Source: Bacteroidetes bacterium MedPE-SWsnd-G2
GTDB lineage: Bacteria > Bacteroidota > Bacteroidia > Flavobacteriales > Flavobacteriaceae
Length of the DNA stretch: 64,000 bases
Assembly: GCA_001874335.1 (NCBI GenBank)
Contig: MPDE01000006.1
Span: 124,001 to 188,000, forward strand
Direction of reading: 5' to 3'
Under the pieces are notes generated by a model. That model worked only from the letters and a program-made list of their open reading frames with translations. It did not search any database and was not told the origin of the DNA. Of this stretch, positions 1 to 64,000 are shown piece by piece (position 1 is the stretch's first letter; every line of letters begins with the position of its first letter). Made by a program: the position numbers and the translations under genes.

Positions 1-1
1 A

Positions 2-406
2 GAAGTACTAAAAAAGGCAAATTCCATTACAAAAAACACCTTGATGGAAACACTAGAGATAGAGTTTGTAGATTATGGCGAGGATTTTGTGACTGCAAGA
101 ATGCCTGTATCTCCAAAAGTACATCAGCCAGATGGTGTTTTACATGGTGGAGCAACAGTAGCTTTAGCAGAAACAACAGGTAGTTTTGCCTCTCAAATTT
201 TTATGAATTTAGACAAAGTATTTGTTCGTGGGATTGAGATTTCGGCAAACCATATTAAAAGTATAAGAGAAGGTTACGTGTATGCAAAGGCTACTTTTTT
301 ACATAAAGGCCGTACAACTCAACTTCTAAATATCGATATTAGAAACGAGCAAAACGAATTAATTTCTATTTGTAAACTAACCACAGTTTCCTTACCTAAA
401 CAATAA
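2..406 (+). CDS. menI: PaaI-family hotdog thioesterase, probable DHNA-CoA thioesterase (5' partial)
   Basis: Small hotdog-fold acyl-CoA thioesterase. The reading frame is open to the left edge, and the 13 codons before the first TTG/ATG (ending KKANSITKNT) look like the normal N-terminus of this family, so the gene starts outside the window and is 5' partial. The HGGATVALAE stretch is the family's HGG active-site motif, and about 134 residues are visible. It sits 5 bases upstream of menF and close to menD. That position suggests it hydrolyses 1,4-dihydroxy-2-naphthoyl-CoA in menaquinone synthesis, although the PaaI family also includes phenylacetyl-CoA and other thioesterases. The family is clear; the MenI role is inferred from context. 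Confidence 0.85.
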   Translation, partial: EVLKKANSITKNTLMETLEIEFVDYGEDFVTARMPVSPKVHQPDGVLHGGATVALAETTGSFASQIFMNLDKVFVRGIEISANHIKSIREGYVYAKATFLHKGRTTQLLNIDIRNEQNELISICKLTTVSLPKQ

Positions 407-411
407 ATTGA

Positions 412-1533
412 ATGCTAATAGACGATTGGTTTTCTGATTTAGATTTAGCCTTAGAGCAAAACAAGCCTACAGTATGTTATAGGCATCCAAACGAGTCAGT
501 TTTAAAACGATTTATTCAGAAGGATGATCAATTAAATTATTCTAAAAATCTTAATGAATCTGGATTTGTTTTTAACCCCTTTGATTCCGAAAAAGAAGCT
601 ATTCTGTTTGATGAAAAGAAATGTGCATTCCATGAAATAGAATTTGTTAATGAAGAGGTAGATGTAACTGAATTGAACAACGATTCTTCGGTTTCATCTG
701 AAAATTCTAACGCTCATATGGCCTTGGTAAATAAGGGGATTGAAGCTATAAAATCTAATCAATTTAAAAAAGTAGTGCTGAGTAGGGTTGAAGCCGTAAA
801 TAGAGCTGATAAAACTCCAATTGAGCAATTTAAATTGCTTTTAAAATTATATCCATCAGCCTTTGTGTATATATGGTTTCATCCTAAAGTTGGTTTGTGG
901 ATTGGTGCGACCCCTGAAACCTTATTGCAAGTTAAGGACCGACAATTTTCTACAATGGCCTTAGCTGGGACTCAAAAATATAATGGTTCTCTAAATGTAA
1001 ATTGGACAGATAAGGAACGAGAAGAACAAGCTATTGTTACAAGGGTGATTAAGGAGAATTGTGAACCTTATTGCTCAAATTTAAATGTTGGGACAGTTGA
1101 AACTGTACAAGCTGCTAACCTGGTGCATTTAAAAACTAAAATTTCTGGACTATTAAAGCAATCAGATGATTTTAAGGGTTTAATAAAACAACTACATCCA
1201 ACACCAGCAGTGTGTGGGTATCCTTTGGAAAATTCAAAAGCATTTATTTTAGAAAATGAAGGTTATGATAGAGAATTTTACACCGGTTTTTTAGGCGAAT
1301 TGAACAGAAATAGTCTTAAAACCCGAAATCGAAATCCTCGTAATGTTGAAAACAATGTCTATCAACGCAAAGTCAAAGGAACTAAATTGTATGTGAACTT
1401 AAGATGTGCACAACTAAAAGGCGATAAAGCATTGATTTATGTTGGAGGAGGAATCACTATAGATTCAAATGCGGAAACCGAATGGGAAGAAACTGTAAAT
1501 AAATCTCAAACTATGATAAAGGCCTTAATCTAA
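412..1533 (+). CDS. menF: isochorismate synthase MenF
   Basis: Converts chorismate to isochorismate, the first committed step of menaquinone synthesis, in the cytoplasm. The 373-aa protein carries the chorismate-binding fold in its C-terminal two thirds. Visible motifs are GATPETLL from residue 165, an AGTQ stretch, HPTPAVCGYP from residue 262 and YTGFLGELN. The N-terminal part is shorter than in enterobacterial enzymes, which is usual in Bacteroidota. ATG at 412 follows the thioesterase stop by 5 bases, so the two are probably co-transcribed. EntC-type siderophore enzymes belong to the same family, but the men neighbours support MenF. Confidence 0.95.
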   Translation: MLIDDWFSDLDLALEQNKPTVCYRHPNESVLKRFIQKDDQLNYSKNLNESGFVFNPFDSEKEAILFDEKKCAFHEIEFVNEEVDVTELNNDSSVSSENSNAHMALVNKGIEAIKSNQFKKVVLSRVEAVNRADKTPIEQFKLLLKLYPSAFVYIWFHPKVGLWIGATPETLLQVKDRQFSTMALAGTQKYNGSLNVNWTDKEREEQAIVTRVIKENCEPYCSNLNVGTVETVQAANLVHLKTKISGLLKQSDDFKGLIKQLHPTPAVCGYPLENSKAFILENEGYDREFYTGFLGELNRNSLKTRNRNPRNVENNVYQRKVKGTKLYVNLRCAQLKGDKALIYVGGGITIDSNAETEWEETVNKSQTMIKALI

Positions 1534-1574
1534 TTTTTAGTCTGTAATTGATATTAAATTAGATATGAAATAAA

Positions 1575-1582
1575 TATCTTTG
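1575..1582 (+). promoter_or_regulatory. Bacteroidota -7 box upstream of menD
   Basis: TATCTTTG matches the Bacteroidota TAnnTTTG -7 consensus. It ends only 6 bases before the menD ATG at 1589. With transcription expected a few bases after this box, the message would start at or next to the start codon. A TTG lies at 1548-1550, but the 24-base gap is longer than usual for a -33 element. Confidence 0.6.
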
Positions 1583-1588
1583 TGGGTA

Positions 1589-3250
1589 ATGAAGTACCCT
1601 AATATTCCTTTAGCCCAAGCCGTTGTTCAACATTGTAAAATAAAGAATATACGGCATATTGTCATATCTCCAGGAAGTAGAAATGCGCCTTTAACCATTG
1701 GGTTTACCGAAGATTCTTTTTTTGATTGCTACAGTATCGTAGATGAGCGTTGTGCAGGCTTTTTTGCTTTAGGGATTGCACAGCAACAAAAGTATCCAGT
1801 AGTTTTAGTCTGTACTTCGGGTAGTGCATTGTTAAATTATTACCCTGCAATTGCAGAAGCTTATTTTAGTGAGATTCCTTTAATTGTGCTCTCTGCAGAT
1901 CGCCCAGAACATCTAATTAATATTGGTGATGGACAAACCATTTTCCAAGATAATGTGTATGGGAATCATATTTTATTTTCAGGAAACTTAAACAATGAAG
2001 CCCAATCTGAAAGAGATGATATTTTAAATCAAGCAATTAATAGCGCTGTCGAAAAATTTGGACCAGTGCATGTAAATGTACCTTTTAATGAGCCGCTTTA
2101 TAATATCACCGAAGAGTTACTTGTTGAGCCACAAATAATACAACCAAGAGATAAAGGCAGTTTATCATTAGATTATTTTTCTGAAGAGGATATTTTAACT
2201 TGGCAAAGCTCAAGTAAAAAAATGGTGCTTTTGGGGGTAAATACTCCTGATAAATTAAAAGAGGAATGTATCCAGCTTCTTGCAAATGACCCTACCGTAG
2301 TAGTTTTTACAGAAACAACATCAAATATTTACGAAGAACATTTTTTTCCGAGTATTGATAAAATGATTGCACCAATGGATGATGATGAATTTAAGGCCTT
2401 GCAACCAGAAATTCTATTAACCTTTGGAGGATTAGTGATCTCTAAAAAAATAAAAGGGTTTTTAAGAGCATATGCGCCTAACGTTCATTGGAATATTGGT
2501 GAACATAGAGCAAATGATACCTTTTTTAAATTGAGTAAATCACTATATTCAGATGTGAATACTTCAATCAAGCAATTGTATTCTAACAGCAAAGGGCTTT
2601 CAGCTCGTTTTCAATCCGATTTGTTAAAGCTAAAAGCGCATAGAGAACTTCAACATAAGGCGTATTTAGAGTCCATTCCATATTCAGATTTGAAGGTATT
2701 TGGAGCGTTATTTAAGTCTATTCCAGAGCAATCGGTTTTGCATTTGGGGAATAGCTCTACAGTGCGGTACGCACAGTTATTTAATTTCAAGGAAGGCCTA
2801 GAAGTGTATTGTAATAGAGGCACTAGCGGCATTGATGGTAGTACTTCAACAGCCATAGGTTTTGCTTCAGCTTCAAAAAAACAGACCATTTGTATAAGTG
2901 GTGATTTGAGTTTTATTTATGACAGTAATGCGCTTTGGAATAATTACATCCCTAATAATTTTAGGGTAATTGTAATTAACAATGGTGGCGGTGGAATTTT
3001 TAGGATTTTACCAGGGCATAAAAACACTGAAGAATTTGATACTTATTTTGAAACAAAACATAATTTAAATGCCAGCCATTTATGTCATATGTACGGTTTT
3101 GAATATCAATCAGCTTCAACTATGAAAGATGTGTCAGATCAACTTAAGACATTTTATAAACCTGATGCTTCACCTAAATTATTAGAGATTTTTACGCCGG
3201 ATAGAATCAATGACGAAATTTTATTAAATTATTTTAAAGCACTTAAATAA
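1589..3250 (+). CDS. menD: 2-succinyl-5-enolpyruvyl-6-hydroxy-3-cyclohexene-1-carboxylate synthase MenD
   Basis: Thiamine-diphosphate enzyme that joins isochorismate and 2-oxoglutarate to give SEPHCHC. The 553-aa length is normal. The N-terminus (YPNIPLAQAVVQHC, then SPGSRNAPLT) is characteristic of MenD. A glutamate in VDERCAGFFALG near residue 50 is the usual cofactor-activating position, and the GDLSFIYDSNAL...NN segment is the ThDP/metal motif. I choose ATG 1589 over the in-frame TTG at 1580 because it directly follows a -7 promoter box and gives the conserved N-terminus. The gene follows menF in the same direction but probably also has this internal promoter. Confidence 0.96.
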   Translation: MKYPNIPLAQAVVQHCKIKNIRHIVISPGSRNAPLTIGFTEDSFFDCYSIVDERCAGFFALGIAQQQKYPVVLVCTSGSALLNYYPAIAEAYFSEIPLIVLSADRPEHLINIGDGQTIFQDNVYGNHILFSGNLNNEAQSERDDILNQAINSAVEKFGPVHVNVPFNEPLYNITEELLVEPQIIQPRDKGSLSLDYFSEEDILTWQSSSKKMVLLGVNTPDKLKEECIQLLANDPTVVVFTETTSNIYEEHFFPSIDKMIAPMDDDEFKALQPEILLTFGGLVISKKIKGFLRAYAPNVHWNIGEHRANDTFFKLSKSLYSDVNTSIKQLYSNSKGLSARFQSDLLKLKAHRELQHKAYLESIPYSDLKVFGALFKSIPEQSVLHLGNSSTVRYAQLFNFKEGLEVYCNRGTSGIDGSTSTAIGFASASKKQTICISGDLSFIYDSNALWNNYIPNNFRVIVINNGGGGIFRILPGHKNTEEFDTYFETKHNLNASHLCHMYGFEYQSASTMKDVSDQLKTFYKPDASPKLLEIFTPDRINDEILLNYFKALK

Positions 3251-3316
3251 TTGTTGTTTAATAGGTTAAGTTTTGACTGAATTGATTTATATTTAATAAA
3301 AATTATTTAATCAATT

Positions 3317-3658
3317 ATGAACAAAAGAGACGAACTTATTTTAAAGTATGTAGCCGATTTAAAAGATAAATGTGGACATACCGCGAATGAAGAATTACTA
3401 AGAAAAGTAACTGTTGCATTAGGCCCTTCAATTTATAATGCCGATTCCTCAACGGTGTCATCTTCAGACGAGTCAGAGCTTGAACGTTTAAAGACTAATT
3501 TCCTTGTTAAAAAATTAGGATTATCTGCTGGAGATAAGCTCGATGAAGCTATTAATGGTGTAATGGAGACTTATGGTAAATCGAATAGAAATAAATATAG
3601 AGCAGTAGTTTACTACTTGCTGACACTGCATTTTAAAAAGGAAAATGTATATAATTAA
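3317..3658 (+). CDS. DUF2853 family protein
   Basis: Small 113-aa soluble protein matching the DUF2853 family. It has an N-terminal helix KRDELILKYVADLKDK, a central LGPSIYNADSSTVSSSDESEL segment and a C-terminal KYRAVVYYLLTLHF helix. The function is unknown and the protein is acidic and helical. It lies 66 bases downstream of menD in the same direction and is followed by a strong terminator hairpin. It may therefore be the last gene of the menF-menD transcript. The family assignment is by recognition; nothing in the sequence indicates a catalytic role. Confidence 0.85.
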   Translation: MNKRDELILKYVADLKDKCGHTANEELLRKVTVALGPSIYNADSSTVSSSDESELERLKTNFLVKKLGLSAGDKLDEAINGVMETYGKSNRNKYRAVVYYLLTLHFKKENVYN

Positions 3659-3666
3659 TTATTAAG

Positions 3667-3696
3667 AACGACGCCTTACTTTTGTAAGGCGTTGTT
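3667..3696 (+). terminator. hairpin after DUF2853 gene
   Basis: A 13-bp stem (3667-3679 with 3684-3696, one G-T pair) closes a 4-base TTTT loop 8 bases after the DUF2853 stop. No long T-run follows, so termination is inferred from stem strength and position. The cvfB promoter box begins 23 bases further on. Confidence 0.65.
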
Positions 3697-3719
3697 AGTA
3701 TTTCACATGTTATAAGTTG

Positions 3720-3727
3720 TACCTTTG
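3720..3727 (+). promoter_or_regulatory. -7 box upstream of cvfB-like gene
   Basis: TACCTTTG fits TAnnTTTG and ends 4 bases before the ATG at 3732. Transcription would start at about the first base of the coding region, implying a leaderless message. The box overlaps the TTG-initiated extension of the reading frame, which argues against that longer start. Confidence 0.6.
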
Positions 3728-3731
3728 TGGC

Positions 3732-4562
3732 ATGATACATTTAGGACAAATAAATAAGCTTACCATTTTAAGAGATACAGAACCTGGATTGTTTTTAGGT
3801 GATGATGAAGAAAACGAAGTGTTGTTACCAAACAGATACGTTCCTACCGAATTTGAAATTGGGGATAAAATTGAAGTTTTTGCATATCTAGATAATGAAG
3901 AGCGTATTGTTGCAATAACTGATCGACCTTATGTAATGAGGGATGAGTTTGCTTTGCTTAGATGCAGTCAGGTCACAAAATTTGGTGCTTTTTTAGATTG
4001 GGGATTGGTAAAAGAATTGTTTTGCCCATTTAAAGAACAGGCATTTAAAATGAAACCAGGAGGTTGGTATTTGGTAAGATGCTACCTTGATGAAAGTTCT
4101 AACAGGTTAGTGGCTTCAAGTAAAACTCAGCGTTTCCTTGATAATAAGGAGTTAACGGTAGATAAATTTGATGAGGTTGAAGTATTGATTTCTCACCCAA
4201 GTGATGTCGGAATGAATGTTATTGTAAATAATATACATTCTGGATTAATTTTTAAAGAAGATAACTTTAAAGATGTTAGCATTGGAGACCGCCTAAAAGG
4301 ATTTGTAAAGAAGGTAAGACCAGATAATAAATTAGATATTGTTTTAGGGCAAATTGGTTATAGAAATATCGAGCCTAATGCACAATTATTATTAGACACT
4401 TTAGAAGATAGTGATGGTATGCTTCCGTTTACAGATAAATCAAGTCCTGAAATTATTAAGGAAGAATTACAAATGAGTAAAAAAAGCTTCAAAAAGGCTT
4501 TAGGTTCGCTTTACAAACAACGTTTGGTTGAGATTAAAGAAGACGGGATTTATTTGGTTTAA
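3732..4562 (+). CDS. cvfB: S1-like RNA-binding protein, CvfB family
   Basis: Predicted cytoplasmic RNA-binding protein of the CvfB family (conserved virulence factor B / YitL), 276 aa. It shows three OB/S1-like segments, including VTKFGAFLDWGLVKELFCPFKEQ and GDRLKGFVKKVRPDNKLDIVLGQ. A short C-terminal winged-helix-like part ends in LYKQRLVEIKEDGIYLV. In Gram-positives this family affects virulence gene expression; the role in flavobacteria is not established. ATG 3732 is chosen because a -7 promoter box lies just upstream and the N-terminus IHLGQINKLTI is typical. The gene converges with the next one, with only 3 bases between the stop codons. Confidence 0.88.
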   Translation: MIHLGQINKLTILRDTEPGLFLGDDEENEVLLPNRYVPTEFEIGDKIEVFAYLDNEERIVAITDRPYVMRDEFALLRCSQVTKFGAFLDWGLVKELFCPFKEQAFKMKPGGWYLVRCYLDESSNRLVASSKTQRFLDNKELTVDKFDEVEVLISHPSDVGMNVIVNNIHSGLIFKEDNFKDVSIGDRLKGFVKKVRPDNKLDIVLGQIGYRNIEPNAQLLLDTLEDSDGMLPFTDKSSPEIIKEELQMSKKSFKKALGSLYKQRLVEIKEDGIYLV

Positions 4563-4565
4563 TCA

Positions 4566-4970
4566 TTATCCAATATTTTTCAATGTCCAAGAAATGGCCT
4601 TTTCAACATCGTTAAATAATGAAATGGTGACATTGTGAAAGTGTTTTTCAAATTCTAAATTGCGTTTTGTGATTTGGTCATAAAAAACCGCAGAATATAC
4701 CTTTAAGTTTGGGTAGGTGTCCATGATTTTCACCACATTAGGTACGTTTAATGAATAGGTGTTTATGCGATTAGCTATAAACCCATAAATCTTATCTTTT
4801 CCAAAATGATAGTCTACAATTTGTGTGAGTTCACCTAAGTTTTTCCCATCTGATTTGAATCCCTCTACACCTTCAAAAACAACGACGTTTTCTAATATAT
4901 ATAGATCACCGACACTTAAGCTGTAAATTTCGGTGTTAGATGTAATTAGGTTACTATCAGATAGTTTCAT
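4566..4970 (-). CDS. hypothetical protein, possible STAS/SpoIIAA-like fold
   Basis: A 134-aa soluble protein that I cannot assign firmly. It has an early beta-rich part (TEIYSLSVGDLYILENVVVFEG) and a middle segment KIYGFIANRINTYSLNVPNVVKIM, then alternating strand and helix, ending in AISWTLKNIG. This pattern resembles the SpoIIAA/STAS-like proteins common in flavobacteria, but that is a pattern judgement only. No signal peptide or membrane helix is visible. It has its own promoter box 16 bases upstream and converges on the CvfB-like gene. Confidence 0.7.
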   Translation of the reverse strand: MKLSDSNLITSNTEIYSLSVGDLYILENVVVFEGVEGFKSDGKNLGELTQIVDYHFGKDKIYGFIANRINTYSLNVPNVVKIMDTYPNLKVYSAVFYDQITKRNLEFEKHFHNVTISLFNDVEKAISWTLKNIG

Positions 4971-4986
4971 TGATAAAAATTTTCTG

Positions 4987-4994
4987 CAAAGTTA
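4987..4994 (-). promoter_or_regulatory. -7 box for the 4566-4970 gene
   Basis: On the minus strand the sequence reads TAACTTTG, a TAnnTTTG match, 16 bases before the ATG at 4970. Confidence 0.5.
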
Positions 4995-5040
4995 AGTGAT
5001 TCTTACAGAACAAGTAGTCGGTAAGAAAACAAAAATGTAA

Positions 5041-5079
5041 AAATTCAGTTAAACTTTTTCTTACGGTTTAACTGAATTT
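5041..5079 (-). terminator. terminator of the C1 peptidase gene
   Basis: A perfect 14-bp stem (5041-5054 with 5066-5079) closes an 11-base loop 15 bases beyond the peptidase stop. In the minus direction it is followed by a T-rich tract. This is the strongest perfect stem among the hairpins seen in the first 10 kb. Confidence 0.75.
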
Positions 5080-5094
5080 TAATACAAGTTTTTG

Positions 5095-6207
5095 TTATAG
5101 ATTTAATTTTTTTACTACTGCCGATTTAATAGCATCTTTATGAAGTAGGACAGAAATTGTTTTCAATTTAAAATATGCCGAGCTCATGTAAACATAACCG
5201 CCATTAGCTACTCGTTCAGGGTTGGTTCCCCAAGAGTTTTTAACCTTATAATATATTGTGCCATTTTGGTCTTTTAACAATCCAGTAATGTGCATTAAAT
5301 GATCGTCAGTAGTATTGAAATTTTCAAACTCTTGCTGTCGATAATCTTGAGTGATTTCCTTTTCTGGTTTTACTTCATTTAAAGCAATACTATTGTCTTC
5401 AGAATTGTTTGGAATTACAGCTACACCATTTTTAGCTGAAAATGTTTTTTCACTAACATCACAGTCTAATTCTACAGTGTAACCATTTTCCAAAGCATGA
5501 ATAACAATGTCTTCAAGTTCGTTAATAGGAACATTATAGAAGCTTCCATTTGAGAAGTTGTCAGGAATATTTAAAACAAAATTACTATAGAATGGCTGGT
5601 GGTTAAAAGAGGTAATGCTCACATAATTTTCAGGCTTTATAGATGCGTATTCCATAAATGATTTAGGCGTGTAGTTTTTACCTTCGTAATTAAAAGTTTT
5701 TACAGGCTTTCCTAAATAAACATCTAAAACCGAAGCAACCGCAGCCTCCCAGTTTTTTGATAATTTACGTTGTTTAGCATAAGACTCCATCATGCTTGTT
5801 AGCACATTAATCATCTCGGCATGGTCATGAGAAGAAGCTTCTCCGTTTAAACCGTTATAAACGCTGTTTGGGACTAAACCAAAATCGGCAACGCTATTCA
5901 TAACGTCATGCGCCAAACCACCTTCACTAAATTGAGCTTTGCCTTGTCTCATAACATAGTTTTGAGCTTTTTTTGGATAGGTATGTCTTACATTATACAT
6001 TTCAGAAATATCAATTTGTTTTCCAGTAAGTCTGATGATTTCACTTTCTAAAAAAGAAGAAGCCGAAAAACTCCAGCAAGTTCCAGTGCGTCCTTGACTT
6101 ATAACATTTGTAGCGTCTAAGTCAATTTGAGTAGTGAATTGATAAGATTGAGAAAAACCGGTGAAACTAATGGCAAGAACTAAGGTTTTTAGAAGAATAT
6201 TTTTCAT
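5095..6207 (-). CDS. exported C1-family cysteine peptidase (aminopeptidase C / bleomycin hydrolase type)
   Basis: Papain-fold peptidase of 370 aa. The N-terminus (KNILLKTLVLAISFTGFSQS) is a signal peptide, so the enzyme is exported, unlike the cytoplasmic bleomycin hydrolases. The nucleophile is Cys44 in QGRTGTCWSF, with Gln38 as the usual oxyanion residue. His306 in HLMHITGLL and Asn324 in VKNSWGTNP complete the triad. The segment after the active site (SEMYNVRHTYPKKAQNYVMRQGK) resembles aminopeptidase C. The gene is monocistronic and convergent with the gene at 4566-4970, and a strong hairpin terminator follows. The substrate is unknown. Confidence 0.9.
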   Translation of the reverse strand: MKNILLKTLVLAISFTGFSQSYQFTTQIDLDATNVISQGRTGTCWSFSASSFLESEIIRLTGKQIDISEMYNVRHTYPKKAQNYVMRQGKAQFSEGGLAHDVMNSVADFGLVPNSVYNGLNGEASSHDHAEMINVLTSMMESYAKQRKLSKNWEAAVASVLDVYLGKPVKTFNYEGKNYTPKSFMEYASIKPENYVSITSFNHQPFYSNFVLNIPDNFSNGSFYNVPINELEDIVIHALENGYTVELDCDVSEKTFSAKNGVAVIPNNSEDNSIALNEVKPEKEITQDYRQQEFENFNTTDDHLMHITGLLKDQNGTIYYKVKNSWGTNPERVANGGYVYMSSAYFKLKTISVLLHKDAIKSAVVKKLNL

Positions 6208-6235
6208 GTAAAATAGCTATTAATATAAAATAAAT

Positions 6236-6243
6236 TATTTTTG
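6236..6243 (+). promoter_or_regulatory. -7 box upstream of menB
   Basis: TATTTTTG fits TAnnTTTG and ends 15 bases before the menB ATG at 6259. It overlaps a possible TTG start at 6241, which makes that longer start unlikely. Confidence 0.55.
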
Positions 6244-6258
6244 ACTAAAATAGAGAAA

Positions 6259-7098
6259 ATGAACGAACCAAAGTGGATTACGGTCAAGGAATACGAAGAT
6301 ATTACCTATAAAAAATGCGACGGTGTAGCAAGGATTGCGTTTAACAGACCGGATGTTAGAAATGCATTTAGACCAAAAACAACTAGTGAACTTTATGATG
6401 CATTTTATGATGCTAATGAAGATGTAAATATAGGAGTGGTTTTATTGTCAGCAGAAGGACCATCATCTAAGGATGGAATTTATTCTTTTTGCAGTGGAGG
6501 CGATCAAAAAGCAAGAGGTCATCAAGGTTATGTTGGTGAAGATGGATATCATCGATTAAATATTTTAGAAGTACAGCGATTAATTAGGTTTATGCCAAAG
6601 GCTGTTATAGCCGTTGTGCCAGGTTGGGCAGTAGGTGGCGGACATAGTTTGCATGTGGTTTGTGATTTAACTTTAGCGAGTAAAGAGCATGCTATTTTTA
6701 AACAAACTGATGCCGATGTTACCAGCTTTGATGGAGGATATGGATCGGCATATTTAGCAAAAATGGTTGGGCAGAAAAAAGCGAGAGAAATATTTTTCCT
6801 AGGAAGAAATTACTCAGCTCAAGAAGCTTATGAAATGGGAATGGTTAATGCCGTTATTCCTCATAATGAGTTAGAATGTACAGCTTTTGAATGGGCTCAA
6901 GAAATCTTGGCTAAATCGCCTACTTCAATCAAAATGCTAAAATTTGCTATGAACCTTACCGATGATGGAATGGTTGGGCAACAAGTGTTTGCAGGTGAAG
7001 CTACCCGTTTAGCATATATGACAGAGGAAGCTGTTGAAGGTAGAAACGCATTTTTAGAAAAGCGCAAACCTAACTTCGATAAAAAATGGATTCCATAA
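6259..7098 (+). CDS. menB: 1,4-dihydroxy-2-naphthoyl-CoA synthase MenB
   Basis: Crotonase-fold enzyme that cyclises o-succinylbenzoyl-CoA to 1,4-dihydroxy-2-naphthoyl-CoA. At 279 aa it is of normal length. Visible features are NRPDVRNAFRPKT, the SGGDQKARG segment, and VPGWAVGGGHSLHVVCDLTLAS followed by FKQTDADVTSFDGGYGSAYL, which separates MenB from ordinary enoyl-CoA hydratases. ATG 6259 is preferred to TTG 6241 because a promoter box covers the TTG. menA follows 12 bases downstream, so the two form an operon. Confidence is high from sequence alone. Confidence 0.97.
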   Translation: MNEPKWITVKEYEDITYKKCDGVARIAFNRPDVRNAFRPKTTSELYDAFYDANEDVNIGVVLLSAEGPSSKDGIYSFCSGGDQKARGHQGYVGEDGYHRLNILEVQRLIRFMPKAVIAVVPGWAVGGGHSLHVVCDLTLASKEHAIFKQTDADVTSFDGGYGSAYLAKMVGQKKAREIFFLGRNYSAQEAYEMGMVNAVIPHNELECTAFEWAQEILAKSPTSIKMLKFAMNLTDDGMVGQQVFAGEATRLAYMTEEAVEGRNAFLEKRKPNFDKKWIP

Positions 7099-7110
7099 TA
7101 AAAGTAATAC

Positions 7111-8013
7111 ATGAGTAAATTTAGTACCTGGATGTCTGCATTCAGGTTAAGAACATTACCCTTATCACTCTCTGGAATTATTTTAGGGACTTGTTTTGCT
7201 GCCTTTAATTCAAGTTTTAACACCCTTATTTTTGTTTTGGCCTTATTGACGACAATAAGTTTTCAGATTTTGTCAAATCTAGCCAATGATTATGGAGATG
7301 GGGTAAAAGGAACGGACAATGAGAATAGAATAGGGCCTGAACGTGCTTTACAAAGTGGAGAGATTAGTGCCAATCAAATGCTGACAGCCATAAAAATTAA
7401 CATCGGTGTTTCAATTGTTTTAGCCGGAACACTTATTTATGTGGCCTTTGGTATTGAGCATTTACCTTATGTGTTTTTATTTTTAGTATTGGCCATAGCT
7501 TCAATTTATGCAGCGATGAAATACACTATGGGGAGTTCGGCTTATGGTTACAGAGGTTTAGGTGATGTATTTGTGTTTCTATTTTTTGGATTGTTAGGTG
7601 TTTTAGGTAGTTATTTTCTATATACCTATGCTATTGATCCCATTGTAATTAGCCCTGCCATTTGCTTGGGGTTATTAAGTGTTGGGGTCTTGAATCTTAA
7701 TAATATGAGAGATATTGAATCTGATAAATTATCTCATAAAATGACTTTAGCAGTTAAATTAGGTCTAAAAAAAGCTAAGATCTACCAACTTTTACTAGTT
7801 GGGGGAAGTATGATTTTAACTTCGGTGTTTATATATTTCTATTATCAATCTTGGAAAAATTTATTTGTATTTATTACGTTTTTACCGCTTATTAAACATA
7901 TGATATTCGTATACAAAACGAACAAAAACAAATTGTTTGATCCTCAATTAAAGGTGTTGGCCTTATCCACATTCTTTTTCAGCATTGCTTTAGGATTAGG
8001 ATTTGTACTTTAG
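7111..8013 (+). CDS. menA: 1,4-dihydroxy-2-naphthoate polyprenyltransferase MenA
   Basis: Integral membrane UbiA-type prenyltransferase that attaches the isoprenoid tail to DHNA. The 300-aa protein has eight or nine hydrophobic segments. The two diphosphate-binding aspartate motifs are present: NDYGD at residues 59-63 (in NLANDYGDGVKGTDN) and DIESD at 201-205. The phrase RLRTLPLSLSGIILG at the N-terminus is typical of MenA. It lies 12 bases after menB and 58 bases before the UPF0173 hydrolase. Confidence 0.96.
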   Translation: MSKFSTWMSAFRLRTLPLSLSGIILGTCFAAFNSSFNTLIFVLALLTTISFQILSNLANDYGDGVKGTDNENRIGPERALQSGEISANQMLTAIKINIGVSIVLAGTLIYVAFGIEHLPYVFLFLVLAIASIYAAMKYTMGSSAYGYRGLGDVFVFLFFGLLGVLGSYFLYTYAIDPIVISPAICLGLLSVGVLNLNNMRDIESDKLSHKMTLAVKLGLKKAKIYQLLLVGGSMILTSVFIYFYYQSWKNLFVFITFLPLIKHMIFVYKTNKNKLFDPQLKVLALSTFFFSIALGLGFVL

Positions 8014-8071
8014 AGGAAAATAGAATTTATATTAACGGATTACATTCAGTTGCATTTTAAAATAAGAAATT

Positions 8072-8749
8072 ATGAAAATTACATTTTTAGGGCACGCGAG
8101 TTTAAGTATAGAGATTAATGATATAACGGTTTTAGTAGACCCGTTTATTTCAGGAAATCCTAAGGCATCTCACATCAATATTGATACGCTTAAAGCCGAT
8201 TATATTTTATTGACTCATGCGCACCAAGATCATATTTTAGATGCTGAAGCAATAGCAAAACGCACAGGCGCTAAGATTGTTTCAAACTACGAAATTGTAA
8301 ATCATTATGCCGAGAAAGGTATTGAAGGTCACCCCATGAATCATGGTGGGAGTTGGACATTTGATTTTGGAGTGGTAAAGTACGTCAATGCCATTCACAC
8401 GTCTTCGTTTCCTGATGGAACTTATGGTGGTAATCCTGGTGGGTTTGTTATCGAAGGCGAACATAAAAATATTTATATCGCAGGAGATACAGCACTCACT
8501 TTTGATATGAAATTAATCCCAATGCAAACCAACTTAGATTTAGCAATTTTACCAATTGGTGATAATTTTACGATGGGAGTTCAAGACGCTTTAAAAGCAA
8601 GTGAATTTGTTGAATGTGACAAAATTTTGGGATATCATTTTGATACTTTCGGGTATATAGAAATTGACCATCAAGAGGCTAAAAAAATGTTTTTTGATAA
8701 CAACAAAGATTTAATGCTATTAGAAATAGGAGAAAACTTAGAATTATAA
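8072..8749 (+). CDS. UPF0173-family metal-dependent hydrolase
   Basis: Metallo-beta-lactamase-fold hydrolase of 225 aa in the UPF0173 (YtkL-like) group, probably cytoplasmic. The zinc motif HAHQDH spans residues 49-54; further ligands are expected in HTSSF and in IYIAGDTALT. The start ITFLGHASLSIEI is typical of the group. The substrate is unknown. It follows menA in the same direction but has no evident menaquinone role. The gene is convergent with the oxygenase downstream; the 6 bases TTATAA at 8744-8749 supply the stop codons of both genes. Confidence 0.88.
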   Translation: MKITFLGHASLSIEINDITVLVDPFISGNPKASHINIDTLKADYILLTHAHQDHILDAEAIAKRTGAKIVSNYEIVNHYAEKGIEGHPMNHGGSWTFDFGVVKYVNAIHTSSFPDGTYGGNPGGFVIEGEHKNIYIAGDTALTFDMKLIPMQTNLDLAILPIGDNFTMGVQDALKASEFVECDKILGYHFDTFGYIEIDHQEAKKMFFDNNKDLMLLEIGENLEL

Positions 8750-9634
8750 TTTAGAGTTTAACCACTCCTCTCGAAGTTGGTCAGAACTTTTGCCTGTGCC
8801 ATCCCATTTCCATCCTGGAGGTTTTAAAAAATATTTTATTCGATTTAGTAGGGTTGTTTTGCTGGTAAAAACATCTTTAAATAAAGCCACCCATTCGTGA
8901 AAAGCAATAAATATTGGATTGAATGTATTAATGTTCTCCGTAAGACCGTAGTTTACTTTTTCAGATTCTAATTCGGGTTGAAAAGTACCAAATAGTTTGT
9001 CCCAAATTATGAAAATCCCAGCATGGTTTCTATCCAAATAAATAGGGTTACTGCCATGGTGAACTCTGTGATGAGAAGGTGTGTTAAAAACCGATTCAAA
9101 CCATTTAGGCATTTTTTTTATGGCTTCGGTGTGAATCCAAAATTGATAAATTAAGCTAATAGACATTTGAAGTAATATCATTGCTGGATGGAAACCCAGT
9201 AACGGCAACCACAACCAAAAAATAAAGGTGTAAAACCCTCCAGACCAAGTTTGCCTTAGTGCAGTACTTAAATTATAATGTTGTGAAGAATGATGCACAA
9301 CGTGAGAAGCCCAAAACAAACGACATTTGTGCGATATGCGATGAAACCAGTAATAAGAGAAATCATCCAGAAAAAGTAATAGAGTGAAACTCCACCAACT
9401 TATAGGAATCGTGAAAATTCTAAAATTATCGTAAATCAAAAAAAACACAAATAGCACAATGCCTTTTGAAATGAACCCTAAAAACACATTTCCTAAGCCC
9501 ATTGATATTGAACTTAACGCATCTTTTAAGGTGTATTTCACCTCTTTTCCTTTTGTACTCAGATAAACTTCAAGAAGTATTGATAGCACAAAAAACGGAA
9601 TTGCAAAGTGTATAAGGTTAGGGAAATTGGGCAT
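8744..9634 (-). CDS. sterol desaturase / fatty acid hydroxylase family membrane protein
   Basis: A 296-aa membrane protein with several hydrophobic helices and the histidine clusters of the di-iron fatty-acid-hydroxylase superfamily: HRISHK, HVVHHSS and HRVHHGS, plus HEW near the C-terminus. Such enzymes hydroxylate or desaturate lipids and sterols. In Bacteroidota the substrate is usually unknown; carotenoids, fatty acids and hopanoid-like lipids are possibilities. It is encoded opposite to the surrounding men genes and splits menA from menC. Its stop overlaps that of the UPF0173 gene. Confidence 0.88.
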   Translation of the reverse strand: MPNFPNLIHFAIPFFVLSILLEVYLSTKGKEVKYTLKDALSSISMGLGNVFLGFISKGIVLFVFFLIYDNFRIFTIPISWWSFTLLLFLDDFSYYWFHRISHKCRLFWASHVVHHSSQHYNLSTALRQTWSGGFYTFIFWLWLPLLGFHPAMILLQMSISLIYQFWIHTEAIKKMPKWFESVFNTPSHHRVHHGSNPIYLDRNHAGIFIIWDKLFGTFQPELESEKVNYGLTENINTFNPIFIAFHEWVALFKDVFTSKTTLLNRIKYFLKPPGWKWDGTGKSSDQLREEWLNSKL

Positions 9635-9725
9635 TGTTAATTGTAGTTCTTTTTATGTTACTCCTAAAATAGGAATTCTCAATTAAATTGAAGTGCATAA
9701 AATTAAAACAATACATCAATTTATT

Positions 9726-9733
9726 TACTTTTG
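9726..9733 (+). promoter_or_regulatory. -7 box upstream of menC
   Basis: TACTTTTG fits TAnnTTTG and ends 8 bases before the menC ATG at 9742, implying a very short or absent leader. It lies inside the TTG-initiated extension that begins at 9688. Confidence 0.55.
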
Positions 9734-9741
9734 AATTTATT

Positions 9742-10782
9742 ATGATAAAAGCAAGCTATCGCAAACACATTTTAAACTTTAAACAACCAAGCGGAACATC
9801 TAGAGGGGTTTTAAGGCAAAAAGAAACCTGGTTTATCGTTTTAGAACGTAATGGAGAATTAGGTATTGGAGAATGCGGAATTTTAAGAGGATTGTCTGCT
9901 GATGATGTACCTGAATATGAAAGTAAATTAAAATGGAGTTGTGAAAATATTCATTTAGGAATTGATACTCTTTATCAAGAGTTGATGGCCTTTCCAAGTA
10001 TTCAATTTGGATTAGAAATGGCATTTAAGTCTTTAGAAAATGATGATCCCTTTAAATTATACGATTCAAAATTTTATAGGGGAGAAGAAGGGATAACCAT
10101 TAACGGATTAATCTGGATGGGCGATAGGGCTTTTATGCAAAAACAGATTAAAGCAAAAATTGAACAAGGATTTTCATGCATTAAATTGAAAATTGGTGCC
10201 ATAGATTTTGAAACAGAATTGAATTTACTCCAATCCATACGAAAGGAATTTAGTGCCTCTGACATCGAATTAAGAGTGGATGCAAATGGGGCTTTTTCAA
10301 TTGAAGATGCCTTGGTAAAACTGAATCTGTTATCTAAACTAAAACTACATTCTATTGAGCAGCCAATAAAAGCTGGGCAATTTGAATCTATGGCCGTGCT
10401 TTGTGAAAATACGCCATTACCAATAGCCTTGGATGAAGAATTAATAGGTGTTTGGGATGTAACAAAACGTCAAGAATTGTTACAAACTATAAATCCGCAG
10501 TACATCATTTTGAAACCAAGTTTTATTGGTGGGTATAGAGGAAGTGAAAATTGGATTAATTTGGCCGATAATTTGAATATTGGATGGTGGATTACCAGTG
10601 CATTAGAAAGTAATATTGGATTGAATGCAATTGCACAATGGACCAATACTTTAGAAAGTAAGATGCCTCAGGGCTTAGGCACAGGCGGATTGTTTACAAA
10701 CAATATTCTATCTCCTCTTGAAGTTGTTGGAGACCAACTAATGTACAGTCAAATTAATAAATGGGAATATAAAATTATTTAG
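9742..10782 (+). CDS. menC: o-succinylbenzoate synthase MenC
   Basis: Enolase-superfamily dehydratase that converts SHCHC to o-succinylbenzoate. The protein is 346 aa from ATG 9742; the TTG at 9688 would add an atypical hydrophobic stretch and would start upstream of the promoter box. Visible active-site elements are the KxK catalytic lysine (CIKLKIG), metal ligands in RVDANGAFS, SIEQPI and ALDEEL, and the second lysine in ILKPS. Other enolase-superfamily functions such as dipeptide epimerase are excluded mainly by the context beside menE. The CPBP protease gene starts 5 bases after its stop. Confidence 0.93.
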   Translation: MIKASYRKHILNFKQPSGTSRGVLRQKETWFIVLERNGELGIGECGILRGLSADDVPEYESKLKWSCENIHLGIDTLYQELMAFPSIQFGLEMAFKSLENDDPFKLYDSKFYRGEEGITINGLIWMGDRAFMQKQIKAKIEQGFSCIKLKIGAIDFETELNLLQSIRKEFSASDIELRVDANGAFSIEDALVKLNLLSKLKLHSIEQPIKAGQFESMAVLCENTPLPIALDEELIGVWDVTKRQELLQTINPQYIILKPSFIGGYRGSENWINLADNLNIGWWITSALESNIGLNAIAQWTNTLESKMPQGLGTGGLFTNNILSPLEVVGDQLMYSQINKWEYKII

Positions 10783-10787
10783 GATAT

Positions 10788-11747
10788 ATGTATATAGAAC
10801 AAGCTTACAAATCGTTACATGAATTTTGGAGATACGTAATTGGTGTAATTATTTCAATTATAGGTGTTGGTGTGTTTTCAATGCCCCATGCCATTGCAAT
10901 AGCTATGAAAAGCTTATCAGGTGGGGTTGATGAATCTCAATTAGAAGATTTAAGTTATATAATGAATTTGTTCGATTCCAATTTAAACTTGGTATTTATG
11001 CTGCTTCCTTTTTTAGGAGGACTTTTGTTTTTATTGTTTTCAACTAAAGTAATACATCAACAAACATTTACTGCATTGACTACTGCTCGAGAAAAAGTAG
11101 ATTGGGGAAGAGTGTTTTTTGCCTTTGCTTTTTGGGGAATTGTATCATCTACATTGATAGCCATAGGATATTTTATGGAACCAGAGACTTTTGAATTAAA
11201 CTTTCAACTAGAACCATTTTTAATCCTTTGTGTGATAGCGCTATTATTAATACCTATTCAAACTAGTTTTGAAGAATATTTATTTAGAGGCTATCTCATG
11301 CAGGGTATCGGGGTCTTAGTGAAAAATAAATGGTTTCCTTTAGTTATAACTTCGGTAGTATTTGGATTAATGCACCTAGCAAATCCCGAAGTAGAGCAAT
11401 TAGGGCCAGTAATTATGGTTTATTATATTGGCACCGGATTGTTTTTAGCAATCATTACTTTGATGGATGAAGGCTTAGAATTGGCATTAGGTTTTCATGC
11501 AGCAAATAATCTATTTACGGCTTTATTAGTCACTGCAGATTGGACCGCTTTTCAAACTTATTCGGTTTTTAAAGACACTTCGTCACCAACAGAAGCCGGA
11601 TTTTTTGATATCTTTATGCCTGTGTTTGTGATATTTCCGCTTTTAATTTTAATTTTTGCTAAAAAATATAAATGGAATAATTGGAAGGACAAACTATTTG
11701 GAAAAGTGGAACCACCACTGCCTGATGACTATAAAATACTCGACTAA
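10788..11747 (+). CDS. CPBP-family intramembrane metalloprotease
   Basis: Polytopic membrane protein (319 aa, about eight hydrophobic segments) of the CAAX-protease/bacteriocin-processing (Abi) family. The motif EExxxR is complete (Glu162, Glu163, Arg167 in FEEYLFRGYL). The two later motif histidines are visible, His196 in GLMHLAN and His237 in LGFHAANN. Substrates of bacterial members are mostly unknown. It sits between menC and menE with gaps of 5 and 2 bases, so it is almost certainly co-transcribed with them. A menaquinone role is not implied by the fold. Confidence 0.92.
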   Translation: MYIEQAYKSLHEFWRYVIGVIISIIGVGVFSMPHAIAIAMKSLSGGVDESQLEDLSYIMNLFDSNLNLVFMLLPFLGGLLFLLFSTKVIHQQTFTALTTAREKVDWGRVFFAFAFWGIVSSTLIAIGYFMEPETFELNFQLEPFLILCVIALLLIPIQTSFEEYLFRGYLMQGIGVLVKNKWFPLVITSVVFGLMHLANPEVEQLGPVIMVYYIGTGLFLAIITLMDEGLELALGFHAANNLFTALLVTADWTAFQTYSVFKDTSSPTEAGFFDIFMPVFVIFPLLILIFAKKYKWNNWKDKLFGKVEPPLPDDYKILD

Positions 11748-11749
11748 TT

Positions 11750-12823
11750 ATGATTCCTAAGTACAACAAGATTCACTTAAAATTTAAAATGAATGGTGTA
11801 AGTTTAGATCACGATTCCATTCCCGAAGTAGCATACAGTTGCGTAAAAGAAGGCGAGCCTTTTGAGAAGAGCTTAGGAGCATTTTTATTAGATTGGTTGG
11901 ATGAAGGCCCTACAATTGGTGTTTTGACTTCTGGCTCAACAGGAGAACAGAAAACAATTCAGGTGAGTAAACAGGCTATGGTCAACTCTTCCATTGTAAC
12001 CGGAGATTATTTTAAATTAGAACCTGGAGATTCTGCGCTTCATTGTTTACCTACAACTCATATAGCAGGGAAAATGATGGTTGTTAGAGCTATGATGCTT
12101 GGTTTAGAATTAGATGTTGTTGAACCAAAGTTAAATCCAGAATTTAAGGCAGATAAAACATATAGTTTTTGTGCAATGGTTCCAGCGCAGTTAAGTAATT
12201 GTTTAGGTAAACTGAATAATATTGAGACTTTAATTGTTGGTGGAGCAGCGGTAAATGCCCAACTTCTGGATGAAATTCAAGGTCTTTCTACAAAGGTATG
12301 TGCAACCTATGGGATGACAGAAACTGTTTCACATATTGCACTAAAGCCTTTAAATTATGGAAGCGAATCTGCACATTTTACTTGTTTAGCGGGTATTACC
12401 ATTTCAAAAGATGAAAGATCTTGTTTGGTTATTGACGCTCCAAAACTGTCTGCCGAACAAATTATTACCAATGATATTGTAGAAATTTACGAGAATAATA
12501 CCTTTGAAGTTTTAGGACGATTTGATAACATGATTAATTCGGGAGGATTAAAGTACTTTCCAGAAAAAATCGAGGCTAAATTAGAAGGTAAATTACCTTG
12601 CAGATATTTTATCACTTCTGAGCCTGATCAGGTTTTAGGAGAACAGATAGTTTTAGTCTTAGAAGGCGAGTCTGTAATTGTAGATGATTCTATTTACGGC
12701 AAGGAATTTGGAAAATTTGAAATACCTAAAAAAACATATAATGTTTCAAAATTTGTAGAAACACCAACAGGAAAAATTCAACGTAAAAAAACAGTTGAAC
12801 TCATAAAAAAAGGAGCAAATTAA
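11750..12823 (+). CDS. menE: o-succinylbenzoate-CoA ligase MenE
   Basis: Adenylate-forming ligase that activates o-succinylbenzoate to its CoA ester. At 357 aa it is the short form found in Bacteroidota, lacking much of the usual N-terminal subdomain. The ATP motif TSGSTGEQK begins near residue 60, the ATYGMTET motif lies near residue 187 and the catalytic C-terminal lysine is in PTGKIQRKK. It starts 2 bases after the CPBP gene. Its last codons form the left arm of the downstream terminator. Confidence 0.94.
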   Translation: MIPKYNKIHLKFKMNGVSLDHDSIPEVAYSCVKEGEPFEKSLGAFLLDWLDEGPTIGVLTSGSTGEQKTIQVSKQAMVNSSIVTGDYFKLEPGDSALHCLPTTHIAGKMMVVRAMMLGLELDVVEPKLNPEFKADKTYSFCAMVPAQLSNCLGKLNNIETLIVGGAAVNAQLLDEIQGLSTKVCATYGMTETVSHIALKPLNYGSESAHFTCLAGITISKDERSCLVIDAPKLSAEQIITNDIVEIYENNTFEVLGRFDNMINSGGLKYFPEKIEAKLEGKLPCRYFITSEPDQVLGEQIVLVLEGESVIVDDSIYGKEFGKFEIPKKTYNVSKFVETPTGKIQRKKTVELIKKGAN

Positions 12824-12839
12824 TTTGCTCCTTTTTTTT
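12805..12839 (+). terminator. bidirectional terminator between menE and the carboxylase gene
   Basis: A perfect 20-base palindrome (12812-12831, GGAGCAAATT then AATTTGCTCC) is flanked by seven A on the left and eight T on the right. It overlaps the menE stop codon and can serve both convergent genes. Confidence 0.9.
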
Positions 12840-12843
12840 AGTC

Positions 12844-14472
12844 TTAAACTTGTAAAACACCCATATTAAAAGGTTTTTCAATAGGAGCGTGATTAGCGGC
12901 TTCTATACCCATGCTAATCCATGTTCTTGAATCTAACGGATCAATTATAGCGTCTGTCCATAATCGCGCAGCCGAATAATACGGAGACACTTGATCGTCA
13001 TATCTTGATTTAATCTTATTAAATAGTTCTTTTTCCTTTTCTTCTGTTATAGTTTCTCCCTTCTTTTTTAAAGAAGCAGTTTCAATTTGAAGTAAAACTT
13101 TTGCAGCCGAGTTACCACTCATAACAGCTAATTCGGCACTTGGCCAAGCAGCAATTAATCTTGGGTCATAAGCCTTTCCGCACATGGCATAATTACCAGC
13201 GCCATAACTGTTGCCAATAACAATTGTAAATTTAGGTACAACAGAGTTACTAACGGCATTAACCATTTTAGCACCGTCCTTAATAATTCCGCTGTGTTCA
13301 CTTTTACTCCCAACCATGAACCCCGTAACATCTTGTAGAAAAACTAAAGGAATTTTCTTTTGGTTACAATTTGCTATAAATCGTGTTGCTTTATCTGCAG
13401 AGTCATTGTAAATAACGCCTCCAAATTGCATTTCACCTTTTTTAGTCTTTACCAATTTTCTTTGGTTAGCCACTATACCAACTGCCCATCCGTCAATTCG
13501 AGCATAAGCCGTAATAATACTTTGTCCGTAGCCTTCCTTATACTCATCAAATTCAGAATCATCAACGATGCGTTTAATGATTTCTTTCATATCGTATTGG
13601 TCAGCTCTGCTTTTTGGTAGAATACCAAAAATATCCTCAGGAGCTTCCTTAGGTTTCTTAGCTTCAGCTCGGTTGTATCCAGCCTTGTCAAAATCTCCAA
13701 TTTTGTCCACAATGTTTTGAATTCTACTTAAGGCATCTTTGTCATCAGTAGCTTTATAATCTGTAACTCCAGATATTTCACAATGCGTTGTAGCACCGCC
13801 TAATGTTTCATTATCAATATCTTCACCAATTGCAGCTTTTACTAAATATGAACCCGCTAAAAAGATACTTCCAGTTTTATCAACTATAAGCGCTTCATCA
13901 CTCATAATAGGTAAGTAGGCACCACCTGCAACACAACTACCCATTACTGCTGCAATTTGAGTAATACCCATACTGCTCATCACAGCATTATTTCTAAAAA
14001 TTCTACCAAAATGCTCTTTGTCAGGAAATATTTCATCTTGCATAGGCAAGTAAACCCCAGCACTATCCACTAGATAGATAATTGGTAATTTATTTTCAAT
14101 TGCAATTTCTTGAGCCCTTAAATTCTTTTTCCCTGTAATAGGGAACCAAGCACCAGCCTTTACAGTGGCATCGTTTGCAACTACAATACACTGTTTGCCT
14201 TTTATATATCCAATTTTTACAACAACACCCCCTGATGGACATCCACCATGTTCTTTATACATGCCTTCTCCGGCAAATGCACCAATTTCAATAGAAGGTT
14301 TTTTAGAATCTAATAGAAAATCTACCCGCTCACGTGCAGTCATTTTTCCTTTAGAATGATGTTTTTCTATACTTTTTTTTCCTCCTCCCAACTTAACTTT
14401 TGCAAAGCGTTGTCGTAGGTCTGATAGTAGGAGTTTATTGTGATCTTCGTTTTTGTTGAAGTTAATATCCAT
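12844..14472 (-). CDS. acyl-CoA carboxylase beta subunit (carboxyltransferase), probably methylcrotonoyl-CoA type
   Basis: A 542-aa biotin-dependent carboxyltransferase subunit with N- and C-terminal crotonase-like halves. GKMTARERVDFLLD at the N-terminus, GSCVAGGAYLPIMSDEALIV and LGGATTHCEISGVTDY resemble methylcrotonoyl-CoA carboxylase beta (leucine degradation). Propionyl-CoA carboxylase or geranyl-CoA carboxylase cannot be ruled out from the sequence alone. No biotin carboxylase or carrier subunit gene is adjacent, so its partner is encoded elsewhere. It is a single gene that converges on menE. Confidence 0.9.
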   Translation of the reverse strand: MDINFNKNEDHNKLLLSDLRQRFAKVKLGGGKKSIEKHHSKGKMTARERVDFLLDSKKPSIEIGAFAGEGMYKEHGGCPSGGVVVKIGYIKGKQCIVVANDATVKAGAWFPITGKKNLRAQEIAIENKLPIIYLVDSAGVYLPMQDEIFPDKEHFGRIFRNNAVMSSMGITQIAAVMGSCVAGGAYLPIMSDEALIVDKTGSIFLAGSYLVKAAIGEDIDNETLGGATTHCEISGVTDYKATDDKDALSRIQNIVDKIGDFDKAGYNRAEAKKPKEAPEDIFGILPKSRADQYDMKEIIKRIVDDSEFDEYKEGYGQSIITAYARIDGWAVGIVANQRKLVKTKKGEMQFGGVIYNDSADKATRFIANCNQKKIPLVFLQDVTGFMVGSKSEHSGIIKDGAKMVNAVSNSVVPKFTIVIGNSYGAGNYAMCGKAYDPRLIAAWPSAELAVMSGNSAAKVLLQIETASLKKKGETITEEKEKELFNKIKSRYDDQVSPYYSAARLWTDAIIDPLDSRTWISMGIEAANHAPIEKPFNMGVLQV

Positions 14473-14550
14473 AGCCGATTTTATTTCAGGCTAAAGTACA
14501 AAAGTTTAGAAAAAAATAAACCTAAAATTGCCGGATTGAAGTTATTTTAA

Positions 14551-14577
14551 TTTCCATGGATTTAGTTCCCTTGGAAA
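14551..14577. promoter_or_regulatory. candidate MarR operator (imperfect inverted repeat)
   Basis: Two 9-base arms, TTTCCATGG at 14551-14559 and CCTTGGAAA at 14569-14577, are inverted with one mismatch. The right arm covers the TTG at 14571-14573 that serves as a possible -33 element. A MarR-type regulator is the second gene of the transcript, so autoregulation is plausible. This is an inference from position and symmetry. Confidence 0.4.
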
Positions 14578-14601
14578 GTAAATATATTTCTCCTATATTT
14601 G
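14571..14601 (+). promoter_or_regulatory. promoter of the FMN reductase-MarR-pirin operon
   Basis: TTG at 14571-14573 and TATATTTG at 14594-14601 are separated by 20 bases, a good Bacteroidota -33/-7 pair. The ATG at 14626 follows after 24 bases. Confidence 0.65.
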
Positions 14602-14625
14602 TATTCTAATTAACACATAGTCAGT

Positions 14626-15150
14626 ATGAAAAATATAGTTGCATTTGGAGGAAGTAATAGTAAGAAATCAATAAATAAAGATTTGGCAGCTCACGTAGCT
14701 CAGCAATTTGAAAATACAGAAGTATTAGATTTAAATGATTTCCCGTTGCCAATTTATAGTATCGATACCGAGCTTGAGAAGGGCATACCAGAAAACGCCA
14801 ATGTCTTTTTGAATAAAATTAAAAATGCAGACGGCATTATCTTGTCGCTTGCAGAGCATAATGGAGCATACTCTACCGCTTTCAAAAATTTATTTGATTG
14901 GATGTCTCGAATTGATGGAAAATTATGGAGTAACGTGCCAATGTTGCTTATGGCTACTTCTCCTGGAGCTAGAGGTGGTGCAACAGTCTTAGAAATAGCA
15001 AAAGGCAGATTCCCTTATATGGGTGGTAATATTGTGGCCGATTTGTCTTTTCCTTCATTTGGGCAAAATTTTGTGAATAATGAAATTGTTAATGACGAAT
15101 TGAAAAATGCGGTGGCATCAGCAGTTTTAGCCTTAAAATCAGAAATGTAA
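14626..15150 (+). CDS. NAD(P)H-dependent FMN reductase family protein
   Basis: Flavodoxin-like NADPH-dependent FMN/quinone reductase of 174 aa. The N-terminus NIVAFGGSNSKKSINKDLA has the GSN phosphate-binding loop, and the middle LSLAEHNGAYSTAFKNLFDWMSR is the usual flavin and dimer region. It may detoxify quinones or azo compounds. It is the first gene of a unit that also encodes a MarR regulator (6 bases downstream) and two pirins, a combination consistent with an electrophile or redox-stress response. Confidence 0.88.
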   Translation: MKNIVAFGGSNSKKSINKDLAAHVAQQFENTEVLDLNDFPLPIYSIDTELEKGIPENANVFLNKIKNADGIILSLAEHNGAYSTAFKNLFDWMSRIDGKLWSNVPMLLMATSPGARGGATVLEIAKGRFPYMGGNIVADLSFPSFGQNFVNNEIVNDELKNAVASAVLALKSEM

Positions 15151-15156
15151 TCGCAT

Positions 15157-15594
15157 ATGGGGGATATTTCAAAAGACATACAATCTAATTTTATTAATGC
15201 AAAAGTAAAAGCATTGATAAATATTATGTACACATCTAATTGGATTCATGCACATCAAGCAGCATTCTTTAAACCCTTCGGAATTTCAAATCAGCAGTTT
15301 AATATCTTGAGAATATTAAGAGGGGCAAAAGAACCTTTAAAGGTCCAAGAAATTAAAACACGTATGATTGATAGGGCACCAAACGCTACCCGGTTGATGG
15401 ATAAGTTGAAGGCCAAACAGCTCATTGATAGAAAGCCTTGTCCAGGAGACAGAAGGGTTGTTTATATAGAAATTACCAATATGGGCTTGGAGCTTTTAGA
15501 TGAAATAAGTGAAAAAATGAACTTCGATTTACTAGAAAACTTAACAGAAAATGAAGCTGAACAACTCAGTGATTTATTAGATAAAATTAGATAA
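15157..15594 (+). CDS. MarR-family transcriptional regulator
   Basis: A 145-aa winged-helix regulator. The DNA-binding part covers PFGISNQQFNILRILRGAK, the recognition helix region DRAPNATRLMDKLKAKQL, and the wing DRKPCPGDRRVVYIEIT, with the conserved aspartate-arginine pair of MarR proteins. One cysteine in the wing (RKPCPGD) could be redox-sensitive, but that is speculation. It lies between the FMN reductase and the first pirin, and probably controls this operon through the inverted repeat at 14551-14577. Confidence 0.9.
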   Translation: MGDISKDIQSNFINAKVKALINIMYTSNWIHAHQAAFFKPFGISNQQFNILRILRGAKEPLKVQEIKTRMIDRAPNATRLMDKLKAKQLIDRKPCPGDRRVVYIEITNMGLELLDEISEKMNFDLLENLTENEAEQLSDLLDKIR

Positions 15595-15605
15595 ATAAAA
15601 GTATT

Positions 15606-16469
15606 ATGAAACGGAATACGATAGATTATGTAGGAGGGAGTCCGTTAGTGAATATGGGACCAATTCAATTAAGACAACCACTACCAAACAGTAATGTAGA
15701 GATGGTAGATCCTTTTTTATTATTACATCATTATGGTCCATTTGCAATTTCTGAAGAGGATAATCCTTTTGATTTAGGACCACACCCGCATCGTGGATTT
15801 GAGCCAATAACATTTTTATTACAAGGAGAACAATTACATCGCGATTCATTAAATAATGAAAGTATAGTTAAAGCTGGTGATGTGCAATGGACTACTGCTG
15901 GTAGAGGTATTATACATTCGGAGGGGCCGAATAAGGCATTTGTTGAAAAAGGTGGTGTTTTAGAAGGAATCCAACTTTGGTTGAATTTGCCAGCAGATAA
16001 AAAAATGATGACTCCCAAATATCAACATATTACGTCAGACCAGTTTAACAAGGTTGGTTTTGAAAACATAAATATTAAGGTGGTTGCTGGAGAAATTTTT
16101 AGTACCAAGGGGAAAATTGAAACGGAATCTGATATTACTGTTGCGTTACTCAAGTTTCAAAATTCAGAAGTTTTAAATCTTCCTATAAATGAGAATCATT
16201 CTGGGTTGATATACTTAATAAATGGAAATGTTTCTGTAAACGAATCTATTCAATTACAATCTTCAGAAAATCAAATAGCCAGTTTTAATGCTGATGGCGA
16301 TCATATTCAAATCAAATCAATTGGAGATGCTCAATTACTGTTTTTATCTGGTGTGCCCTTTGATGAAAAAGTAGTGTCCTGGGGGCCCTATGTCATGAAC
16401 AGCCAAACTGAAATAATGGAAGCATTAAGAGATTATCAAATGGGAAAAATGGGATTTTTAACACGATAA
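15606..16469 (+). CDS. pirin family protein (long type)
   Basis: Bicupin protein of 287 aa. The N-terminal cupin shows the pirin metal motif: PHPHRGFEPITFLL, then HRDS and IIHSEGP, giving the three histidines and one glutamate expected to bind iron. Family members include quercetinases and nuclear pirin; the substrate here is unknown. It starts 11 bases after the MarR gene and is followed after 3 bases by a second, different pirin. Confidence 0.9.
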   Translation: MKRNTIDYVGGSPLVNMGPIQLRQPLPNSNVEMVDPFLLLHHYGPFAISEEDNPFDLGPHPHRGFEPITFLLQGEQLHRDSLNNESIVKAGDVQWTTAGRGIIHSEGPNKAFVEKGGVLEGIQLWLNLPADKKMMTPKYQHITSDQFNKVGFENINIKVVAGEIFSTKGKIETESDITVALLKFQNSEVLNLPINENHSGLIYLINGNVSVNESIQLQSSENQIASFNADGDHIQIKSIGDAQLLFLSGVPFDEKVVSWGPYVMNSQTEIMEALRDYQMGKMGFLTR

Positions 16470-16472
16470 ATT

Positions 16473-17183
16473 ATGACTTTAAAACATTTTAAATCAAAAG
16501 ACAGGGGCTATGCCAATCATGGTTGGCTAAAATCATATCATACATTTAGTTTTGCAGATTATTATAATCCAAACCAAATGAATTTTGGGGCATTAAGGGT
16601 TTTAAATGATGATATAGTAGCTCCTAAAATGGGATTTGGAACTCATCCTCATAAAAACATGGAAATAATTTCCATTCCCTTAAAAGGGGCTTTAAGTCAC
16701 AAGGACAATATGGGTAATAAACGTGCAATTGAAGAAAATGAAGTTCAGGTCATGTCTGCGGGAACAGGGTTAACACATTCTGAGTTTAATGACAGTCAAA
16801 CAGATGATGTTAATTTTTTTCAACTATGGATAATCCCAGAGTTTCAGGATGTAAAGCCAAGATATGAACAAAAGAAATTTGATAGGGTTGAAGATCAAAT
16901 TCAATTGATGGTTACGCCACGTGATGATAAACATACCAACACTTTATGGATCAATCAAAAAGCATATATTTCAAAAGCTTCATTTAATACAGTTAACAGT
17001 TTGAATTACAATTTGCATAATGCGAAAAATGGAGTTTTCGCGATGGTGATTCGGGGAGAGGTTGTATGCAATGATTTGGTTTTGAATGAAAGAGATGCTG
17101 TAGGAGTTTGGGAAACGAATAAAGTGAATTTTAAATCGAAAGGAAGCTCCGAAATCCTAATAATAGAGGTACCAATGCTATAA
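16473..17183 (+). CDS. pirin family protein (YhhW type)
   Basis: Second bicupin, 236 aa, closer to E. coli YhhW quercetinase than its neighbour. Visible features are KDRGYANHGWLKSYHTFSFADYY at the N-terminus (15 or more residues conserved in the group), GTHPHKNMEIISIPL, LSHKDN and GLTHSEFN. It lies 3 bases after the first pirin and ends the four-gene redox unit. No convincing terminator hairpin follows. Confidence 0.9.
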   Translation: MTLKHFKSKDRGYANHGWLKSYHTFSFADYYNPNQMNFGALRVLNDDIVAPKMGFGTHPHKNMEIISIPLKGALSHKDNMGNKRAIEENEVQVMSAGTGLTHSEFNDSQTDDVNFFQLWIIPEFQDVKPRYEQKKFDRVEDQIQLMVTPRDDKHTNTLWINQKAYISKASFNTVNSLNYNLHNAKNGVFAMVIRGEVVCNDLVLNERDAVGVWETNKVNFKSKGSSEILIIEVPML

Positions 17184-17245
17184 ATTAGATTGCTTTCCAT
17201 GCCCTTTTTATTATGAAAAAATGCGATATTTGTAGTCTGTCTAAT

Positions 17246-17291
17246 AAAATGCGTTTGTTTTTATAGGTTTTAGGATGAAAACAAACATTTT
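17246..17291. repeat. imperfect inverted repeat upstream of CAL67264 gene
   Basis: AAAATGCGTTTGTTTT at 17246-17261 pairs with AAAACAAACATTTT at 17278-17291 apart from a two-base bulge. It lies 41 bases before the ATG at 17333. A near-match -7 box (GATATTTG, 17225-17232) is just upstream, so the repeat would be in the leader of the CAL67264-ettA transcript. Confidence 0.4.
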
Positions 17292-17332
17292 CAATTGCAA
17301 TAAGGTAATTGACTAAACTAAATTTATATCAA

Positions 17333-17515
17333 ATGGCGATGGATAAAAATACAGTCCTTGCATGGGCTACAATTATAATGATTCTTGTTGGATTAGGTTT
17401 AATTGCACTTGGTGCTTTTAAATATCAAGAGGTTGCAGGATGGGGATTTGCCTCTGTAGGGGTAGGTTTTTTTGCTATAGCATGGGTGTTTAATGCTTTA
17501 AAAGGAAGAGTTTAA
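17333..17515 (+). CDS. CAL67264 family membrane protein
   Basis: A 60-aa membrane protein of the flavobacterial CAL67264 family. It has two hydrophobic helices (VLAWATIIMILVGLGLIALGAF and GWGFASVGVGFFAIAWVF) and a short basic tail LKGRV. I prefer ATG 17333 (MAMDKN) to the TTG at 17309, which would add eight unconserved residues. The function is unknown. The ettA start lies 1 base after its stop, so translation of the two is probably coupled. Confidence 0.85.
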   Translation: MAMDKNTVLAWATIIMILVGLGLIALGAFKYQEVAGWGFASVGVGFFAIAWVFNALKGRV

Positions 17516-17516
17516 A

Positions 17517-19208
17517 ATGAGTGACGATAAAAAAATAATTTTTTCAATGTCAGGTCTAACTAAGACCTTTCAAGGTGCAAATACACCTGTTCTTAAAAAT
17601 ATATATCTAAGTTTCTTTTACGGTGCTAAAATCGGAATTTTAGGTTTAAATGGTTCTGGTAAATCTACTTTATTAAAGATTATTGCTGGAGTTGATAATA
17701 ATTATCAAGGTGATGTTGTGTTTTCACAAGATTACTCGGTTGGATACTTAGAGCAAGAACCTCAATTAGATCCCGAAAAAACAGTTTTAGAAGTTGTTAA
17801 AGAAGGCGCGGCAGAAACCGTTGCTATTCTTGATGAATACAACAAGATAAATGACATGTTTGGATTAGAAGAAGTGTATTCTGATGCAGACAAAATGGAA
17901 AAGTTAATGAATCGCCAAGCCGAATTGCAAGATCAAATTGATGCGGCAAATGCTTGGGAACTTGATACCAAATTAGAAATAGCCATGGATGCGTTAAGGA
18001 CTCCAGATGGTGATAAAAAAATAGGTGTGTTATCAGGTGGAGAAAAAAGACGTGTGGCCTTATGCAGATTACTTTTAAAAGAACCAGATGTACTTTTATT
18101 AGATGAGCCTACCAACCACTTAGATGCAGAATCTGTACATTGGTTAGAGCATCACTTAGCACAATATAAAGGAACTGTAATTGCAGTAACTCACGATAGG
18201 TACTTTTTAGATAATGTTGCGGGATGGATTTTAGAACTAGATAGGGGTGAAGGTATTCCTTGGAAAGGAAACTACTCTTCTTGGTTAGATCAAAAATCTA
18301 AACGAATGGCTCAAGAAAATAAGTCGGCATCAAAACGACAAAAAACCTTAGAGCGTGAGTTAGAATGGGTTAGACAAGGAGCAAAAGGTCGTCAAACTAA
18401 ACAAAAGGCAAGGCTTAAAAACTATGATAAGTTAATGAGCCAAGATCAAAAGCAACTTGATGAAAAACTTGAGATATTTATTCCTAACGGACCAAGATTA
18501 GGTACAAATGTTATTGAGGCTTCTGGTGTTAGTAAGGCTTATGATGATAAGTTGCTCTATGAAGATTTAAACTTCAGCTTGCCACAAGCAGGGATCGTTG
18601 GTATTATTGGGCCTAACGGTGCTGGTAAAACTACTATTTTCAGAATGATTATGGGGGAAGAGAACCCTGATAAAGGTGAGTTTAAAGTGGGTGATACTGC
18701 AAAATTAGCTTATGTTGATCAAAGTCACTCGAACATTGATCCTGAAAAAACCATTTGGCAAAATTTTAGCGATGAGCAAGAATTAGTTATGATGGGCGGT
18801 AAGCAAGTAAATTCTAGGGCTTACTTAAGCCGATTTAATTTTAGTGGTTCGGAGCAGAATAAAAAGGTAAAACTCTTATCTGGTGGAGAACGAAACAGAT
18901 TGCACTTAGCCATGACCTTAAAAGAAGAAGGAAATGTGTTGCTATTGGATGAGCCTACCAATGATTTAGATGTCAACACATTAAGAGCGCTTGAAGAAGG
19001 ACTTGAGAACTTTGCAGGTTGTGCCGTAGTAATTTCGCATGATAGATGGTTCTTAGATAGAATTTGTACGCATATATTAGCTTTTGAAGGCGATTCTCAA
19101 GTATATTTCTTTGAAGGTAGTTTTAGTGAGTACGAAGAAAACAAAAAGAAAAGATTAGGTGGTGATTTAATGCCTAAACGAATTAAGTATAAAAAACTTG
19201 TGAGATAA
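17517..19208 (+). CDS. ettA: energy-dependent translational throttle protein EttA (ABC-F)
   Basis: Soluble ABC-F ATPase of 563 aa that binds the ribosomal E site and gates the first elongation step according to ATP/ADP ratio. Two ABC domains are present: Walker A GLNGSGKST at residues 43-51 and GPNGAGKTT in the second half. Signatures LSGGEKRRVALC and LSGGERNRLHLA and two LLLDEPTN Walker B motifs are visible. The linker contains the charged arm region expected of EttA, and there is no C-terminal extension of the resistance-type ABC-F proteins. It is translated directly after CAL67264. Confidence 0.95.
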   Translation: MSDDKKIIFSMSGLTKTFQGANTPVLKNIYLSFFYGAKIGILGLNGSGKSTLLKIIAGVDNNYQGDVVFSQDYSVGYLEQEPQLDPEKTVLEVVKEGAAETVAILDEYNKINDMFGLEEVYSDADKMEKLMNRQAELQDQIDAANAWELDTKLEIAMDALRTPDGDKKIGVLSGGEKRRVALCRLLLKEPDVLLLDEPTNHLDAESVHWLEHHLAQYKGTVIAVTHDRYFLDNVAGWILELDRGEGIPWKGNYSSWLDQKSKRMAQENKSASKRQKTLERELEWVRQGAKGRQTKQKARLKNYDKLMSQDQKQLDEKLEIFIPNGPRLGTNVIEASGVSKAYDDKLLYEDLNFSLPQAGIVGIIGPNGAGKTTIFRMIMGEENPDKGEFKVGDTAKLAYVDQSHSNIDPEKTIWQNFSDEQELVMMGGKQVNSRAYLSRFNFSGSEQNKKVKLLSGGERNRLHLAMTLKEEGNVLLLDEPTNDLDVNTLRALEEGLENFAGCAVVISHDRWFLDRICTHILAFEGDSQVYFFEGSFSEYEENKKKRLGGDLMPKRIKYKKLVR

Positions 19209-19225
19209 GTTTTTAATCTAAAAAC

Positions 19226-19256
19226 AAAAAAGCCAGCAATTATTGCTGGCTTTTTT
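19226..19256 (+). terminator. bidirectional terminator after ettA
   Basis: AGCCAGCAA (19231-19239) and TTGCTGGCT (19243-19251) form a 9-bp stem with a 3-base loop, flanked by A and T runs. It lies between ettA and the convergent small membrane gene. Confidence 0.9.
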
Positions 19257-19267
19257 ATATATAATTT

Positions 19268-19486
19268 TTAATACAAATGACCATCCGTAAAATCTTTATA
19301 TGCATCATCAATGTCTTTTTTTAATTCATCTGTCTCAACCAATTTTTTATTTTCTCTTTTTAGCCTATACATTTTAATCACGGCAGCCCCTATAAAAAAT
19401 ATAAATATCACTGCTGTAATTATTAAAACTACAGATAATTGTTGAGTAGAAACCAAAAAAATGGATGAGGACATAAGTAGTGCCAT
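19268..19486 (-). CDS. small hypothetical membrane protein
   Basis: A 72-aa protein with two hydrophobic helices (ALLMSSSIFLVS and LSVVLIITAVIFIFFIGAAVI). A basic, then acidic, helical tail follows (YRLKRENKKLVETDELKKDIDDAYKD). I start it at ATG 19486 rather than the TTG at 19528, because a TATATTTG box (minus strand, 19518-19525) overlaps the longer N-terminus. It could be a small inner-membrane protein of unknown function. It converges on ettA across a shared terminator. Confidence 0.65.
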   Translation of the reverse strand: MALLMSSSIFLVSTQQLSVVLIITAVIFIFFIGAAVIKMYRLKRENKKLVETDELKKDIDDAYKDFTDGHLY

Positions 19487-19517
19487 AGCTAATAGTATTT
19501 TGATTTGGTTAGGGACA

Positions 19518-19525
19518 CAAATATA
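19518..19525 (-). promoter_or_regulatory. -7 box for the small membrane gene
   Basis: The minus strand reads TATATTTG, an exact TAnnTTTG match, 31 bases before the ATG at 19486. Confidence 0.55.
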
Positions 19526-19603
19526 CAATTAATTTTCAATTTGAATATATCGAATAGCATGTAGTGCTTTTATTGTGAATTGTTTAAAGTTTAAGCTAAT
19601 TGA

Positions 19604-19633
19604 TTGAGATAATATTGGTAATTTGTAGTTTTG
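19604..19633 (+). promoter_or_regulatory. candidate promoter for the 20116-28532 operon
   Basis: TTG at 19604-19606 and TAGTTTTG at 19626-19633 are 19 bases apart, a good Bacteroidota match. It is the only plus-strand match I found in this 587-base gap. If used for the operon it would give a leader of about 480 bases. Confidence 0.4.
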
Positions 19634-20115
19634 ATTGTGTAATCTGTAAAACCGAAAGTTTTCTATTGAATTTTTATCATGCTGATTTCCAGTGGTTTTG
19701 ATGAAAGTCGCTGAAAATCAGTTAAATAAAGATGTAGTTTTTTGATTACATATTAAGTAGGTTTAGGTTTTGTTTTAAGAATATTTTGACTTTTATTTTA
19801 TTTTCCAAGTTTGAATTTAGGTATGCATAATTAGTTTAAATCAAGAGAAAAAAAGAGACGTTAATTTTACCAATTTTATCCAGAAGATGCTTGATAATTA
19901 AGAGCTTAAATTTATGGTGTAACATTACAGTGTTTTTTGCTACAAATATTATGTAGCAATTGATACATCTAAAAAAGGAATCAAATTAACTACGTTTTCT
20001 GGAAGAAGTAGCAAAAATTATGCTTCAATAGCAGATTTTACTTTCATAACCAACAATTTTTCTCGAAATTGCTAAGCATTAAAATACGTTAAACTCACTA
20101 AATACCACTTATAAT
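19634..20115. other. long AT-rich gap before the unknown operon
   Basis: No supported gene was found here. It holds an 8-bp inverted repeat (TTGCTACA at 19937-19944 and TGTAGCAA at 19952-19959, 7-base loop). Just across it runs an open frame of about 50 codons without an ATG, closed by TAA near 20073. That frame could be a chance opening or a gene remnant. The length and the hairpin are compatible with a regulatory leader. Confidence 0.45.
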
Positions 20116-21462
20116 ATGTCTGATGATTTTGATTTATTAGAAACTAATTCAAACGAAAAACAGGAGCAAGTAGATGTCAATTGGGGTCAAGCTATCGACC
20201 AGATGAAATCTAAACTGTCGCAAGAAGATGATCCTGAGTCTCGTCAAAAAATATTAAACGCAACATTAGATGATGTTGTTCATATGGCAGAAAAAGATCG
20301 AACTACGCTTTTAGATGCTATTAAAGACCTTACTGACTATCAGGATGAGGTTGGAATTATATTTGAAAAATTTTCATCTCTAAATGCTGATGAGCAGAAA
20401 ATAATTGACGATGCTCAAAAACGCTTAGAACGTGCCAAAATGGAGTTGGAAGATGCTAATAATGTTCCTGATACTTGGTGGAAAAACCTTTGGGGTAGAA
20501 AAAGTAAAATTAAGAAGGCAGAAGAAGAATTAAATACTGCACAAGGTGTTCGAGATGCGGCAGATAATAAGGCTAAAGCTTTGTTTCAAGAGCGTATTGA
20601 AAGCGCAGATGTTCAAACTTTATTAAGTGAGTTGTCTTTTAAAAGTCAGGCGGCGGTTTCAAGACTTAAAAATAGGGAAGTTGAGATTAAAGAGGTAGAG
20701 GATAAATTGCAAGTTGCAATTGTTGAAGCTACGAAAAATCATACTAAAGCCTTAGAAAAGAAAAAGGAAGTTGAAGATAAGCTAGAGGAGCAATATGCTT
20801 TACTGAAACAAGCAAGACAAGAATTAGATGAAATTGTTGACAAACAGTCTTCTGAGTATGCGCAAGCTATTGGTAAAGTTACTGGTTTAGAGCAAAAAGT
20901 AGAAGAACTTGAAGGATTGAAAAATGCTTACACCACTTTGGCAGCAAGTAAAGATAGTTTTGTACATAAACATAATTTAACCATTAAGGTTTTAACTTCT
21001 TTAAGAAGTAATTTACAAACGCATAGAGCAAAGTTAAAATCGGATACTGAAGAACGATTAAAATATTATGACGGATATGTGGTGGCTTTAAAGGCAAGAA
21101 CAGATCAAGAATTTGCTGCGATATTAGAACACCTTGGAGTAAAAACAGATGAGCATATCGGTGAAACCTTGGCAGCAATGCATACAGCGAGTGCAAGAGC
21201 AAGACAAGACATGATGGATAATATTCCGGTTCACGAAAAAGTGATGCAGGGTGTGTATAGTAGTTATGCCGAAGCGTTGCAGGAAATAAGAACTAAAGAT
21301 GTTGATATTCAGAAAAACTTCGCAGAGCGTTATGGTTTTGATATGAAAGAGATTTTCGAGGATTATTATAAAGCAGATGCTACTGCACCTAAAAATGATG
21401 AGCCAAGCGACGAACCAGATGCACCAGCACCATCAAATGATGAAGACGATCTTTTGTCTTAA
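20116..21462 (+). CDS. long coiled-coil protein of unknown function (operon gene 1)
   Basis: A 448-aa acidic, almost wholly helical protein. Residues about 95-300 are dense heptad coiled coil, interrupted near residue 115-135 by an aromatic segment PDTWWKNLWGRKSK. The C-terminal part (residues 300-420) is helical but not classic coiled coil, followed by a disordered tail rich in aspartate, glutamate and proline. No signal peptide or membrane helix is visible. The overall shape recalls TelA-type tellurite-resistance proteins, but I see no convincing family match. It is the first of seven closely spaced genes that include an AAA ATPase, so a substrate, scaffold or filament role is possible. Confidence 0.8.
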   Translation: MSDDFDLLETNSNEKQEQVDVNWGQAIDQMKSKLSQEDDPESRQKILNATLDDVVHMAEKDRTTLLDAIKDLTDYQDEVGIIFEKFSSLNADEQKIIDDAQKRLERAKMELEDANNVPDTWWKNLWGRKSKIKKAEEELNTAQGVRDAADNKAKALFQERIESADVQTLLSELSFKSQAAVSRLKNREVEIKEVEDKLQVAIVEATKNHTKALEKKKEVEDKLEEQYALLKQARQELDEIVDKQSSEYAQAIGKVTGLEQKVEELEGLKNAYTTLAASKDSFVHKHNLTIKVLTSLRSNLQTHRAKLKSDTEERLKYYDGYVVALKARTDQEFAAILEHLGVKTDEHIGETLAAMHTASARARQDMMDNIPVHEKVMQGVYSSYAEALQEIRTKDVDIQKNFAERYGFDMKEIFEDYYKADATAPKNDEPSDEPDAPAPSNDEDDLLS

Positions 21463-21488
21463 TATATAACTATAACCACTAATTAATT

Positions 21489-22559
21489 ATGAACGTTAAC
21501 CATATTGTAACACCATTAGATTCTGCAGTTCTTGACTCTAAGGAACAATATGTGTTTTATCACAAAATGGTAGATTTTGTGCTAAAGCAGTTAAATCTTA
21601 AAATGGAGGCACTTGAAATATGTAGTGCTCAGGAAATTACATTTTTTAAACAATATTGTGATTTAATACTGTATTCAATTGAAGCCATGCGTATAAAATA
21701 CATGTATGACGAAGAAGAGGATATGAAAATAGATTTAACAGAGTCAGGGTTTCCTAATTATTTAGAATTTAGGTATTTGTTTAATGATTTAGCCTTACGT
21801 GAAAATTACTTGAATAGGCTAACAGATGTTAATGCGTTAAAGGAAGAGTTTTTAGATATTTTATTGCGTCAAAAGAAGTCAATTCCAAGGCCAAAATTAT
21901 ATCAAGCATCTTCAATAATTTATTACACATCTGTTGAGCAGAAATATATATTTAACCGATTTGTTCAGGGTAAGGTTGTTAAATCTGAAGATGCTTCGCA
22001 AGGGGAATATTTAGTGAGTTGGAGCTTTTTTGATGTCGCTCTAAACAGGCCTTTTGTTTGCTATTTGTATTTTGACTATGACGGGAAAAATGTAGACGAT
22101 TGTAAAACTCAATTGTACGACGTTTTAAAACAAAGTGCAGATAGAAAGATGGCATTAGACACTATGGCTTATGGTATAGATAGAAAGCTGACAAAGCTTG
22201 AGCCAAAACGAATTAAACGTATTGACTTGGGGCCAATTCATAATGTATTTGCTAAAGATGAAAATGTAATTACACATCAATTATTGAAGAGTATTTTGAA
22301 TAAAGAAGTACCCTTAGAATCTTTTGCTGTATCGATGAGTATCGATGAAGTGGCGTCTACAGATACGTTTAAGGAAGGTGGTTTTTTCTCAGGTCAGATT
22401 CTTCAAAAGTGGGGAGAAGTGAATAAGAAACCATTAGTTTTTGCACCCCATCGTATGATTCAGTTATTGTATAATAAATGTCCAGAGGCTTTAAATAAAT
22501 TGGCAAAACCTCCTTTTGAAATACCACGTTTAAATATTGAAAAATTGAAAACGATTTAA
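21489..22559 (+). CDS. hypothetical protein (operon gene 2)
   Basis: A 356-aa soluble protein that I do not recognise. The N-terminal half is helical (ending about residue 130, LKEEFLDILLRQKKSIPRPK). The second half contains beta-rich stretches (GEYLVSWSFFDVALNRPFVCYLYFDYDG) and a basic KLEPKRIKRIDLGPIHN linker. There is no signal peptide, membrane helix or known catalytic motif. It starts 26 bases after the coiled-coil gene and 23 bases before a small membrane gene. Its conserved position among proteins of the same unknown system is the only functional clue. Confidence 0.8.
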   Translation: MNVNHIVTPLDSAVLDSKEQYVFYHKMVDFVLKQLNLKMEALEICSAQEITFFKQYCDLILYSIEAMRIKYMYDEEEDMKIDLTESGFPNYLEFRYLFNDLALRENYLNRLTDVNALKEEFLDILLRQKKSIPRPKLYQASSIIYYTSVEQKYIFNRFVQGKVVKSEDASQGEYLVSWSFFDVALNRPFVCYLYFDYDGKNVDDCKTQLYDVLKQSADRKMALDTMAYGIDRKLTKLEPKRIKRIDLGPIHNVFAKDENVITHQLLKSILNKEVPLESFAVSMSIDEVASTDTFKEGGFFSGQILQKWGEVNKKPLVFAPHRMIQLLYNKCPEALNKLAKPPFEIPRLNIEKLKTI

Positions 22560-22582
22560 ACTGATTTTCCCTAGATCAAAGT

Positions 22583-23017
22583 ATGAAATTTAGCTATCAA
22601 CCACCTTTAAAATTTCTTTTTTTAGGTTTACTTTTTATTTTGCTATCAATGGGTAGTATGCTGTTATGGAGTTATAATACTCTAATTTTAAAATTTATTG
22701 GAGTAATGAGTTTTGTGCTGTTATTCACTTTTGGTGTTATGGCGGTTACACACTATTTTAAACATAAAAAGCTAATGTTTGTAGAATTGAATTCTAAAGG
22801 TATTCAAGTACCAATTGAGCATAATTCAAAACAGCAATTATTAACTTATAATGAAATAACAGATGTAGATGAATTTAATCAATTAAGGTCTAAAATGATA
22901 GCCATTGAGTGGCGAGAAACCTATTATTATCTCAATGCTAATTGGCTTCCAAAGGGGGCGCATGAAAAGATATTAGTCGAATTAATACAACAAACATCAC
23001 AACAACCAAATAGATAA
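22583..23017 (+). CDS. small two-helix membrane protein (operon gene 3)
   Basis: A 144-aa protein with two adjacent transmembrane helices (about residues 11-30 and 34-54) and a cytoplasm-type domain of about 85 residues. The sequence LLTYNEITDVDEFNQLRSKMIAIEWRETYYYLNANWLP looks like a small PH-like or bPH beta domain, but that is only an impression. It starts 23 bases after gene 2 and ends 8 bases before the AAA ATPase gene. It may anchor the ATPase at the membrane. Confidence 0.8.
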   Translation: MKFSYQPPLKFLFLGLLFILLSMGSMLLWSYNTLILKFIGVMSFVLLFTFGVMAVTHYFKHKKLMFVELNSKGIQVPIEHNSKQQLLTYNEITDVDEFNQLRSKMIAIEWRETYYYLNANWLPKGAHEKILVELIQQTSQQPNR

Positions 23018-23025
23018 AACAATAC

Positions 23026-25011
23026 ATGGAGCACAATTCAACTTTTCCTATAAAACAATCAGAGCTTAATTCATTAAGAGACGAGGCCTCATCATATTTA
23101 AAAAGTGTGCAATGGGAGCAAGGTCTTAGAGCAAGAAACAAGGATAAAGATGCTAAAGACGATTCGATTTTATTGTATTTATCTCGAGCAAAAAATGGAG
23201 GAAGCAATTCAGAAATAACAACGGTTTCCAAATCTATTTTGGGGTTGAAGAAAAAATTACTTCCAGATTCTGTGGCGTTGCCAGTGCGGTTGAATGAAAC
23301 CTTATTTGCGGTACAAGAAGGACTAACCATAGGGATTTGGATAAAGGACAATTACTATGACGCATCTGGTCTTTCAGCCTTAAACGAAAGAAAATCGGCT
23401 TTAGATAATAGTGGAAAAAGAGAATTTGAAAGTAAGCAGCATACGGCTACTGCTTTTATGTTATTTTCTTTTGCTTATCGTGTGTTACATCAACTTAAGC
23501 CAATGGCTTCTGATGATTTGAGTGTAATGAAAAATAAATTTGCAGGTATTCCTGAGGTGTCCTTTATGTCTCCATTAAAAGGCATAGCATGCAGTTTGTA
23601 TTATTATGATAAGTATTTAAATATACCCGAAATCATAACATCTGATCAAGATGTAGTCGATTTTTCAGTGGTGTATTTTGAGGCGTTAATAGATGAAATT
23701 CAGCTAAGAAAAGGGGCTTTAGAGTATACCGAATCTATCACTGATAGAACCTATAAATTAGAGAAAACTGAATTTGCAATTTCGGGTTGGAATAATGTTT
23801 TTGAAGGAAATGCTAAGAGTGTAGAATTTAACCGTATTAATTTTGAGCAAATTGTTGGTAATAGAGATGCAAAGCACTTTTCCAGACGACTTACAGAGCG
23901 ACTTTTAAGTTATGATTTTACAGAAAAGAAAAATCCATTTCAAGAATTAGGAGGATTTATGCCGGTGTTTATGGGATATGGGATTCCAGGTACAGGAAAA
24001 AGTATGCTTATTGCAGCAATAGCAACACGACTAAAAGATTATTCTGAACAATTAGATATTCCATTTTTGTTTCATCCTATGCCAGATACCTTAATTAGTA
24101 CGTTTCAAGGTGGATCGGCAGAGAAAATGGTCGAGTGGATGAAGCCAATGCAAGATCCCAGTAAGTTGATATTTGCGCCAATTGATGACGCAGAAAACAA
24201 TTTGCAAGAACGCACAACTCAAGGCGTTTCTGCAGGGGTAAAAGAAGTGATAGGTGTCTTTTTAAGATATACTGAAGGAGCTTATGCCGTTAATTATGGT
24301 AATAGTTCTATAGGGTTATTCACGAATTTACCTGAGATGTTAGATAAGGCAGTGATTTCAAGAGTACAAGGCCGATTTAAAATTGATGGAGCGCAATCTC
24401 AAAATGACTTTTTAGACCAGGATTATTTATGGTGGAGTGCTTTAGAAAAGCGTTTGCCAGATTTCGTAAATATGCAAGATCCTGATGCGTATAAGTATTT
24501 GGCAGATCAAGGATTGGCAAAAGATATGGGGGATATTTTGAAGCAAATTGAAAAACCTTCAGAAGGTCGTGTTATGGAAATATATGAGAAAGTAGAGCAA
24601 AAATATCCAACCAATCAACATCAGTTTTTTGCACAGTTATACAAGGATATGCAAACGGTGTTTCCGTTCTTTTCTTCTCGTGACGTTAGAAATATTCAAT
24701 CTGCAATATCTCTACGATTAACAGATTTTGATTTAGAACAAGATTGGTTCGAAAACCCTGAAATTTACTTTAAAAAGGATTATGAAACCAAGTTTAATAT
24801 GTTGCAAGAATTAATGAAATCTAATATGAAAGGACTTAACTTTTCTGAGATTAGAAGACAAGAAGTAATTAGGTATTTAGATAATGTTGCAACCATTGCA
24901 GATACCGACTTTAAACGTAAAGTAGATTCAAGAATAGGACAAATGAAAGTTGATATTTCGGCTCGAAAGTATTTTGATCAAAACCCTTCAACAGACCATT
25001 CAATTTATTAA
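23026..25011 (+). CDS. AAA-family ATPase of unknown function (operon gene 4)
   Basis: A 661-aa protein with one classic AAA module in the middle and long N- and C-terminal extensions. Walker A is GIPGTGKS (residues 319-326). The Walker B region LIFAPIDDAEN has Asp387-Asp388 where Asp-Glu is usual. Sensor 1 lies in FTNLPE near residue 434, and the following ISRVQGRF resembles the RxxGRFD region of classic AAA proteins such as p97, Vps4 and FtsH. The N-terminal 280 residues are not recognisable. Position in a run of unknown membrane and coiled-coil genes suggests a remodelling ATPase at the membrane. Start at ATG 23026 follows gene 3 by 8 bases. Confidence 0.9.
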   Translation: MEHNSTFPIKQSELNSLRDEASSYLKSVQWEQGLRARNKDKDAKDDSILLYLSRAKNGGSNSEITTVSKSILGLKKKLLPDSVALPVRLNETLFAVQEGLTIGIWIKDNYYDASGLSALNERKSALDNSGKREFESKQHTATAFMLFSFAYRVLHQLKPMASDDLSVMKNKFAGIPEVSFMSPLKGIACSLYYYDKYLNIPEIITSDQDVVDFSVVYFEALIDEIQLRKGALEYTESITDRTYKLEKTEFAISGWNNVFEGNAKSVEFNRINFEQIVGNRDAKHFSRRLTERLLSYDFTEKKNPFQELGGFMPVFMGYGIPGTGKSMLIAAIATRLKDYSEQLDIPFLFHPMPDTLISTFQGGSAEKMVEWMKPMQDPSKLIFAPIDDAENNLQERTTQGVSAGVKEVIGVFLRYTEGAYAVNYGNSSIGLFTNLPEMLDKAVISRVQGRFKIDGAQSQNDFLDQDYLWWSALEKRLPDFVNMQDPDAYKYLADQGLAKDMGDILKQIEKPSEGRVMEIYEKVEQKYPTNQHQFFAQLYKDMQTVFPFFSSRDVRNIQSAISLRLTDFDLEQDWFENPEIYFKKDYETKFNMLQELMKSNMKGLNFSEIRRQEVIRYLDNVATIADTDFKRKVDSRIGQMKVDISARKYFDQNPSTDHSIY

Positions 25012-25016
25012 TACTT

Positions 25017-26252
25017 ATGGAGAAGTTAATTGAAGCAAATTTATATAGAAGTCAGCTAATTACCGTTAATGGGAAATTGGTTGAACGCTATAATACTTGT
25101 TTACAAACTTTAGGCTTTAAACAAACTCAATTAAGCTCTTTCTCTATTGATGGCTTAGGATGGAGCCCGGAAATTGCTGAGGAACGTCAAAATATGCATT
25201 ATCTTAATAATGGAGATGCCAATCCGCATGCCATTTTAATTACTCCAAGACAAAAAGATATTCCGGTATATATGCCGTTTCATTCTTTTGATAAAGAAAT
25301 GATGAATTTTGTATTTGAAACTTACGAAAGTCAAATAAAAGATATTACTCGAGATCATGCCATTTGTGTTGATTTTGACCAAGATATAGATACGTTTTAT
25401 GAACCCTTAGATATTCTTAAATACCAAGAAATATCAATAGGATTTCGAGTGACAAATAATATAGTTTTTCATCAGAAAGAGCAACGAGATCTTATTAACG
25501 TATTTAGGCAAGGCCATAATTTTATTGATGAATCAACTCAGTCAAAGTTATTGGAATCTGCTAAAAATTATGGCGATTTGAGACATCGAGACTTTATCAT
25601 GAGCGCTATTGCCTTCGATGTAGAATCTTTCTATTCTAAGGCGTTTGGCGGTGTTTATGTGCTACGGGATTTTATTTCTCCAATATTAGTGTTTGCCGAT
25701 AAGGAAAATTATAATGAGGCTATTAAAGATGTAGTGCATGATGTGTTGATTTATCATATTAATCAACCAGAGCTTGTTACCAAGTTAAGAGATCATATGA
25801 TTTTGGAGTGTGATCTTAGAAAAGAAGTCAAAACGGAGCGATATAATAGAATTAAAAAGTTTGAGCTTTACCAGCGTCTAGATGACGTTGAACATTCTTA
25901 TTTAGAAATTCTTGATGAAAAAGTGCTTTTTAAAAGTTATCTCAATAAATTAAGTATTGAAGATAGAAAGAAAGTAATGTGTGTTGAACGTTACCTGGAG
26001 AAATTAGAAACGAGCAATACCTATAAAATTGCCGATTTGGTAGATGAGAGCATGTATTTTGCCTTACATAAACCGCATTCTTCGTTAACTAATGCTCAGA
26101 AGGATTTAATTTGGAAATTATTAGTGAATATTTCGGCTAAAGATATTTTGTATCTTTTTTGGTATGATAAATCTAAATTTCACGACGCCTTTGTAACATG
26201 GAAGCCTACTTTTAAAGATTGGGCAGTGCAAACAATAAGTAACAATATCTAA
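25017..26252 (+). CDS. hypothetical protein (operon gene 5)
   Basis: A 411-aa soluble, mainly helical protein with no recognised domain. It starts 5 bases after the ATPase gene, the tightest spacing in the operon, which suggests a direct partner. Mixed alpha/beta segments appear in the first 130 residues (NPHAILITPRQKDIPVYMPF). Long helices dominate the rest (DHMILECDLRKEVKTERYNRIKKFELYQRL). No signal peptide, membrane helix or catalytic motif is visible. Confidence 0.8.
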   Translation: MEKLIEANLYRSQLITVNGKLVERYNTCLQTLGFKQTQLSSFSIDGLGWSPEIAEERQNMHYLNNGDANPHAILITPRQKDIPVYMPFHSFDKEMMNFVFETYESQIKDITRDHAICVDFDQDIDTFYEPLDILKYQEISIGFRVTNNIVFHQKEQRDLINVFRQGHNFIDESTQSKLLESAKNYGDLRHRDFIMSAIAFDVESFYSKAFGGVYVLRDFISPILVFADKENYNEAIKDVVHDVLIYHINQPELVTKLRDHMILECDLRKEVKTERYNRIKKFELYQRLDDVEHSYLEILDEKVLFKSYLNKLSIEDRKKVMCVERYLEKLETSNTYKIADLVDESMYFALHKPHSSLTNAQKDLIWKLLVNISAKDILYLFWYDKSKFHDAFVTWKPTFKDWAVQTISNNI

Positions 26253-26293
26253 TTTATAGATACTTATAATATAGATATAAAAAATAATCAATT

Positions 26294-26818
26294 ATGACAC
26301 TTGAACTCATCATTTTTATTGCCTCAATATTGTTTGGAGTACTTCTGTATTGGCGTGAATCTCAAAATAATGGATTGTACAGAAGTATAAATAGAATTTT
26401 AAATTCGAAAGAATTACAAATGTCAGCCGACGATAAAACTGGATTTGTTTACAAGCAGAAACTTTTGATGCGAGTGGTATATATTGGTTTTCTGTTTTTG
26501 GGCGCAATAATAATTTTACAATTTGTGGTCCCAATAGGGGTGAGTTATAATTCTGTTTCTGTATTTGTATCGCTAATATCAGGAACATTAATCGGGACTT
26601 ATATTGCTAATTTTGTGTTGAAATCGGGTAAGGTGATTGAAGAAAATTCAGATCATTTAGAGGATGTTGTTGAGCAGACTGTAGATAAGGTTTCGGGTTT
26701 TGTTGAAGATTTAAGACCTGAAAACAAATTACCAAACCAAGTGCCAGAAAAAGAGGAAAAGCCAGAAGCTGAAAAGAAATCGGCAAGAGAGCGATTAAAA
26801 GATAAAGGATTAATGTAA
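26294..26818 (+). CDS. three-helix membrane protein with charged tail (operon gene 6)
   Basis: A 174-aa protein with hydrophobic helices at about residues 3-20, 55-75 and 83-105. A cytoplasmic tail rich in glutamate and lysine follows (EEKPEAEKKSARERL near the end). The middle loop between helices 1 and 2 is basic. No known family is recognised. It lies 41 bases after gene 5 and 34 before gene 7, within the same run. Confidence 0.8.
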   Translation: MTLELIIFIASILFGVLLYWRESQNNGLYRSINRILNSKELQMSADDKTGFVYKQKLLMRVVYIGFLFLGAIIILQFVVPIGVSYNSVSVFVSLISGTLIGTYIANFVLKSGKVIEENSDHLEDVVEQTVDKVSGFVEDLRPENKLPNQVPEKEEKPEAEKKSARERLKDKGLM

Positions 26819-26852
26819 ATCTGTCTTATTAAGAAATTTTGGAATAAAACGT

Positions 26853-28532
26853 ATGTGGGAAAAAATTAAGCAAAACAAAAGTATTTCTATTCTTTTAGGA
26901 ATCGTATTCTTGGTTGTGATATTTATTTTAAGAGATGATTATCAACCAGCTTTACTCTTTTTGAGAAAGTATGCCTTTATTCTATTGGTTTGCATTGCGA
27001 TATTGTATTTGGGACTTAGAAAGTTTCGAAAAACAGCGAGTACGGGTCAACGTGCCCTAATACTTGGTCTGATAGTTCTTGTTTTAGGCGGAATTTATTA
27101 TGTAGGTTGGCAAGTGAAAATGTATGCATTTATGCAATCTTATAATGTGTTTCAGGATTTGAATAAGGTAGAAATACATGAATTACCATTAACTCAAAAC
27201 GAAAGAATTCAACCCTTACGAAACATTTTCTCAATGGCTAATGAATCGGTAGGAGAAACCAAAGATGTATCCTTACCACACTTAGTGCGAGTGGACAATG
27301 AGAATAAATGGACCATGGCAATTCAACCTTCAGAGAATTATGTGTGGCAGAGAATAAATGATAATACAGAAGAAGTGTTTTCGGTTTCTAGTACAACGCC
27401 ATTTCCTCGGTTCTCAAGTGAGAATAGAATACCCGTTACATTTTCTATAGGGGAATCTCTAAAGTTTAGCAGAAACACCTACAATGCAGTGGTTCAGAGA
27501 TTTAATTTCTTTGAGCTATTTACAATGGAGCCAAGTGATACCTTTTATATGAAAAATGACAAAGGAAGCTGGGTTGAAGTGGTGAGCATAATAAAATGGA
27601 AAGGATTCTTTTTTCCTTATCCTACCTTTGGTGGCGTTTATATCATTGAAAATGGAGCACATGATTTTAGTGATTATGTCGAACGTTTGTTTATAGGTAA
27701 AGGAACCTACGTGAGTCCAGAGGATATGAAAAATCACCCTTTTTTGACTCGTCAAAACACATTGGCAGAAGAAGTCTCTCGATTACAAGCAGAATCTCTT
27801 AAGTTTTTAGGAGGATTTTCAGATCCACTACCTTGGAATATGCAAACAGCTGTTAAAATTCCAGACTTACCAGACGACCAAAACGAACAGCCTTTTGTAA
27901 CAGATTTTAATTTTCAAGGAAACTCTCATAATGCCTATAGCGGATTGTATCATTGGTTTGGGTTAGAACCAGTAGGTGAGGAGCGCACAAGTTTAAGTTT
28001 TAGTGTTTTTATTCCAGCCGATGGTACAGATAAACTTTATTATTATGACCATGCCTCGAAGAAGCAAGGTTACGCCGGTGTATCAGCCATGCCTTTAAAA
28101 GTTATCGAATCAAGAAAAGAGTATGATTGGTCGGTAAATAAGCCGGTAGAATTTAGACCTTATATTAAAGATATTGCGGGAAGAAAACGCTTATTTTTTT
28201 TAGGGACCATTTCAGCTGTGAGAGATGATTCGGCCAACTTTGATGGCTCAGCGACACCAGATTTGGCATTGGTTGATAGTGAATATAGAGATGTTGTTTG
28301 GATTGATGTGAAGCATCCGTCAACTTGGGATAAAGCAGTTTATGACCAATTAGGAGAAGCTTGGCGTTCTAGTGAAAATATAGAAGAATATTTTGTGGAA
28401 GAAACCAAACAGATTGATGCTTCAGAAGTGTTAGCTGATAGCATAAAAATCATCCCTGAAAAAGATGAAAAGCAAATTGCAATTGAGCGCTTAGAACGAC
28501 AATTGGATTCGCTGAAAAAAGTAAATAATTAG
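26853..28532 (+). CDS. large membrane protein with extracytoplasmic domain (operon gene 7)
   Basis: A 559-aa protein. Three hydrophobic helices occupy roughly residues 12-28, 38-56 and 67-87. About 470 residues then follow without further membrane helices, probably in the periplasm, with many beta-strand and aromatic segments (FNFFELFTMEPSDTFYM; GNSHNAYSGLYHWFGL). It ends in a short coiled coil (KQIAIERLERQLDSLKK). No family is recognised. It is the last gene of the unknown operon and converges on the hutG gene across 14 bases, with no clear terminator hairpin between them. Confidence 0.8.
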   Translation: MWEKIKQNKSISILLGIVFLVVIFILRDDYQPALLFLRKYAFILLVCIAILYLGLRKFRKTASTGQRALILGLIVLVLGGIYYVGWQVKMYAFMQSYNVFQDLNKVEIHELPLTQNERIQPLRNIFSMANESVGETKDVSLPHLVRVDNENKWTMAIQPSENYVWQRINDNTEEVFSVSSTTPFPRFSSENRIPVTFSIGESLKFSRNTYNAVVQRFNFFELFTMEPSDTFYMKNDKGSWVEVVSIIKWKGFFFPYPTFGGVYIIENGAHDFSDYVERLFIGKGTYVSPEDMKNHPFLTRQNTLAEEVSRLQAESLKFLGGFSDPLPWNMQTAVKIPDLPDDQNEQPFVTDFNFQGNSHNAYSGLYHWFGLEPVGEERTSLSFSVFIPADGTDKLYYYDHASKKQGYAGVSAMPLKVIESRKEYDWSVNKPVEFRPYIKDIAGRKRLFFLGTISAVRDDSANFDGSATPDLALVDSEYRDVVWIDVKHPSTWDKAVYDQLGEAWRSSENIEEYFVEETKQIDASEVLADSIKIIPEKDEKQIAIERLERQLDSLKKVNN

Positions 28533-28546
28533 GAAGATTTATAGGG

Positions 28547-29566
28547 TTATAAAAGTTTAGCTCTAATAAAATCGGTAATTAAATATGTGATTAGTTTACC
28601 TACTTGTGACGCATTTTCAGGTGTTGGAGCTGCTTCACAAATATGTAAGTAACATGAGTTTTCTTCTTTGCCGTAAAAATGAACAAACTGCCTGGCTTGT
28701 TCAACCGAGAAAGCACTTGGGGTCATCGCACTACTGGTGGTGTTAATTATCGAATCACAATCTACTTCAACCCCAAAAGCATTGTCTTGTATAAATTGAA
28801 GTCCTTGTTTTAGTGCTTTGCCATATTTTAATTCCTTCCTTACAGCAATAGATTCGTAAGTATTAAACTTCACATTTTTAATTTTATTTAAACCCTGAAA
28901 AATGGCTTGGGAAGTATAATTTTCATGAAGTCCAAACACAAAATATCTGCTTAAAAAGCCTTCTGCAAAAGCATAAGAAAATCCATTTCCACTATGTCTA
29001 CCTTCTTCAGACCTAAAATCTGTATGAGCATCAAAATTTATGGCATTGATAGGTTTACCTATTCCTAAAGCGCTGCCTTTTATGTTGCCGTATGAGTTAT
29101 TGTGACCACCGCCAATTACTATCGGTGTTTTACCAGATTTCACAATAGTACTTACTAAATGTGTAACATCTCTGTCAATTTTTTCAACCCGTTTTCTTGC
29201 TTTTTGAATGTCCTTTTTAGAGTCCGAATCCAATAGATTTGTTTTTTCAATTACATCGGAATAGTCTAATGAACCTAATATTAATACACGATCAGGCCTA
29301 GTAAATGGGTTGGTTTGAATATTTAATAAAATTTTTAATGTGGCTTCCCAGGAGCCTGAAGTCCCTGTCTTTCCGTGGTTTGCGAATACGCCTACATCTT
29401 CCGGGACTCCAAATAAAACAAAGTCAACATCCAAACTTGAAATAGTGTCGTATATAGAAGTAAGCTTGGATGGTATTTTAACAGTTTCACCAAATTTAGT
29501 TTCTTTACTCCTTTTATTGAGTAAATTATTTAATTTAGAAGTGTTGAATAACTGAAGTCTGTCCAT
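28547..29566 (-). CDS. hutG: arginase/agmatinase-family ureohydrolase, probable formimidoylglutamase
   Basis: Manganese-dependent ureohydrolase fold, 339 aa. The metal motifs are GGGHNNSYG (GGH), NFDAHTDFR (DAHTD) and VEVDCDSI (DxDxxD region); the last lacks the usual second half D-P. A probable imidazolonepropionase gene (hutI) lies just beyond the next gene, so histidine degradation (formimidoylglutamate to glutamate and formamide) is the best guess. Arginase or agmatinase activity is possible from the fold alone. The gene is transcribed alone on the minus strand. Confidence 0.82.
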   Translation of the reverse strand: MDRLQLFNTSKLNNLLNKRSKETKFGETVKIPSKLTSIYDTISSLDVDFVLFGVPEDVGVFANHGKTGTSGSWEATLKILLNIQTNPFTRPDRVLILGSLDYSDVIEKTNLLDSDSKKDIQKARKRVEKIDRDVTHLVSTIVKSGKTPIVIGGGHNNSYGNIKGSALGIGKPINAINFDAHTDFRSEEGRHSGNGFSYAFAEGFLSRYFVFGLHENYTSQAIFQGLNKIKNVKFNTYESIAVRKELKYGKALKQGLQFIQDNAFGVEVDCDSIINTTSSAMTPSAFSVEQARQFVHFYGKEENSCYLHICEAAPTPENASQVGKLITYLITDFIRAKLL

Positions 29567-29670
29567 TGAAGGAATAATTAAAAATTAAAAAATAAAAATA
29601 CAGTTTATTTGTATTTCAAAATTCAAAACAACAAATAATTAACGGATTAATAATTTTAAATTAATAGAAT

Positions 29671-30558
29671 ATGGAGGATACCAACAGCAAAAGCAAAACT
29701 TTAAAAATTGTATTGGGAGTTTTAGTAGTTGTATTATTGGGTGTAGGTTTTTACACTGCAAAATTGTACAATGAAAAAAAGGAAACAGAAGCTACTCTTG
29801 TTAGAGAAAAGCAAGAAGTAATGAAAGACCTTGACATCATGGCCAAGCAATATGATGAAGCAATTAGTGAAAACGATGTTGCTAACGAAAATTTAATAGA
29901 AGCAAGAGCTCGTATCCAAGAATTAATGGATTCATTAAAAATATCTCAAAATAGTGTAAATAGCTTATGGAGATATAAAAAGAAATATATGGCTTTGCAA
30001 GAAGAGATGGATGCTCTACTTGAAGAAAATGATAGGTTAAAAACTGAGAATACAGATTTGGCGATATCTTTAGATAGCATGTATATTGATTTAGAAGAAC
30101 GTAATAAATACACCGATTCATTACTTGTTCAAAACACAGAATTGGCAACAATTGTTGAAGATGCATCAAGTCTTCAAGCTGTTGGCTTAAGAGGATTAGG
30201 GGTTATTGAGCGTAACTCAGGAAAGTTAATCCCAACAGAAAGAGCAAGGCGTTCAAGTAAAATTAGAATTTGTTATACAGTTGCTAAAAACACCTTGTCT
30301 CAAGAAGGAGATAAAGAGCTTTATGTTCAAGTTATAGATCCAAATAACAATGTTTTAGGAGCAAATGAGCAAATTCAATTTGAGGATGAAATCTTAAACT
30401 ACAGTGTGATTAGTAAATTTAATTACGAAAACAAAAACTTAGATATTTGCGAGTTTATCGGTAAGACAAACAACGAGAAGTTTGAACCAGGGCGTTATGT
30501 TGTAAGTGTTTATAACTCTAAGCATAAGGTATCTTCTACCGAGTTTATCTTAAAGTAA
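29671..30558 (+). CDS. membrane-anchored coiled-coil protein of unknown function
   Basis: A 295-aa protein with one N-terminal membrane helix (LKIVLGVLVVVLLGVGFYTAKLY). A long coiled coil runs from about residue 35 to 170, and a C-terminal beta-rich domain of about 120 residues follows (SSKIRICYTVAKNTLS; GRYVVSVYNSKHKV). The arrangement suggests a periplasmic rod ending in a globular head. It is a type seen in flavobacteria without assigned function. It sits between two minus-strand hut genes, with a shared terminator after it. Confidence 0.85.
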   Translation: MEDTNSKSKTLKIVLGVLVVVLLGVGFYTAKLYNEKKETEATLVREKQEVMKDLDIMAKQYDEAISENDVANENLIEARARIQELMDSLKISQNSVNSLWRYKKKYMALQEEMDALLEENDRLKTENTDLAISLDSMYIDLEERNKYTDSLLVQNTELATIVEDASSLQAVGLRGLGVIERNSGKLIPTERARRSSKIRICYTVAKNTLSQEGDKELYVQVIDPNNNVLGANEQIQFEDEILNYSVISKFNYENKNLDICEFIGKTNNEKFEPGRYVVSVYNSKHKVSSTEFILK

Positions 30559-30574
30559 ATAATTGATTTAAATG

Positions 30575-30609
30575 AAAAAGCCCTTTAGAAATAGTCTAAA
30601 GGGCTTTTT
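30575..30609 (+). terminator. bidirectional terminator between the coiled-coil gene and hutI
   Basis: AGCCCTTTAGA (30579-30589) and TCTAAAGGGCT (30595-30605) form an 11-bp perfect stem with a 5-base loop, flanked by A and T runs. Confidence 0.92.
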
Positions 30610-31848
30610 TTATGCTACTATTTTTCCATTTAAATAGACTTTATCAATGAGATTGTCTCCAAAGGCGTAGGGTAAATAATTGTAGTTTGACACGGGTTTG
30701 GTAATTATAATATTAGCTTTTTTACCAATGGTAATACTACCGTGAGAATCTGATAGTCCCATAGCATAAGCACCATTTAGTGTAGCAGCGTTTATCGCTT
30801 CTTCAGGAGTTAATTTCATTTTTATACATGCTGTACTCACTACAAAATTCATGTTTCCACTAGGTGTAGATCCAGGGTTATAATCTGTTGCTAGGGCTAA
30901 AGGCAGTCCAGAATCAATAATTTTTCTTCCAGGCGTGTATGGTATACTTAAAAAATAGGAGCAAGATGGTAAAGCTACTGGTATGGTGTTACTGCCTTTT
31001 AAAGCTACATAATCCTCAGGATTCATTTCTTCTAAATGATCAACCGATAAGGCATCATATTTCACCCCAAGTTCTACGCCTCCAAAAGCGTTAAATTGGT
31101 TGACATGAATTTTAGATTTAATACCATACGCTTTAGCTGCAGCCATTATTTTTTCGGTGTCCTCTAAATCAAAATAGCCTTTTTCACAAAAGACATCAAC
31201 ATAGTCTGCTAAGTTTTCTTTTACAGCTAACGTAAGCATTTTTTCAATCACTTGATCAACGTATCCTGATTTATTGTTTTTATAATCTACAGGTAGGGCA
31301 TGGGCTCCTAATAAGGTAGATTTAATTGCCATACCAGTTTCATCCTTAAGTTTTTTGATTACTCGAAGCATTTTTAATTCGGCTTCAACAGTTAATCCAT
31401 AACCAGATTTAATTTCGATGGCACCTGTTCCTAATTTCGTAACATTTATTAACCGCTCTAAAGATTGCTCAAACAAATCGTTTTCACTACAATTTTGAAG
31501 TTTTTCAGCAGAATTTAAAATACCTCCGCCGCGATTGGCAATTTCTTCATAGGATAAACCATTAATCCGATCTACAAATTCTTGAGACCGATCCCCAGCA
31601 TATACAATATGTGTGTGTGAATCACACCAACTCGGCAATACTAATTTTCCGGTGGCATCAATAATTTTATCAGCAGACATACTGTACGCTTCAGTCATTT
31701 TGCCGTAATCAATTATGGTATCGTCTTCAATGAGTAAAAAAGCGTCTTCGATGGTAGGCAAAGTCTTCATTTCTTCACCCGATAGTTTTGAAACCCCTTC
31801 AGGTCTTACCTGAACAAGAGATTTAATATTTATAATTAAAATGGACAT
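30610..31848 (-). CDS. hutI: imidazolonepropionase HutI
   Basis: Amidohydrolase of 412 aa that opens 4-imidazolone-5-propionate in histidine degradation. The metal site is visible in SWCDSHTHIVYAGDRSQEF. Later ligand regions are SKIHVNQFNAFGG and LSVDHLEEM, and the aspartate is in ATDYNPGS. The N-terminal GVSKLSGEEMKTLPTIEDAF and the length fit HutI rather than other amidohydrolases. The hutG-like gene is 1 kb away in the same direction but separated by a plus-strand gene. No hutH or hutU is in the window. Confidence 0.93.
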   Translation of the reverse strand: MSILIINIKSLVQVRPEGVSKLSGEEMKTLPTIEDAFLLIEDDTIIDYGKMTEAYSMSADKIIDATGKLVLPSWCDSHTHIVYAGDRSQEFVDRINGLSYEEIANRGGGILNSAEKLQNCSENDLFEQSLERLINVTKLGTGAIEIKSGYGLTVEAELKMLRVIKKLKDETGMAIKSTLLGAHALPVDYKNNKSGYVDQVIEKMLTLAVKENLADYVDVFCEKGYFDLEDTEKIMAAAKAYGIKSKIHVNQFNAFGGVELGVKYDALSVDHLEEMNPEDYVALKGSNTIPVALPSCSYFLSIPYTPGRKIIDSGLPLALATDYNPGSTPSGNMNFVVSTACIKMKLTPEEAINAATLNGAYAMGLSDSHGSITIGKKANIIITKPVSNYNYLPYAFGDNLIDKVYLNGKIVA

Positions 31849-31969
31849 TTTTTGAGATAGAATTTATTATAAAAATGGAGTATAAAAGTATGAAATATTG
31901 AGGTGTTTTTTTTCAAATTAGGAATATAAAAGGAGTTGATTTAATTTTATAGGAAATAAATCAAACACT

Positions 31970-32536
31970 TTGAATCCAAACTTTTTATTTCTTAATACAC
32001 TCACTGGAATATCTGAAAATAGTTTTCAAAAAATTAAGAACATGGCAGAGTTTTGTAGATTACCTGCTCATACTTCAATTACAGAAAACGGAGAAACCCC
32101 AACCGATGTTTATATGTTGGTCGATGGATTAATGCGGGCATATATCCGAACAGAAAACGGGAAAATTTATACCAAATCAATTTTTAAGCCAGTTTCCTTT
32201 GTAGGCTCATTATCGGCATTAATTAATAATAGTACATCATTATTAACCTATGAAAGTATCACCAGTTGTAAGGCTTATAAATTAAACTTTAAAAAAATTA
32301 TAGAATTATCAAAAACTGATGATGAAATAAAATCACTTTATATTAAGATTTTAGAAAAGGTATTTCAAAAGGCAGAAAAGCGAAATTTAGAATTGATAAC
32401 CTTAGATGCTAAGGATAGATACATTAAGCTTAGGCGTGAAATACCAAATATCGACGACTTGATCCCACAATATGAAATCGCATCTTATTTGGGAATTACT
32501 CCCGTTCAAATGAGTAGGATTAGAAAAAAGATTTAA
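31970..32536 (+). CDS. Crp/Fnr-family transcriptional regulator
   Basis: A 188-aa regulator with an N-terminal cyclic-nucleotide-binding-like beta barrel (residues about 20-120) and a C-terminal helix-turn-helix (DLIPQYEIASYLGITPVQMSRIRKK). No cysteine cluster typical of Fnr is present, and the phosphate-binding cassette is not conserved, so the ligand is unknown. TTG at 31970 is the likely start because the next ATG (32041) would remove part of the beta barrel. The stop codon lies inside a perfect palindrome, the first of two tandem copies. Confidence 0.85.
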   Translation: MNPNFLFLNTLTGISENSFQKIKNMAEFCRLPAHTSITENGETPTDVYMLVDGLMRAYIRTENGKIYTKSIFKPVSFVGSLSALINNSTSLLTYESITSCKAYKLNFKKIIELSKTDDEIKSLYIKILEKVFQKAEKRNLELITLDAKDRYIKLRREIPNIDDLIPQYEIASYLGITPVQMSRIRKKI

Positions 32537-32564
32537 CATATGTTAAGAAATTAACATATGTTAT
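32533..32564. promoter_or_regulatory. tandem palindromes, candidate Crp/Fnr operator
   Basis: TTAACATATGTTAA (32533-32546) is a perfect palindrome, and its 12-base core TAACATATGTTA recurs at 32552-32563. The centres are 18 bases apart. The first copy contains the stop codon of the Crp/Fnr gene. If the -7 box at 32605-32612 is real, the copies centre near -78 and -60, the latter close to the class I activator position known for CRP. Binding by the adjacent regulator is an inference. Confidence 0.45.
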
Positions 32565-32604
32565 TGAATATGAGTAAATAGGAGTTTAATTTCGTTTTGT
32601 AATT

Positions 32605-32612
32605 TAATTTTG
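32605..32612 (+). promoter_or_regulatory. possible -7 box downstream of the Crp/Fnr gene
   Basis: TAATTTTG fits TAnnTTTG. The only -33-like sequence is GTTTA at 32584-32588, a weak match, which would fit a promoter needing an activator. No reading frame follows. Confidence 0.35.
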
Positions 32613-32616
32613 AAAG

Positions 32617-32682
32617 TCAATTTGACAAAATTCAACTAACCAACCAATTAAAAAGCAGGTCTCTTTAGACCTGCTTTTTACT
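32617..32682 (+). ncRNA. candidate small RNA ending in an intrinsic terminator
   Basis: This stretch has no ATG-initiated frame. It contains a short GTCAA/TTGAC inverted repeat (32616-32626), an unpaired C-rich motif CAACTAACCAACCAATT (32633-32649) and a strong terminator. The motif recurs exactly at 53398-53414 beside another structured element. A transcript of about 65 bases could start after the -7 box. The alternative is that this is simply the 3' untranslated region of the Crp/Fnr gene. Confidence 0.3.
32651..32682 (+). terminator. bidirectional terminator between Crp/Fnr locus and fumC
   Basis: AAAAGCAGGTCT (32651-32662) pairs perfectly with AGACCTGCTTTT (32667-32678), 4-base loop. T-runs follow in both directions, so it can end the plus-strand transcript and fumC. 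Confidence 0.9.
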
Positions 32683-32701
32683 ATTAAATATGTTGTTAAT
32701 A

Positions 32702-34099
32702 CTATTGTAGGCTACCTACCATGTCTTCTGGTTTTACCCATGCATCATAATCTTCGGCAGAAACGTATCCTAAATTGATTGCTTCTTCTTTTAGAGTAGT
32801 ACCATTTTTATGTGCTGTATTAGCAATTTCGGCAGCTTTGTAATAACCGATTTTAGTGTTTAATGCTGTTACAAGCATTAATGAATTGTTTAATAATTCT
32901 TTAATAACGCCATGGTTAGGTTCGATTCCAGAAGCACAATTCACATCAAAGCTTACGCAGGCATCACCAATTAATTGAGCCGACTGTAATAAATTAGCGG
33001 CCATTACTGGTTTAAATACGTTTAGCTCATAATGACCTTGAGTACCACCAACTGTTACAGCAACATCGTTACCCATAACTTGAGCACAAACCATAGTTAA
33101 AGCTTCACATTGTGTTGGGTTTACTTTTCCGGGCATAATAGAACTTCCTGGTTCGTTTGCAGGAATAATAATTTCACCAATACCACTTCTTGGTCCAGAT
33201 GCCATCATTCTAATATCATTAGCAATCTTGTTTAGAGATACTGCCAATTGTTTTAAAGCACCATGAGATTCTACTATAGCATCATGCGCAGCTAAGGCTT
33301 CAAATTTATTTGGAGCTGTAACGAATGGAAGCCCAGTGAATTCCGCAATATATTTAGCCACTAAAACGTCATAACCTTTAGGAGTGTTTAATCCAGTACC
33401 AACTGCAGTACCTCCCAATGCTAATTCACTTAAATGATTTAATGTGTTCTTCACTGCATTTAATCCGTGATCTAATTGAGCTACATATCCAGAAAATTCT
33501 TGACCTAATGTTAAAGGCGTAGCATCCATAAGGTGAGTACGACCAATCTTTACAACATCAGCAAAATCTTGAGATTTTGTATTAAGAGTGTTTCTAAGTT
33601 GAGTAACACCAGGAATAGTGTTTTCAATTATCTTTTTGTACCCAGCAATATGCATTCCCGTAGGGAAAGTGTCATTTGATGATTGTGATTTGTTTACATC
33701 ATCATTAGGTTGAATTGTTTTTTCGCCTTCTCCAACTACTTTACCTGCTAATTGATGAGCTCTATTAGCAATCACCTCATTTACATTCATATTACTTTGT
33801 GTACCTGAACCAGTTTGCCAAATTACTAATGGAAATTGATCGTCATGTTTTCCTGCAAGTATTTCATCACATACAGCAGAAATTAAATCGCGTTTATCTT
33901 CAGCTAATACACCTAATTCTGCATTAGCGTGAGCAGCGGCTTTTTTCAAGTATGCAAATCCGTAAACTATTTCTAAAGGCATTGAGCCTGGAGCTCCAAT
34001 TTTAAAGTTATTTCTTGAGCGTTCTGTTTGTGCACCCCAAAGTTTGTCAGCGGGCACATTTACATTACCCATTGTATCTTTTTCTATTCTGAATTCCAT
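32702..34099 (-). CDS. fumC: class II fumarate hydratase FumC
   Basis: Iron-independent fumarase of the TCA cycle, 465 aa, interconverting fumarate and malate in the cytoplasm. It has the signature [15 protein letters not shown], the [17 protein letters not shown] segment and [14 protein letters not shown], all typical of FumC. Aspartase belongs to the same superfamily but usually has a different C-terminal region. It is monocistronic with a minus-strand promoter box at 34128-34135 and a shared terminator. Confidence 0.96.
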
Positions 34100-34127
34100 A
34101 AGAATTTGTTTATTACAGTTAAAGTTG

Positions 34128-34135
34128 CAAATTTA
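34128..34135 (-). promoter_or_regulatory. -7 box upstream of fumC
   Basis: The minus strand reads TAAATTTG, a TAnnTTTG match, 28 bases before the fumC ATG at 34099. Confidence 0.5.
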
Positions 34136-34291
34136 AGATAATTGGCACTTATATTTAACAGAATTACGGTCTTAAATTGTAATTGTTTTGTTAATTTTTT
34201 GAATGATTTTAGGGCTTTTTTATGCAATTTATTTCAATGTTACCACCTAATTATTTGATTTTGAATTTCAAGTAAAATATTAATTTTACTG

Positions 34292-34322
34292 TTGTTTTAA
34301 TTGAACCTTTAACCTATATTTG
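34292..34322 (+). promoter_or_regulatory. promoter of the 57-aa membrane protein gene
   Basis: TTG at 34292-34294 and TATATTTG at 34315-34322 are 20 bases apart. The ATG at 34351 follows after 28 bases. Confidence 0.65.
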
Positions 34323-34350
34323 CCGTACAATAAAAAAAGGAACACCAATT

Positions 34351-34524
34351 ATGTTTGAATTTGATCAATATTTAGGATTTTTAGCGTTTTTAACCATTTT
34401 AACAATTGGATTTTGGTTAATGATATTTTTAATCACTTTTGTAATCCCTTACTGGATTGGTGGTTCAATTATTGAAGTTTTAAAAGAAAAGAAAGCTGCA
34501 AAAAAAGGTGAAAATCTTCAGTAG
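34351..34524 (+). CDS. small membrane protein, 57 aa
   Basis: A short gene encoding one long or two short membrane helices (FLAFLTILTIGFWLMIFLI and the following TFVIPYWIGGSI), then a basic tail KEKKAAKKGENLQ. It is supported by a good promoter 28 bases upstream and a terminator hairpin 37 bases downstream. Its amino-acid pattern is clearly coding. The family is unknown to me. A role as a small inner-membrane regulator is possible but unsupported. Confidence 0.7.
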   Translation: MFEFDQYLGFLAFLTILTIGFWLMIFLITFVIPYWIGGSIIEVLKEKKAAKKGENLQ

Positions 34525-34560
34525 CAAAGACTAATTATATTAGTTGTTCAAAATATTTAA

Positions 34561-34587
34561 AAGGAGTCTTACAGACTCCTTTTTTTG
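34561..34587 (+). terminator. terminator of the 57-aa gene
   Basis: AAGGAGTCT (34561-34569) pairs with AGACTCCTT (34573-34581), 3-base loop, followed by a run of T. Confidence 0.9.
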
Positions 34588-34611
34588 TGCTTTATGTTAC
34601 CGATAGCAACT

Positions 34612-34645
34612 AAAAAAAGGCAATCTAATTAGAATGCCTTTTTTT
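34612..34645 (-). terminator. terminator of the TonB-receptor-like gene
   Basis: A 15-base arm (34612-34626) pairs with 34631-34645 with one mismatch and a 4-base loop, flanked by A and T runs. It lies 18 bases beyond the stop of the minus-strand receptor gene. Confidence 0.8.
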
Positions 34646-34662
34646 AAGTTCTTATTTATGTT

Positions 34663-37176
34663 CTATCCTTCAAATTCCATATCACCGCCTCCGCCGCCAC
34701 GACTTTGGTTTGATCTTGATTTTTTCTGATTGAATCTGTATGTGAATGAAACATTAAAGCTTCGTTGTCTCCACTGAAATTCAGAATCACTAAAAAATGT
34801 ATCTGTAGTAGATTCTATGGTACGCTTTCTTGAATTAAAAACATCTCTTATATTAAGAGCTATCGAAGCTTTTTCTTTAAATAGGTCCTTACTAAAAGCT
34901 AAGTCACAACTAAAAATACCATCTCTTTTGTTTTGAGCATCTTCAGATGGGCCGTAATAACCTAATCTTGTTTGCCAATCGATTTTTGCAGGGAGAGTAT
35001 ATTTTGCATTAACTCTTGCTTGCCAACTCAAATTGTCTGCATCAAAATTAGTTCCGTTGTGATCTCCTCGAGTAATAGATTTAAATAGGTTAAAGTTTCC
35101 GTTAACATTAAACTTTCTTGAAGGTCTATAACCCAAAGTAAATTCAAATCCGTAGCGCTCATTAGTAGCCAAGTTAATTGGTGTTCTTCTAATTACAGGT
35201 ACTTCAGTATCTCCAACAAATGTAGTTTCTCCAGTATCTTCACTAATAAATGTAAAGACATCTGTTGATTTTGTATAGTAAATAGAAGAATTAATAGTTA
35301 CGGTGTTCATTTTATTCAAATACCCTAAATCTAGAGTGTTAGAATAACTTGGGTCGATATCAGGATTCCCTTGAAATATGTTTGTAGCACTACTTCTTGA
35401 AGGGAAAGGGTTAATAAATCGAGATCTTGGTCTTCTAATTCTTCTATTGTATCCTAAAGTGAAACTTTGATCTTCAGAAAGCTCATAGGCTAAATTAACA
35501 GTCGGGAAAAATTCGGTGTAATTTTTAGTGTCATAATCACCACTTGTAATTTGGTTTATTTTGATTCTGGTATCTTCCATTCTAACCCCTAATAGATATG
35601 AAAATTTCGATTTTATTTTACTCCCAAATTGAGTGTAAACCGCATTAATATGTTCGGTATAAATCAAGTTATTACTAACATTTGGGTCTTCTATAAACTC
35701 GCCATCTTCGTTAAATGCAAGACTATAATCTGTATCAAGGGTATTAAAGTTTCCTCTGTATCCAAATTCAAATTGACCATTATCACCTATTGGAAGCACG
35801 TAATCAGTTTGCAATAATACACGTTCTTGGGATTCTAAGGTAGAAACCTTTTCAATATCTAAGCCATCTTCTTGAATTGTAGAAAATTCATCTTCTTTAG
35901 AATCTTCGAATTGAAAATCAAGGGTGAATTTATGACCAGGTAATTCAAATTGCTTGTCAAAATTTAATGAATACTGTACCGTTTTATCATCTTCAACTTC
36001 TGGGTCATATCTAAAAGTTTGATTTAATAATTGACCATTAGCATCTAGTTCATTAATTGAGTTTGTTGTGTTTGATGCATTGTTATTATCTCTATATACT
36101 ACAGAAGCAGTAATTGAAGATTGGTCATTGACATACCATTCAACACCTGTATTGATATTAAAACCTTTACGCTCTCTGTCAAATTCTCTATATTCATTAA
36201 TAAAAGTGTCTGGGTTATCAATGATTAATCCCGTGTTTTCATCCTCTGTTTCGTTAAAATATTGAGTTTTCGTAGTGCTGTTTCCTGGAGCGTCTCGATA
36301 GCTATACCCCGTAGTAGCAAAAAAGTTAAAGTCACCAGTTCTATAATTTAAATTTCCTGAAATCCCTGCCGATGTAGGATGACCTGCATTAGCGGTAATT
36401 GCTCCATTAAGCCCTTGTAATTTACTTCTTCTTAAAATAATATTTAAAATACCTGCAGTACCTTCAGCATCATATCGAGACGATGGAGCAGTAATTACTT
36501 CTACACGTTCAATAGATTCCGCAGGTAATTGCCTCAAGGCTTCAGTAGAACTTAGACCAACTAATCCAGATGGTTTACCATTGATTAAAATACGTACGTT
36601 TTCATTTCCTCTTAGTGCTACATTACCTTCTACATCTACCGAAACAGATGGCACATTATCTAAAACATCACTAACACTACCTCCTCTAACTGTTAAATCC
36701 TTACCTACGTTGTATATTTTTTTGTCAAGTTTGAGCTCAACTGTAGTTTTTTCAGCAATTATTTCTACAGCATCTAAAGCTTCAATATCCAATTCAAGAA
36801 ACACTGTACCCAAATTAGTGTCCTCGTTTAAAGATTGATTTTTTAGTGTAACGGTTTTGTAGGTCATAAATTCAACAGAAACATCGTATAATCCACTTTG
36901 AATTTCAATGTTGAAGTTACCCTCTAAGTCGGTGATGCCACCAGTTGTTATTTTGTTTTCTTTTTTACTAAAAAAGGCAACTGTAGCGTATTCTAAAGGC
37001 GCTTTGGTTTCTGCATCAAGCACTTTTCCAGTGATACTTACTTTTTTTACTGGGTTTGCAGGGGCGATTACTGTTGTTTCGTTTTGAGCACTGGTTGTAT
37101 CAGACCTTAAGTTTGATTGAGACCAGCTAACTAAGCTAATAAGGCTTAATAATAATGAGGTAAGTTTTAATTTCAT
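34663..37176 (-). CDS. outer-membrane TonB-dependent receptor-like protein (PF14905 type)
   Basis: An 837-aa outer-membrane beta-barrel protein. It has a signal peptide (LKLTSLLLSLISLVSWSQS) and then a carboxypeptidase-regulatory-like domain at about residues 45-120 (SITGKVLDAETKAPLEYATVAFF). A plug follows (LDNVPSVSVDVEGNVALRGNENV truncated to its key part, residues 160-200), then a barrel of about 600 residues. The C-terminal tail after the last strand is glycine-rich and acidic (GGGGGDMEFEG). Ligand unknown; no SusD partner is present. The lysine-rich small gene lies 8 bases upstream and shares the promoter at 37646. Confidence 0.9.
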   Translation of the reverse strand: MKLKLTSLLLSLISLVSWSQSNLRSDTTSAQNETTVIAPANPVKKVSITGKVLDAETKAPLEYATVAFFSKKENKITTGGITDLEGNFNIEIQSGLYDVSVEFMTYKTVTLKNQSLNEDTNLGTVFLELDIEALDAVEIIAEKTTVELKLDKKIYNVGKDLTVRGGSVSDVLDNVPSVSVDVEGNVALRGNENVRILINGKPSGLVGLSSTEALRQLPAESIERVEVITAPSSRYDAEGTAGILNIILRRSKLQGLNGAITANAGHPTSAGISGNLNYRTGDFNFFATTGYSYRDAPGNSTTKTQYFNETEDENTGLIIDNPDTFINEYREFDRERKGFNINTGVEWYVNDQSSITASVVYRDNNNASNTTNSINELDANGQLLNQTFRYDPEVEDDKTVQYSLNFDKQFELPGHKFTLDFQFEDSKEDEFSTIQEDGLDIEKVSTLESQERVLLQTDYVLPIGDNGQFEFGYRGNFNTLDTDYSLAFNEDGEFIEDPNVSNNLIYTEHINAVYTQFGSKIKSKFSYLLGVRMEDTRIKINQITSGDYDTKNYTEFFPTVNLAYELSEDQSFTLGYNRRIRRPRSRFINPFPSRSSATNIFQGNPDIDPSYSNTLDLGYLNKMNTVTINSSIYYTKSTDVFTFISEDTGETTFVGDTEVPVIRRTPINLATNERYGFEFTLGYRPSRKFNVNGNFNLFKSITRGDHNGTNFDADNLSWQARVNAKYTLPAKIDWQTRLGYYGPSEDAQNKRDGIFSCDLAFSKDLFKEKASIALNIRDVFNSRKRTIESTTDTFFSDSEFQWRQRSFNVSFTYRFNQKKSRSNQSRGGGGGDMEFEG

Positions 37177-37184
37177 TTAGCAGT

Positions 37185-37616
37185 TTATTGGGATTTTTTC
37201 TTCTTTTTTGAAGCTTTTTCTTTTTTCTTTTTCTTTTTGTATTGTTGCGTTTTGGTTAATGTAGTAGCATCAACTAATTGTTGGTAGGTGTTTTCATCTA
37301 CCATTGCTTTTATTTCCAAAAAATGAGTTTCGTTGAGATTAGCAATTGCAGCTTCTCTTTCATGAACAGGTAGATTCGCCATTAAGATGTTTTTCTTGGC
37401 TACAAAGTAACTCTCCATTTTTTGCTTTATAATTTGTTTTTGAAAATCATCAGCGTTTAGAGTAGCTATAGTTTCCTGAATGTATTCGGCTTGTTTTTTT
37501 GCCATTTCTTCTTCATATCGCTCCATTTGTTTTTTGGCGCGATCATCTTGTGCATAAGAAGTTAAGCATGAGAGGCTTAAAAAAAGACTAAGAAGGAATG
37601 TGACTTTGGTAAGCAT
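37185..37616 (-). CDS. exported helical protein with poly-lysine tail
   Basis: A 143-aa protein with a signal peptide (TKVTFLLSLFLSLSCLTSYAQ). A helical body follows (RAKKQMERYEEEMAKKQAEY; LVDATTLTKTQQ), and the last 22 residues are almost all lysine, with a few Glu, Ala, Ser and Gln. The helical body recalls periplasmic Spy/CpxP-like chaperones, but that is only a resemblance. It is the first gene of a two-gene operon with the receptor-like barrel and probably works with it in the envelope. Confidence 0.75.
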   Translation of the reverse strand: MLTKVTFLLSLFLSLSCLTSYAQDDRAKKQMERYEEEMAKKQAEYIQETIATLNADDFQKQIIKQKMESYFVAKKNILMANLPVHEREAAIANLNETHFLEIKAMVDENTYQQLVDATTLTKTQQYKKKKKKEKASKKKKKSQ

Positions 37617-37645
37617 TTGCGGTCAATTATTAGGTTGTTTGACCG

Positions 37646-37653
37646 CAAATGTA
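37646..37653 (-). promoter_or_regulatory. -7 box of the lysine-rich protein and receptor operon
   Basis: The minus strand reads TACATTTG, a TAnnTTTG match, 29 bases before the ATG at 37616. Confidence 0.5.
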
Positions 37654-37706
37654 GACTTTGGTTTAATCGGGTTTGGTTAAAATTGTGTTAAAACCAAGTT
37701 GATAAA

Positions 37707-38048
37707 TTATAAGATTTCAAGAATATTGGTCGGTGGTCTTCCAATAACAGCTTTACCGTTTTTAACTACAATTGGACGCTCTATTAATTTAGGGTGCTCT
37801 ACCATTGCAGAAATCAATTCGTTATCAGAAAGTGATTTGGATTTATAGTTTTCTTTCCAAATAGCTTCATTTTTTCTAACCAATTGCAGCGGAGAAATAC
37901 CTAACATTTTTATTAGGTCTGATAACTGGTTAGTAGTTAAGGGTGTATCTAAATATTTTATAATCTCTATGGTTTCATTCTGTTCTTCTAAAAGCGCTAA
38001 GCCTTGTCTGGATTTAGAACATCTTGGATTGTGATAAATTTTTGTCAT
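37707..38048 (-). CDS. arsC: ArsC-family arsenate reductase (glutaredoxin type)
   Basis: A 113-aa thioredoxin-fold protein of the ArsC/Spx family. The catalytic Cys10 lies in HNPRCSKSRQ, and the arginine-rich region near the C-terminus (HPKLIERPIVV) matches the arsenate-binding part. No ars operon genes are adjacent, so a general oxidoreductase role is possible. It follows prfB in the same direction after 9 bases and is probably co-transcribed with it. Confidence 0.9.
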   Translation of the reverse strand: MTKIYHNPRCSKSRQGLALLEEQNETIEIIKYLDTPLTTNQLSDLIKMLGISPLQLVRKNEAIWKENYKSKSLSDNELISAMVEHPKLIERPIVVKNGKAVIGRPPTNILEIL

Positions 38049-38057
38049 AATGTGTTT

Positions 38058-39171
38058 TTATAAGGTATTAGGATCATCTTCATTTTGTTGTCCCATCATC
38101 ATTAAGTATGATTTAAGAAATGGTTCAATACCACCATCCATAACAGCGTCAACATTTCCAGTTTCGTGGGCTGTTCTAACGTCTTTTACAAGTTTGTAAG
38201 GATGCATGACATAGTTTCTAATCTGACTTCCCCATTCAATTTTCATTTTTCCCGCTTCAATATCTTCGCGCTGAGCCATTTGTTTACTTAGCTCAATTTC
38301 ATACAATTGAGACTTTAACATTTGAAGCGCTCTTGCTCTATTATCATGTTGAGAGCGGGTTTCAGAACAAGAGATTTGAATGCCAGTAGGTTTATGTGTT
38401 AGCTGCACTTTTGTTTCTACCTTATTTACATTTTGACCACCAGCTCCACTTGAACGTGCTGTAGTGATTTCTATATCAGCTGGATTAATTTCAATGTCAA
38501 TGGTATCATCAACAAGAGGATAAACATAAACCGAAGCAAAACTCGTATGTCTCTTGGCATTGCTATCAAAAGGAGAGATTCTCACCAATCGGTGCACTCC
38601 GTTTTCGCCTTTAAGCCAACCAAAAGAGTAATCGCCTTCAATTTCTAAAGTAACGGTTTTGATTCCTGCAACATCACCTTCTTGAAGGTTGAGTTCTTTA
38701 ACTTTATAACCGTTTTTCTCGGCGTACATTAGATACATACGCATTAACATATTTGCCCAGTCACAACTTTCTGTACCGCCAGCCCCTGCTGTAATTTGAA
38801 GTACAGCACTGAGACTATCACCTTCTTCCGAAAGCATGTTTTTGAACTCTAAATTTTCAATTAACTCGGTGCAAGTTGCAAAGGAGTTGTCTACTTCTTC
38901 AGCGGTAGCTTCTTCAGCCTTATAAAATTCATAAAGGACTTCTAAGTCTTCAATTTGAGATTTTGAAGTGTTATAATTTTCCACCCATTTTTTCTTTTCT
39001 CTTAAAGATTTCATGATGATTTCTGCCGATTTAGAATCGTTCCAGAAATTTGGGTCGAAGGTTTTTTCTTCTTCGTTAGAAATTTCAATTAGTTTGGCAT
39101 CTATGTCAAAGATACCTCCTCAACGCTCCAAGGCGTTCTACAAGATCTTTAATTTGATCGGATGTAGTCAT
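38058..39171 (-). CDS. prfB: peptide chain release factor 2, with programmed +1 frameshift
   Basis: Release factor for UGA and UAA codons, 370 aa after frameshifting. The first frame runs from ATG at 39171 for 21 codons ([21 protein letters not shown]) to an in-frame TGA at 39108-39106. Translation then moves +1 and continues from GAC at 39107 ([15 protein letters not shown]) to 38058. The main frame has SPF in RISPFDS and the GGQ motif in [14 protein letters not shown]. Calling the gene from the internal ATG at 39014 would lose about 52 residues. A -7 box 18 bases before ATG 39171 supports the full-length form. Confidence 0.96.
39105..39120 (-). promoter_or_regulatory. prfB: prfB programmed frameshift signal
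   Basis: The minus strand reads AGGAGG TAT CTT TGA C. The Shine-Dalgarno-like AGGAGG lies 3 bases before the slippery CTT, and the in-frame stop is UGA followed by C. This is the known autoregulatory layout of bacterial prfB genes, differing from the E. coli site only in the SD-like hexamer. Confidence 0.96.
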
Positions 39172-39189
39172 AGGGTTATATATTTTTCA

Positions 39190-39197
39190 CAAATGTA
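39190..39197 (-). promoter_or_regulatory. -7 box upstream of prfB
   Basis: The minus strand reads TACATTTG, a TAnnTTTG match, 18 bases before the ATG at 39171. Confidence 0.55.
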
Positions 39198-39438
39198 AAA
39201 GGAAAACCTCAGTGATGAAAGAATCTACATCTTTAATTTTTATCCAATTTTTTAGCTTGAAATACTCAATTAATAAGATGTAATGGTTGATGTTTTTTTA
39301 ATAAAGTTTATCCTAAATTAAATATAAATAGCAAATTAGATTTTGAAGTACAATTGTAAAACTTCAATTTTGTATTTCTTAGGTTTTACTTTATTTGAGT
39401 AGAATCCTGAATAGAATTAATGAAATAATACACCAAAA

Positions 39439-40464
39439 ATGATAATAGATTTAAGGAGTGATACGGTTACTAAACCTACTAAAGGAATGTTAGAAGCGAT
39501 GATGACAGCAGAGGTTGGTGATGATGTTTATAAGGAAGATCAAACCGTTAATGCTTTAGAAGAGAAGGTAGCAGCGATGTTTGGAAAACCAAAAGCGCTA
39601 TTTTTCCCTACAGGTACAATGGCAAACCAAACGGCGATAAAACTTCATACAAATCCGGGTGATCAGGTTATTGCGGATAAAGATGCACATATATTTAATT
39701 ATGAAGGTGGTGGAGCATCGTTTAATAGTGGTGTTTCTTGTAAGCTATTACAGGGGCAAGGTGGGATGTTTACTGTAGAACAGGCACAGGCAGCAATCAA
39801 CCCTCCCGATTTTTATCATAGCCCCTTAACGTCCTTGATTGAAGTCGAAAACACAGCTAATAGAGGTGGAGGTTCTTGTTGGGATTTTGAAGAATTACAA
39901 AAAATTGGAGCTTTGGCAAAGTCTAATAATTTAGGTTTTCATTTGGATGGAGCTAGACTTTGGAATGCCCTTATTGCAAAATCGGAAACTCCAAAACAAC
40001 ATGGTCAATTATTTGACACTATTTCAGTTTGTTTGAGTAAAGGATTAGGTTGCCCGATAGGTTCTGTTTTGGTTGGAGATGAGCAAATTATGGAGAACGC
40101 TATTAGGATTAGAAAAATATTTGGTGGTGGCATGCGTCAAGTTGGTTACTTGGCTGCAGCAGGGATTTATGCTTTAGACCATCAATTAAATAGATTGGAA
40201 GAGGATCATATTAAAGCCAAAGAATTGGAAGTAGTATTAAATGCTTTAGATGGTGTTAAATTTGTTCAGAAAGTAGAAACTAACATTGTGATATTCGAAT
40301 TGAGAGATGACTCAAAGGAATCTGAATTTATTCAGAAGTTGGCTGAAAATAACATTCAAATAATAGGAATGGGGAGTGGAAAGCTTAGAATGGTAACGCA
40401 TTTAGATTATACCAATTTTATGCATGAAAAAGTATTAGATACCCTATCCAATTTAAAATTCTAA
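39439..40464 (+). CDS. ltaE: low-specificity L-threonine aldolase
   Basis: PLP-dependent fold-type I aldolase of 341 aa that cleaves threonine or allo-threonine to glycine and acetaldehyde. The protein begins IDLRSDTVTKPTKGMLEAMM, the classic threonine aldolase N-terminus. The PLP lysine lies in SVCLSKGLGCPIGSVL, and HLDGARLWNA is the aspartate region. No promoter match was found in the 267-base gap before it. A bidirectional terminator separates it from ybaB. Confidence 0.93.
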   Translation: MIIDLRSDTVTKPTKGMLEAMMTAEVGDDVYKEDQTVNALEEKVAAMFGKPKALFFPTGTMANQTAIKLHTNPGDQVIADKDAHIFNYEGGGASFNSGVSCKLLQGQGGMFTVEQAQAAINPPDFYHSPLTSLIEVENTANRGGGSCWDFEELQKIGALAKSNNLGFHLDGARLWNALIAKSETPKQHGQLFDTISVCLSKGLGCPIGSVLVGDEQIMENAIRIRKIFGGGMRQVGYLAAAGIYALDHQLNRLEEDHIKAKELEVVLNALDGVKFVQKVETNIVIFELRDDSKESEFIQKLAENNIQIIGMGSGKLRMVTHLDYTNFMHEKVLDTLSNLKF

Positions 40465-40499
40465 AAAAATCCCGATATATAATTATCGGGATATTTTTT
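40464..40499 (+). terminator. bidirectional terminator between threonine aldolase and ybaB
   Basis: ATCCCGATA (40469-40477) pairs with TATCGGGAT (40484-40492), 6-base loop, with A and T runs on the two sides. Confidence 0.9.
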
Positions 40500-40822
40500 T
40501 ATTTAAACATATCCATTCCAGGAATGTTTGGCATGCCTTCTTTTGCAACGGCAGCAATTTCAGTTTCGTTAACTTGGGTTGCTCTTGAAATGGCTTTATT
40601 TAGAGTTAAAACTAAATAATCTTCTAACATTTCTTTGTCCTGTAATAATTCGTCATCAAGGGAAATAGATTTTATTTCTCTATTTGCTGTTATGGTTACT
40701 TTTAATTTTTGATCAGTACTAGATTCATCAATTAAAACCGTATTAAGTCTTTTTTTTGTGTCTTCCACTTTTTGTTGGGTTTCTTTTAGCTTACCCATCA
40801 TTCCCATCATATCTCCAAACAT
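40499..40822 (-). CDS. ybaB: YbaB/EbfC-family nucleoid-associated protein
   Basis: A 107-aa DNA-binding nucleoid protein. The protein has the methionine/glycine-rich start [21 protein letters not shown], the central [20 protein letters not shown] and an acidic helix, as in YbaB/EbfC. In many bacteria it is encoded beside recR or dnaX, but not here. It has a good promoter upstream and shares a terminator with the aldolase gene. Confidence 0.92.
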
Positions 40823-40850
40823 AATTGTATATATTAAAATTTATAAAGTG

Positions 40851-40880
40851 CAAAATTACTAAATTGCCCAACTATTCAAA
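40851..40880 (-). promoter_or_regulatory. promoter of ybaB
   Basis: On the minus strand TTTG (40880-40877) and TAATTTTG (40858-40851) are 18 bases apart, a good Bacteroidota -33/-7 pair. The ATG at 40822 follows after 28 bases. Confidence 0.6.
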
Positions 40881-40938
40881 AAAAGCGAATAGAAACTTAT
40901 TCAGCTTTTAAAGAATTCAAAAAAAAACACATAATTGC

Positions 40939-42999
40939 ATGATTGACGCTGTTGTAGCTCCTAAAGCCAAAAAGATTCCAAAGGAACTGAAAATTCATAA
41001 TGATACAAGAATAGATGATTATTTTTGGCTGAATGAAAGAGAAAATCCTGAAGTAATAAATTACCTGAAGGATGAAAATGAATATTTTCATAAAATGACT
41101 TCTCACACCAATGAGTTGGAAGAAAGGTTGTTTGAAGAAATAAAAGCAAGGATAAAGGAAGATGATCAATCAGTACCTTATAAATACAATGGCTACTGGT
41201 ATTTAACTCGATATGAAAAGGGCAAGGATTACCCAATTTATTTGAGAAAAAAAGAGCATTTAGAGGCCAAAGAAGAGATTCTTTTTGATTGTAATGAAAT
41301 GGCAGAAGGTTTGGGGTATTTTAAACTTGTTGGTTTAAATATTAGTCCGGATAATAAATTAATTTCCTATGCTGTTGATACCGTCGGAAGAAGGCAATAC
41401 ACCTTAAAAATTAAGAACCTTGAGTCCGGAGTGGTTTTTTCTGAAGAAATTACACATACAACCGGTTCGGCTTCATGGGCAAATGACAATAAAACACTAT
41501 TCTACACAAAGAAAGACGAACAAACGTTAAGATCTGATAAAGTATTTAAACATAGCATTAACACGTCAAGTGATCAAGATACTTTAATTTATCATGAAAC
41601 GGATGACACGTTTAATGTCGCTCTGTATAAAACAAAATCAAGAAAGTATATTGTAATTGCTTGTTTTAGTACATTAACCAATGAGTATCAAATTTTAGAT
41701 GCAGATACTCCTGATGCTTCATTTAAAATGTTTCAATCACGCATAAGAGGATTGGAATATAGTATTTCACATTATCAAGACCATTTTTATGTGATTACCA
41801 ATAAAGATGATGCCTTCAATTTTAAATTAATGAAAACTTCCTTGTCTGAAACTAAAAAAGAACATTGGACAGAAGTTATACCTCATAGAGAAGATGTGTT
41901 ATTAGAAGATATCGATATTTTCAAAGATTATTTGGTGATAAGTGAGCGAATTAATGGTCTAAACGAAATAAGAATTAAACGTTGGGATGGCACCGAAGAG
42001 TATTTTTTACCCTTTGACAACGAAACGTATACGGCTTATACCAGTATTAATGTTGAATTTGATACAGATGTTTTGAGATACGGTTACAATTCTATGACCA
42101 CGCCATCATCAGTTATAGACTTTAATATGTCAACTCGTCAAAAATCAATTAAAAAGGAACAAGAAGTATTAGGCGGACAGTTTAATAAAAATAATTATAA
42201 ATCAGAACGCGTTTGGGCAACGGCCCAAGATGGCACGAAGGTGCCTATTTCTTTGGTTTACAAAAAAGGACTAAAGCTGGATGGTTCAAACCCTTTGTTG
42301 CAATATGCATATGGTTCTTACGGTTCAACTATTGATCCGTATTTCTCTAGTGTGAGATTAAGTTTATTAGATAGAGGTTTTATTTATGCCATAGCACACG
42401 TGCGTGGAGGGGAATACCTCGGAAGGCAATGGTATGACAACGGTAGATTATATCAAAAAAAGAATACTTTTCAAGATTTTATAGATTGCTCAAAACACCT
42501 GATAGAGCATAATTATACTTCAAGTGATCATATTTATGCCATGGGAGGAAGTGCAGGTGGTCTCTTGATGGGAGCTATTATTAATATGGAGAATAAGCTG
42601 TATAATGGTGTGATTTCTGCTGTTCCTTTTGTTGATGTGGTAACCACAATGTTGGATGATGGTATTCCTTTAACTACGGGAGAATATGATGAATGGGGTA
42701 ACCCTCATGACAAAGGATATTATGATTACATTAAATCTTATTCACCATACGATAACATTGAAAAAAAAGATTACCCTAATTTAATGGTTACAGCTGGTTT
42801 ACATGATTCTCAAGTACAGTACTGGGAACCAGCAAAATGGGTGGCAAAACTTAGGGACTACAAAACTAATTCTAACAAACTAATTTTTAAAATCAATATG
42901 GAAGCAGGACATGGAGGGGCTTCAGGAAGATTCGAGGCTTTAAAGGAGGATGCAGAAGAGTATGCTTTTTTATTAGACCTTGAGAATATTGGTGTCTAA
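40939..42999 (+). CDS. ptrB: S9A-family oligopeptidase B
   Basis: Serine peptidase of 686 aa with an N-terminal beta-propeller (to about residue 400) and a C-terminal alpha/beta-hydrolase domain. The nucleophile serine lies in AMGGSAGGLLMGA, and the catalytic aspartate and histidine are expected in AGLHDSQVQYWEP and EAGHGGASGR. The protein length and the GGEYLGRQWYDNGRL segment match oligopeptidase B rather than prolyl oligopeptidase. No signal peptide is visible, so it is probably cytoplasmic. It is a single gene divergent from ybaB. Confidence 0.93.
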   Translation: MIDAVVAPKAKKIPKELKIHNDTRIDDYFWLNERENPEVINYLKDENEYFHKMTSHTNELEERLFEEIKARIKEDDQSVPYKYNGYWYLTRYEKGKDYPIYLRKKEHLEAKEEILFDCNEMAEGLGYFKLVGLNISPDNKLISYAVDTVGRRQYTLKIKNLESGVVFSEEITHTTGSASWANDNKTLFYTKKDEQTLRSDKVFKHSINTSSDQDTLIYHETDDTFNVALYKTKSRKYIVIACFSTLTNEYQILDADTPDASFKMFQSRIRGLEYSISHYQDHFYVITNKDDAFNFKLMKTSLSETKKEHWTEVIPHREDVLLEDIDIFKDYLVISERINGLNEIRIKRWDGTEEYFLPFDNETYTAYTSINVEFDTDVLRYGYNSMTTPSSVIDFNMSTRQKSIKKEQEVLGGQFNKNNYKSERVWATAQDGTKVPISLVYKKGLKLDGSNPLLQYAYGSYGSTIDPYFSSVRLSLLDRGFIYAIAHVRGGEYLGRQWYDNGRLYQKKNTFQDFIDCSKHLIEHNYTSSDHIYAMGGSAGGLLMGAIINMENKLYNGVISAVPFVDVVTTMLDDGIPLTTGEYDEWGNPHDKGYYDYIKSYSPYDNIEKKDYPNLMVTAGLHDSQVQYWEPAKWVAKLRDYKTNSNKLIFKINMEAGHGGASGRFEALKEDAEEYAFLLDLENIGV

Positions 43000-43014
43000 T
43001 TAAAAAAAATCTCT

Positions 43015-43022
43015 TATTTTTG
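43015..43022 (+). promoter_or_regulatory. -7 box upstream of the cysteine-synthase-like gene
   Basis: TATTTTTG fits TAnnTTTG, 52 bases before the ATG at 43075. Confidence 0.5.
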
Positions 43023-43074
43023 CGAGGTTTTTGATTTCGATTTTTTGTAAATTGAAATTGGCAAATATCTTTTT

Positions 43075-44115
43075 ATGAAAGAAAATATTCAAGTGTTTGA
43101 TAATGTGTTGGAACTAATAGGGAAAACACCTCTAATTAAATTAAATAAAATAGCCGCAGATTTTGACGGTGATTTCTACGCTAAGGTTGAAGCTTTTAAC
43201 CCCGGTCATTCTACAAAGGACAGGATTGCACTTTATATTATTGAAGAAGCAGAACGTCAAGGTATTTTAAAGCCCGGAAATACAATTATTGAAACGACAT
43301 CAGGTAATACTGGGTTTAGTTTGGCAATGGTAAGTATTATAAAAGGTTACGACTGTGTTTTAGCTGTTAGCTCTAAATCTTCTGCAGATAAAATAGACAT
43401 GCTAAAAACAATGGGAGCAAAGGTTTATGTTTGTCCTGCTCATGTGAGTGCAGACGACCCAAGATCTTATTATCAAGTAGCAAAGCGTTTACATGATGAA
43501 ATGGAAGGTTCGGTTTATATCAACCAATACTTTAACCAATTGAATACGGATGCTCATTATAACTCTACTGGCCCAGAAATTTGGGAACAAACAGAAGGAG
43601 AGATAACGCATTTAATAGCTTGTAGTGGAACTGGAGGGACGATCTCTGGAACTGCAAAGTATTTGAAAGAACAAAATCCAAATATTAAAGTTATTGGTGT
43701 TGATGCATTTGGATCAGTGCTTAAAAAGTATCATGAGACTAAAGAGTTTGATGAAAACGAAATTTATCCTTACCGTATTGAAGGTTTAGGTAAAAACTTG
43801 ATTCCTACAGCTACAGATTTTGATATTATTGATAAGTTTATTAAGGTTTCTGATGAAGAAAGTGCGCATACTGCCCGTGAAATAGCTAGAACAGAAGGAT
43901 TGTTTGTTGGTTATACAAGTGGAGCTGCAATGCAAGCCTTAAAACAACTTGAAGTTGAAGGAGAATTTAAGGTAGGTGATAAAGTAGTAGTCTTATTCCC
44001 TGACCATGGTTCAAGATATATGAGTAAAATTTATAGTGATAAATGGATGGAAGAGCAAGGATTTGTTGATAGCAAATCGGCTTCTAATGTTAAAACTATA
44101 GAGTTCGTAAAATAA
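43075..44115 (+). CDS. PLP-dependent cysteine synthase / cystathionine beta-synthase-like enzyme
   Basis: Fold-type II PLP enzyme, 346 aa. The PLP lysine is in [12 protein letters not shown] (most homologues have a glycine-serine-valine there). The phosphate and substrate loops are [12 protein letters not shown] and [15 protein letters not shown]. There is no C-terminal CBS domain pair. It could make cysteine or cystathionine. The next gene is an alpha-oxoamine synthase of the type that makes sulfonolipid or sphingolipid bases, so synthesis of cysteate is an attractive alternative. Its own promoter and terminator make it a separate transcription unit. Confidence 0.85.
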
Positions 44116-44132
44116 AGATGAAAGACATTTAT

Positions 44133-44168
44133 AAGTCCTGCTAATTCAAGAATAGCAGGACTTTTTTG
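44133..44168 (+). terminator. terminator after the cysteine-synthase-like gene
   Basis: AAGTCCTGCTA (44133-44143) pairs with TAGCAGGACTT (44153-44163), 9-base loop, followed by T's. Confidence 0.9.
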
Positions 44169-44225
44169 TTAAAAAGTATAGCGATTTAAGTGTTAAATTA
44201 ATTATGCTATCATAAGATAATTATT

Positions 44226-44233
44226 TAATTTTG
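44226..44233 (+). promoter_or_regulatory. -7 box upstream of the oxoamine synthase gene
   Basis: TAATTTTG fits TAnnTTTG, 28 bases before the ATG at 44262. Confidence 0.55.
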
Positions 44234-44261
44234 CCGCTTACAAAACTAATTTAGAGTTTTA

Positions 44262-45521
44262 ATGAAAGATTTATTTGATAAGATTTACAGAGATAAAGGG
44301 CCATTAGGAAAATGGGCATCACATGCAGAGGGATATTTTGTGTTTCCTAAAATTGAAGGTCAAATATCGAATCGAATGAAATTCCAAGGTAAAGATGTAA
44401 TTACTTGGAGTATAAATGATTATTTGGGGCTTGCAAATCACCCAGAAGTGAGAAAGACTGATGCTGAAGCTGCTGCAGCTTATGGTTCGGCTTATCCAAT
44501 GGGAGCAAGAATGATGTCTGGTCATACAGATTTGCATGAAAAATTACAAGACGAATTAGCTGAATTTGTAAATAAAGAAGCTGCTTACCTTTTAAACTTT
44601 GGATACCAAGGAATGGTTTCTACCATTGACGCCTTAGTTTCTAAAGATGATATAATTGTTTATGATGTAGATTCTCATGCGTGTATTATTGATGGAGTTC
44701 GTTTACATATGGGTAAACGATTTACTTACAAACACAATGATGTAGAGAGTTTAGAAAAGAATTTAGAGCGAGCAACCAAATTGGCAGAACAAACAGGTGG
44801 AGGGATTTTAGTGATTTCTGAAGGTGTGTTTGGAATGCGTGGTGAACAAGGACGATTAAAAGAAATTGTTGCTTTAAAGAAAAAATACAATTTCAGGTTT
44901 TTAGTTGATGATGCTCATGGTTTTGGTACCTTAGGTAAAACAGGTGCTGGAGCAGGTGAGGAGCAAGGCGTACAAGATGATATTGATGTGTACTTTGCCA
45001 CTTTTGCTAAATCTTTAGCGAGTACAGGTGCATTTATTGCTGCAGATAAAGAAATCATAGATTACTTAAAGTATAATCTTAGGTCTCAAATGTTCGCCAA
45101 ATCATTGCAAATGCAATTGGTTGTTGGTGCACGTAAACGTTTAGAAATGCTAAAAACTATGCCAGAATTTAAGGCTAAGTTATGGGAAAACACCCTAGCA
45201 CTTCAAAACGGTTTAAAGGCCAAAGGATTTAACATTGGTACAACTCAAAGTTGTGTAACACCAGTATATTTAAAAGGTAGTATTCCTGAAGCTATGGCTT
45301 TAGTGAAGGACCTGAGAGAGAACTATGGGATCTTCTGTTCAATTGTTGTTTATCCAGTAATTCCTAAAGGATTAATTTTATTGAGATTAATACCAACTGC
45401 TACACATACAATTGAAGATGTAAACGAAACTTTAGAGGCTTTCGAAGCTATTAGAAGTAGACTTGAAAACGGAACTTATAAACGTTTATCTGCTGCCGTT
45501 ATTGAGGCAATGGGTGAATAA
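44262..45521 (+). CDS. alpha-oxoamine synthase: serine palmitoyltransferase or cysteate fatty acyltransferase
   Basis: PLP enzyme of 419 aa in the alpha-oxoamine synthase family (serine palmitoyltransferase, KBL, BioF). Visible motifs are YLGLANHPEVR, GARMMSGHTDLH, DSHACIIDG and VDDAHGFGTLG. The PLP lysine lies in TFAKSLASTGAF. The N-terminal extension (FDKIYRDKGPLGKWASHAEGY) and the lack of a tdh neighbour argue against KBL. Known Bacteroidota relatives condense a fatty acyl thioester with serine (sphingolipids) or cysteate (capnine). The upstream cysteine-synthase-like gene and the downstream acyltransferase support a lipid role; the amino-acid substrate cannot be read from the sequence. 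Confidence 0.85.
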   Translation: MKDLFDKIYRDKGPLGKWASHAEGYFVFPKIEGQISNRMKFQGKDVITWSINDYLGLANHPEVRKTDAEAAAAYGSAYPMGARMMSGHTDLHEKLQDELAEFVNKEAAYLLNFGYQGMVSTIDALVSKDDIIVYDVDSHACIIDGVRLHMGKRFTYKHNDVESLEKNLERATKLAEQTGGGILVISEGVFGMRGEQGRLKEIVALKKKYNFRFLVDDAHGFGTLGKTGAGAGEEQGVQDDIDVYFATFAKSLASTGAFIAADKEIIDYLKYNLRSQMFAKSLQMQLVVGARKRLEMLKTMPEFKAKLWENTLALQNGLKAKGFNIGTTQSCVTPVYLKGSIPEAMALVKDLRENYGIFCSIVVYPVIPKGLILLRLIPTATHTIEDVNETLEAFEAIRSRLENGTYKRLSAAVIEAMGE

Positions 45522-45537
45522 GTTTTAATCTATATAT

Positions 45538-45569
45538 AAAAAAAGCCACCTAAATCAGGTGGCTTTTTT
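45538..45569 (+). terminator. bidirectional terminator after the oxoamine synthase gene
   Basis: AAAAGCCACCT (45541-45551) pairs with AGGTGGCTTTT (45557-45567), 5-base loop. It lies between two convergent genes. Confidence 0.92.
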
Positions 45570-46687
45570 TATAGGGCTTTTTTAAATGTTTTTCGTCTTA
45601 TATATACTTCTGGATTAAAATGCTTCCAGATTTGATGGATTGCAGTATTATCTTCTAACTCAGGGGTTCTAATACAGGTTTTAATGCCTTTCTCTGTAAA
45701 TACCTTGTAGTACTCATTAAAGATAACAGCTGTTACTCCCTTGTTTTGATATTCTGGTAAGATACCAATTAGGTAGAATACTACTGTTTTACTTTTTTTC
45801 TTAGCTTTTAATAATTTTAAAACACCTATCGGAAATAATTTTCCATTAGCTTTTTGCAAGGCTTTAGCAAAAGAAGGCATTACAATGGCGAATGCAATGA
45901 GTTTATCGTTCTTGTCAACAACAAATTTTATGTATTCTGGATTTATGAAACTTATAAATTTCTTTTTAAAATAAGCTTTTTGAATATCAGTAATTTGAAC
46001 AAAAGAAGACAAAGAAGCGTAAGAGTCATTAAAAAGATCAAACATCTTATCTGCATAAGGCATTACTTCTTCAGTTTTGGTGAAAGCAAGTGCTCTTAAA
46101 CCATATCGCTTTTGAACTAAAATATTGGCTTTTTCAAACATCTCCTTCTTTACGTTAGCAAAAGGAAATCTACTTTCTGAATATGATTTTTCAATTTCAA
46201 AACCAAAATTCTTGAAATGATCTGCGTAGTAAGGATGATTATACCAAGTAATCATTGTACCAATTTCATCAAAACCTTCAGTCATAACTCCAACCTTGTC
46301 CAGATTAGAAAAGCCAACTGGCCCTTCCATGTATTCTAAGTTGTGTGATTGACCAATAGATTTTACTTTTTCAAACAAAGCTGTACTTACAGATTCATCA
46401 TCAATAAAATCAAACCAACCAAACCTCATTTTCAATTGGTTTTGATTCTTTATTTCTAACCAGTTTACGATAGCTGCTACGCGACCAACAATTTTATGGT
46501 CTTTGTAGGCTAAGAAAAACTGAGCATCGGCATCATTAAAAATGGGGTTCTTTTCTTTATTAAACGTTTCTAATTCTTGTTTAATAATTGGGGGAATCCA
46601 TTGTTTTGAGTCCTTGTATAATTCAAAAGGAAATTTAACAAATGCCTTTAATTCTTTTTTAGTTTTAGCTTCTACTATTTTAATCAT
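45569..46687 (-). CDS. GNAT-like acyltransferase family protein, candidate ceramide-synthase-type N-acyltransferase
   Basis: A 372-aa cytoplasmic protein with a duplicated GNAT-like fold. It has the family start FVKFPFELYKDSKQWIPPI and the segment DADAQFFLAYKDHKIVGRVAAIVNW truncated here to its core, residues about 53-77. It also has YLIGILPEYQNKG, which looks like the acyl-CoA or acyl-carrier binding loop. Proteins of this type are often labelled N-acetyltransferase or, misleadingly, GTP cyclohydrolase. A bacterial ceramide synthase reported in Caulobacter belongs to a GNAT-like family, and adjacency to the oxoamine synthase makes N-acylation of a long-chain base plausible. It lies 10 bases after the outer-membrane protein gene. 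Confidence 0.75.
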   Translation of the reverse strand: MIKIVEAKTKKELKAFVKFPFELYKDSKQWIPPIIKQELETFNKEKNPIFNDADAQFFLAYKDHKIVGRVAAIVNWLEIKNQNQLKMRFGWFDFIDDESVSTALFEKVKSIGQSHNLEYMEGPVGFSNLDKVGVMTEGFDEIGTMITWYNHPYYADHFKNFGFEIEKSYSESRFPFANVKKEMFEKANILVQKRYGLRALAFTKTEEVMPYADKMFDLFNDSYASLSSFVQITDIQKAYFKKKFISFINPEYIKFVVDKNDKLIAFAIVMPSFAKALQKANGKLFPIGVLKLLKAKKKSKTVVFYLIGILPEYQNKGVTAVIFNEYYKVFTEKGIKTCIRTPELEDNTAIHQIWKHFNPEVYIRRKTFKKAL

Positions 46688-46697
46688 AGGGTATTAA

Positions 46698-47678
46698 TTA
46701 TAAGCCACTGTCGTCGTTGAAATCTACTTCTTTTTTCTTTTTCTTTTTGCCTCTGGCCTGACGTTCGCCTTCTTCTTTTGCAGAATTTCCGTTGTCAATT
46801 TTTTTGTCTTTGTGCATGTCAAACCTGTACGAAGCTCCAAAATTAACACTAAATACAGACGGTGTGTCTTTTGTATTAAAGGTAAGAGCTGTGTCTAATT
46901 GAAAATCTTTGCTTAAAAGATAACCAGCTCCAAATCTAAATAGGTTATCAGCGTAAAAATCACTACTAATTCCGTGTGCTTCTCCAAAAATTACAAATTT
47001 TGGATTAAATGAATGTGTAAGGGTAAGTATGTATTGAAAATCTGAATAATCAGAACCTATTCTATCTTTTATTAAATTCATTACAAATACCCATCCGCCA
47101 GCAAAATTATTCTGAGTGCTAATCATTACTTTCGGGCTAAATCCTTCTACATCTGGTGCAGTATATGGATTGTTGTCTGCATCAAAATTAGCACCTAAAT
47201 ATACTGCTACTGCTGGAATCAAGGATTTCCATTTAAATTTTCTATTTGCTTTCCAGCTATATAAATTTGGTTTGTCCTCTTCAGCATTTTTATAGGGATC
47301 ATACACCAAATATTTAGCACCAATGGTCATGTTTTTAAAATTTGCACGATCATTTTCTATAGGTATTGCCGATCTGTTATCTGTTTTAGTATCATTTTGG
47401 TAAGTACCTTCAATGTTTATTTCTAACTCTTCAAATAATAATCCATACCTGGCAGAAAAATCAATTCCGAAACCAGATACGTCATACTTTAATGGGGTGT
47501 GTTCTTCACTAATATAATAAGGGCCTAATTCAAATTGTAAAACATTAGTTCCGACAGAAAATGCACTTCGAGAAGCTCCTGGTCTGTTAGAATTTATGAC
47601 CTCGGTGTATTGGGCAAAACTATTAAAACTTAAGGTTATAAGTAATATAGTAAGTGCGTTTTTAAAGCTGTTCATCAT
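46698..47678 (-). CDS. outer-membrane beta-barrel protein (transporter-like, PF13557-type)
   Basis: About 326 aa from ATG 47678. The signal peptide (FKNALTILLITLSFNSFAQ) is followed by barrel strands with alternating aromatic residues (VLQFELGPYYISEE; GFGIDFSARYGLLF). The C-terminal 40 residues are lysine-rich and acidic, lying after the last strand. The start is moved from TTG 47696 because a TATATTTG box overlaps it. It resembles the phenol-degradation MetA-like porin family, but its cargo is unknown. It is the first gene of a two-gene unit with the GNAT-like acyltransferase. Confidence 0.8.
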   Translation of the reverse strand: MMNSFKNALTILLITLSFNSFAQYTEVINSNRPGASRSAFSVGTNVLQFELGPYYISEEHTPLKYDVSGFGIDFSARYGLLFEELEINIEGTYQNDTKTDNRSAIPIENDRANFKNMTIGAKYLVYDPYKNAEEDKPNLYSWKANRKFKWKSLIPAVAVYLGANFDADNNPYTAPDVEGFSPKVMISTQNNFAGGWVFVMNLIKDRIGSDYSDFQYILTLTHSFNPKFVIFGEAHGISSDFYADNLFRFGAGYLLSKDFQLDTALTFNTKDTPSVFSVNFGASYRFDMHKDKKIDNGNSAKEEGERQARGKKKKKKEVDFNDDSGL

Positions 47679-47693
47679 AGTTTGGTTTGAGTT

Positions 47694-47701
47694 CAAATAT
47701 A
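47694..47701 (-). promoter_or_regulatory. -7 box of the outer-membrane protein / acyltransferase operon
   Basis: The minus strand reads TATATTTG, 15 bases before the ATG at 47678. Confidence 0.55.
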
Positions 47702-47755
47702 GAGATTTTATATTTTTTTTATGTATTAATAACTGTAATTAAGGAAGTAGAATTG

Positions 47756-47763
47756 TATTTTTG
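47756..47763 (+). promoter_or_regulatory. -7 box upstream of the DUF4834 gene
   Basis: TATTTTTG fits TAnnTTTG, 16 bases before the ATG at 47780. It is divergent from the box at 47694-47701. Confidence 0.55.
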
Positions 47764-47779
47764 AAAAAAAACTAAATTA

Positions 47780-48073
47780 ATGATGCAAACCGCTTCGGCT
47801 ACTGGATTAGTAAAGATTATTTTAATCATATTATTGGTGTATTATGGTGTGAAAATTTTATCAAGAATTTTTGCTCCTATTTTAGTACGTTATTTAGCAA
47901 ATAAAGCGCAGCAAAAGTTTGGATCCCAATTTGGGGGCCAAAACCCATTTCAGGGACAGGCTCAATCAAAGCCTAAACAAAAATCTGGTGAAGTTACTAT
48001 TGATAAGGTGCCACCGAGAGAATCTTCAAATAAAAATGTTGGGGAATACATAGATTACGAAGAAATTGATTAA
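47780..48073 (+). CDS. DUF4834-type small membrane protein
   Basis: A 97-aa protein with one N-terminal membrane helix (VKIILIILLVYYGVKILSRIFA). A basic amphipathic part follows (VRYLANKAQQKFGSQFG) and then a hydrophilic tail ending ESSNKNVGEYIDYEEID. The conserved GEYIDYEEID tail is typical of this flavobacterial family (DUF4834). The function is unknown. It precedes the yfhO-glycosyltransferase-flippase genes by 116 bases and may be co-transcribed with them. Confidence 0.85.
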   Translation: MMQTASATGLVKIILIILLVYYGVKILSRIFAPILVRYLANKAQQKFGSQFGGQNPFQGQAQSKPKQKSGEVTIDKVPPRESSNKNVGEYIDYEEID

Positions 48074-48189
48074 TTTTCGTCGGTAATTTCATTACACATT
48101 TTTAAACACATTAAAGTTTTACTTTAATAATGTTTTTATTTGATTTGGACAGTGATTCAAATCCGTAAAAATAACACATCCAACTTTCT

Positions 48190-50613
48190 ATGAACTTTTC
48201 AATAAAAAGAATTGCACCACACCTAGTTGTTTTATTGGGCTTCGTGGTTTTGGCATTGGCCTATTTTTATCCTGTTTTACAAGGCAAGCAAATTTATCAA
48301 AGTGATATTGCTCAGTACATTGGAATGGCTAAGCAACAAAATGATTTTAGAAAAGAAAATCATGAAGAAACGTACTGGACTAACAGTGCGTTTGGAGGGA
48401 TGCCAACCTACCAATTGGGAGCAAAGTACCCTCATAATTATATTAAAAAGTTAGACCTTACCTTAAGATTTTTACCAAGACCAGCAGATTATTTGATGTT
48501 ATACCTTGCCGGATTTTATGTTTTAATGTTGGTGTTAAAGGTGGATTATAGATTAGCAGCATTAGGAGCAATTGGGTTTGGTTTTAGTACATATTTAATT
48601 ATTATTCTTGGTGTTGGTCATAATAGTAAGGCACATGCTATTGCCTATATGCCTCTTGTTCTTAGCGGAATTTTATTAACATTTCAAAAAAAATATATTG
48701 CAGGGTTTTTACTGGCAACTGTGGCCTTAGCATTAGAAATTTGTGCCAATCACTTTCAAATGACCTATTACTTGTTGTTGCTTGTTTTAGTTTTAGGTGT
48801 TTCTTTTTTAATTGATGCTTATAAAACAAAAACCCTACCTCACTTTTTTAAATCGGTTGGTTTGTTAACTGTTGCGGCAATTTTGGCTGTAGGTTTAAAT
48901 GCTACAAATATTATGGCTACACAAGAGTACGCCAAAGAAAGCACAAGAAGTAAAAGTGAATTAACGATTAGTCCCGATCGTAGCCCTAAACCAATGACTT
49001 CTGGTTTAGATAAAGGCTATATTACGGAGTACAGCTATGGTAAATTAGAATCCTTTAATTTATTTATACCGAGATTATTTGGAGGAGGGAGTTATGAAAA
49101 TGTAGGACCTGAATCTGCTACTTACTCTTATTTTAAAAGTTTGGGAGCAACGTCAATTCAGGCCTTAAATCAAGCTAAGAGAACGCCAACTTATTGGGGT
49201 GATCAACCAATAGTAGAAGCTCCTGCGTATATTGGAGCGGTTATGTTGTTTTTATTTGTTTTTGCCCTTTTTGTGGTTAAAGGGAAATTAAAATGGTGGT
49301 TAGTAGGAGGTAGTGTTATGTCCTTGCTTTTATCCTGGGGTAAAAACTTTGGCTTACTGACCGACTTTTTTATTGACTTCGTGCCTTTATATGACAAATT
49401 TAGAGCGGTGAGTTCAATTCAAGTTATTCTTGAATTGTGTGTTCCTATTTTAGGTGTATTAGGAATGGTGTATTTATTCAATTCTAAAAAAGAAAAGGAG
49501 CCTAAACTAAAAGCTTTAAAATATACAGCTGCGATAACGGCAGGTTTGGCTGTTGCCTTTTTACTTTTTAAATCGATGTTTGATTTCTCGGGAGTCAACG
49601 ATAGTTATTATAGACAAAACTACGGTTTACCTTTTATTGATGCAGTGCGAGAGGATAGAATATCGTTTTATTTTCAAGATACCTTTAGAACACTGATTTT
49701 AGTAAGCTTGGTTGCAGGATGTATCTACTTATATCTTACAAATAAGTTGAAGGAAAAAGTAGTAATGGTTGCAATGGGAGTATTGTTACTTTTTGATTTA
49801 GTAATGGTAGATCAGAGGTATGTTAATGCTGAAGATTTTGTTTCGGCATCAAGGGTTAATAGGCCATATGATGCTTCACCAGCAGATTTAGAAATCCTTA
49901 AAGACAAATCGCATTATAGAGTCTTTGACATTACTTCAGGAGGTGCAAGAGCATCGTATTTTCATAATTCGTTATCAGGATATCATGCAGCAAAAATGAA
50001 ACGTTATAATGATGTTTTCGATTTTCATATTTCCAAAAATAATCTGAGTGTATTAAATATGTTGAATACTAAATATATTATAGCTCAGGATGAAGAAAAC
50101 GGAATATTCCCTTATACCAATGAGGAAGCTAACGGAAATGCGTGGTTTGTTGCAAAATTAAATGCGGTAAATTCTCCAGACGAAGAAATTGTAGCCTTAG
50201 ATAGTTTAAATACTAAATCAACTGCTTTAGTAGATGTGAGTAGAATGACGTTGCCAAATGCAACAACTTTTAGCGTAGATGAAAACTCTAACCTAAGTTT
50301 AGTAGCTTACAAACCCAATTACTTGAAATACGAATCTATTAATTCTCAATCAGGATTTGCAGTGTTTTCAGAAGTCTATTATAAAGATGGTTGGCAAGCT
50401 TATATTGATGGCAATAAGGTAGATCACTTAAGAGTAAACTACATTTTAAGAGGGTTAGAAGTACCTGAAGGAACTCATGATATAGAATTTAAATTTGAGC
50501 CAGCAGTGATTTCTACAGGGAGTTCAATTGCTTTGGCAAGTAGTCTTAGTTTCGGACTATTAATTTTGTTAGCTTTAGGTTATCAATTCAAGCAACAAAG
50601 ACGTAAATCTTGA
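48190..50613 (+). CDS. YfhO-family membrane protein
   Basis: An 807-aa polytopic membrane protein with about a dozen hydrophobic helices in the first 550 residues and a large hydrophilic C-terminal domain before a last helix. It matches the YfhO family, which in Gram-positives is linked to lipoteichoic acid glycosylation. In Bacteroidota it is treated as a GT-C-fold glycosyltransferase-like protein. Near the N-terminus SDIAQYIGMAKQQNDFRKE lies in the first loop. It overlaps the glycosyltransferase gene by 4 bases, indicating coupled translation and a shared role in surface glycan assembly. Confidence 0.88.
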   Translation: MNFSIKRIAPHLVVLLGFVVLALAYFYPVLQGKQIYQSDIAQYIGMAKQQNDFRKENHEETYWTNSAFGGMPTYQLGAKYPHNYIKKLDLTLRFLPRPADYLMLYLAGFYVLMLVLKVDYRLAALGAIGFGFSTYLIIILGVGHNSKAHAIAYMPLVLSGILLTFQKKYIAGFLLATVALALEICANHFQMTYYLLLLVLVLGVSFLIDAYKTKTLPHFFKSVGLLTVAAILAVGLNATNIMATQEYAKESTRSKSELTISPDRSPKPMTSGLDKGYITEYSYGKLESFNLFIPRLFGGGSYENVGPESATYSYFKSLGATSIQALNQAKRTPTYWGDQPIVEAPAYIGAVMLFLFVFALFVVKGKLKWWLVGGSVMSLLLSWGKNFGLLTDFFIDFVPLYDKFRAVSSIQVILELCVPILGVLGMVYLFNSKKEKEPKLKALKYTAAITAGLAVAFLLFKSMFDFSGVNDSYYRQNYGLPFIDAVREDRISFYFQDTFRTLILVSLVAGCIYLYLTNKLKEKVVMVAMGVLLLFDLVMVDQRYVNAEDFVSASRVNRPYDASPADLEILKDKSHYRVFDITSGGARASYFHNSLSGYHAAKMKRYNDVFDFHISKNNLSVLNMLNTKYIIAQDEENGIFPYTNEEANGNAWFVAKLNAVNSPDEEIVALDSLNTKSTALVDVSRMTLPNATTFSVDENSNLSLVAYKPNYLKYESINSQSGFAVFSEVYYKDGWQAYIDGNKVDHLRVNYILRGLEVPEGTHDIEFKFEPAVISTGSSIALASSLSFGLLILLALGYQFKQQRRKS

Positions 50614-51887
50614 GTAAAAAAGTACTCATAATAACATATTATTGGCCACCAGCAGGTGGTCCCGGTGTTCAGCGTTGGTTGAAATTTGTAAAATATTTAC
50701 CTGAAAATGGTTTTGCTCCGGTGGTTTATTGTCCTGAGAATCCAAACTATCCTATAATAGATAGTAATATAACAGAGCCCCTTCATGAAAATGTTACAGT
50801 TTTAAAACGGCCTATTTTAGAGCCTTATAAACTCGCTGGTATTTTTTCAAAAAAAGGAACAAACCGTATTAGTTCGGGGATAATTACTGATAGTAAAAAG
50901 CAGTCTATAATAGAACGATTATTGCTGTATGTAAGAGGTAATTTTTTTATACCTGATGCGAGAAAATATTGGGTTAAACCTTCTGTGAAATTTTTAGAAT
51001 CTTACATAAAAGACCATAAAATAGAGACAGTTGTGACTACAGGGCCGCCTCACAGTATGCATCTTATAGGTCTTGAATTAAAAAAACGTTGTGATATAAA
51101 ATGGTTAACAGATTTTAGAGATCCTTGGACTACAATTGGATATCATTCAAAATTAAAATTAACAAAACAATCTATTCAAAAGCATAAAGCCTTAGAGCAA
51201 GATGTTTTAAGATCTACAGACCAAGTTATTGTTACGAGCCAAAACACCAAAAAGGCCTTTCAACAATTAACTTCAAAGCCTATTGCTGTTATTACTAATG
51301 GCTATGATACTCAAACAGTAAGTAACTCAAAAAGAAAATCAAATTATACCATTGCCCACATTGGATCATTATTATCTGGTAGAAACCCTGAAAATTTATG
51401 GAAGGCAATTATGTGGTTGTTAGATGAAAATCCCGAATTAAAATCTAATTTTAATTTGGATTTTTACGGTGTTGTAAGTGACAGTGTTTTAGAATCTATT
51501 TATGCTTCAGGCTTAGAGCCGTATGTTTGTTTAAAGGGATATGTAGATCACGATAAAGCCGTATTAGCTCAAAAAGAATCTCACTTATTGTTATTAATTG
51601 AAATTGATTCAGAAGAAACAAAGGTTATAATTCCGGGTAAATTATTTGAGTATATGATTTCTAATACTCCAATTTTGGCTGTTGGGCCTCAAGACTCAGA
51701 TGTTGAAAACATTGTTATAAGCACAAATACTGGTAGGTATTGTGATTATGAAGCCCTCGAAGCCATGAAATTGACTTTGGAATACAATTATCAGCAATAC
51801 AAGTTAGGTGTGATTAAAACAGCTCCGATAGGTTTAAATAAATTCAGTAGATCTGCGTTAACAAAAGAATTAACCAAATATTTGTAA
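50610..51887 (+). CDS. glycosyltransferase family 4 protein
   Basis: GT-B-fold glycosyltransferase of 425 aa. The N-terminus VLIITYYWPPAGGPGVQRWLKF is typical of this subgroup. A VVTTGPPHSMHLIGLELKKR segment and the C-terminal donor-binding region PGKLFEYMISNTPILAVGP follow. The start is TTG at 50610, overlapping the yfhO stop as TTGA; an ATG start would remove the conserved N-terminus. The flippase gene begins on the base after its stop. Donor and acceptor sugars are unknown. Confidence 0.9.
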   Translation: MSKKVLIITYYWPPAGGPGVQRWLKFVKYLPENGFAPVVYCPENPNYPIIDSNITEPLHENVTVLKRPILEPYKLAGIFSKKGTNRISSGIITDSKKQSIIERLLLYVRGNFFIPDARKYWVKPSVKFLESYIKDHKIETVVTTGPPHSMHLIGLELKKRCDIKWLTDFRDPWTTIGYHSKLKLTKQSIQKHKALEQDVLRSTDQVIVTSQNTKKAFQQLTSKPIAVITNGYDTQTVSNSKRKSNYTIAHIGSLLSGRNPENLWKAIMWLLDENPELKSNFNLDFYGVVSDSVLESIYASGLEPYVCLKGYVDHDKAVLAQKESHLLLLIEIDSEETKVIIPGKLFEYMISNTPILAVGPQDSDVENIVISTNTGRYCDYEALEAMKLTLEYNYQQYKLGVIKTAPIGLNKFSRSALTKELTKYL

Positions 51888-53345
51888 ATGGGAATCGTAA
51901 TTAAACAATCTATTACAAACACTATTACCACCTATTTGGGATTTGGTATTGGTGCAATTAATACGTTGTTTTTATACACCCGTTTTCTTTCTGATGAATA
52001 CTACGGATTAGTGGCCTTTATTTTATCGGCAGCCAATGTAATGATGCCGTTATTGGCTTGCGGAGTTCATAATAGTTTGGTGAAATTCTATTCTAAATAC
52101 AAGGGAACAAATAGTCTCAATAGTTTTTTAACCTTGATGTTATTTTTACCAATGTTGATTATTATTCCTTTAACCGGAGTAGGAGTATTGGCAAATGACT
52201 GTATAGGTGAATTGATTTCTAAAGAAAACCCAATTGTCAAGGATTATGTATGGCATATTTTTATAGTCTCCATTGCGTTTGCTTATTTTGAGGTGTTTTA
52301 TGCCTGGGCTAAGGTTCATATGAAAACCGTATTTGGAAATTTTATGAAAGAGGTTTTTCATAGAATTGCGGTTTCTTTTCTATTAATCATATTGCATTAT
52401 AATTGGATTTCTGCCGATGAGTTTATTCTTTATCTCATAGGTGTATATGTGGTTAGAATGATAATTATGAAGCTTTATGCATATAGTCTAAGGTTCCCTA
52501 AAATCTCGTTTGATAAAATTGAAGACTTAAATTCGATTTTAAAATATTCATTTTTAATTATTATTGCGGGATCTATTGCTACAGTTATCTTAGATATTGA
52601 TAAAGTAATGCTTAACCAATATGTGCAAATAGAGGAAGTTGCGTATTACAGTGTAGCCGTTTTTATTGCTACCGTTATAGCTGTTCCGCAACGGGCAATG
52701 CATCAAATAATGTCACCTCTTACAGCTCAGTTTTTGAGTTCAAAGAAGAAAGCAGATTTAAAAGATCTTTATACTAGGAGTTCAATAAATTTATTTGTCG
52801 TTTCAGGTCTTATATTTTTATTGATTCTTTTAAATGTATCACAATTATACCTGCTGATTGCTCCGGAATATAGTAGTGCTATTTGGGTGGTGTTTTTAAT
52901 TAGTTTGGCTAAGTTGTATGATAATCTTTTAGGTAATAACAATGCTATTCTTTTTAATAGTGATTACTATAGAGTGGTATTGTATTTTGGAGTGCTTTTA
53001 ACCGTTTTTACGGTAGTTTTAAATGCGATTCTTATTCCTAAATACGGACTTAACGGCTCAGCTCTGGCAACGTTTTTAGCTATCGCAATTTATAATACCA
53101 TTAAGTTGTTGTTTGTTCATAAAAAGTTTAAGATGCAACCATTTACTGGTAATACGCTAAAGGTAGCATTACTAATTGTGTTTTTGTTTGGGTGTTTTTA
53201 TTTCTGGGATTTCTCGTTCGGTCCGATAATAAACATCGTTTTAAAATCGGCTCTTGTCTCCGCTGTATATGTAATTCTTGTAGTGAAATTTAATCTGTCT
53301 GATGATATCAATAGTATTGTAAATAAATACTTAGGTAAGTTATAG
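51888..53345 (+). CDS. polysaccharide/oligosaccharide flippase (MOP superfamily)
   Basis: A 485-aa integral membrane protein with 12 or more helices, beginning MGIVIKQSITNTITTYLGFG. It belongs to the MOP superfamily (Wzx/PST-type exporters), which flip lipid-linked oligosaccharides across the inner membrane. It directly abuts the glycosyltransferase gene with no spacer. Together with YfhO it forms a compact glycan unit. A structured hairpin follows 5 bases after the stop. Confidence 0.88.
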   Translation: MGIVIKQSITNTITTYLGFGIGAINTLFLYTRFLSDEYYGLVAFILSAANVMMPLLACGVHNSLVKFYSKYKGTNSLNSFLTLMLFLPMLIIIPLTGVGVLANDCIGELISKENPIVKDYVWHIFIVSIAFAYFEVFYAWAKVHMKTVFGNFMKEVFHRIAVSFLLIILHYNWISADEFILYLIGVYVVRMIIMKLYAYSLRFPKISFDKIEDLNSILKYSFLIIIAGSIATVILDIDKVMLNQYVQIEEVAYYSVAVFIATVIAVPQRAMHQIMSPLTAQFLSSKKKADLKDLYTRSSINLFVVSGLIFLLILLNVSQLYLLIAPEYSSAIWVVFLISLAKLYDNLLGNNNAILFNSDYYRVVLYFGVLLTVFTVVLNAILIPKYGLNGSALATFLAIAIYNTIKLLFVHKKFKMQPFTGNTLKVALLIVFLFGCFYFWDFSFGPIINIVLKSALVSAVYVILVVKFNLSDDINSIVNKYLGKL

Positions 53346-53350
53346 AAACG

Positions 53351-53414
53351 GGAAAATCCTACAAGGTGCTTTGAGGCATACTACTTGAAGGACTTTCCAA
53401 CTAACCAACCAATT
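53351..53414 (+). ncRNA. structured 3' element or candidate RNA after the flippase gene
   Basis: GGAAAATCCTACAAG (53351-53365) pairs with CTTGAAGGACTTTCC (53384-53398) over 15 positions with two mismatches, enclosing an 18-base loop that can form a further short stem. The unpaired motif CAACTAACCAACCAATT follows at once (53398-53414), identical to that at 32633-32649. It may act as the operon terminator, but there is no immediate T-run, so a processed or independent RNA is possible. Confidence 0.4.
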
Positions 53415-53425
53415 TTTAAATATCT

Positions 53426-54400
53426 TTAAATCGCGCTTCGCGTTCTTTTTTGTTTAGTGTTTGTGTTTCTGCTGTTCTTAGAGAACGTAGCTTTTTTGTT
53501 TTTATTTTTTGAAACTGTTCCTAAATTTCTGTTAGGAGTTTCTTTATTATATGTACGTTTTAAATTGGTATTTGGACGTTTTTTATCTACCGTTTTGCTT
53601 CTATTTGCGTAGGTGGTTTGTTTTCTGCGATCATCATTTCCATTTAAACTATTAGTATTTGTTACAGTTCTCGATGGTCTTTCTGTGCTACTTACTCTAT
53701 ATCTATTATCAAGATTATTATTACGGTGATAATTCTCTCTTTGATTTCTATGTTGTACTTCATTAAAATTTGAGTGAGAATAACGTCTTATTGACGGTCT
53801 ACTATTTCTGTAATAAGGTCTGTGATAAGCATGTCTAACAGGAGCATAATGTCTTCTATATGGTACAGGGTTTATTATACAATAGTTATATCGTGGTTTC
53901 ACAAAGTATCTATGTCTTGGTCTATAAACATAATGCATGTTATAGTAATTAATAAAACCTGCATGATGAGAATAAACATTATTTACATAAAATAAATGTA
54001 AGCCTCCTATAGTTCGTATTGTTCCGTTTGGATAATAGGTTATACCAATATTTCCAATTCTATTTACTCGACCATAATAGTCATAATACAAAGGTGTATT
54101 TTGAATTTGAATTACTGCGCCATAATAATCATATTGTACATAACTGTTATAATTGAATCCCGTATTAAAACTAATATTAACTGAAGGCGAATTATATCCA
54201 AAGGTTAGGCTTGAATTTGGAATGTAAAAATCAAATTGACCATCAGCAAATATTGAAAACTCTATTCCTCCTTCATTAAAAATAAATGAATTCCCATAAT
54301 TATTTGCATACTGTGTTTCGTGTCCAATGTGATTGGATTTTGCCGATATTGATGTTGCTATACCTATAGCAAATATCAATGTAGTGATTAGGTTTTTCAT
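53426..54400 (-). CDS. exported Tyr/Asn-rich protein with basic tail
   Basis: A 324-aa protein of unknown function. After a signal peptide (ITTLIFAIGIATSISA) a beta-rich region follows (residues 30-150) with repeated YYDYYGRVNRIGN-like phrases, dense in tyrosine, glycine and asparagine. From about residue 155 the sequence becomes rich in arginine, histidine and tyrosine (YVYRPRHRYFVKPRYNY). The last 100 residues are highly basic and low in complexity (Asn, Arg, Lys, Thr). Such a tail could bind polysaccharide or nucleic acid outside the cell. It is a single gene on the minus strand. Confidence 0.75.
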   Translation of the reverse strand: MKNLITTLIFAIGIATSISAKSNHIGHETQYANNYGNSFIFNEGGIEFSIFADGQFDFYIPNSSLTFGYNSPSVNISFNTGFNYNSYVQYDYYGAVIQIQNTPLYYDYYGRVNRIGNIGITYYPNGTIRTIGGLHLFYVNNVYSHHAGFINYYNMHYVYRPRHRYFVKPRYNYCIINPVPYRRHYAPVRHAYHRPYYRNSRPSIRRYSHSNFNEVQHRNQRENYHRNNNLDNRYRVSSTERPSRTVTNTNSLNGNDDRRKQTTYANRSKTVDKKRPNTNLKRTYNKETPNRNLGTVSKNKNKKATFSKNSRNTNTKQKRTRSAI

Positions 54401-54508
54401 AATATTTAGGTTTTCAATTGATATGCTTTGTTCAATTCAAACAGCGTGCCAAAAATTAAGAATCAACTTATTCTGGAGACTATAAGCGTAATTATTCGCT
54501 TAATTTTT

Positions 54509-54516
54509 TACATTTG
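54509..54516 (+). promoter_or_regulatory. -7 box upstream of the DUF3667 gene
   Basis: TACATTTG fits TAnnTTTG, 19 bases before the ATG at 54536. Confidence 0.5.
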
Positions 54517-54535
54517 TTAAAGCCAATTAATTCAA

Positions 54536-55615
54536 ATGCAGGAAGATAAACAAGCTTGTCAAAATTGCGATCGTGCGTTTAAACGTTCGTTTAAATTTTG
54601 CCCTCATTGTGGTCAGAAATCTAATGACCAACTAACCTTAGGTGTGTTATTTTATAATACGATTAGTAATTACTTTTCTTTTGATGCTAGATTTTTCAAG
54701 AGTTTTATTCCTCTTATGATTAAACCGGGATACCTTGCTCGCAAGTTTATTGAAGGTAGGCGTTTGCTCTTTTTACATCCGGCAAACCTATATTTATTTG
54801 TTTCTGTAGTATTCTTTTTTATACTCTCTTTAGAAACTAAAGATCAAGCAGGGAAACTTGATAGTGAATTTTCTGACACTACAGATGCCGTTGCTGCCAT
54901 TAGTGATTCAATAGAAAATGAAGTTGAGTTGGATAGTGTGAAGATCAATCAATTTATGGATCCTATTAAGAAAAATAAGGATTTGATAGGAATTAAAGCA
55001 AACGAAATTCAGCAAATAGATTCTATTTTTAAAAACAGTGCTAAAAAATCTAAACAAAAAAATAACATAAACTTTGATTTTGATCAAGATAAAGTAGATT
55101 CTCTTTTGGCATTAAATACTGTGAAAGATGCCGAAGTATATAAAGCTATGGGAATGTCGGATGATGCTGGTGCTTTGAAACGGAAGTTTTATGCACAAAT
55201 GCTTAAATTCTATAAAAACCAAAAGCCAGGAGCCATATTAAATTTGTTTTATGATAGCATTCCTATTGCCATGTTTATTTTGTTGCCAATTTTCGCTTTA
55301 ATTTTAAAGTTACTTTATTTTAGAAAAGGAACTTTTACCCATCATTTGGTGTTTAGCTTCTATTATTTTTCCTTTTTGTTTACCAGTTTTTCCATGTTGT
55401 TTATCATAAATTATATTTATGATATTCCGGATTGGATGGATCTTATTATTGTATTGTCAACCTTTATTTACCTCTTATTGGCAGTAAAACGATTTTACAG
55501 ACAAGGTTATTTTTTAAGTTTTATAAAAAGTAGTGTTGCTACATTTTTATTCTTAATTCTTGTGTTGCCTCTTGCAGCTGGATTAGTAGCTTTCTCGGCT
55601 TTTATGTTATACTAA
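54536..55615 (+). CDS. DUF3667 domain-containing membrane protein
   Basis: A 359-aa protein with an N-terminal zinc ribbon: Cys8 and Cys11 (CQNC), then Cys22 and Cys25 (CPHCG). The DUF3667 region FDARFFKSFIPLMIKPGYLARKF, membrane helix 1 near residues 79-98 and a long acidic soluble loop (residues 100-220) follow. Four further hydrophobic helices close the protein. The function is unknown; it is not an enzyme by any visible motif. It converges on uvrA with a 9-base overlap of the reading frames. Confidence 0.87.
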   Translation: MQEDKQACQNCDRAFKRSFKFCPHCGQKSNDQLTLGVLFYNTISNYFSFDARFFKSFIPLMIKPGYLARKFIEGRRLLFLHPANLYLFVSVVFFFILSLETKDQAGKLDSEFSDTTDAVAAISDSIENEVELDSVKINQFMDPIKKNKDLIGIKANEIQQIDSIFKNSAKKSKQKNNINFDFDQDKVDSLLALNTVKDAEVYKAMGMSDDAGALKRKFYAQMLKFYKNQKPGAILNLFYDSIPIAMFILLPIFALILKLLYFRKGTFTHHLVFSFYYFSFLFTSFSMLFIINYIYDIPDWMDLIIVLSTFIYLLLAVKRFYRQGYFLSFIKSSVATFLFLILVLPLAAGLVAFSAFMLY

Positions 55616-58393
55616 CTTAGGTTTTAAATACGATGCGATTTCAGAAGATTTTGATTTGATTATTTCTTCAGGTGTGCCTTGAGCTATTAATTGACCTCCA
55701 CGTTCTCCGCCTTCAGGGCCCAAATCAATAATATAATCGGCGCATTTAATCAATTCAATATTATGCTCAATAACTAAAATCGAATGCCCTTTAGAAATCA
55801 ATGCTTGAAATGATTTTAGTAATTTTTTGATATCATGAAAATGAAGACCAGTTGTTGGTTCATCAAAGATAAATAGTGTGTTGTCACCACGAGTCCCTTT
55901 TCCTAAAAACGAAGCTAATTTAATACGCTGAGCTTCGCCTCCAGAAAGGGTAGAAGAACTTTGTCCTAAAGTAACATACCCAAGCCCCACATCTTGAAGT
56001 GGTTTTAGTTTGTTGTAAATTTTTGTTTGCTGGTGATTGTCAAAAAAATCAATAGCATCATCGATAGTCATAGTAAGAATATCATCTATCGAGTGATCAT
56101 TAAAAGTAACTTCTAATACTTCTTTTTTAAATCGTTTACCGTGACAAGTATCACAACTTAAATGTACATCGGCCATAAATTGCATCTCAATAGTAACCGA
56201 ACCTTCTCCTTTACAGGTTTCACAACGGCCACCGTCTACATTAAACGAAAAATGCTTGGCTTGATAATTACGAATTTTACTAAGTTTCTGACCAGCATAC
56301 AAGGCTCTGATATCGTCATAAGCCTTAATATAGGTCACAGGGTTTGAACGGGACGAACGACCTATTGGATTTTGATCTACAAATTCAATTTGTTTAATAA
56401 TACTATAGTTTCCTTTTAGCTCGGAAAATTGTCCGGCCTTATCAGAAAATCCAGTTAATTTTTTCTGTAAAGCAGGATAAAGAATGTTTTTCACTAAGGT
56501 ACTTTTACCTGAACCAGAAACACCTGTAATTACTGTAAGCATTTGCAGTGGTACCGAAACTTCAATATTTTTTAAATTGTTTTCTCTGGCACCAACAACA
56601 TCAACAGCGTACTTAGAAGTTCGTCTGTCCTTAGGGACTTCAATTTCTAATGTTCCATTTAAATATTGCGCAGTTAATGAATTAGATTTTAAAAGCGCCT
56701 TATAATCTCCTGAAGCAACAACTTCTCCGCCAAAAGTACCAGCTTCTGGACCAATATCAATAACGGTATCAGCAGCTTGCATAATATCTTCGTCATGCTC
56801 AACCACAATTACGGTATTCCCTAAATCTCTTAATGCATTTAGTACACCAATTAATTTTTCGGTGTCTTTGGGGTGTAATCCGATACTGGGTTCATCTAAA
56901 ATATACATTGAGCCTACCAGACTACTCCCTAATGACGTTGCCAAATTAATGCGTTGGCTTTCTCCCCCAGAAAGGGTATTCGATTTTCTATTTAATGTCA
57001 GGTAATCGAGTCCGACGTTTGAAAGAAATTCTAACCTGCTTTCAATCTCGGTTAGTAGTCTTTTTGCAATCGTTTGTTGATGTTCTTTTAAGGTTAATGC
57101 ATTAAAAAAATTGGCTAATTGATCTAAAGGCATTTCAACCAAATCAGAGATAGTTTTCCCTCCAACTTTCACATAATTGGCTTCAGGTCTCAATCGTAAT
57201 CCAAGGCATGAGTTGCATTTAGTTTTACCACGGTATCTTGAAAGCATCACTCGATTCTGAATTTTATAGGCTTTAGATTCTAATTCTTCAAAAAAGCTAT
57301 TAAGACCTTCAAAATAAGAGTTGCCATCCCATACTAATTGTTTTTGTGCATCAGTTAATTCAAAATAAGGTTTGTGGATGGGGAAATTAAATTTATGCGA
57401 ATTATTGACCAATTGATCTCTATACCAACTCATACTTTCTCCTTTCCAAGGGAAAATTGCATTGTCATAAACCGAAAGTGCTGTATTAGGAATAACCAAT
57501 TCTTTATCAATACCAATAACATCACCATAGCCTTCACATTTAGGACAGGCGCCATAAGGGTTGTTAAAGCTAAACAAATGAATGTTTGGCTCTAAAAACG
57601 AAAGACCATCCATTTCAAATTTGTTATTAAATGACGTTGTAGATTTTGTTTTAAGTGATTCAATTACACAATTTCCTTTTCCTTCAAAAAATGCCGTTTC
57701 AATGGCATCAGCGAGTCTGTTGTAAAAGTCGTCTTCGTGTTTAACAATAATTCTATCAACTACTAATTGTAAATTGCTATCGGAATCAAAATTTAATTTA
57801 GAATCTATTCGCTCAACTTTATCACCAACTTTTATTCTTGCATAGCCTTGCTGGTTAAGCACTTTTAATTTGTCTTCAATACTTCGTCCTTCTTCTAAAA
57901 CAATAGGCGATAATAGCAACAGTTTTTCGCTTTCTTCTAAAGTTTTAATGTAATTAATGACATCAGATGTTGTGTGTTTTTTTACAAGTTCACCTGAAAT
58001 GGGAGAGAAGGTTTCTCCAATTCTGGCATATAATAACTTTAGGTAGTCATAGATTTCTGTAGAAGTTCCTACCGTAGACCTTGGATTTGTAGAATTAACT
58101 TTTTGTTCAATGGCTATGGCAGGAGCAATCCCTTTAATATAATCTACTTTTGGTTTGTTTAACCTTCCCAAAAACTGCCTTGCATAACTGGACAAGCTTT
58201 CTACATACCTTCTTTGTCCTTCAGCATATAAGGTGTCAAAGGCTAAACTTGATTTTCCAGATCCAGACAAGCCTGTGATAACAACTAATTCATTTCTAGG
58301 GATTACAACATCAATATTTTTTAGGTTATGAAGTTTGGCTCCTTTTATGATGATATTTTCCTTTGGATTTACGTCCAGAATGTTGTTGCTCAT
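55607..58393 (-). CDS. uvrA: excinuclease ABC subunit UvrA
   Basis: DNA damage recognition ATPase of nucleotide excision repair, 928 aa from ATG 58393. Two ABC modules are present with Walker A motifs GLSGSGKSS and GVSGSGKST, and LSGGESQRINLA and LSGGEAQRIKLA signatures. Zinc modules are formed by CPKCEGYGD with CNSCLG and by CETCKGEG with CDTCHGKR. The TTG at 58420 is rejected as start because it overlaps the -7 box. The length is within the normal UvrA range. Confidence 0.97.
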   Translation of the reverse strand: MSNNILDVNPKENIIIKGAKLHNLKNIDVVIPRNELVVITGLSGSGKSSLAFDTLYAEGQRRYVESLSSYARQFLGRLNKPKVDYIKGIAPAIAIEQKVNSTNPRSTVGTSTEIYDYLKLLYARIGETFSPISGELVKKHTTSDVINYIKTLEESEKLLLLSPIVLEEGRSIEDKLKVLNQQGYARIKVGDKVERIDSKLNFDSDSNLQLVVDRIIVKHEDDFYNRLADAIETAFFEGKGNCVIESLKTKSTTSFNNKFEMDGLSFLEPNIHLFSFNNPYGACPKCEGYGDVIGIDKELVIPNTALSVYDNAIFPWKGESMSWYRDQLVNNSHKFNFPIHKPYFELTDAQKQLVWDGNSYFEGLNSFFEELESKAYKIQNRVMLSRYRGKTKCNSCLGLRLRPEANYVKVGGKTISDLVEMPLDQLANFFNALTLKEHQQTIAKRLLTEIESRLEFLSNVGLDYLTLNRKSNTLSGGESQRINLATSLGSSLVGSMYILDEPSIGLHPKDTEKLIGVLNALRDLGNTVIVVEHDEDIMQAADTVIDIGPEAGTFGGEVVASGDYKALLKSNSLTAQYLNGTLEIEVPKDRRTSKYAVDVVGARENNLKNIEVSVPLQMLTVITGVSGSGKSTLVKNILYPALQKKLTGFSDKAGQFSELKGNYSIIKQIEFVDQNPIGRSSRSNPVTYIKAYDDIRALYAGQKLSKIRNYQAKHFSFNVDGGRCETCKGEGSVTIEMQFMADVHLSCDTCHGKRFKKEVLEVTFNDHSIDDILTMTIDDAIDFFDNHQQTKIYNKLKPLQDVGLGYVTLGQSSSTLSGGEAQRIKLASFLGKGTRGDNTLFIFDEPTTGLHFHDIKKLLKSFQALISKGHSILVIEHNIELIKCADYIIDLGPEGGERGGQLIAQGTPEEIIKSKSSEIASYLKPKLV

Positions 58394-58417
58394 ATTGAAA
58401 TTTAAAGAAATTGCATG

Positions 58418-58425
58418 CAAAGATA
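58418..58425 (-). promoter_or_regulatory. -7 box upstream of uvrA
   Basis: The minus strand reads TATCTTTG, 24 bases before the uvrA ATG at 58393. Confidence 0.6.
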
Positions 58426-58490
58426 CTATAAGAAATTCACTGATAAAAACTGTTTATTATGCAGTAAAAATAGATTTTCTTTAAATTTTT

Positions 58491-58523
58491 TTTGCATTTT
58501 CGGAAATTTTGTTACTATATTTG
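58491..58523 (+). promoter_or_regulatory. promoter of the ECF sigma factor gene
   Basis: TTTG at 58491-58494 and TATATTTG at 58516-58523 are 21 bases apart, a good housekeeping-type Bacteroidota promoter. A leader of about 90 bases then precedes the ATG at 58615. Confidence 0.7.
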
Positions 58524-58614
58524 AAATATTCAATCAATAAATCACGTGCCTATAGAATAGCATTACTTTAAGAAAAATTAACCCCAGCTCAATTTAATTG
58601 GGTAAAAAAAAGTA

Positions 58615-59205
58615 ATGACTATGAGACACGAACTTATCACTGACGCTGTTTTAGTAAGTAACTACATTAAAGGAGAAGAAGCAGCACTATCCGTTTTAAT
58701 TAACAGACACAAACAAAGAATTTACAGTTTTATATACTCTAAAGTATATGATAAAGATGTAGCTGAAGATATTTTTCAGGACACATTTATCAAAGTAATC
58801 AAAACCCTAAAACGAGGAAAATACAATGAAGAAGGGAAGTTTTTACCTTGGGTAATGCGTATTTCTCATAATTTGGTGATCGATTTCTTTAGAAAAAATA
58901 ATAGAATGCCAAAATTTGATAATAATGGCGAGTTTAGTATTTTTTCTGTTTTAAGTGATTCTAGTCTCAATGCAGAACATCAATTAATAAAAGATCAGGT
59001 TAATTTTGACCTTCAGCGTATCATTGAAGAGTTACCTGAAGATCAAAAACAAGTACTCGTAATGAGAATTTATAACGATATGAGTTTTAAAGAAATATCA
59101 GATAAAACAGGTGTTAGTATCAATACTGCACTGGGAAGAATGAGATATGCACTTATCAATTTAAGGAAGGTAATTGATAAGAATAATATTATTTTAACCA
59201 ACTAA
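58615..59205 (+). CDS. ECF-type RNA polymerase sigma factor
   Basis: A 196-aa sigma factor of the RpoE group. Region 2 covers DVAEDIFQDTFIKVIKTLKRGKY to WVMRISHNLVIDFFRK. Region 4 covers LPEDQKQVLVMRIYNDMSFKEISDKTGVSINTALGRMRYAL. No anti-sigma gene is adjacent; only a 47-aa gene follows. A tandem ATG (58615 and 58621) leaves a 2-residue uncertainty at the start. The strong promoter and single-copy look suggest constitutive expression. Confidence 0.92.
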   Translation: MTMRHELITDAVLVSNYIKGEEAALSVLINRHKQRIYSFIYSKVYDKDVAEDIFQDTFIKVIKTLKRGKYNEEGKFLPWVMRISHNLVIDFFRKNNRMPKFDNNGEFSIFSVLSDSSLNAEHQLIKDQVNFDLQRIIEELPEDQKQVLVMRIYNDMSFKEISDKTGVSINTALGRMRYALINLRKVIDKNNIILTN

Positions 59206-59260
59206 TACAATAATAGACAAAAAGTTACGTTTTGCACTATAAGAACTTAAAAATTAAATA

Positions 59261-59404
59261 ATGGCAAAACTTTACTCTAAATGTCCCCAAAAGGAAAACA
59301 ACCTTAACCCGAAAAAAGAGACAATTGAGTTTCTTTTGAACTATTCTAAGGCTTTAAGTGTTATAAGTTATAATAAATTGAAGTTTGAAGCACTTCTAAA
59401 CTAA
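59261..59404 (+). CDS. 47-aa protein encoded after the ECF sigma gene
   Basis: Short gene with ATG at 59261, encoding a basic helical protein. Its sequence KKETIEFLLNYSKALSVI followed by KFEALLN looks like small proteins found in other flavobacteria after an ECF sigma gene. It starts 55 bases after the sigma stop and is closed by a strong terminator 6 bases after its own stop. It may be part of the sigma transcript and could be a regulator of it; there is no membrane helix or classic anti-sigma motif. Confidence 0.6.
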   Translation: MAKLYSKCPQKENNLNPKKETIEFLLNYSKALSVISYNKLKFEALLN

Positions 59405-59410
59405 ACTGTG

Positions 59411-59448
59411 AAAAGTCCTGATTCGTTAGTCTTCAGGACTTTTTTTTG
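59411..59448 (+). terminator. bidirectional terminator between the sigma unit and nth
   Basis: AAAAGTCCTGA (59411-59421) pairs with TCAGGACTTTT (59433-59443), 11-base loop, followed by a long T-run. It overlaps the 3' end of the nth gene. Confidence 0.9.
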
Positions 59449-60089
59449 TAATACGCGTCGAGTACCGTTTTTCTTCCTATAGTCTTGGTGATGATATCTT
59501 TTTCAAGATCCCAACCTCTCGCTGGAGAATACTCTCTGCCATACCATATAATTTGTAAATGCAAATCATTCCATAATTCTTCAGGGAAAATCCGTTTTGC
59601 ATCCTTTTCAGTTTGAACCACGTTTTTACCATTAGTTAAATTCCATCTGTACATTAATCTATGAATGTGTGTGTCTACAGGAAAAGCTGGAATACCAAAG
59701 GCTTGAGAAAGTACTACCGCAGCCGTTTTATGTCCAACAGCAGGTAAAGCCTCTAATGCTTCATAAGTTTTAGGAACTTGACCATTGTGTTTATCAATTA
59801 GTATTTGAGAAAGCCCATGAATGCCTTTGCTTTTCATAGGGGATAGTCCAACGGGTTTTATAATTTCTCTAATTTCCTCAACACTTAACTTAATCATGTC
59901 ATAAGGATTGTCTGCTCTTTCAAAAAGTAATGGTGTTATTTTATTAACTCTCACATCAGTACTTTGTGCAGACATTAAAACTGCAATTAATAAGGTGTAT
60001 GGATCTTTATGGTCTAAAGGAATAGGGATTTCAGGATAAAGGTCTTTTAATGTATTTATAACAAATTCTACCTTTTCTTTCTTGGTCAT
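59433..60089 (-). CDS. nth: endonuclease III lacking the iron-sulfur cysteines
   Basis: Base-excision DNA glycosylase/AP lyase of the HhH-GPD family, 218 aa from ATG 60089 (the TTG at 60113 lies at the promoter box). The catalytic lysine is in LPAVGHKTAAVVL and the aspartate in FPVDTHIHRL. The C-terminal region, where the usual CxxxxxxCxxCxxxxxC cluster is expected, reads IIWYGREYSPARGWDLEKD and contains no cysteine. The whole protein has none. So it is predicted to fold without a 4Fe-4S cluster. Confidence 0.93.
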   Translation of the reverse strand: MTKKEKVEFVINTLKDLYPEIPIPLDHKDPYTLLIAVLMSAQSTDVRVNKITPLLFERADNPYDMIKLSVEEIREIIKPVGLSPMKSKGIHGLSQILIDKHNGQVPKTYEALEALPAVGHKTAAVVLSQAFGIPAFPVDTHIHRLMYRWNLTNGKNVVQTEKDAKRIFPEELWNDLHLQIIWYGREYSPARGWDLEKDIITKTIGRKTVLDAYYKKKS

Positions 60090-60110
60090 AAACTGTATTT
60101 TTACGGAAAC

Positions 60111-60118
60111 CAAAGTTA
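60111..60118 (-). promoter_or_regulatory. -7 box upstream of nth
   Basis: The minus strand reads TAACTTTG, 21 bases before the ATG at 60089. It lies 6 bases from the divergent bcp ATG. Confidence 0.55.
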
Positions 60119-60124
60119 ATTAAA

Positions 60125-60577
60125 ATGACGCATTTAAAAGTAGGAGATAAGGCTCCAAATTTCGAAGCTTTAGACGAGCAAGGACAAAAAGTTTCATTAT
60201 CGGATTACGCAGGTAAAAAACTTGTAGTATTTTTTTATCCCAAAGCAAGTACACCAGGATGTACAGCTGAGGCTTGTAATTTAAATGATAATTATGATCG
60301 TTTTAAAAGTTTAGGCTTTGAAATCTTGGGTGTTAGCGCTGATAGTGCTAAACGACAATCAAATTTTAAAAATAAATTTGGCTTTAAATATCCTTTGTTG
60401 GCAGATGAAGATAAAACTGTAATCGAAGCATTTGGTGTTTGGGGACCTAATAAGTTTATGGGAAGAGAATATGACGGTATTCACAGAACAACATTTGTAA
60501 TTAATGAAGAAGGAATTATAGATGATGTTATTTTAAAAGTGAAGACTAAGGCGCATGCCGAACAAATAATTGAATAA
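60125..60577 (+). CDS. bcp: thioredoxin-dependent thiol peroxidase (BCP/PrxQ)
   Basis: Peroxiredoxin of 150 aa that reduces hydroperoxides with electrons from thioredoxin. The peroxidatic cysteine is in STPGCTAEACNLND, and the second cysteine five residues on is the resolving one of the atypical two-cysteine type. FYPKASTPGC and FGVWGPNKFMGREYDGIHRTTF are typical of BCP. It is divergent from nth, with the intergenic region only 35 bases long. Confidence 0.95.
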   Translation: MTHLKVGDKAPNFEALDEQGQKVSLSDYAGKKLVVFFYPKASTPGCTAEACNLNDNYDRFKSLGFEILGVSADSAKRQSNFKNKFGFKYPLLADEDKTVIEAFGVWGPNKFMGREYDGIHRTTFVINEEGIIDDVILKVKTKAHAEQIIE

Positions 60578-60607
60578 AAAAAAGCGACCATTTGGTCGCT
60601 TTTTTTA
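60577..60607 (+). terminator. bidirectional terminator after bcp
   Basis: AAAGCGACCA (60581-60590) pairs with TGGTCGCTTT (60593-60602), 2-base loop, with A and T runs. It lies between convergent genes. Confidence 0.9.
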
Positions 60608-60615
60608 TCTCCTGT

Positions 60616-62058
60616 TTATTTTTCTTCTTGAGCTTCGTAACCTAATAAGCGATGCTTTTTGATTAATTTTGCAATTCCTTCAGGTAACATGGTCTCCCAT
60701 CCAGATTCGTTTTTACTTATCATTTTAAGTGCTTTTCTTGAAAACACAGATAAGTTAGAAGGGTTGTAGTCAGTAATGTCTACTACCTTTCCATTATATT
60801 TAAAGAACTTATAAAGCTCTTTCATTCTAGGATGTACTTTTAAGTTTTCACTTGTGGTTAAGTCTCCTTTTTCATTTTTCATAGGGTACAAGTAAACTCG
60901 TAAGTCTTTGAAGAATAATTTTCCAAATGCTTCAAGAATACCTCCACTTAAATGGCGGTAATACTTTTCATCAAATATATCGACTAGATTATTCACTCCC
61001 ATGGCTAATCCCATTCTTGCTTTTGTGTATTGTGAGAAGTACTCCACTAATCTGTAATACTCTTGGAAGTTAGAAATTAATACGGTGTGACCTAAAGAAC
61101 ACAATAGTCGTGCTCTATCCATGAAGTCTTGCTCATCAATTTCACCCTCAGCTCTTAAATTTGATAAGGTGATTTCAAAAACAACCTGAGTTTTTTCAAG
61201 ATTAACCTTGTTTTCCTTTATAAACATGTCATATGATTTCTCAAACATGTCAATATTTACATTGGTTACAGGTCTAAAACTTCCTCTCAATGCTAGTATA
61301 TTCTTTTTGTAAAGCACTCGAGCAGGTAGTACATTATTTCCGTCAGGAGCAAACATAACGGCATCTGTCATTCCGTTTTTAACCAGCTGTAAACTCATTA
61401 ACCTGTTATCTACATTTTCGAAAACAGGACCTGAAAAGTTAATGGTATCAATTTCAATTTGATCTTTATCTAAGTGATCATAGAGATATCTTAATAGCTT
61501 TTTTGGCTCATTATATTTATAGAATGCACCGTAAATTAAGTTGGTTCCTAAAATACCTAAAGTTTCTTGTTGAAGTCTGGCGTCATTTTCTTTAAACCTA
61601 ATATGAAGAATGATGTCGTTGTAATCCTGATCAGGATCAACTTGATACCTAATTCCAACCCAACCATGTCCCTTGTATTTTTTAGCAAAGTCAATTGTAG
61701 CAACAGTGTTGGCGTATGAAAAGAATAATTTGTTAGGATGTTTGTCACGAGTAATACGCTCTTCCATATGGCGCATTTCTTTACCTAACATTTTACGCAG
61801 TCTATCTTCGGTAACGTAACGTTTGTCGTCTTCAATACCGTAAATAGCATCACTAAAATCTTTGTCGTAAGCAGACATTGCTTTAGCAATTGTTCCCGAA
61901 CCGCCACCGGCTCTAAAAAATTGCCTAACGGTTTCTTGACCTGCTCCAATTTCAGCGAAAGTCCCGTAAATATTTTCGTTTAAATTTATACGAAGCGCTT
62001 TAGTTTTTAGCGAAGGAATTTTTTCAAATTCTTTATCTCCTTTTAAAGTAATTTCCAT
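60616..62058 (-). CDS. conserved protein of unknown function, about 480 aa
   Basis: A large soluble protein, 480 aa from ATG 62058 (TTG 62064 is less likely). I recognise it as a widespread Bacteroidota protein, but its labels in annotations vary and are unreliable. It has no signal peptide and no beta-barrel, so the label TonB receptor sometimes used does not fit. Notable segments are NLNENIYGTFAEIGAGQETVR near residue 30, a glycine-rich RAGGGSGTIAKAMSAYDKDF and VVFEITLSNLRAEGEIDEQD. The glycine-rich part could be a nucleotide or phosphate loop. No function is claimed. Confidence 0.85.
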   Translation of the reverse strand: MEITLKGDKEFEKIPSLKTKALRINLNENIYGTFAEIGAGQETVRQFFRAGGGSGTIAKAMSAYDKDFSDAIYGIEDDKRYVTEDRLRKMLGKEMRHMEERITRDKHPNKLFFSYANTVATIDFAKKYKGHGWVGIRYQVDPDQDYNDIILHIRFKENDARLQQETLGILGTNLIYGAFYKYNEPKKLLRYLYDHLDKDQIEIDTINFSGPVFENVDNRLMSLQLVKNGMTDAVMFAPDGNNVLPARVLYKKNILALRGSFRPVTNVNIDMFEKSYDMFIKENKVNLEKTQVVFEITLSNLRAEGEIDEQDFMDRARLLCSLGHTVLISNFQEYYRLVEYFSQYTKARMGLAMGVNNLVDIFDEKYYRHLSGGILEAFGKLFFKDLRVYLYPMKNEKGDLTTSENLKVHPRMKELYKFFKYNGKVVDITDYNPSNLSVFSRKALKMISKNESGWETMLPEGIAKLIKKHRLLGYEAQEEK

Positions 62059-62086
62059 CTTCAAAAATAGGTTATCATCATTGTTA

Positions 62087-62094
62087 CAAAGGTA
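62087..62094 (-). promoter_or_regulatory. -7 box upstream of the 480-aa gene
   Basis: The minus strand reads TACCTTTG, 28 bases before the ATG at 62058. Confidence 0.55.
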
Positions 62095-62126
62095 TTAAAT
62101 TAGTATCCTAAACAAAAAAATAACAT

Positions 62127-62134
62127 TACTTTTG
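62127..62134 (+). promoter_or_regulatory. -7 box upstream of the PhnP-like gene
   Basis: TACTTTTG fits TAnnTTTG, 17 bases before the TTG start at 62152. It is divergent from the box at 62087-62094. Confidence 0.55.
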
Positions 62135-62151
62135 TTGCAAACTTAAAGGCA

Positions 62152-62913
62152 TTGAACGTAACATTTTTAGGAACTGGAACTTCTCAAGGCATCCCTATTA
62201 TAGGTAGTCATCATCCTGTTTGTTTAAGTGAAAATTTAAAGGATAAAAGACTGCGGGTTTCCGTTTTAATTGAATGGGATGAATTTAAATATGTTATAGA
62301 TTGTGGTCCTGATTTTCGACAGCAAATGTTGCGAACAAATTGCACGCGATTAGATGGTATTTTATTTACACACGAACACTCAGATCATACGGCTGGTTTA
62401 GATGATATCAGGCCTTTTTATTTTAGGCAAGGCGCTATAGATATTTATGCTCATAAACGCGTCTTAGAACAATTACGGCTTAGGTTTGATTATATATTTA
62501 CGACTACCAATAAGTATCCAGGAGCTCCAGATGTAAGGCAACATGAAATTGAGAATCAACCCTTTTCTTTAAGTGGTGTTGAGATTTTACCTGTTAATGG
62601 ATACCACAATAAATTACAAGTTTTTGGGTTTAGGATAGGTGATTTTGCTTATCTCACCGATATGAAAACCATAGAGGATAATGAAGTTGATAAACTTAAA
62701 GGCGTTAAGGTGCTTGTAGTCAATGCACTTAGAATTGAACCTCATATTTCTCATTTTAATTTAAATGAAGCATTACAATTTATAGAAAGAGTAAAGCCTG
62801 AAAAGGCCTATTTAACACATATTAGTCATTTATTGGGCTTTCATGATGATGTTCAAGAAAAATTACCAACCAACGTTTATTTAGCCTACGATAATTTAAA
62901 AATTACAGTTTAG
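62152..62913 (+). CDS. MBL-fold metallo-hydrolase, PhnP-like
   Basis: Metallo-beta-lactamase-fold phosphodiesterase-like protein of 253 aa. The zinc motif HEHSDH is at residues 74-79 (FTHEHSDHTAGLDD). The start NVTFLGTGTSQGIPIIG is typical of the PhnP/tRNase Z branch, and late histidines lie in HISHFN and LTHISHLLGFH. TTG is used as start because it gives the conserved N-terminus exactly and no ATG is nearby. The substrate is unknown; no phosphonate genes are near. Confidence 0.9.
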   Translation: MNVTFLGTGTSQGIPIIGSHHPVCLSENLKDKRLRVSVLIEWDEFKYVIDCGPDFRQQMLRTNCTRLDGILFTHEHSDHTAGLDDIRPFYFRQGAIDIYAHKRVLEQLRLRFDYIFTTTNKYPGAPDVRQHEIENQPFSLSGVEILPVNGYHNKLQVFGFRIGDFAYLTDMKTIEDNEVDKLKGVKVLVVNALRIEPHISHFNLNEALQFIERVKPEKAYLTHISHLLGFHDDVQEKLPTNVYLAYDNLKITV

Positions 62914-62915
62914 TT

Positions 62916-63425
62916 ATGAAGAATAGAATATTTATGTACCTATTTGTTTTTGCATTATTACTTGTGTTGTTTCAATACATGAATGCAAAAAGTGCATTTG
63001 AATCTTATGAAGCAAAAATTGTTCAGCTTAGAGATAAGGCTGAAGATTGTGAAAAACGTATCATCGAGTTAGAAGATGAGAATTTTGAATTAATGCATTT
63101 TAACATGGAAACAAATGATGATGCATTGTCATATTTTGAAAATCAAGGTTTAGATGCAACTAAATTAATGGATATCATAAAAGATGAAATATTTAGTTTA
63201 AATGTTTACACTGGTGATGACCATCCTTTGGTCCCTTATGCATCAATGACAGATAATAAAATAATGATTAATACCATAAAGTTGGTAAACCATAAATGGA
63301 TTTTAGCCGACTTTTCAGATGGAAAGTATTGGGGAGAGATTTTTATGACTTATGAAGTCAATGAAAAATCTGAACTAAAATTTAAAGTGGTAGAGCATTT
63401 TTTATACCCGCCAACTACGTATTAA
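62916..63425 (+). CDS. membrane-anchored hypothetical protein
   Basis: A 169-aa protein with one N-terminal hydrophobic helix (RIFMYLFVFALLLVLFQYM), then a short coiled coil (residues 28-60) and a compact C-terminal domain of about 90 residues with strands (KIMINTIKLVNHKWILADFSDGKYWGE). It starts 2 bases after the metallo-hydrolase gene, so the two are co-transcribed. It is a type seen in flavobacteria without assigned function. It converges on the esterase gene with a 4-base overlap. Confidence 0.8.
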   Translation: MKNRIFMYLFVFALLLVLFQYMNAKSAFESYEAKIVQLRDKAEDCEKRIIELEDENFELMHFNMETNDDALSYFENQGLDATKLMDIIKDEIFSLNVYTGDDHPLVPYASMTDNKIMINTIKLVNHKWILADFSDGKYWGEIFMTYEVNEKSELKFKVVEHFLYPPTTY

Positions 63426-64000
63426 ATTTTATTGGTTAACCAGGCTTTAAGTTCATAAAAGTTTTGTGGGGCTACACCGTGTCCCACTGGAAACTCACTA
63501 TAACTATGTTTTACATTTAGTTCTTTAAGAATTTCTGGAGATGTTCTTGCCCAATCTATAGGGATTACTTGATCTACCGTCCCATGAGAACAATAAAAGT
63601 CGAGGCTTGACAGGTCTCTATCTTCGATTCCAGGTTTTATGATTTCTCTATTAATGTAACCACTAAGCGCAATTACATTATTAATTTTTTCAGGGTAACT
63701 TAAGGCTACAGCATAGCTTAATATTGTTCCTTGGCTAAAACCTAATAAAGTGACGTTGTTAGAATCTACCGGATATTCATTTATGACTTCATCTATAAAT
63801 TCTGAAATCAATTCTCTTGACGAAACGGCTTGTTCATCATCGCTCCATTTTCCTTGAATGGCATCAAAATTAATAGCATACCACGCATTACCATAAGGTT
63901 GAAGTGGGTAAGGTGCTTTAACAGAAATGACAAAAATTTCCTTGGGCAATTCAGAAGCAAATGAAAACAAATCGTTTTCATCACTTCCATAACCATGAAG
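63422..64000 (-). CDS. carboxylesterase/phospholipase-like alpha/beta hydrolase (5' partial)
   Basis: Alpha/beta hydrolase cut by the right edge of the window. The frame is open to position 64000, and the residues before the first TTG read LHGYGSDEND, the oxyanion-hole region of the family, so the true start is outside. The nucleophile serine is in LLGFSQGTIL, aspartate in HGTVDQVIP and histidine in VGHGVAPQ. Family members hydrolyse short-chain esters or lysophospholipids. Confidence in family is high; substrate is unknown. Confidence 0.9.
   Translation of the reverse strand, partial: LHGYGSDENDLFSFASELPKEIFVISVKAPYPLQPYGNAWYAINFDAIQGKWSDDEQAVSSRELISEFIDEVINEYPVDSNNVTLLGFSQGTILSYAVALSYPEKINNVIALSGYINREIIKPGIEDRDLSSLDFYCSHGTVDQVIPIDWARTSPEILKELNVKHSYSEFPVGHGVAPQNFYELKAWLTNKI

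Follow-up and report, generated by a model that had tools for sequence, protein, structure and literature searches.

The window analysed here is a stretch of 64,000 nucleotides from the marine flavobacterium Bacteroidetes bacterium MedPE-SWsnd-G2 (contig MPDE01000006.1). Between positions 20116 and 28532 it carries seven open reading frames on one strand, g1 through g7, with intergenic gaps of 26, 23, 8, 5, 41 and 34 bp, just as a preliminary description of the sequence had claimed. A simple hydropathy scan agrees with that description as well, in finding two membrane segments in g3 and three each in g6 and in the N-terminal part of g7 (none appear in g1, g2, g4 or g5). The genes and associated features are listed below, with homologues counted by blastp (E ≤ 1e-5) in a comparison set of 95 fetched flavobacterial loci.

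20062..20073, + strand: element upstream of g1, consensus AACGAAATTGCT, matched here at 10 of 12 positions, 54 bp before the g1 start codon
20116..21462, + strand: g1, core gene; open reading frame for an all-helical coiled-coil protein of 448 aa; 92 homologues in 95 loci
21445..21459, + strand: C-terminal peptide of g1, DDLLS, after a disordered linker; pattern [DE][DE][LM]L[SGN]
21489..22559, + strand: g2, core gene; soluble protein of 356 aa; 93 homologues in 95 loci, median identity 64%
22583..23017, + strand: g3; two-helix membrane protein of 144 aa, STM3941 family (NF041635, 41.7 bits, cut-off 40)
23026..25011, + strand: g4, core gene; classic AAA ATPase of 661 aa (PF00004, 6e-9); 94 homologues in 95 loci
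23977..24384, + strand: AAA module of g4, residues 318-453, with Walker A GIPGTGKS, pore loop STFQG, Walker B IDD, sensor Asn434 and Arg446/Arg450
25017..26252, + strand: g5, core gene; DUF6638 protein of 411 aa (PF20343, 9e-33); 93 homologues in 95 loci
26294..26818, + strand: g6, flavobacterial partner; three-helix membrane protein of 174 aa, from hydropathy; 91 homologues in 95 loci
26780..26815, + strand: C-terminal peptide of g6, SARERLKDKGLM, after a variable linker; pattern [RK]LKDKG
26853..28532, + strand: g7, flavobacterial partner; protein of 559 aa with three N-terminal membrane helices, from hydropathy; 89 homologues in 95 loci, median identity 74%

The order g1-g2-g4-g5-g6-g7 is kept in 88 of the 95 flavobacterial loci, and the arrangement is therefore more than chance. 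Gene g3, which has no blastp homologue at the same threshold in any of the 95, is an accessory outside the conserved unit, so the seven-gene unit first proposed is not supported. The preliminary description recognised a family for the ATPase alone, and g4 is indeed the one protein of the seven to pass the cut-off of a Pfam or NCBIfam family of known function. The families to which g5 (114.2 bits, against a Pfam cut-off of 27) and g3 belong have no assigned function. No Pfam or NCBIfam family rose above its cut-off for g1, g2 or g7, and g2 found no match even at E ≤ 1 in Pfam, NCBIfam or PADLOC.

Two phyla share the four-gene core g1-g2-g4-g5 in unchanged order. It appears in the same order in the six records of Vibrio and Rhizobiaceae that were opened, and profiles built from the alphaproteobacterial and Vibrio proteins alone match all (and only) the labelled flavobacterial g1, g2, g4 and g5 among 1,630 open reading frames. 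That four of the parts are found in one arrangement in such distantly related bacteria indicates that the operon is real and worth testing. The preliminary description had staked its case on linkage of the genes in relatives, and it does not fall on this point, since they are linked in Bacteroidota relatives and, as regards the four-gene core, in Proteobacteria.

Among the four, the link across phyla is weakest for g1. The proteobacterial g2 profile meets its flavobacterial counterpart at 2e-23, and the proteobacterial g1 profile matches the g1 of the window at 49 bits, with no match to the reversed g1, 200 shuffles, four TelA proteins, four PspA proteins and one other coiled-coil protein. Run against the organism's own genome, this g1 profile found nothing, two candidates having passed its first look. 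Outside the phylum, blastp with the g1 of the window reaches only Vibrio proteins. The flavobacterial g1 profile picks up both Vibrio proteins, at 2e-8 and 1e-7, and a single one of the four from rhizobia, at 0.0018. Between rhizobial and Vibrio g1 the connecting identity is 37%. A tblastn search of plasmids with g1 and g7 gave no match; g1 homologues are found there by blastp and by profile.

The membrane proteins g6 and g7 are flavobacterial additions to the core. In three of four rhizobial loci a DUF2333-type protein follows g5, at about the position where g7 would stand. The loci of Vibrio and R. leguminosarum showed no DUF2333 relative. Given this, and given that no plasmid relative of g7 was found, the membrane part is not universal. 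I considered whether g7 itself might be related to DUF2333 (PF10095) and rejected the idea: there is no Pfam match at E ≤ 1, and comparison with a profile of three DUF2333 sequences gave a probability of 0.2 percent. The membrane segment of g7 (residues 13-100) resembles DUF4199 (PF13858; 1.1e-5), at 26.4 bits below the cut-off of 32.3.

Of 299 Flavobacteriaceae genomes sampled, 87 carry the system. In the sample of the phylum, g7 occurs only in the three genomes carrying the system: 3 of 198 Bacteroidota genomes, the same three that have g5, and among the 5 of 395 that have g4. The system and PspA occur together in 1 of the 299 family genomes, as compared to 6.7 expected by a count that ignores phylogeny, as though either could take the place of the other.

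From its sequence, g4 is clearly a member of the classic AAA family that departs from it in one motif, Walker B. Its profile matches the solved structures of VCP, Vps4, Rpt, PCH2 and katanin, bearing out the original assignment. Walker A, pore loop 1, the sensor 1 Asn and the two SRH arginines are present in all 101 sequences (95 flavobacterial, 6 proteobacterial). The pore loop is [FY]QG in all 101 and aligns with the Y-Y-G and W-V-G loops of VCP-like ATPases. Equally invariant is the IDD of Walker B (101/101), where Asp replaces the usual catalytic Glu of hhhhDE, a replacement that may slow hydrolysis.

The protein most conserved within flavobacteria is g1, with a median identity to the window of 85% over the 95 loci (80% for g4), the highest in the operon. 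All 93 flavobacterial g1 proteins, that of the window included, end in [DE][DE][LM]L[SGN], preceded by a variable linker. The tail has the character of an acidic di-leucine peptide; Vibrio and rhizobial g1 lack it. At the end of g6 a linker is followed by a basic peptide: [RK]LKDKG is found near the C-terminus in 91 of 92 cases (window included), and the exception reads LKNKG. The C-terminal tail of g6 is probably cytosolic, and g7 has a probable large periplasmic domain.

It had been left to structure searches to show whether the genes belong to a named system, and for g1 and g5, the two proteins modelled, they assigned none. The g1 model is all-helical with a long hairpin and of low confidence (pLDDT 62.7). 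Its best Foldseek hit is F-BAR (E 0.026), and the matches listed by VIA are a mixture of 50 helical entries, that is, generic helical hairpins. The g5 model is confident (pLDDT 90.3) and has no fold match in the PDB (best E 0.51) or among viral structures (best E 0.27); its best VIA hit has Z 5.0 and rmsd 3.0 over 44 residues, although absence from VIA lists does not amount to proof of a new fold. A profile search of PDB sequences with g1, g2, g5 and g7 produced nothing better than E 0.04. The notion that g2 and g5 might be related to each other was rejected, their comparison showing no similarity.

The element upstream of g1 is possibly part of a promoter or a leader. Of the 93 g1 genes, 86 provided upstream regions (seven were left out, their start being unrecognised or their upstream sequence too short), and in all 86 the best match is 9 to 12 of 12 bases, at least 10 in 83 of them. 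It lies 46-58 bp from the ATG, with one exception at 81. In 1.75 Mb an exact 11-mer of the element occurs 66 times at g1; at other places it occurs twice, as compared to 1.2 expected. Within the window alone, a 14-base pattern allowing two mismatches has 4 occurrences, no excess over the 5.0 that chance would give. A sigma-54 promoter was considered, since both ACG and TTGC are present, and was set aside because the spacing is 3 bases instead of 4 and the GG of the sigma-54 consensus is missing. The usual Bacteroidota promoter pattern is found in 3 of the 86 regions, as compared to 2.0 in shuffles.

The reading I prefer, tentatively and with a probability of somewhat under two in five, is that the operon encodes an undescribed ATP-driven remodelling machine that works at the cytosolic face of the inner membrane and acts on g1. 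A hexamer of g4 would thread polypeptide past its pore loop, and g1 would be a scaffold or polymer that g4 assembles and takes apart, presented to g4 in flavobacteria by way of its acidic di-leucine peptide. The proteins g2 and g5 would serve as adaptors linking g1 with g4, while g6, through its basic tail, and g7, through its periplasmic domain, would anchor and regulate the machine at the membrane, the output being perhaps the upkeep or reshaping of the envelope. The membrane link, and a role for g1 as scaffold or substrate, had both been suggested in the preliminary description; they are plausible, finding indirect support in the tails of g1 and g6. Speaking for the reading as a whole are the preserved gene order, the recovery of the core across phyla, the invariant ATPase motifs and pore loop, the conservation, helical prediction and tail of g1, the tail of g6, the restriction of g7 to genomes with the system, and the near-exclusion of PspA. 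Speaking against it are the low-confidence g1 model with its generic fold matches, the lack of profile similarity of g1 to PspA or TelA, the weak g1 link across phyla, the missing tail in Vibrio and rhizobial g1, the membrane part that is not universal, and the Asp of Walker B. The mode of working would resemble that of Vps4 with ESCRT-III, by analogy rather than by demonstrated membership in the family. A bolder version, in which a membrane-associated polymer of g1 is recycled by a Vps4-like AAA protein through two adaptors (at least one of them with a new fold), this ESCRT analogue having arisen independently, being shared by distant phyla and replacing PspA in marine Flavobacteriaceae, I consider doubtful.

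The classic AAA module and its threading-type pore loop would also suit a quality-control device in which g4 extracts misfolded or mislocalised proteins from the inner membrane, as do Msp1 and FtsH, with g2 and g5 as adaptors, g1 as a structural arm, and g6 and g7 recognising clients in the membrane and periplasm. That the conserved unit includes two membrane partners fits this picture. However, none of the seven proteins has a peptidase match above the Pfam cut-off, g4 itself has no membrane segment, and the rank of g1 as the most conserved part would be left without explanation. An extractor is somewhat unlikely.

A different function is suggested by a gene of the NUDIX family that 57 of 92 loci carry between g4 and g5; one representative matches GDP-mannose pyrophosphatase NudK (235 bits, cut-off 234). 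With sugar nucleotides thereby brought to mind, and with the large probable periplasmic domain of g7, the machine might build, recycle or regulate a surface apparatus related to the envelope or to polysaccharide. But the window has no NUDIX gene, and a simple pattern finds the full Nudix box in only 19 of the 57, so many of these genes may be altered. Moreover, the same slot elsewhere holds RDD and other unrelated membrane genes and may be no more than a passive site of insertion. I regard this function as quite improbable.

A role in defence or abortive infection, which the preliminary description had called possible but unsupported, is very unlikely. It would accord with the patchiness of the system within the family, with the variability of the accessory genes and with weak PADLOC matches, to IetA in the AAA module of g4 (8e-6 at best) and to JetC in the coil of g1 (0.005). 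The best IetA match, however, is confined to residues 318-460, within the AAA module, and a protease of the IetS type is missing; g1 and g4 are strongly conserved; and no phage or viral copy was found. The flanks of the operon consist of metabolic and housekeeping genes (Pfam names include pirin, ABC transporter, arginase family, amidohydrolase, lyase and similar), with no partner from a known defence system. For nine of the ten flanking proteins scanned, PADLOC yields no match at 0.001. The other is ABC-F-like, matching models of ABC-type ATPases (best mad3, 2.8e-58); 59 of the 95 loci have an ABC-F relative upstream of g1. It is the flanks, the lack of a defence partner and the lack of a viral copy that make defence so unlikely.

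Just as remote is the idea that the operon is a bacterial ESCRT by descent, g1 being a very divergent but true member of the PspA/ESCRT-III superfamily: Vps4 is indeed among the relatives of g4, and Vipp1 (6zvs; Z 10.7, rmsd 3.3, 132 aligned) and Asgard ESCRT-IIIB (9ftl; Z 9.9, rmsd 5.6, 113 aligned) are among the VIA matches listed for the long hairpin of g1, but among those same matches unrelated hairpins score equally or higher, g1 has no Snf7 or PspA sequence match, g4 has no MIT domain match, and hhalign of g1 against a PspA profile scored 21.6, no better than the reversed control (22.6; the profile comprised four sequences, those of eight strong PspA loci that could be parsed by the ORF rule).

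To my knowledge, it is rare in bacteria for a classic AAA protein to form a stand-alone operon with helical partners of its own. A core present in two phyla, with g1 and g2 outside any recognised sequence family and g5 lacking a fold match, points to a machine for which I found no study. In keeping with the earlier claim of an undescribed system, the literature searched yielded no description of such an operon, passages of PMC11237479, PMC10936438 and PMC7159879 included. No paper was found on DUF6638 or COG5345, and one, concerning T6SS, was found on DUF2333. The operon offers several handles for experiment: it is a single operon with a mutable ATPase active site, two tail peptides that can be deleted and a conserved upstream element.

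Membership of the operon in any of four known systems (ESCRT, PSP, TelA, IetAS) is not supported. IetAS shares with it the AAA module, weakly and in that region only, and differs by its IetS-type protease, absent from the seven proteins. TelA (PF05816) is a helical protein of a length similar to g1 and occurs also in some Bacteroidota, but g1 has no TelA match at E ≤ 1, and the organism's own genome has no TelA domain. A likeness by eye to TelA of the C-terminal half of rhizobial g1 was rejected when hhalign gave 13.9, as compared to 16.8 for the reversed control (the profile comprised four proteins, a fifth locus, L153, being left out for want of a usable ORF). DUF2333, like DUF6638 without assigned function, shows no similarity to g7; g5 is a member of DUF6638. 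The PspA-AAA operons, for which an envelope role has been proposed, are similar in combining an AAA ATPase with a helical protein and membrane partners, according to passages of PMC11237479. They differ in that none of the seven proteins here has a Pfam match to a PspA domain (PspA_IM30, PF04012, is likewise absent from the organism's own genome), Toastrack, PspC or band-7. ESCRT-III/Vps4 differs in that g4 has no Pfam match at E ≤ 1 to the MIT domain or the Vps4 C-terminal domain, g1 has no Pfam match to Snf7/ESCRT-III, and Walker B reads IDD; I know of no ESCRT counterpart to the core proteins g2 and g5. The two systems are alike in pairing a classic AAA protein, with a pore loop of the aromatic-x-G type, with an adjoining helical and strongly conserved protein, and the flavobacterial g1 ends in a peptide after a disordered linker, comparable with the tail of ESCRT-III.

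The coiled-coil protein g1, the soluble protein g2, the AAA ATPase g4 and the DUF6638 protein g5 form the cross-phylum core of a conserved, linked gene set. The preliminary description had placed them among seven same-strand genes, and seven ORFs with gaps of 26, 23, 8, 5, 41 and 34 bp were indeed recovered. Its two-helix and three-helix membrane proteins were likewise borne out by hydropathy (two segments in g3, three in g6), which gave three segments for g7 and none for g1, g2, g4 or g5. GC content, 0.33-0.34, is unchanged across the operon, and the host genome is 3.0 Mb. The features considered are:

20062-20073: strongly conserved element AACGAAATTGCTT, some 50 bp ahead of g1 both in the window and in relatives
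20116-28532, + strand: the seven-gene operon, g1 to g7
29671-30558: coiled-coil protein of 295 aa whose N-terminus has a membrane-like segment, near the operon

The last of these has no Pfam match at 1e-10, and 40 of 95 loci have a relative of it downstream of g7.

An alignment scan for the ATPase, with one genome per species, gave at least 545 relatives, of which the best 80 were retained; these 80 come from Flavobacteriaceae or from records labelled only Bacteroidia or flavobacterial genera. Together with 15 further regions they make up the 95 loci, at least two genomes being present in both sets (L038/L082 and L047/L114). The order g1-g2-g4-g5-g6-g7 is found in 88 of the 95; five of the other seven end at contig ends, and the remaining two represent the two parts of a single genome, where some 9.1 kb of other genes part g4 from g5 (L114:10962-19060). 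By inspection, this insert holds NUDIX-like and RDD-like genes and a 1,490-aa CheB-like protein. The idea of a seven-gene unit is not supported: none of the 95 loci has a homologue (E≤1e-5) of g3, an STM3941-family membrane protein (NCBIfam). Median identity to the window proteins is 85% for g1, 80% for g4, 74% for g7, 64% for g2, 60% for g5 and 54% for g6.

The gap between g4 and g5 is a favoured insertion slot within an otherwise fixed operon. It measures 100 bp or less in 23 of the 92 loci holding both genes and contains a NUDIX-family gene in 57 (e.g., L090:7553-8140). A full Nudix box, by a simple pattern, occurs in 19 of these 57, and one representative is GDP-mannose pyrophosphatase NudK (NCBIfam, 235 bits against a cut-off of 234). 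In others the slot holds RDD genes or small membrane genes that are unrelated. Small genes that recur in the operon gaps of relatives resemble, by inspection, 23S rRNA intervening-sequence four-helix proteins and GIY-YIG endonucleases.

A neighbourhood search across Bacteroidota and Proteobacteria had also been suggested as a check, and for the four-gene core linkage holds: tblastn against plasmids placed the ATPase no more than about 2.3 kb from DUF6638 in ten records (four from Vibrio, four from Sinorhizobium, one each from Shinella and Rhizobium), and the six records opened carry counterparts of g1, g2, g4 and g5 in the same order. An insertion element lies between g4 and g5 in S. meliloti. 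A DUF2333-type protein follows g5 in Shinella and in both Sinorhizobium loci opened, and in none of the R. leguminosarum or Vibrio loci opened. Both Vibrio megaplasmids opened (L049, L053) carry a gene annotated as mfd after the core.

Profiles built from the alphaproteobacterial and Vibrio proteins alone, 3 to 5 sequences each, were run against 1,630 ORFs and matched 92 flavobacterial g1, 93 g2, 94 g4 and 93 g5 proteins plus the window's four, with no other match at E≤1. The window's g1 scores 49 bits with the g1 profile, which matched neither its reverse nor 200 shuffles, four TelA, four PspA and one other coiled-coil protein. Other g1 searches gave weaker results: that profile found no match in the own genome, and among the proteobacterial counterparts blastp of the window's g1 reaches the Vibrio proteins alone. 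In the opposite direction, the flavobacterial g1 profile, run against 477 ORFs, reaches both Vibrio proteins (2e-8, 1e-7) and, at 0.0018, a single rhizobial protein, leaving three other rhizobial g1 unmatched. Since rhizobial and Vibrio g1 are 35-38% identical, the chain of g1 homology is closed.

The first sample of 60 genomes, the window's own included, has the ATPase in 14 of 37 same-family genomes; 20 of the 60 pass E≤0.001, the other six (1.6e-4 to 8.1e-4) matching the AAA region alone. Phylum-wide, it occurs in 5 of 395 genomes, every one of this family, and within the family in 87 of 299. Of 198 phylum genomes three have the membrane protein g7, and g5 was found in just these three. The phages and viral contigs searched yielded no copy. 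The same 299 family genomes include 23 with PspA (E≤1e-15), and one has both PspA and the system, against 6.7 expected (hypergeometric P 0.003, genomes treated as independent of phylogeny); the exclusion is only suggestive.

Upstream of g1, all 86 regions compared (7 of the 93 g1 genes were left out) match the motif AACGAAATTGCT at no fewer than 9 of its 12 positions, and 62 match it at all 12. In the 83 that score at least 10 it lies 46-58 bp upstream of the start, with a single exception. The exact 11-mer of the element occurs 66 times upstream of g1 and twice elsewhere in 1.75 Mb; the window's own copy scores 10/12. A T tract and a spaced AT pattern precede the element. Its identity with the usual Bacteroidota promoter was considered and rejected.

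As for the genes around the operon, 59 of the 95 loci have an ABC-F relative upstream. Ten flanking proteins of the window include, by Pfam, pirins and ABC transporter-type, arginase-family, amidohydrolase, lyase, carboxyl transferase and TonB-dependent receptor proteins, two having no Pfam match. PADLOC matched the ABC-type protein alone (28 models, best mad3 at 2.8e-58), a result that I take for similarity between ABC ATPases, and none of the remaining nine. A defence role, raised earlier, loses ground here, no defence island being visible by Pfam or PADLOC among the ten.

The motor, g4, is a classic AAA ATPase (PF00004, 6e-9) with its motifs kept; among the proteins matched by a profile built on eight members of the family are VCP, Cdc48, Vps4, Rpt subunits, PCH2 and katanin. 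All of the 101 aligned sequences retain Walker A, the S-x-[FY]-Q-G pore loop, the sensor Asn and two Arg, and share an IDD Walker B, with Asp in place of the usual Glu. Its helical partner g1 is strongly conserved. The core protein g5 (DUF6638, Pfam) has no recognised fold: its model is confident (pLDDT 90.3) and found nothing convincing in PDB or BFVD. In flavobacteria the core has membrane partners, g6 and g7.

No Pfam or NCBIfam cut-off is passed by g1, g2, g6 or g7, and against PHROGs these four gave weak matches alone, none below 0.007. The membrane segment of g7 resembles DUF4199 at 1.1e-5, under the family cut-off, and g1 has weak coiled-coil matches to JetC (0.005) and SMC (0.008). At low confidence (pLDDT 62.7), g1 is modelled as helical throughout, with residues 166-239 and 246-326 forming a hairpin. 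Foldseek found it no match at E≤0.001, and VIA returned helical hairpins of similar Z (13.2 to 9.9), Vipp1 and Asgard ESCRT-IIIB included, a list that for such a model neither shows nor excludes a relation to ESCRT-III.

All 93 g1 proteins, the window's included, end in [DE][DE][LM]L[SGN], preceded by a linker rich in Pro, Gly, Glu and Asp (91 parsed). A variable linker, [RK]LKDKG and a few residues end g6 in 91 of 92 cases, the exception having LKNKG. Tethered tail peptides of this type are typical docking sites, and the two tails might, judging by charge, interact with one another or with an adaptor that both share.

I would suggest, at a probability of roughly 0.38, that g4 remodels g1, with g2 and g5 acting as adaptors and g6 and g7 as anchors, the product being envelope upkeep. 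The main rival is that the machine extracts membrane proteins. A literature search, which did not cover most subscription journals, found no description of such an operon, nor did the passages seen of PMC5256989, PMC11237479, PMC10936438 and PMC7159879 describe this system. Membership in ESCRT, PSP, TelA or IetAS is not shown; remodeling of g1 by g4 would at best resemble the Vps4-type recycling of a helical scaffold.
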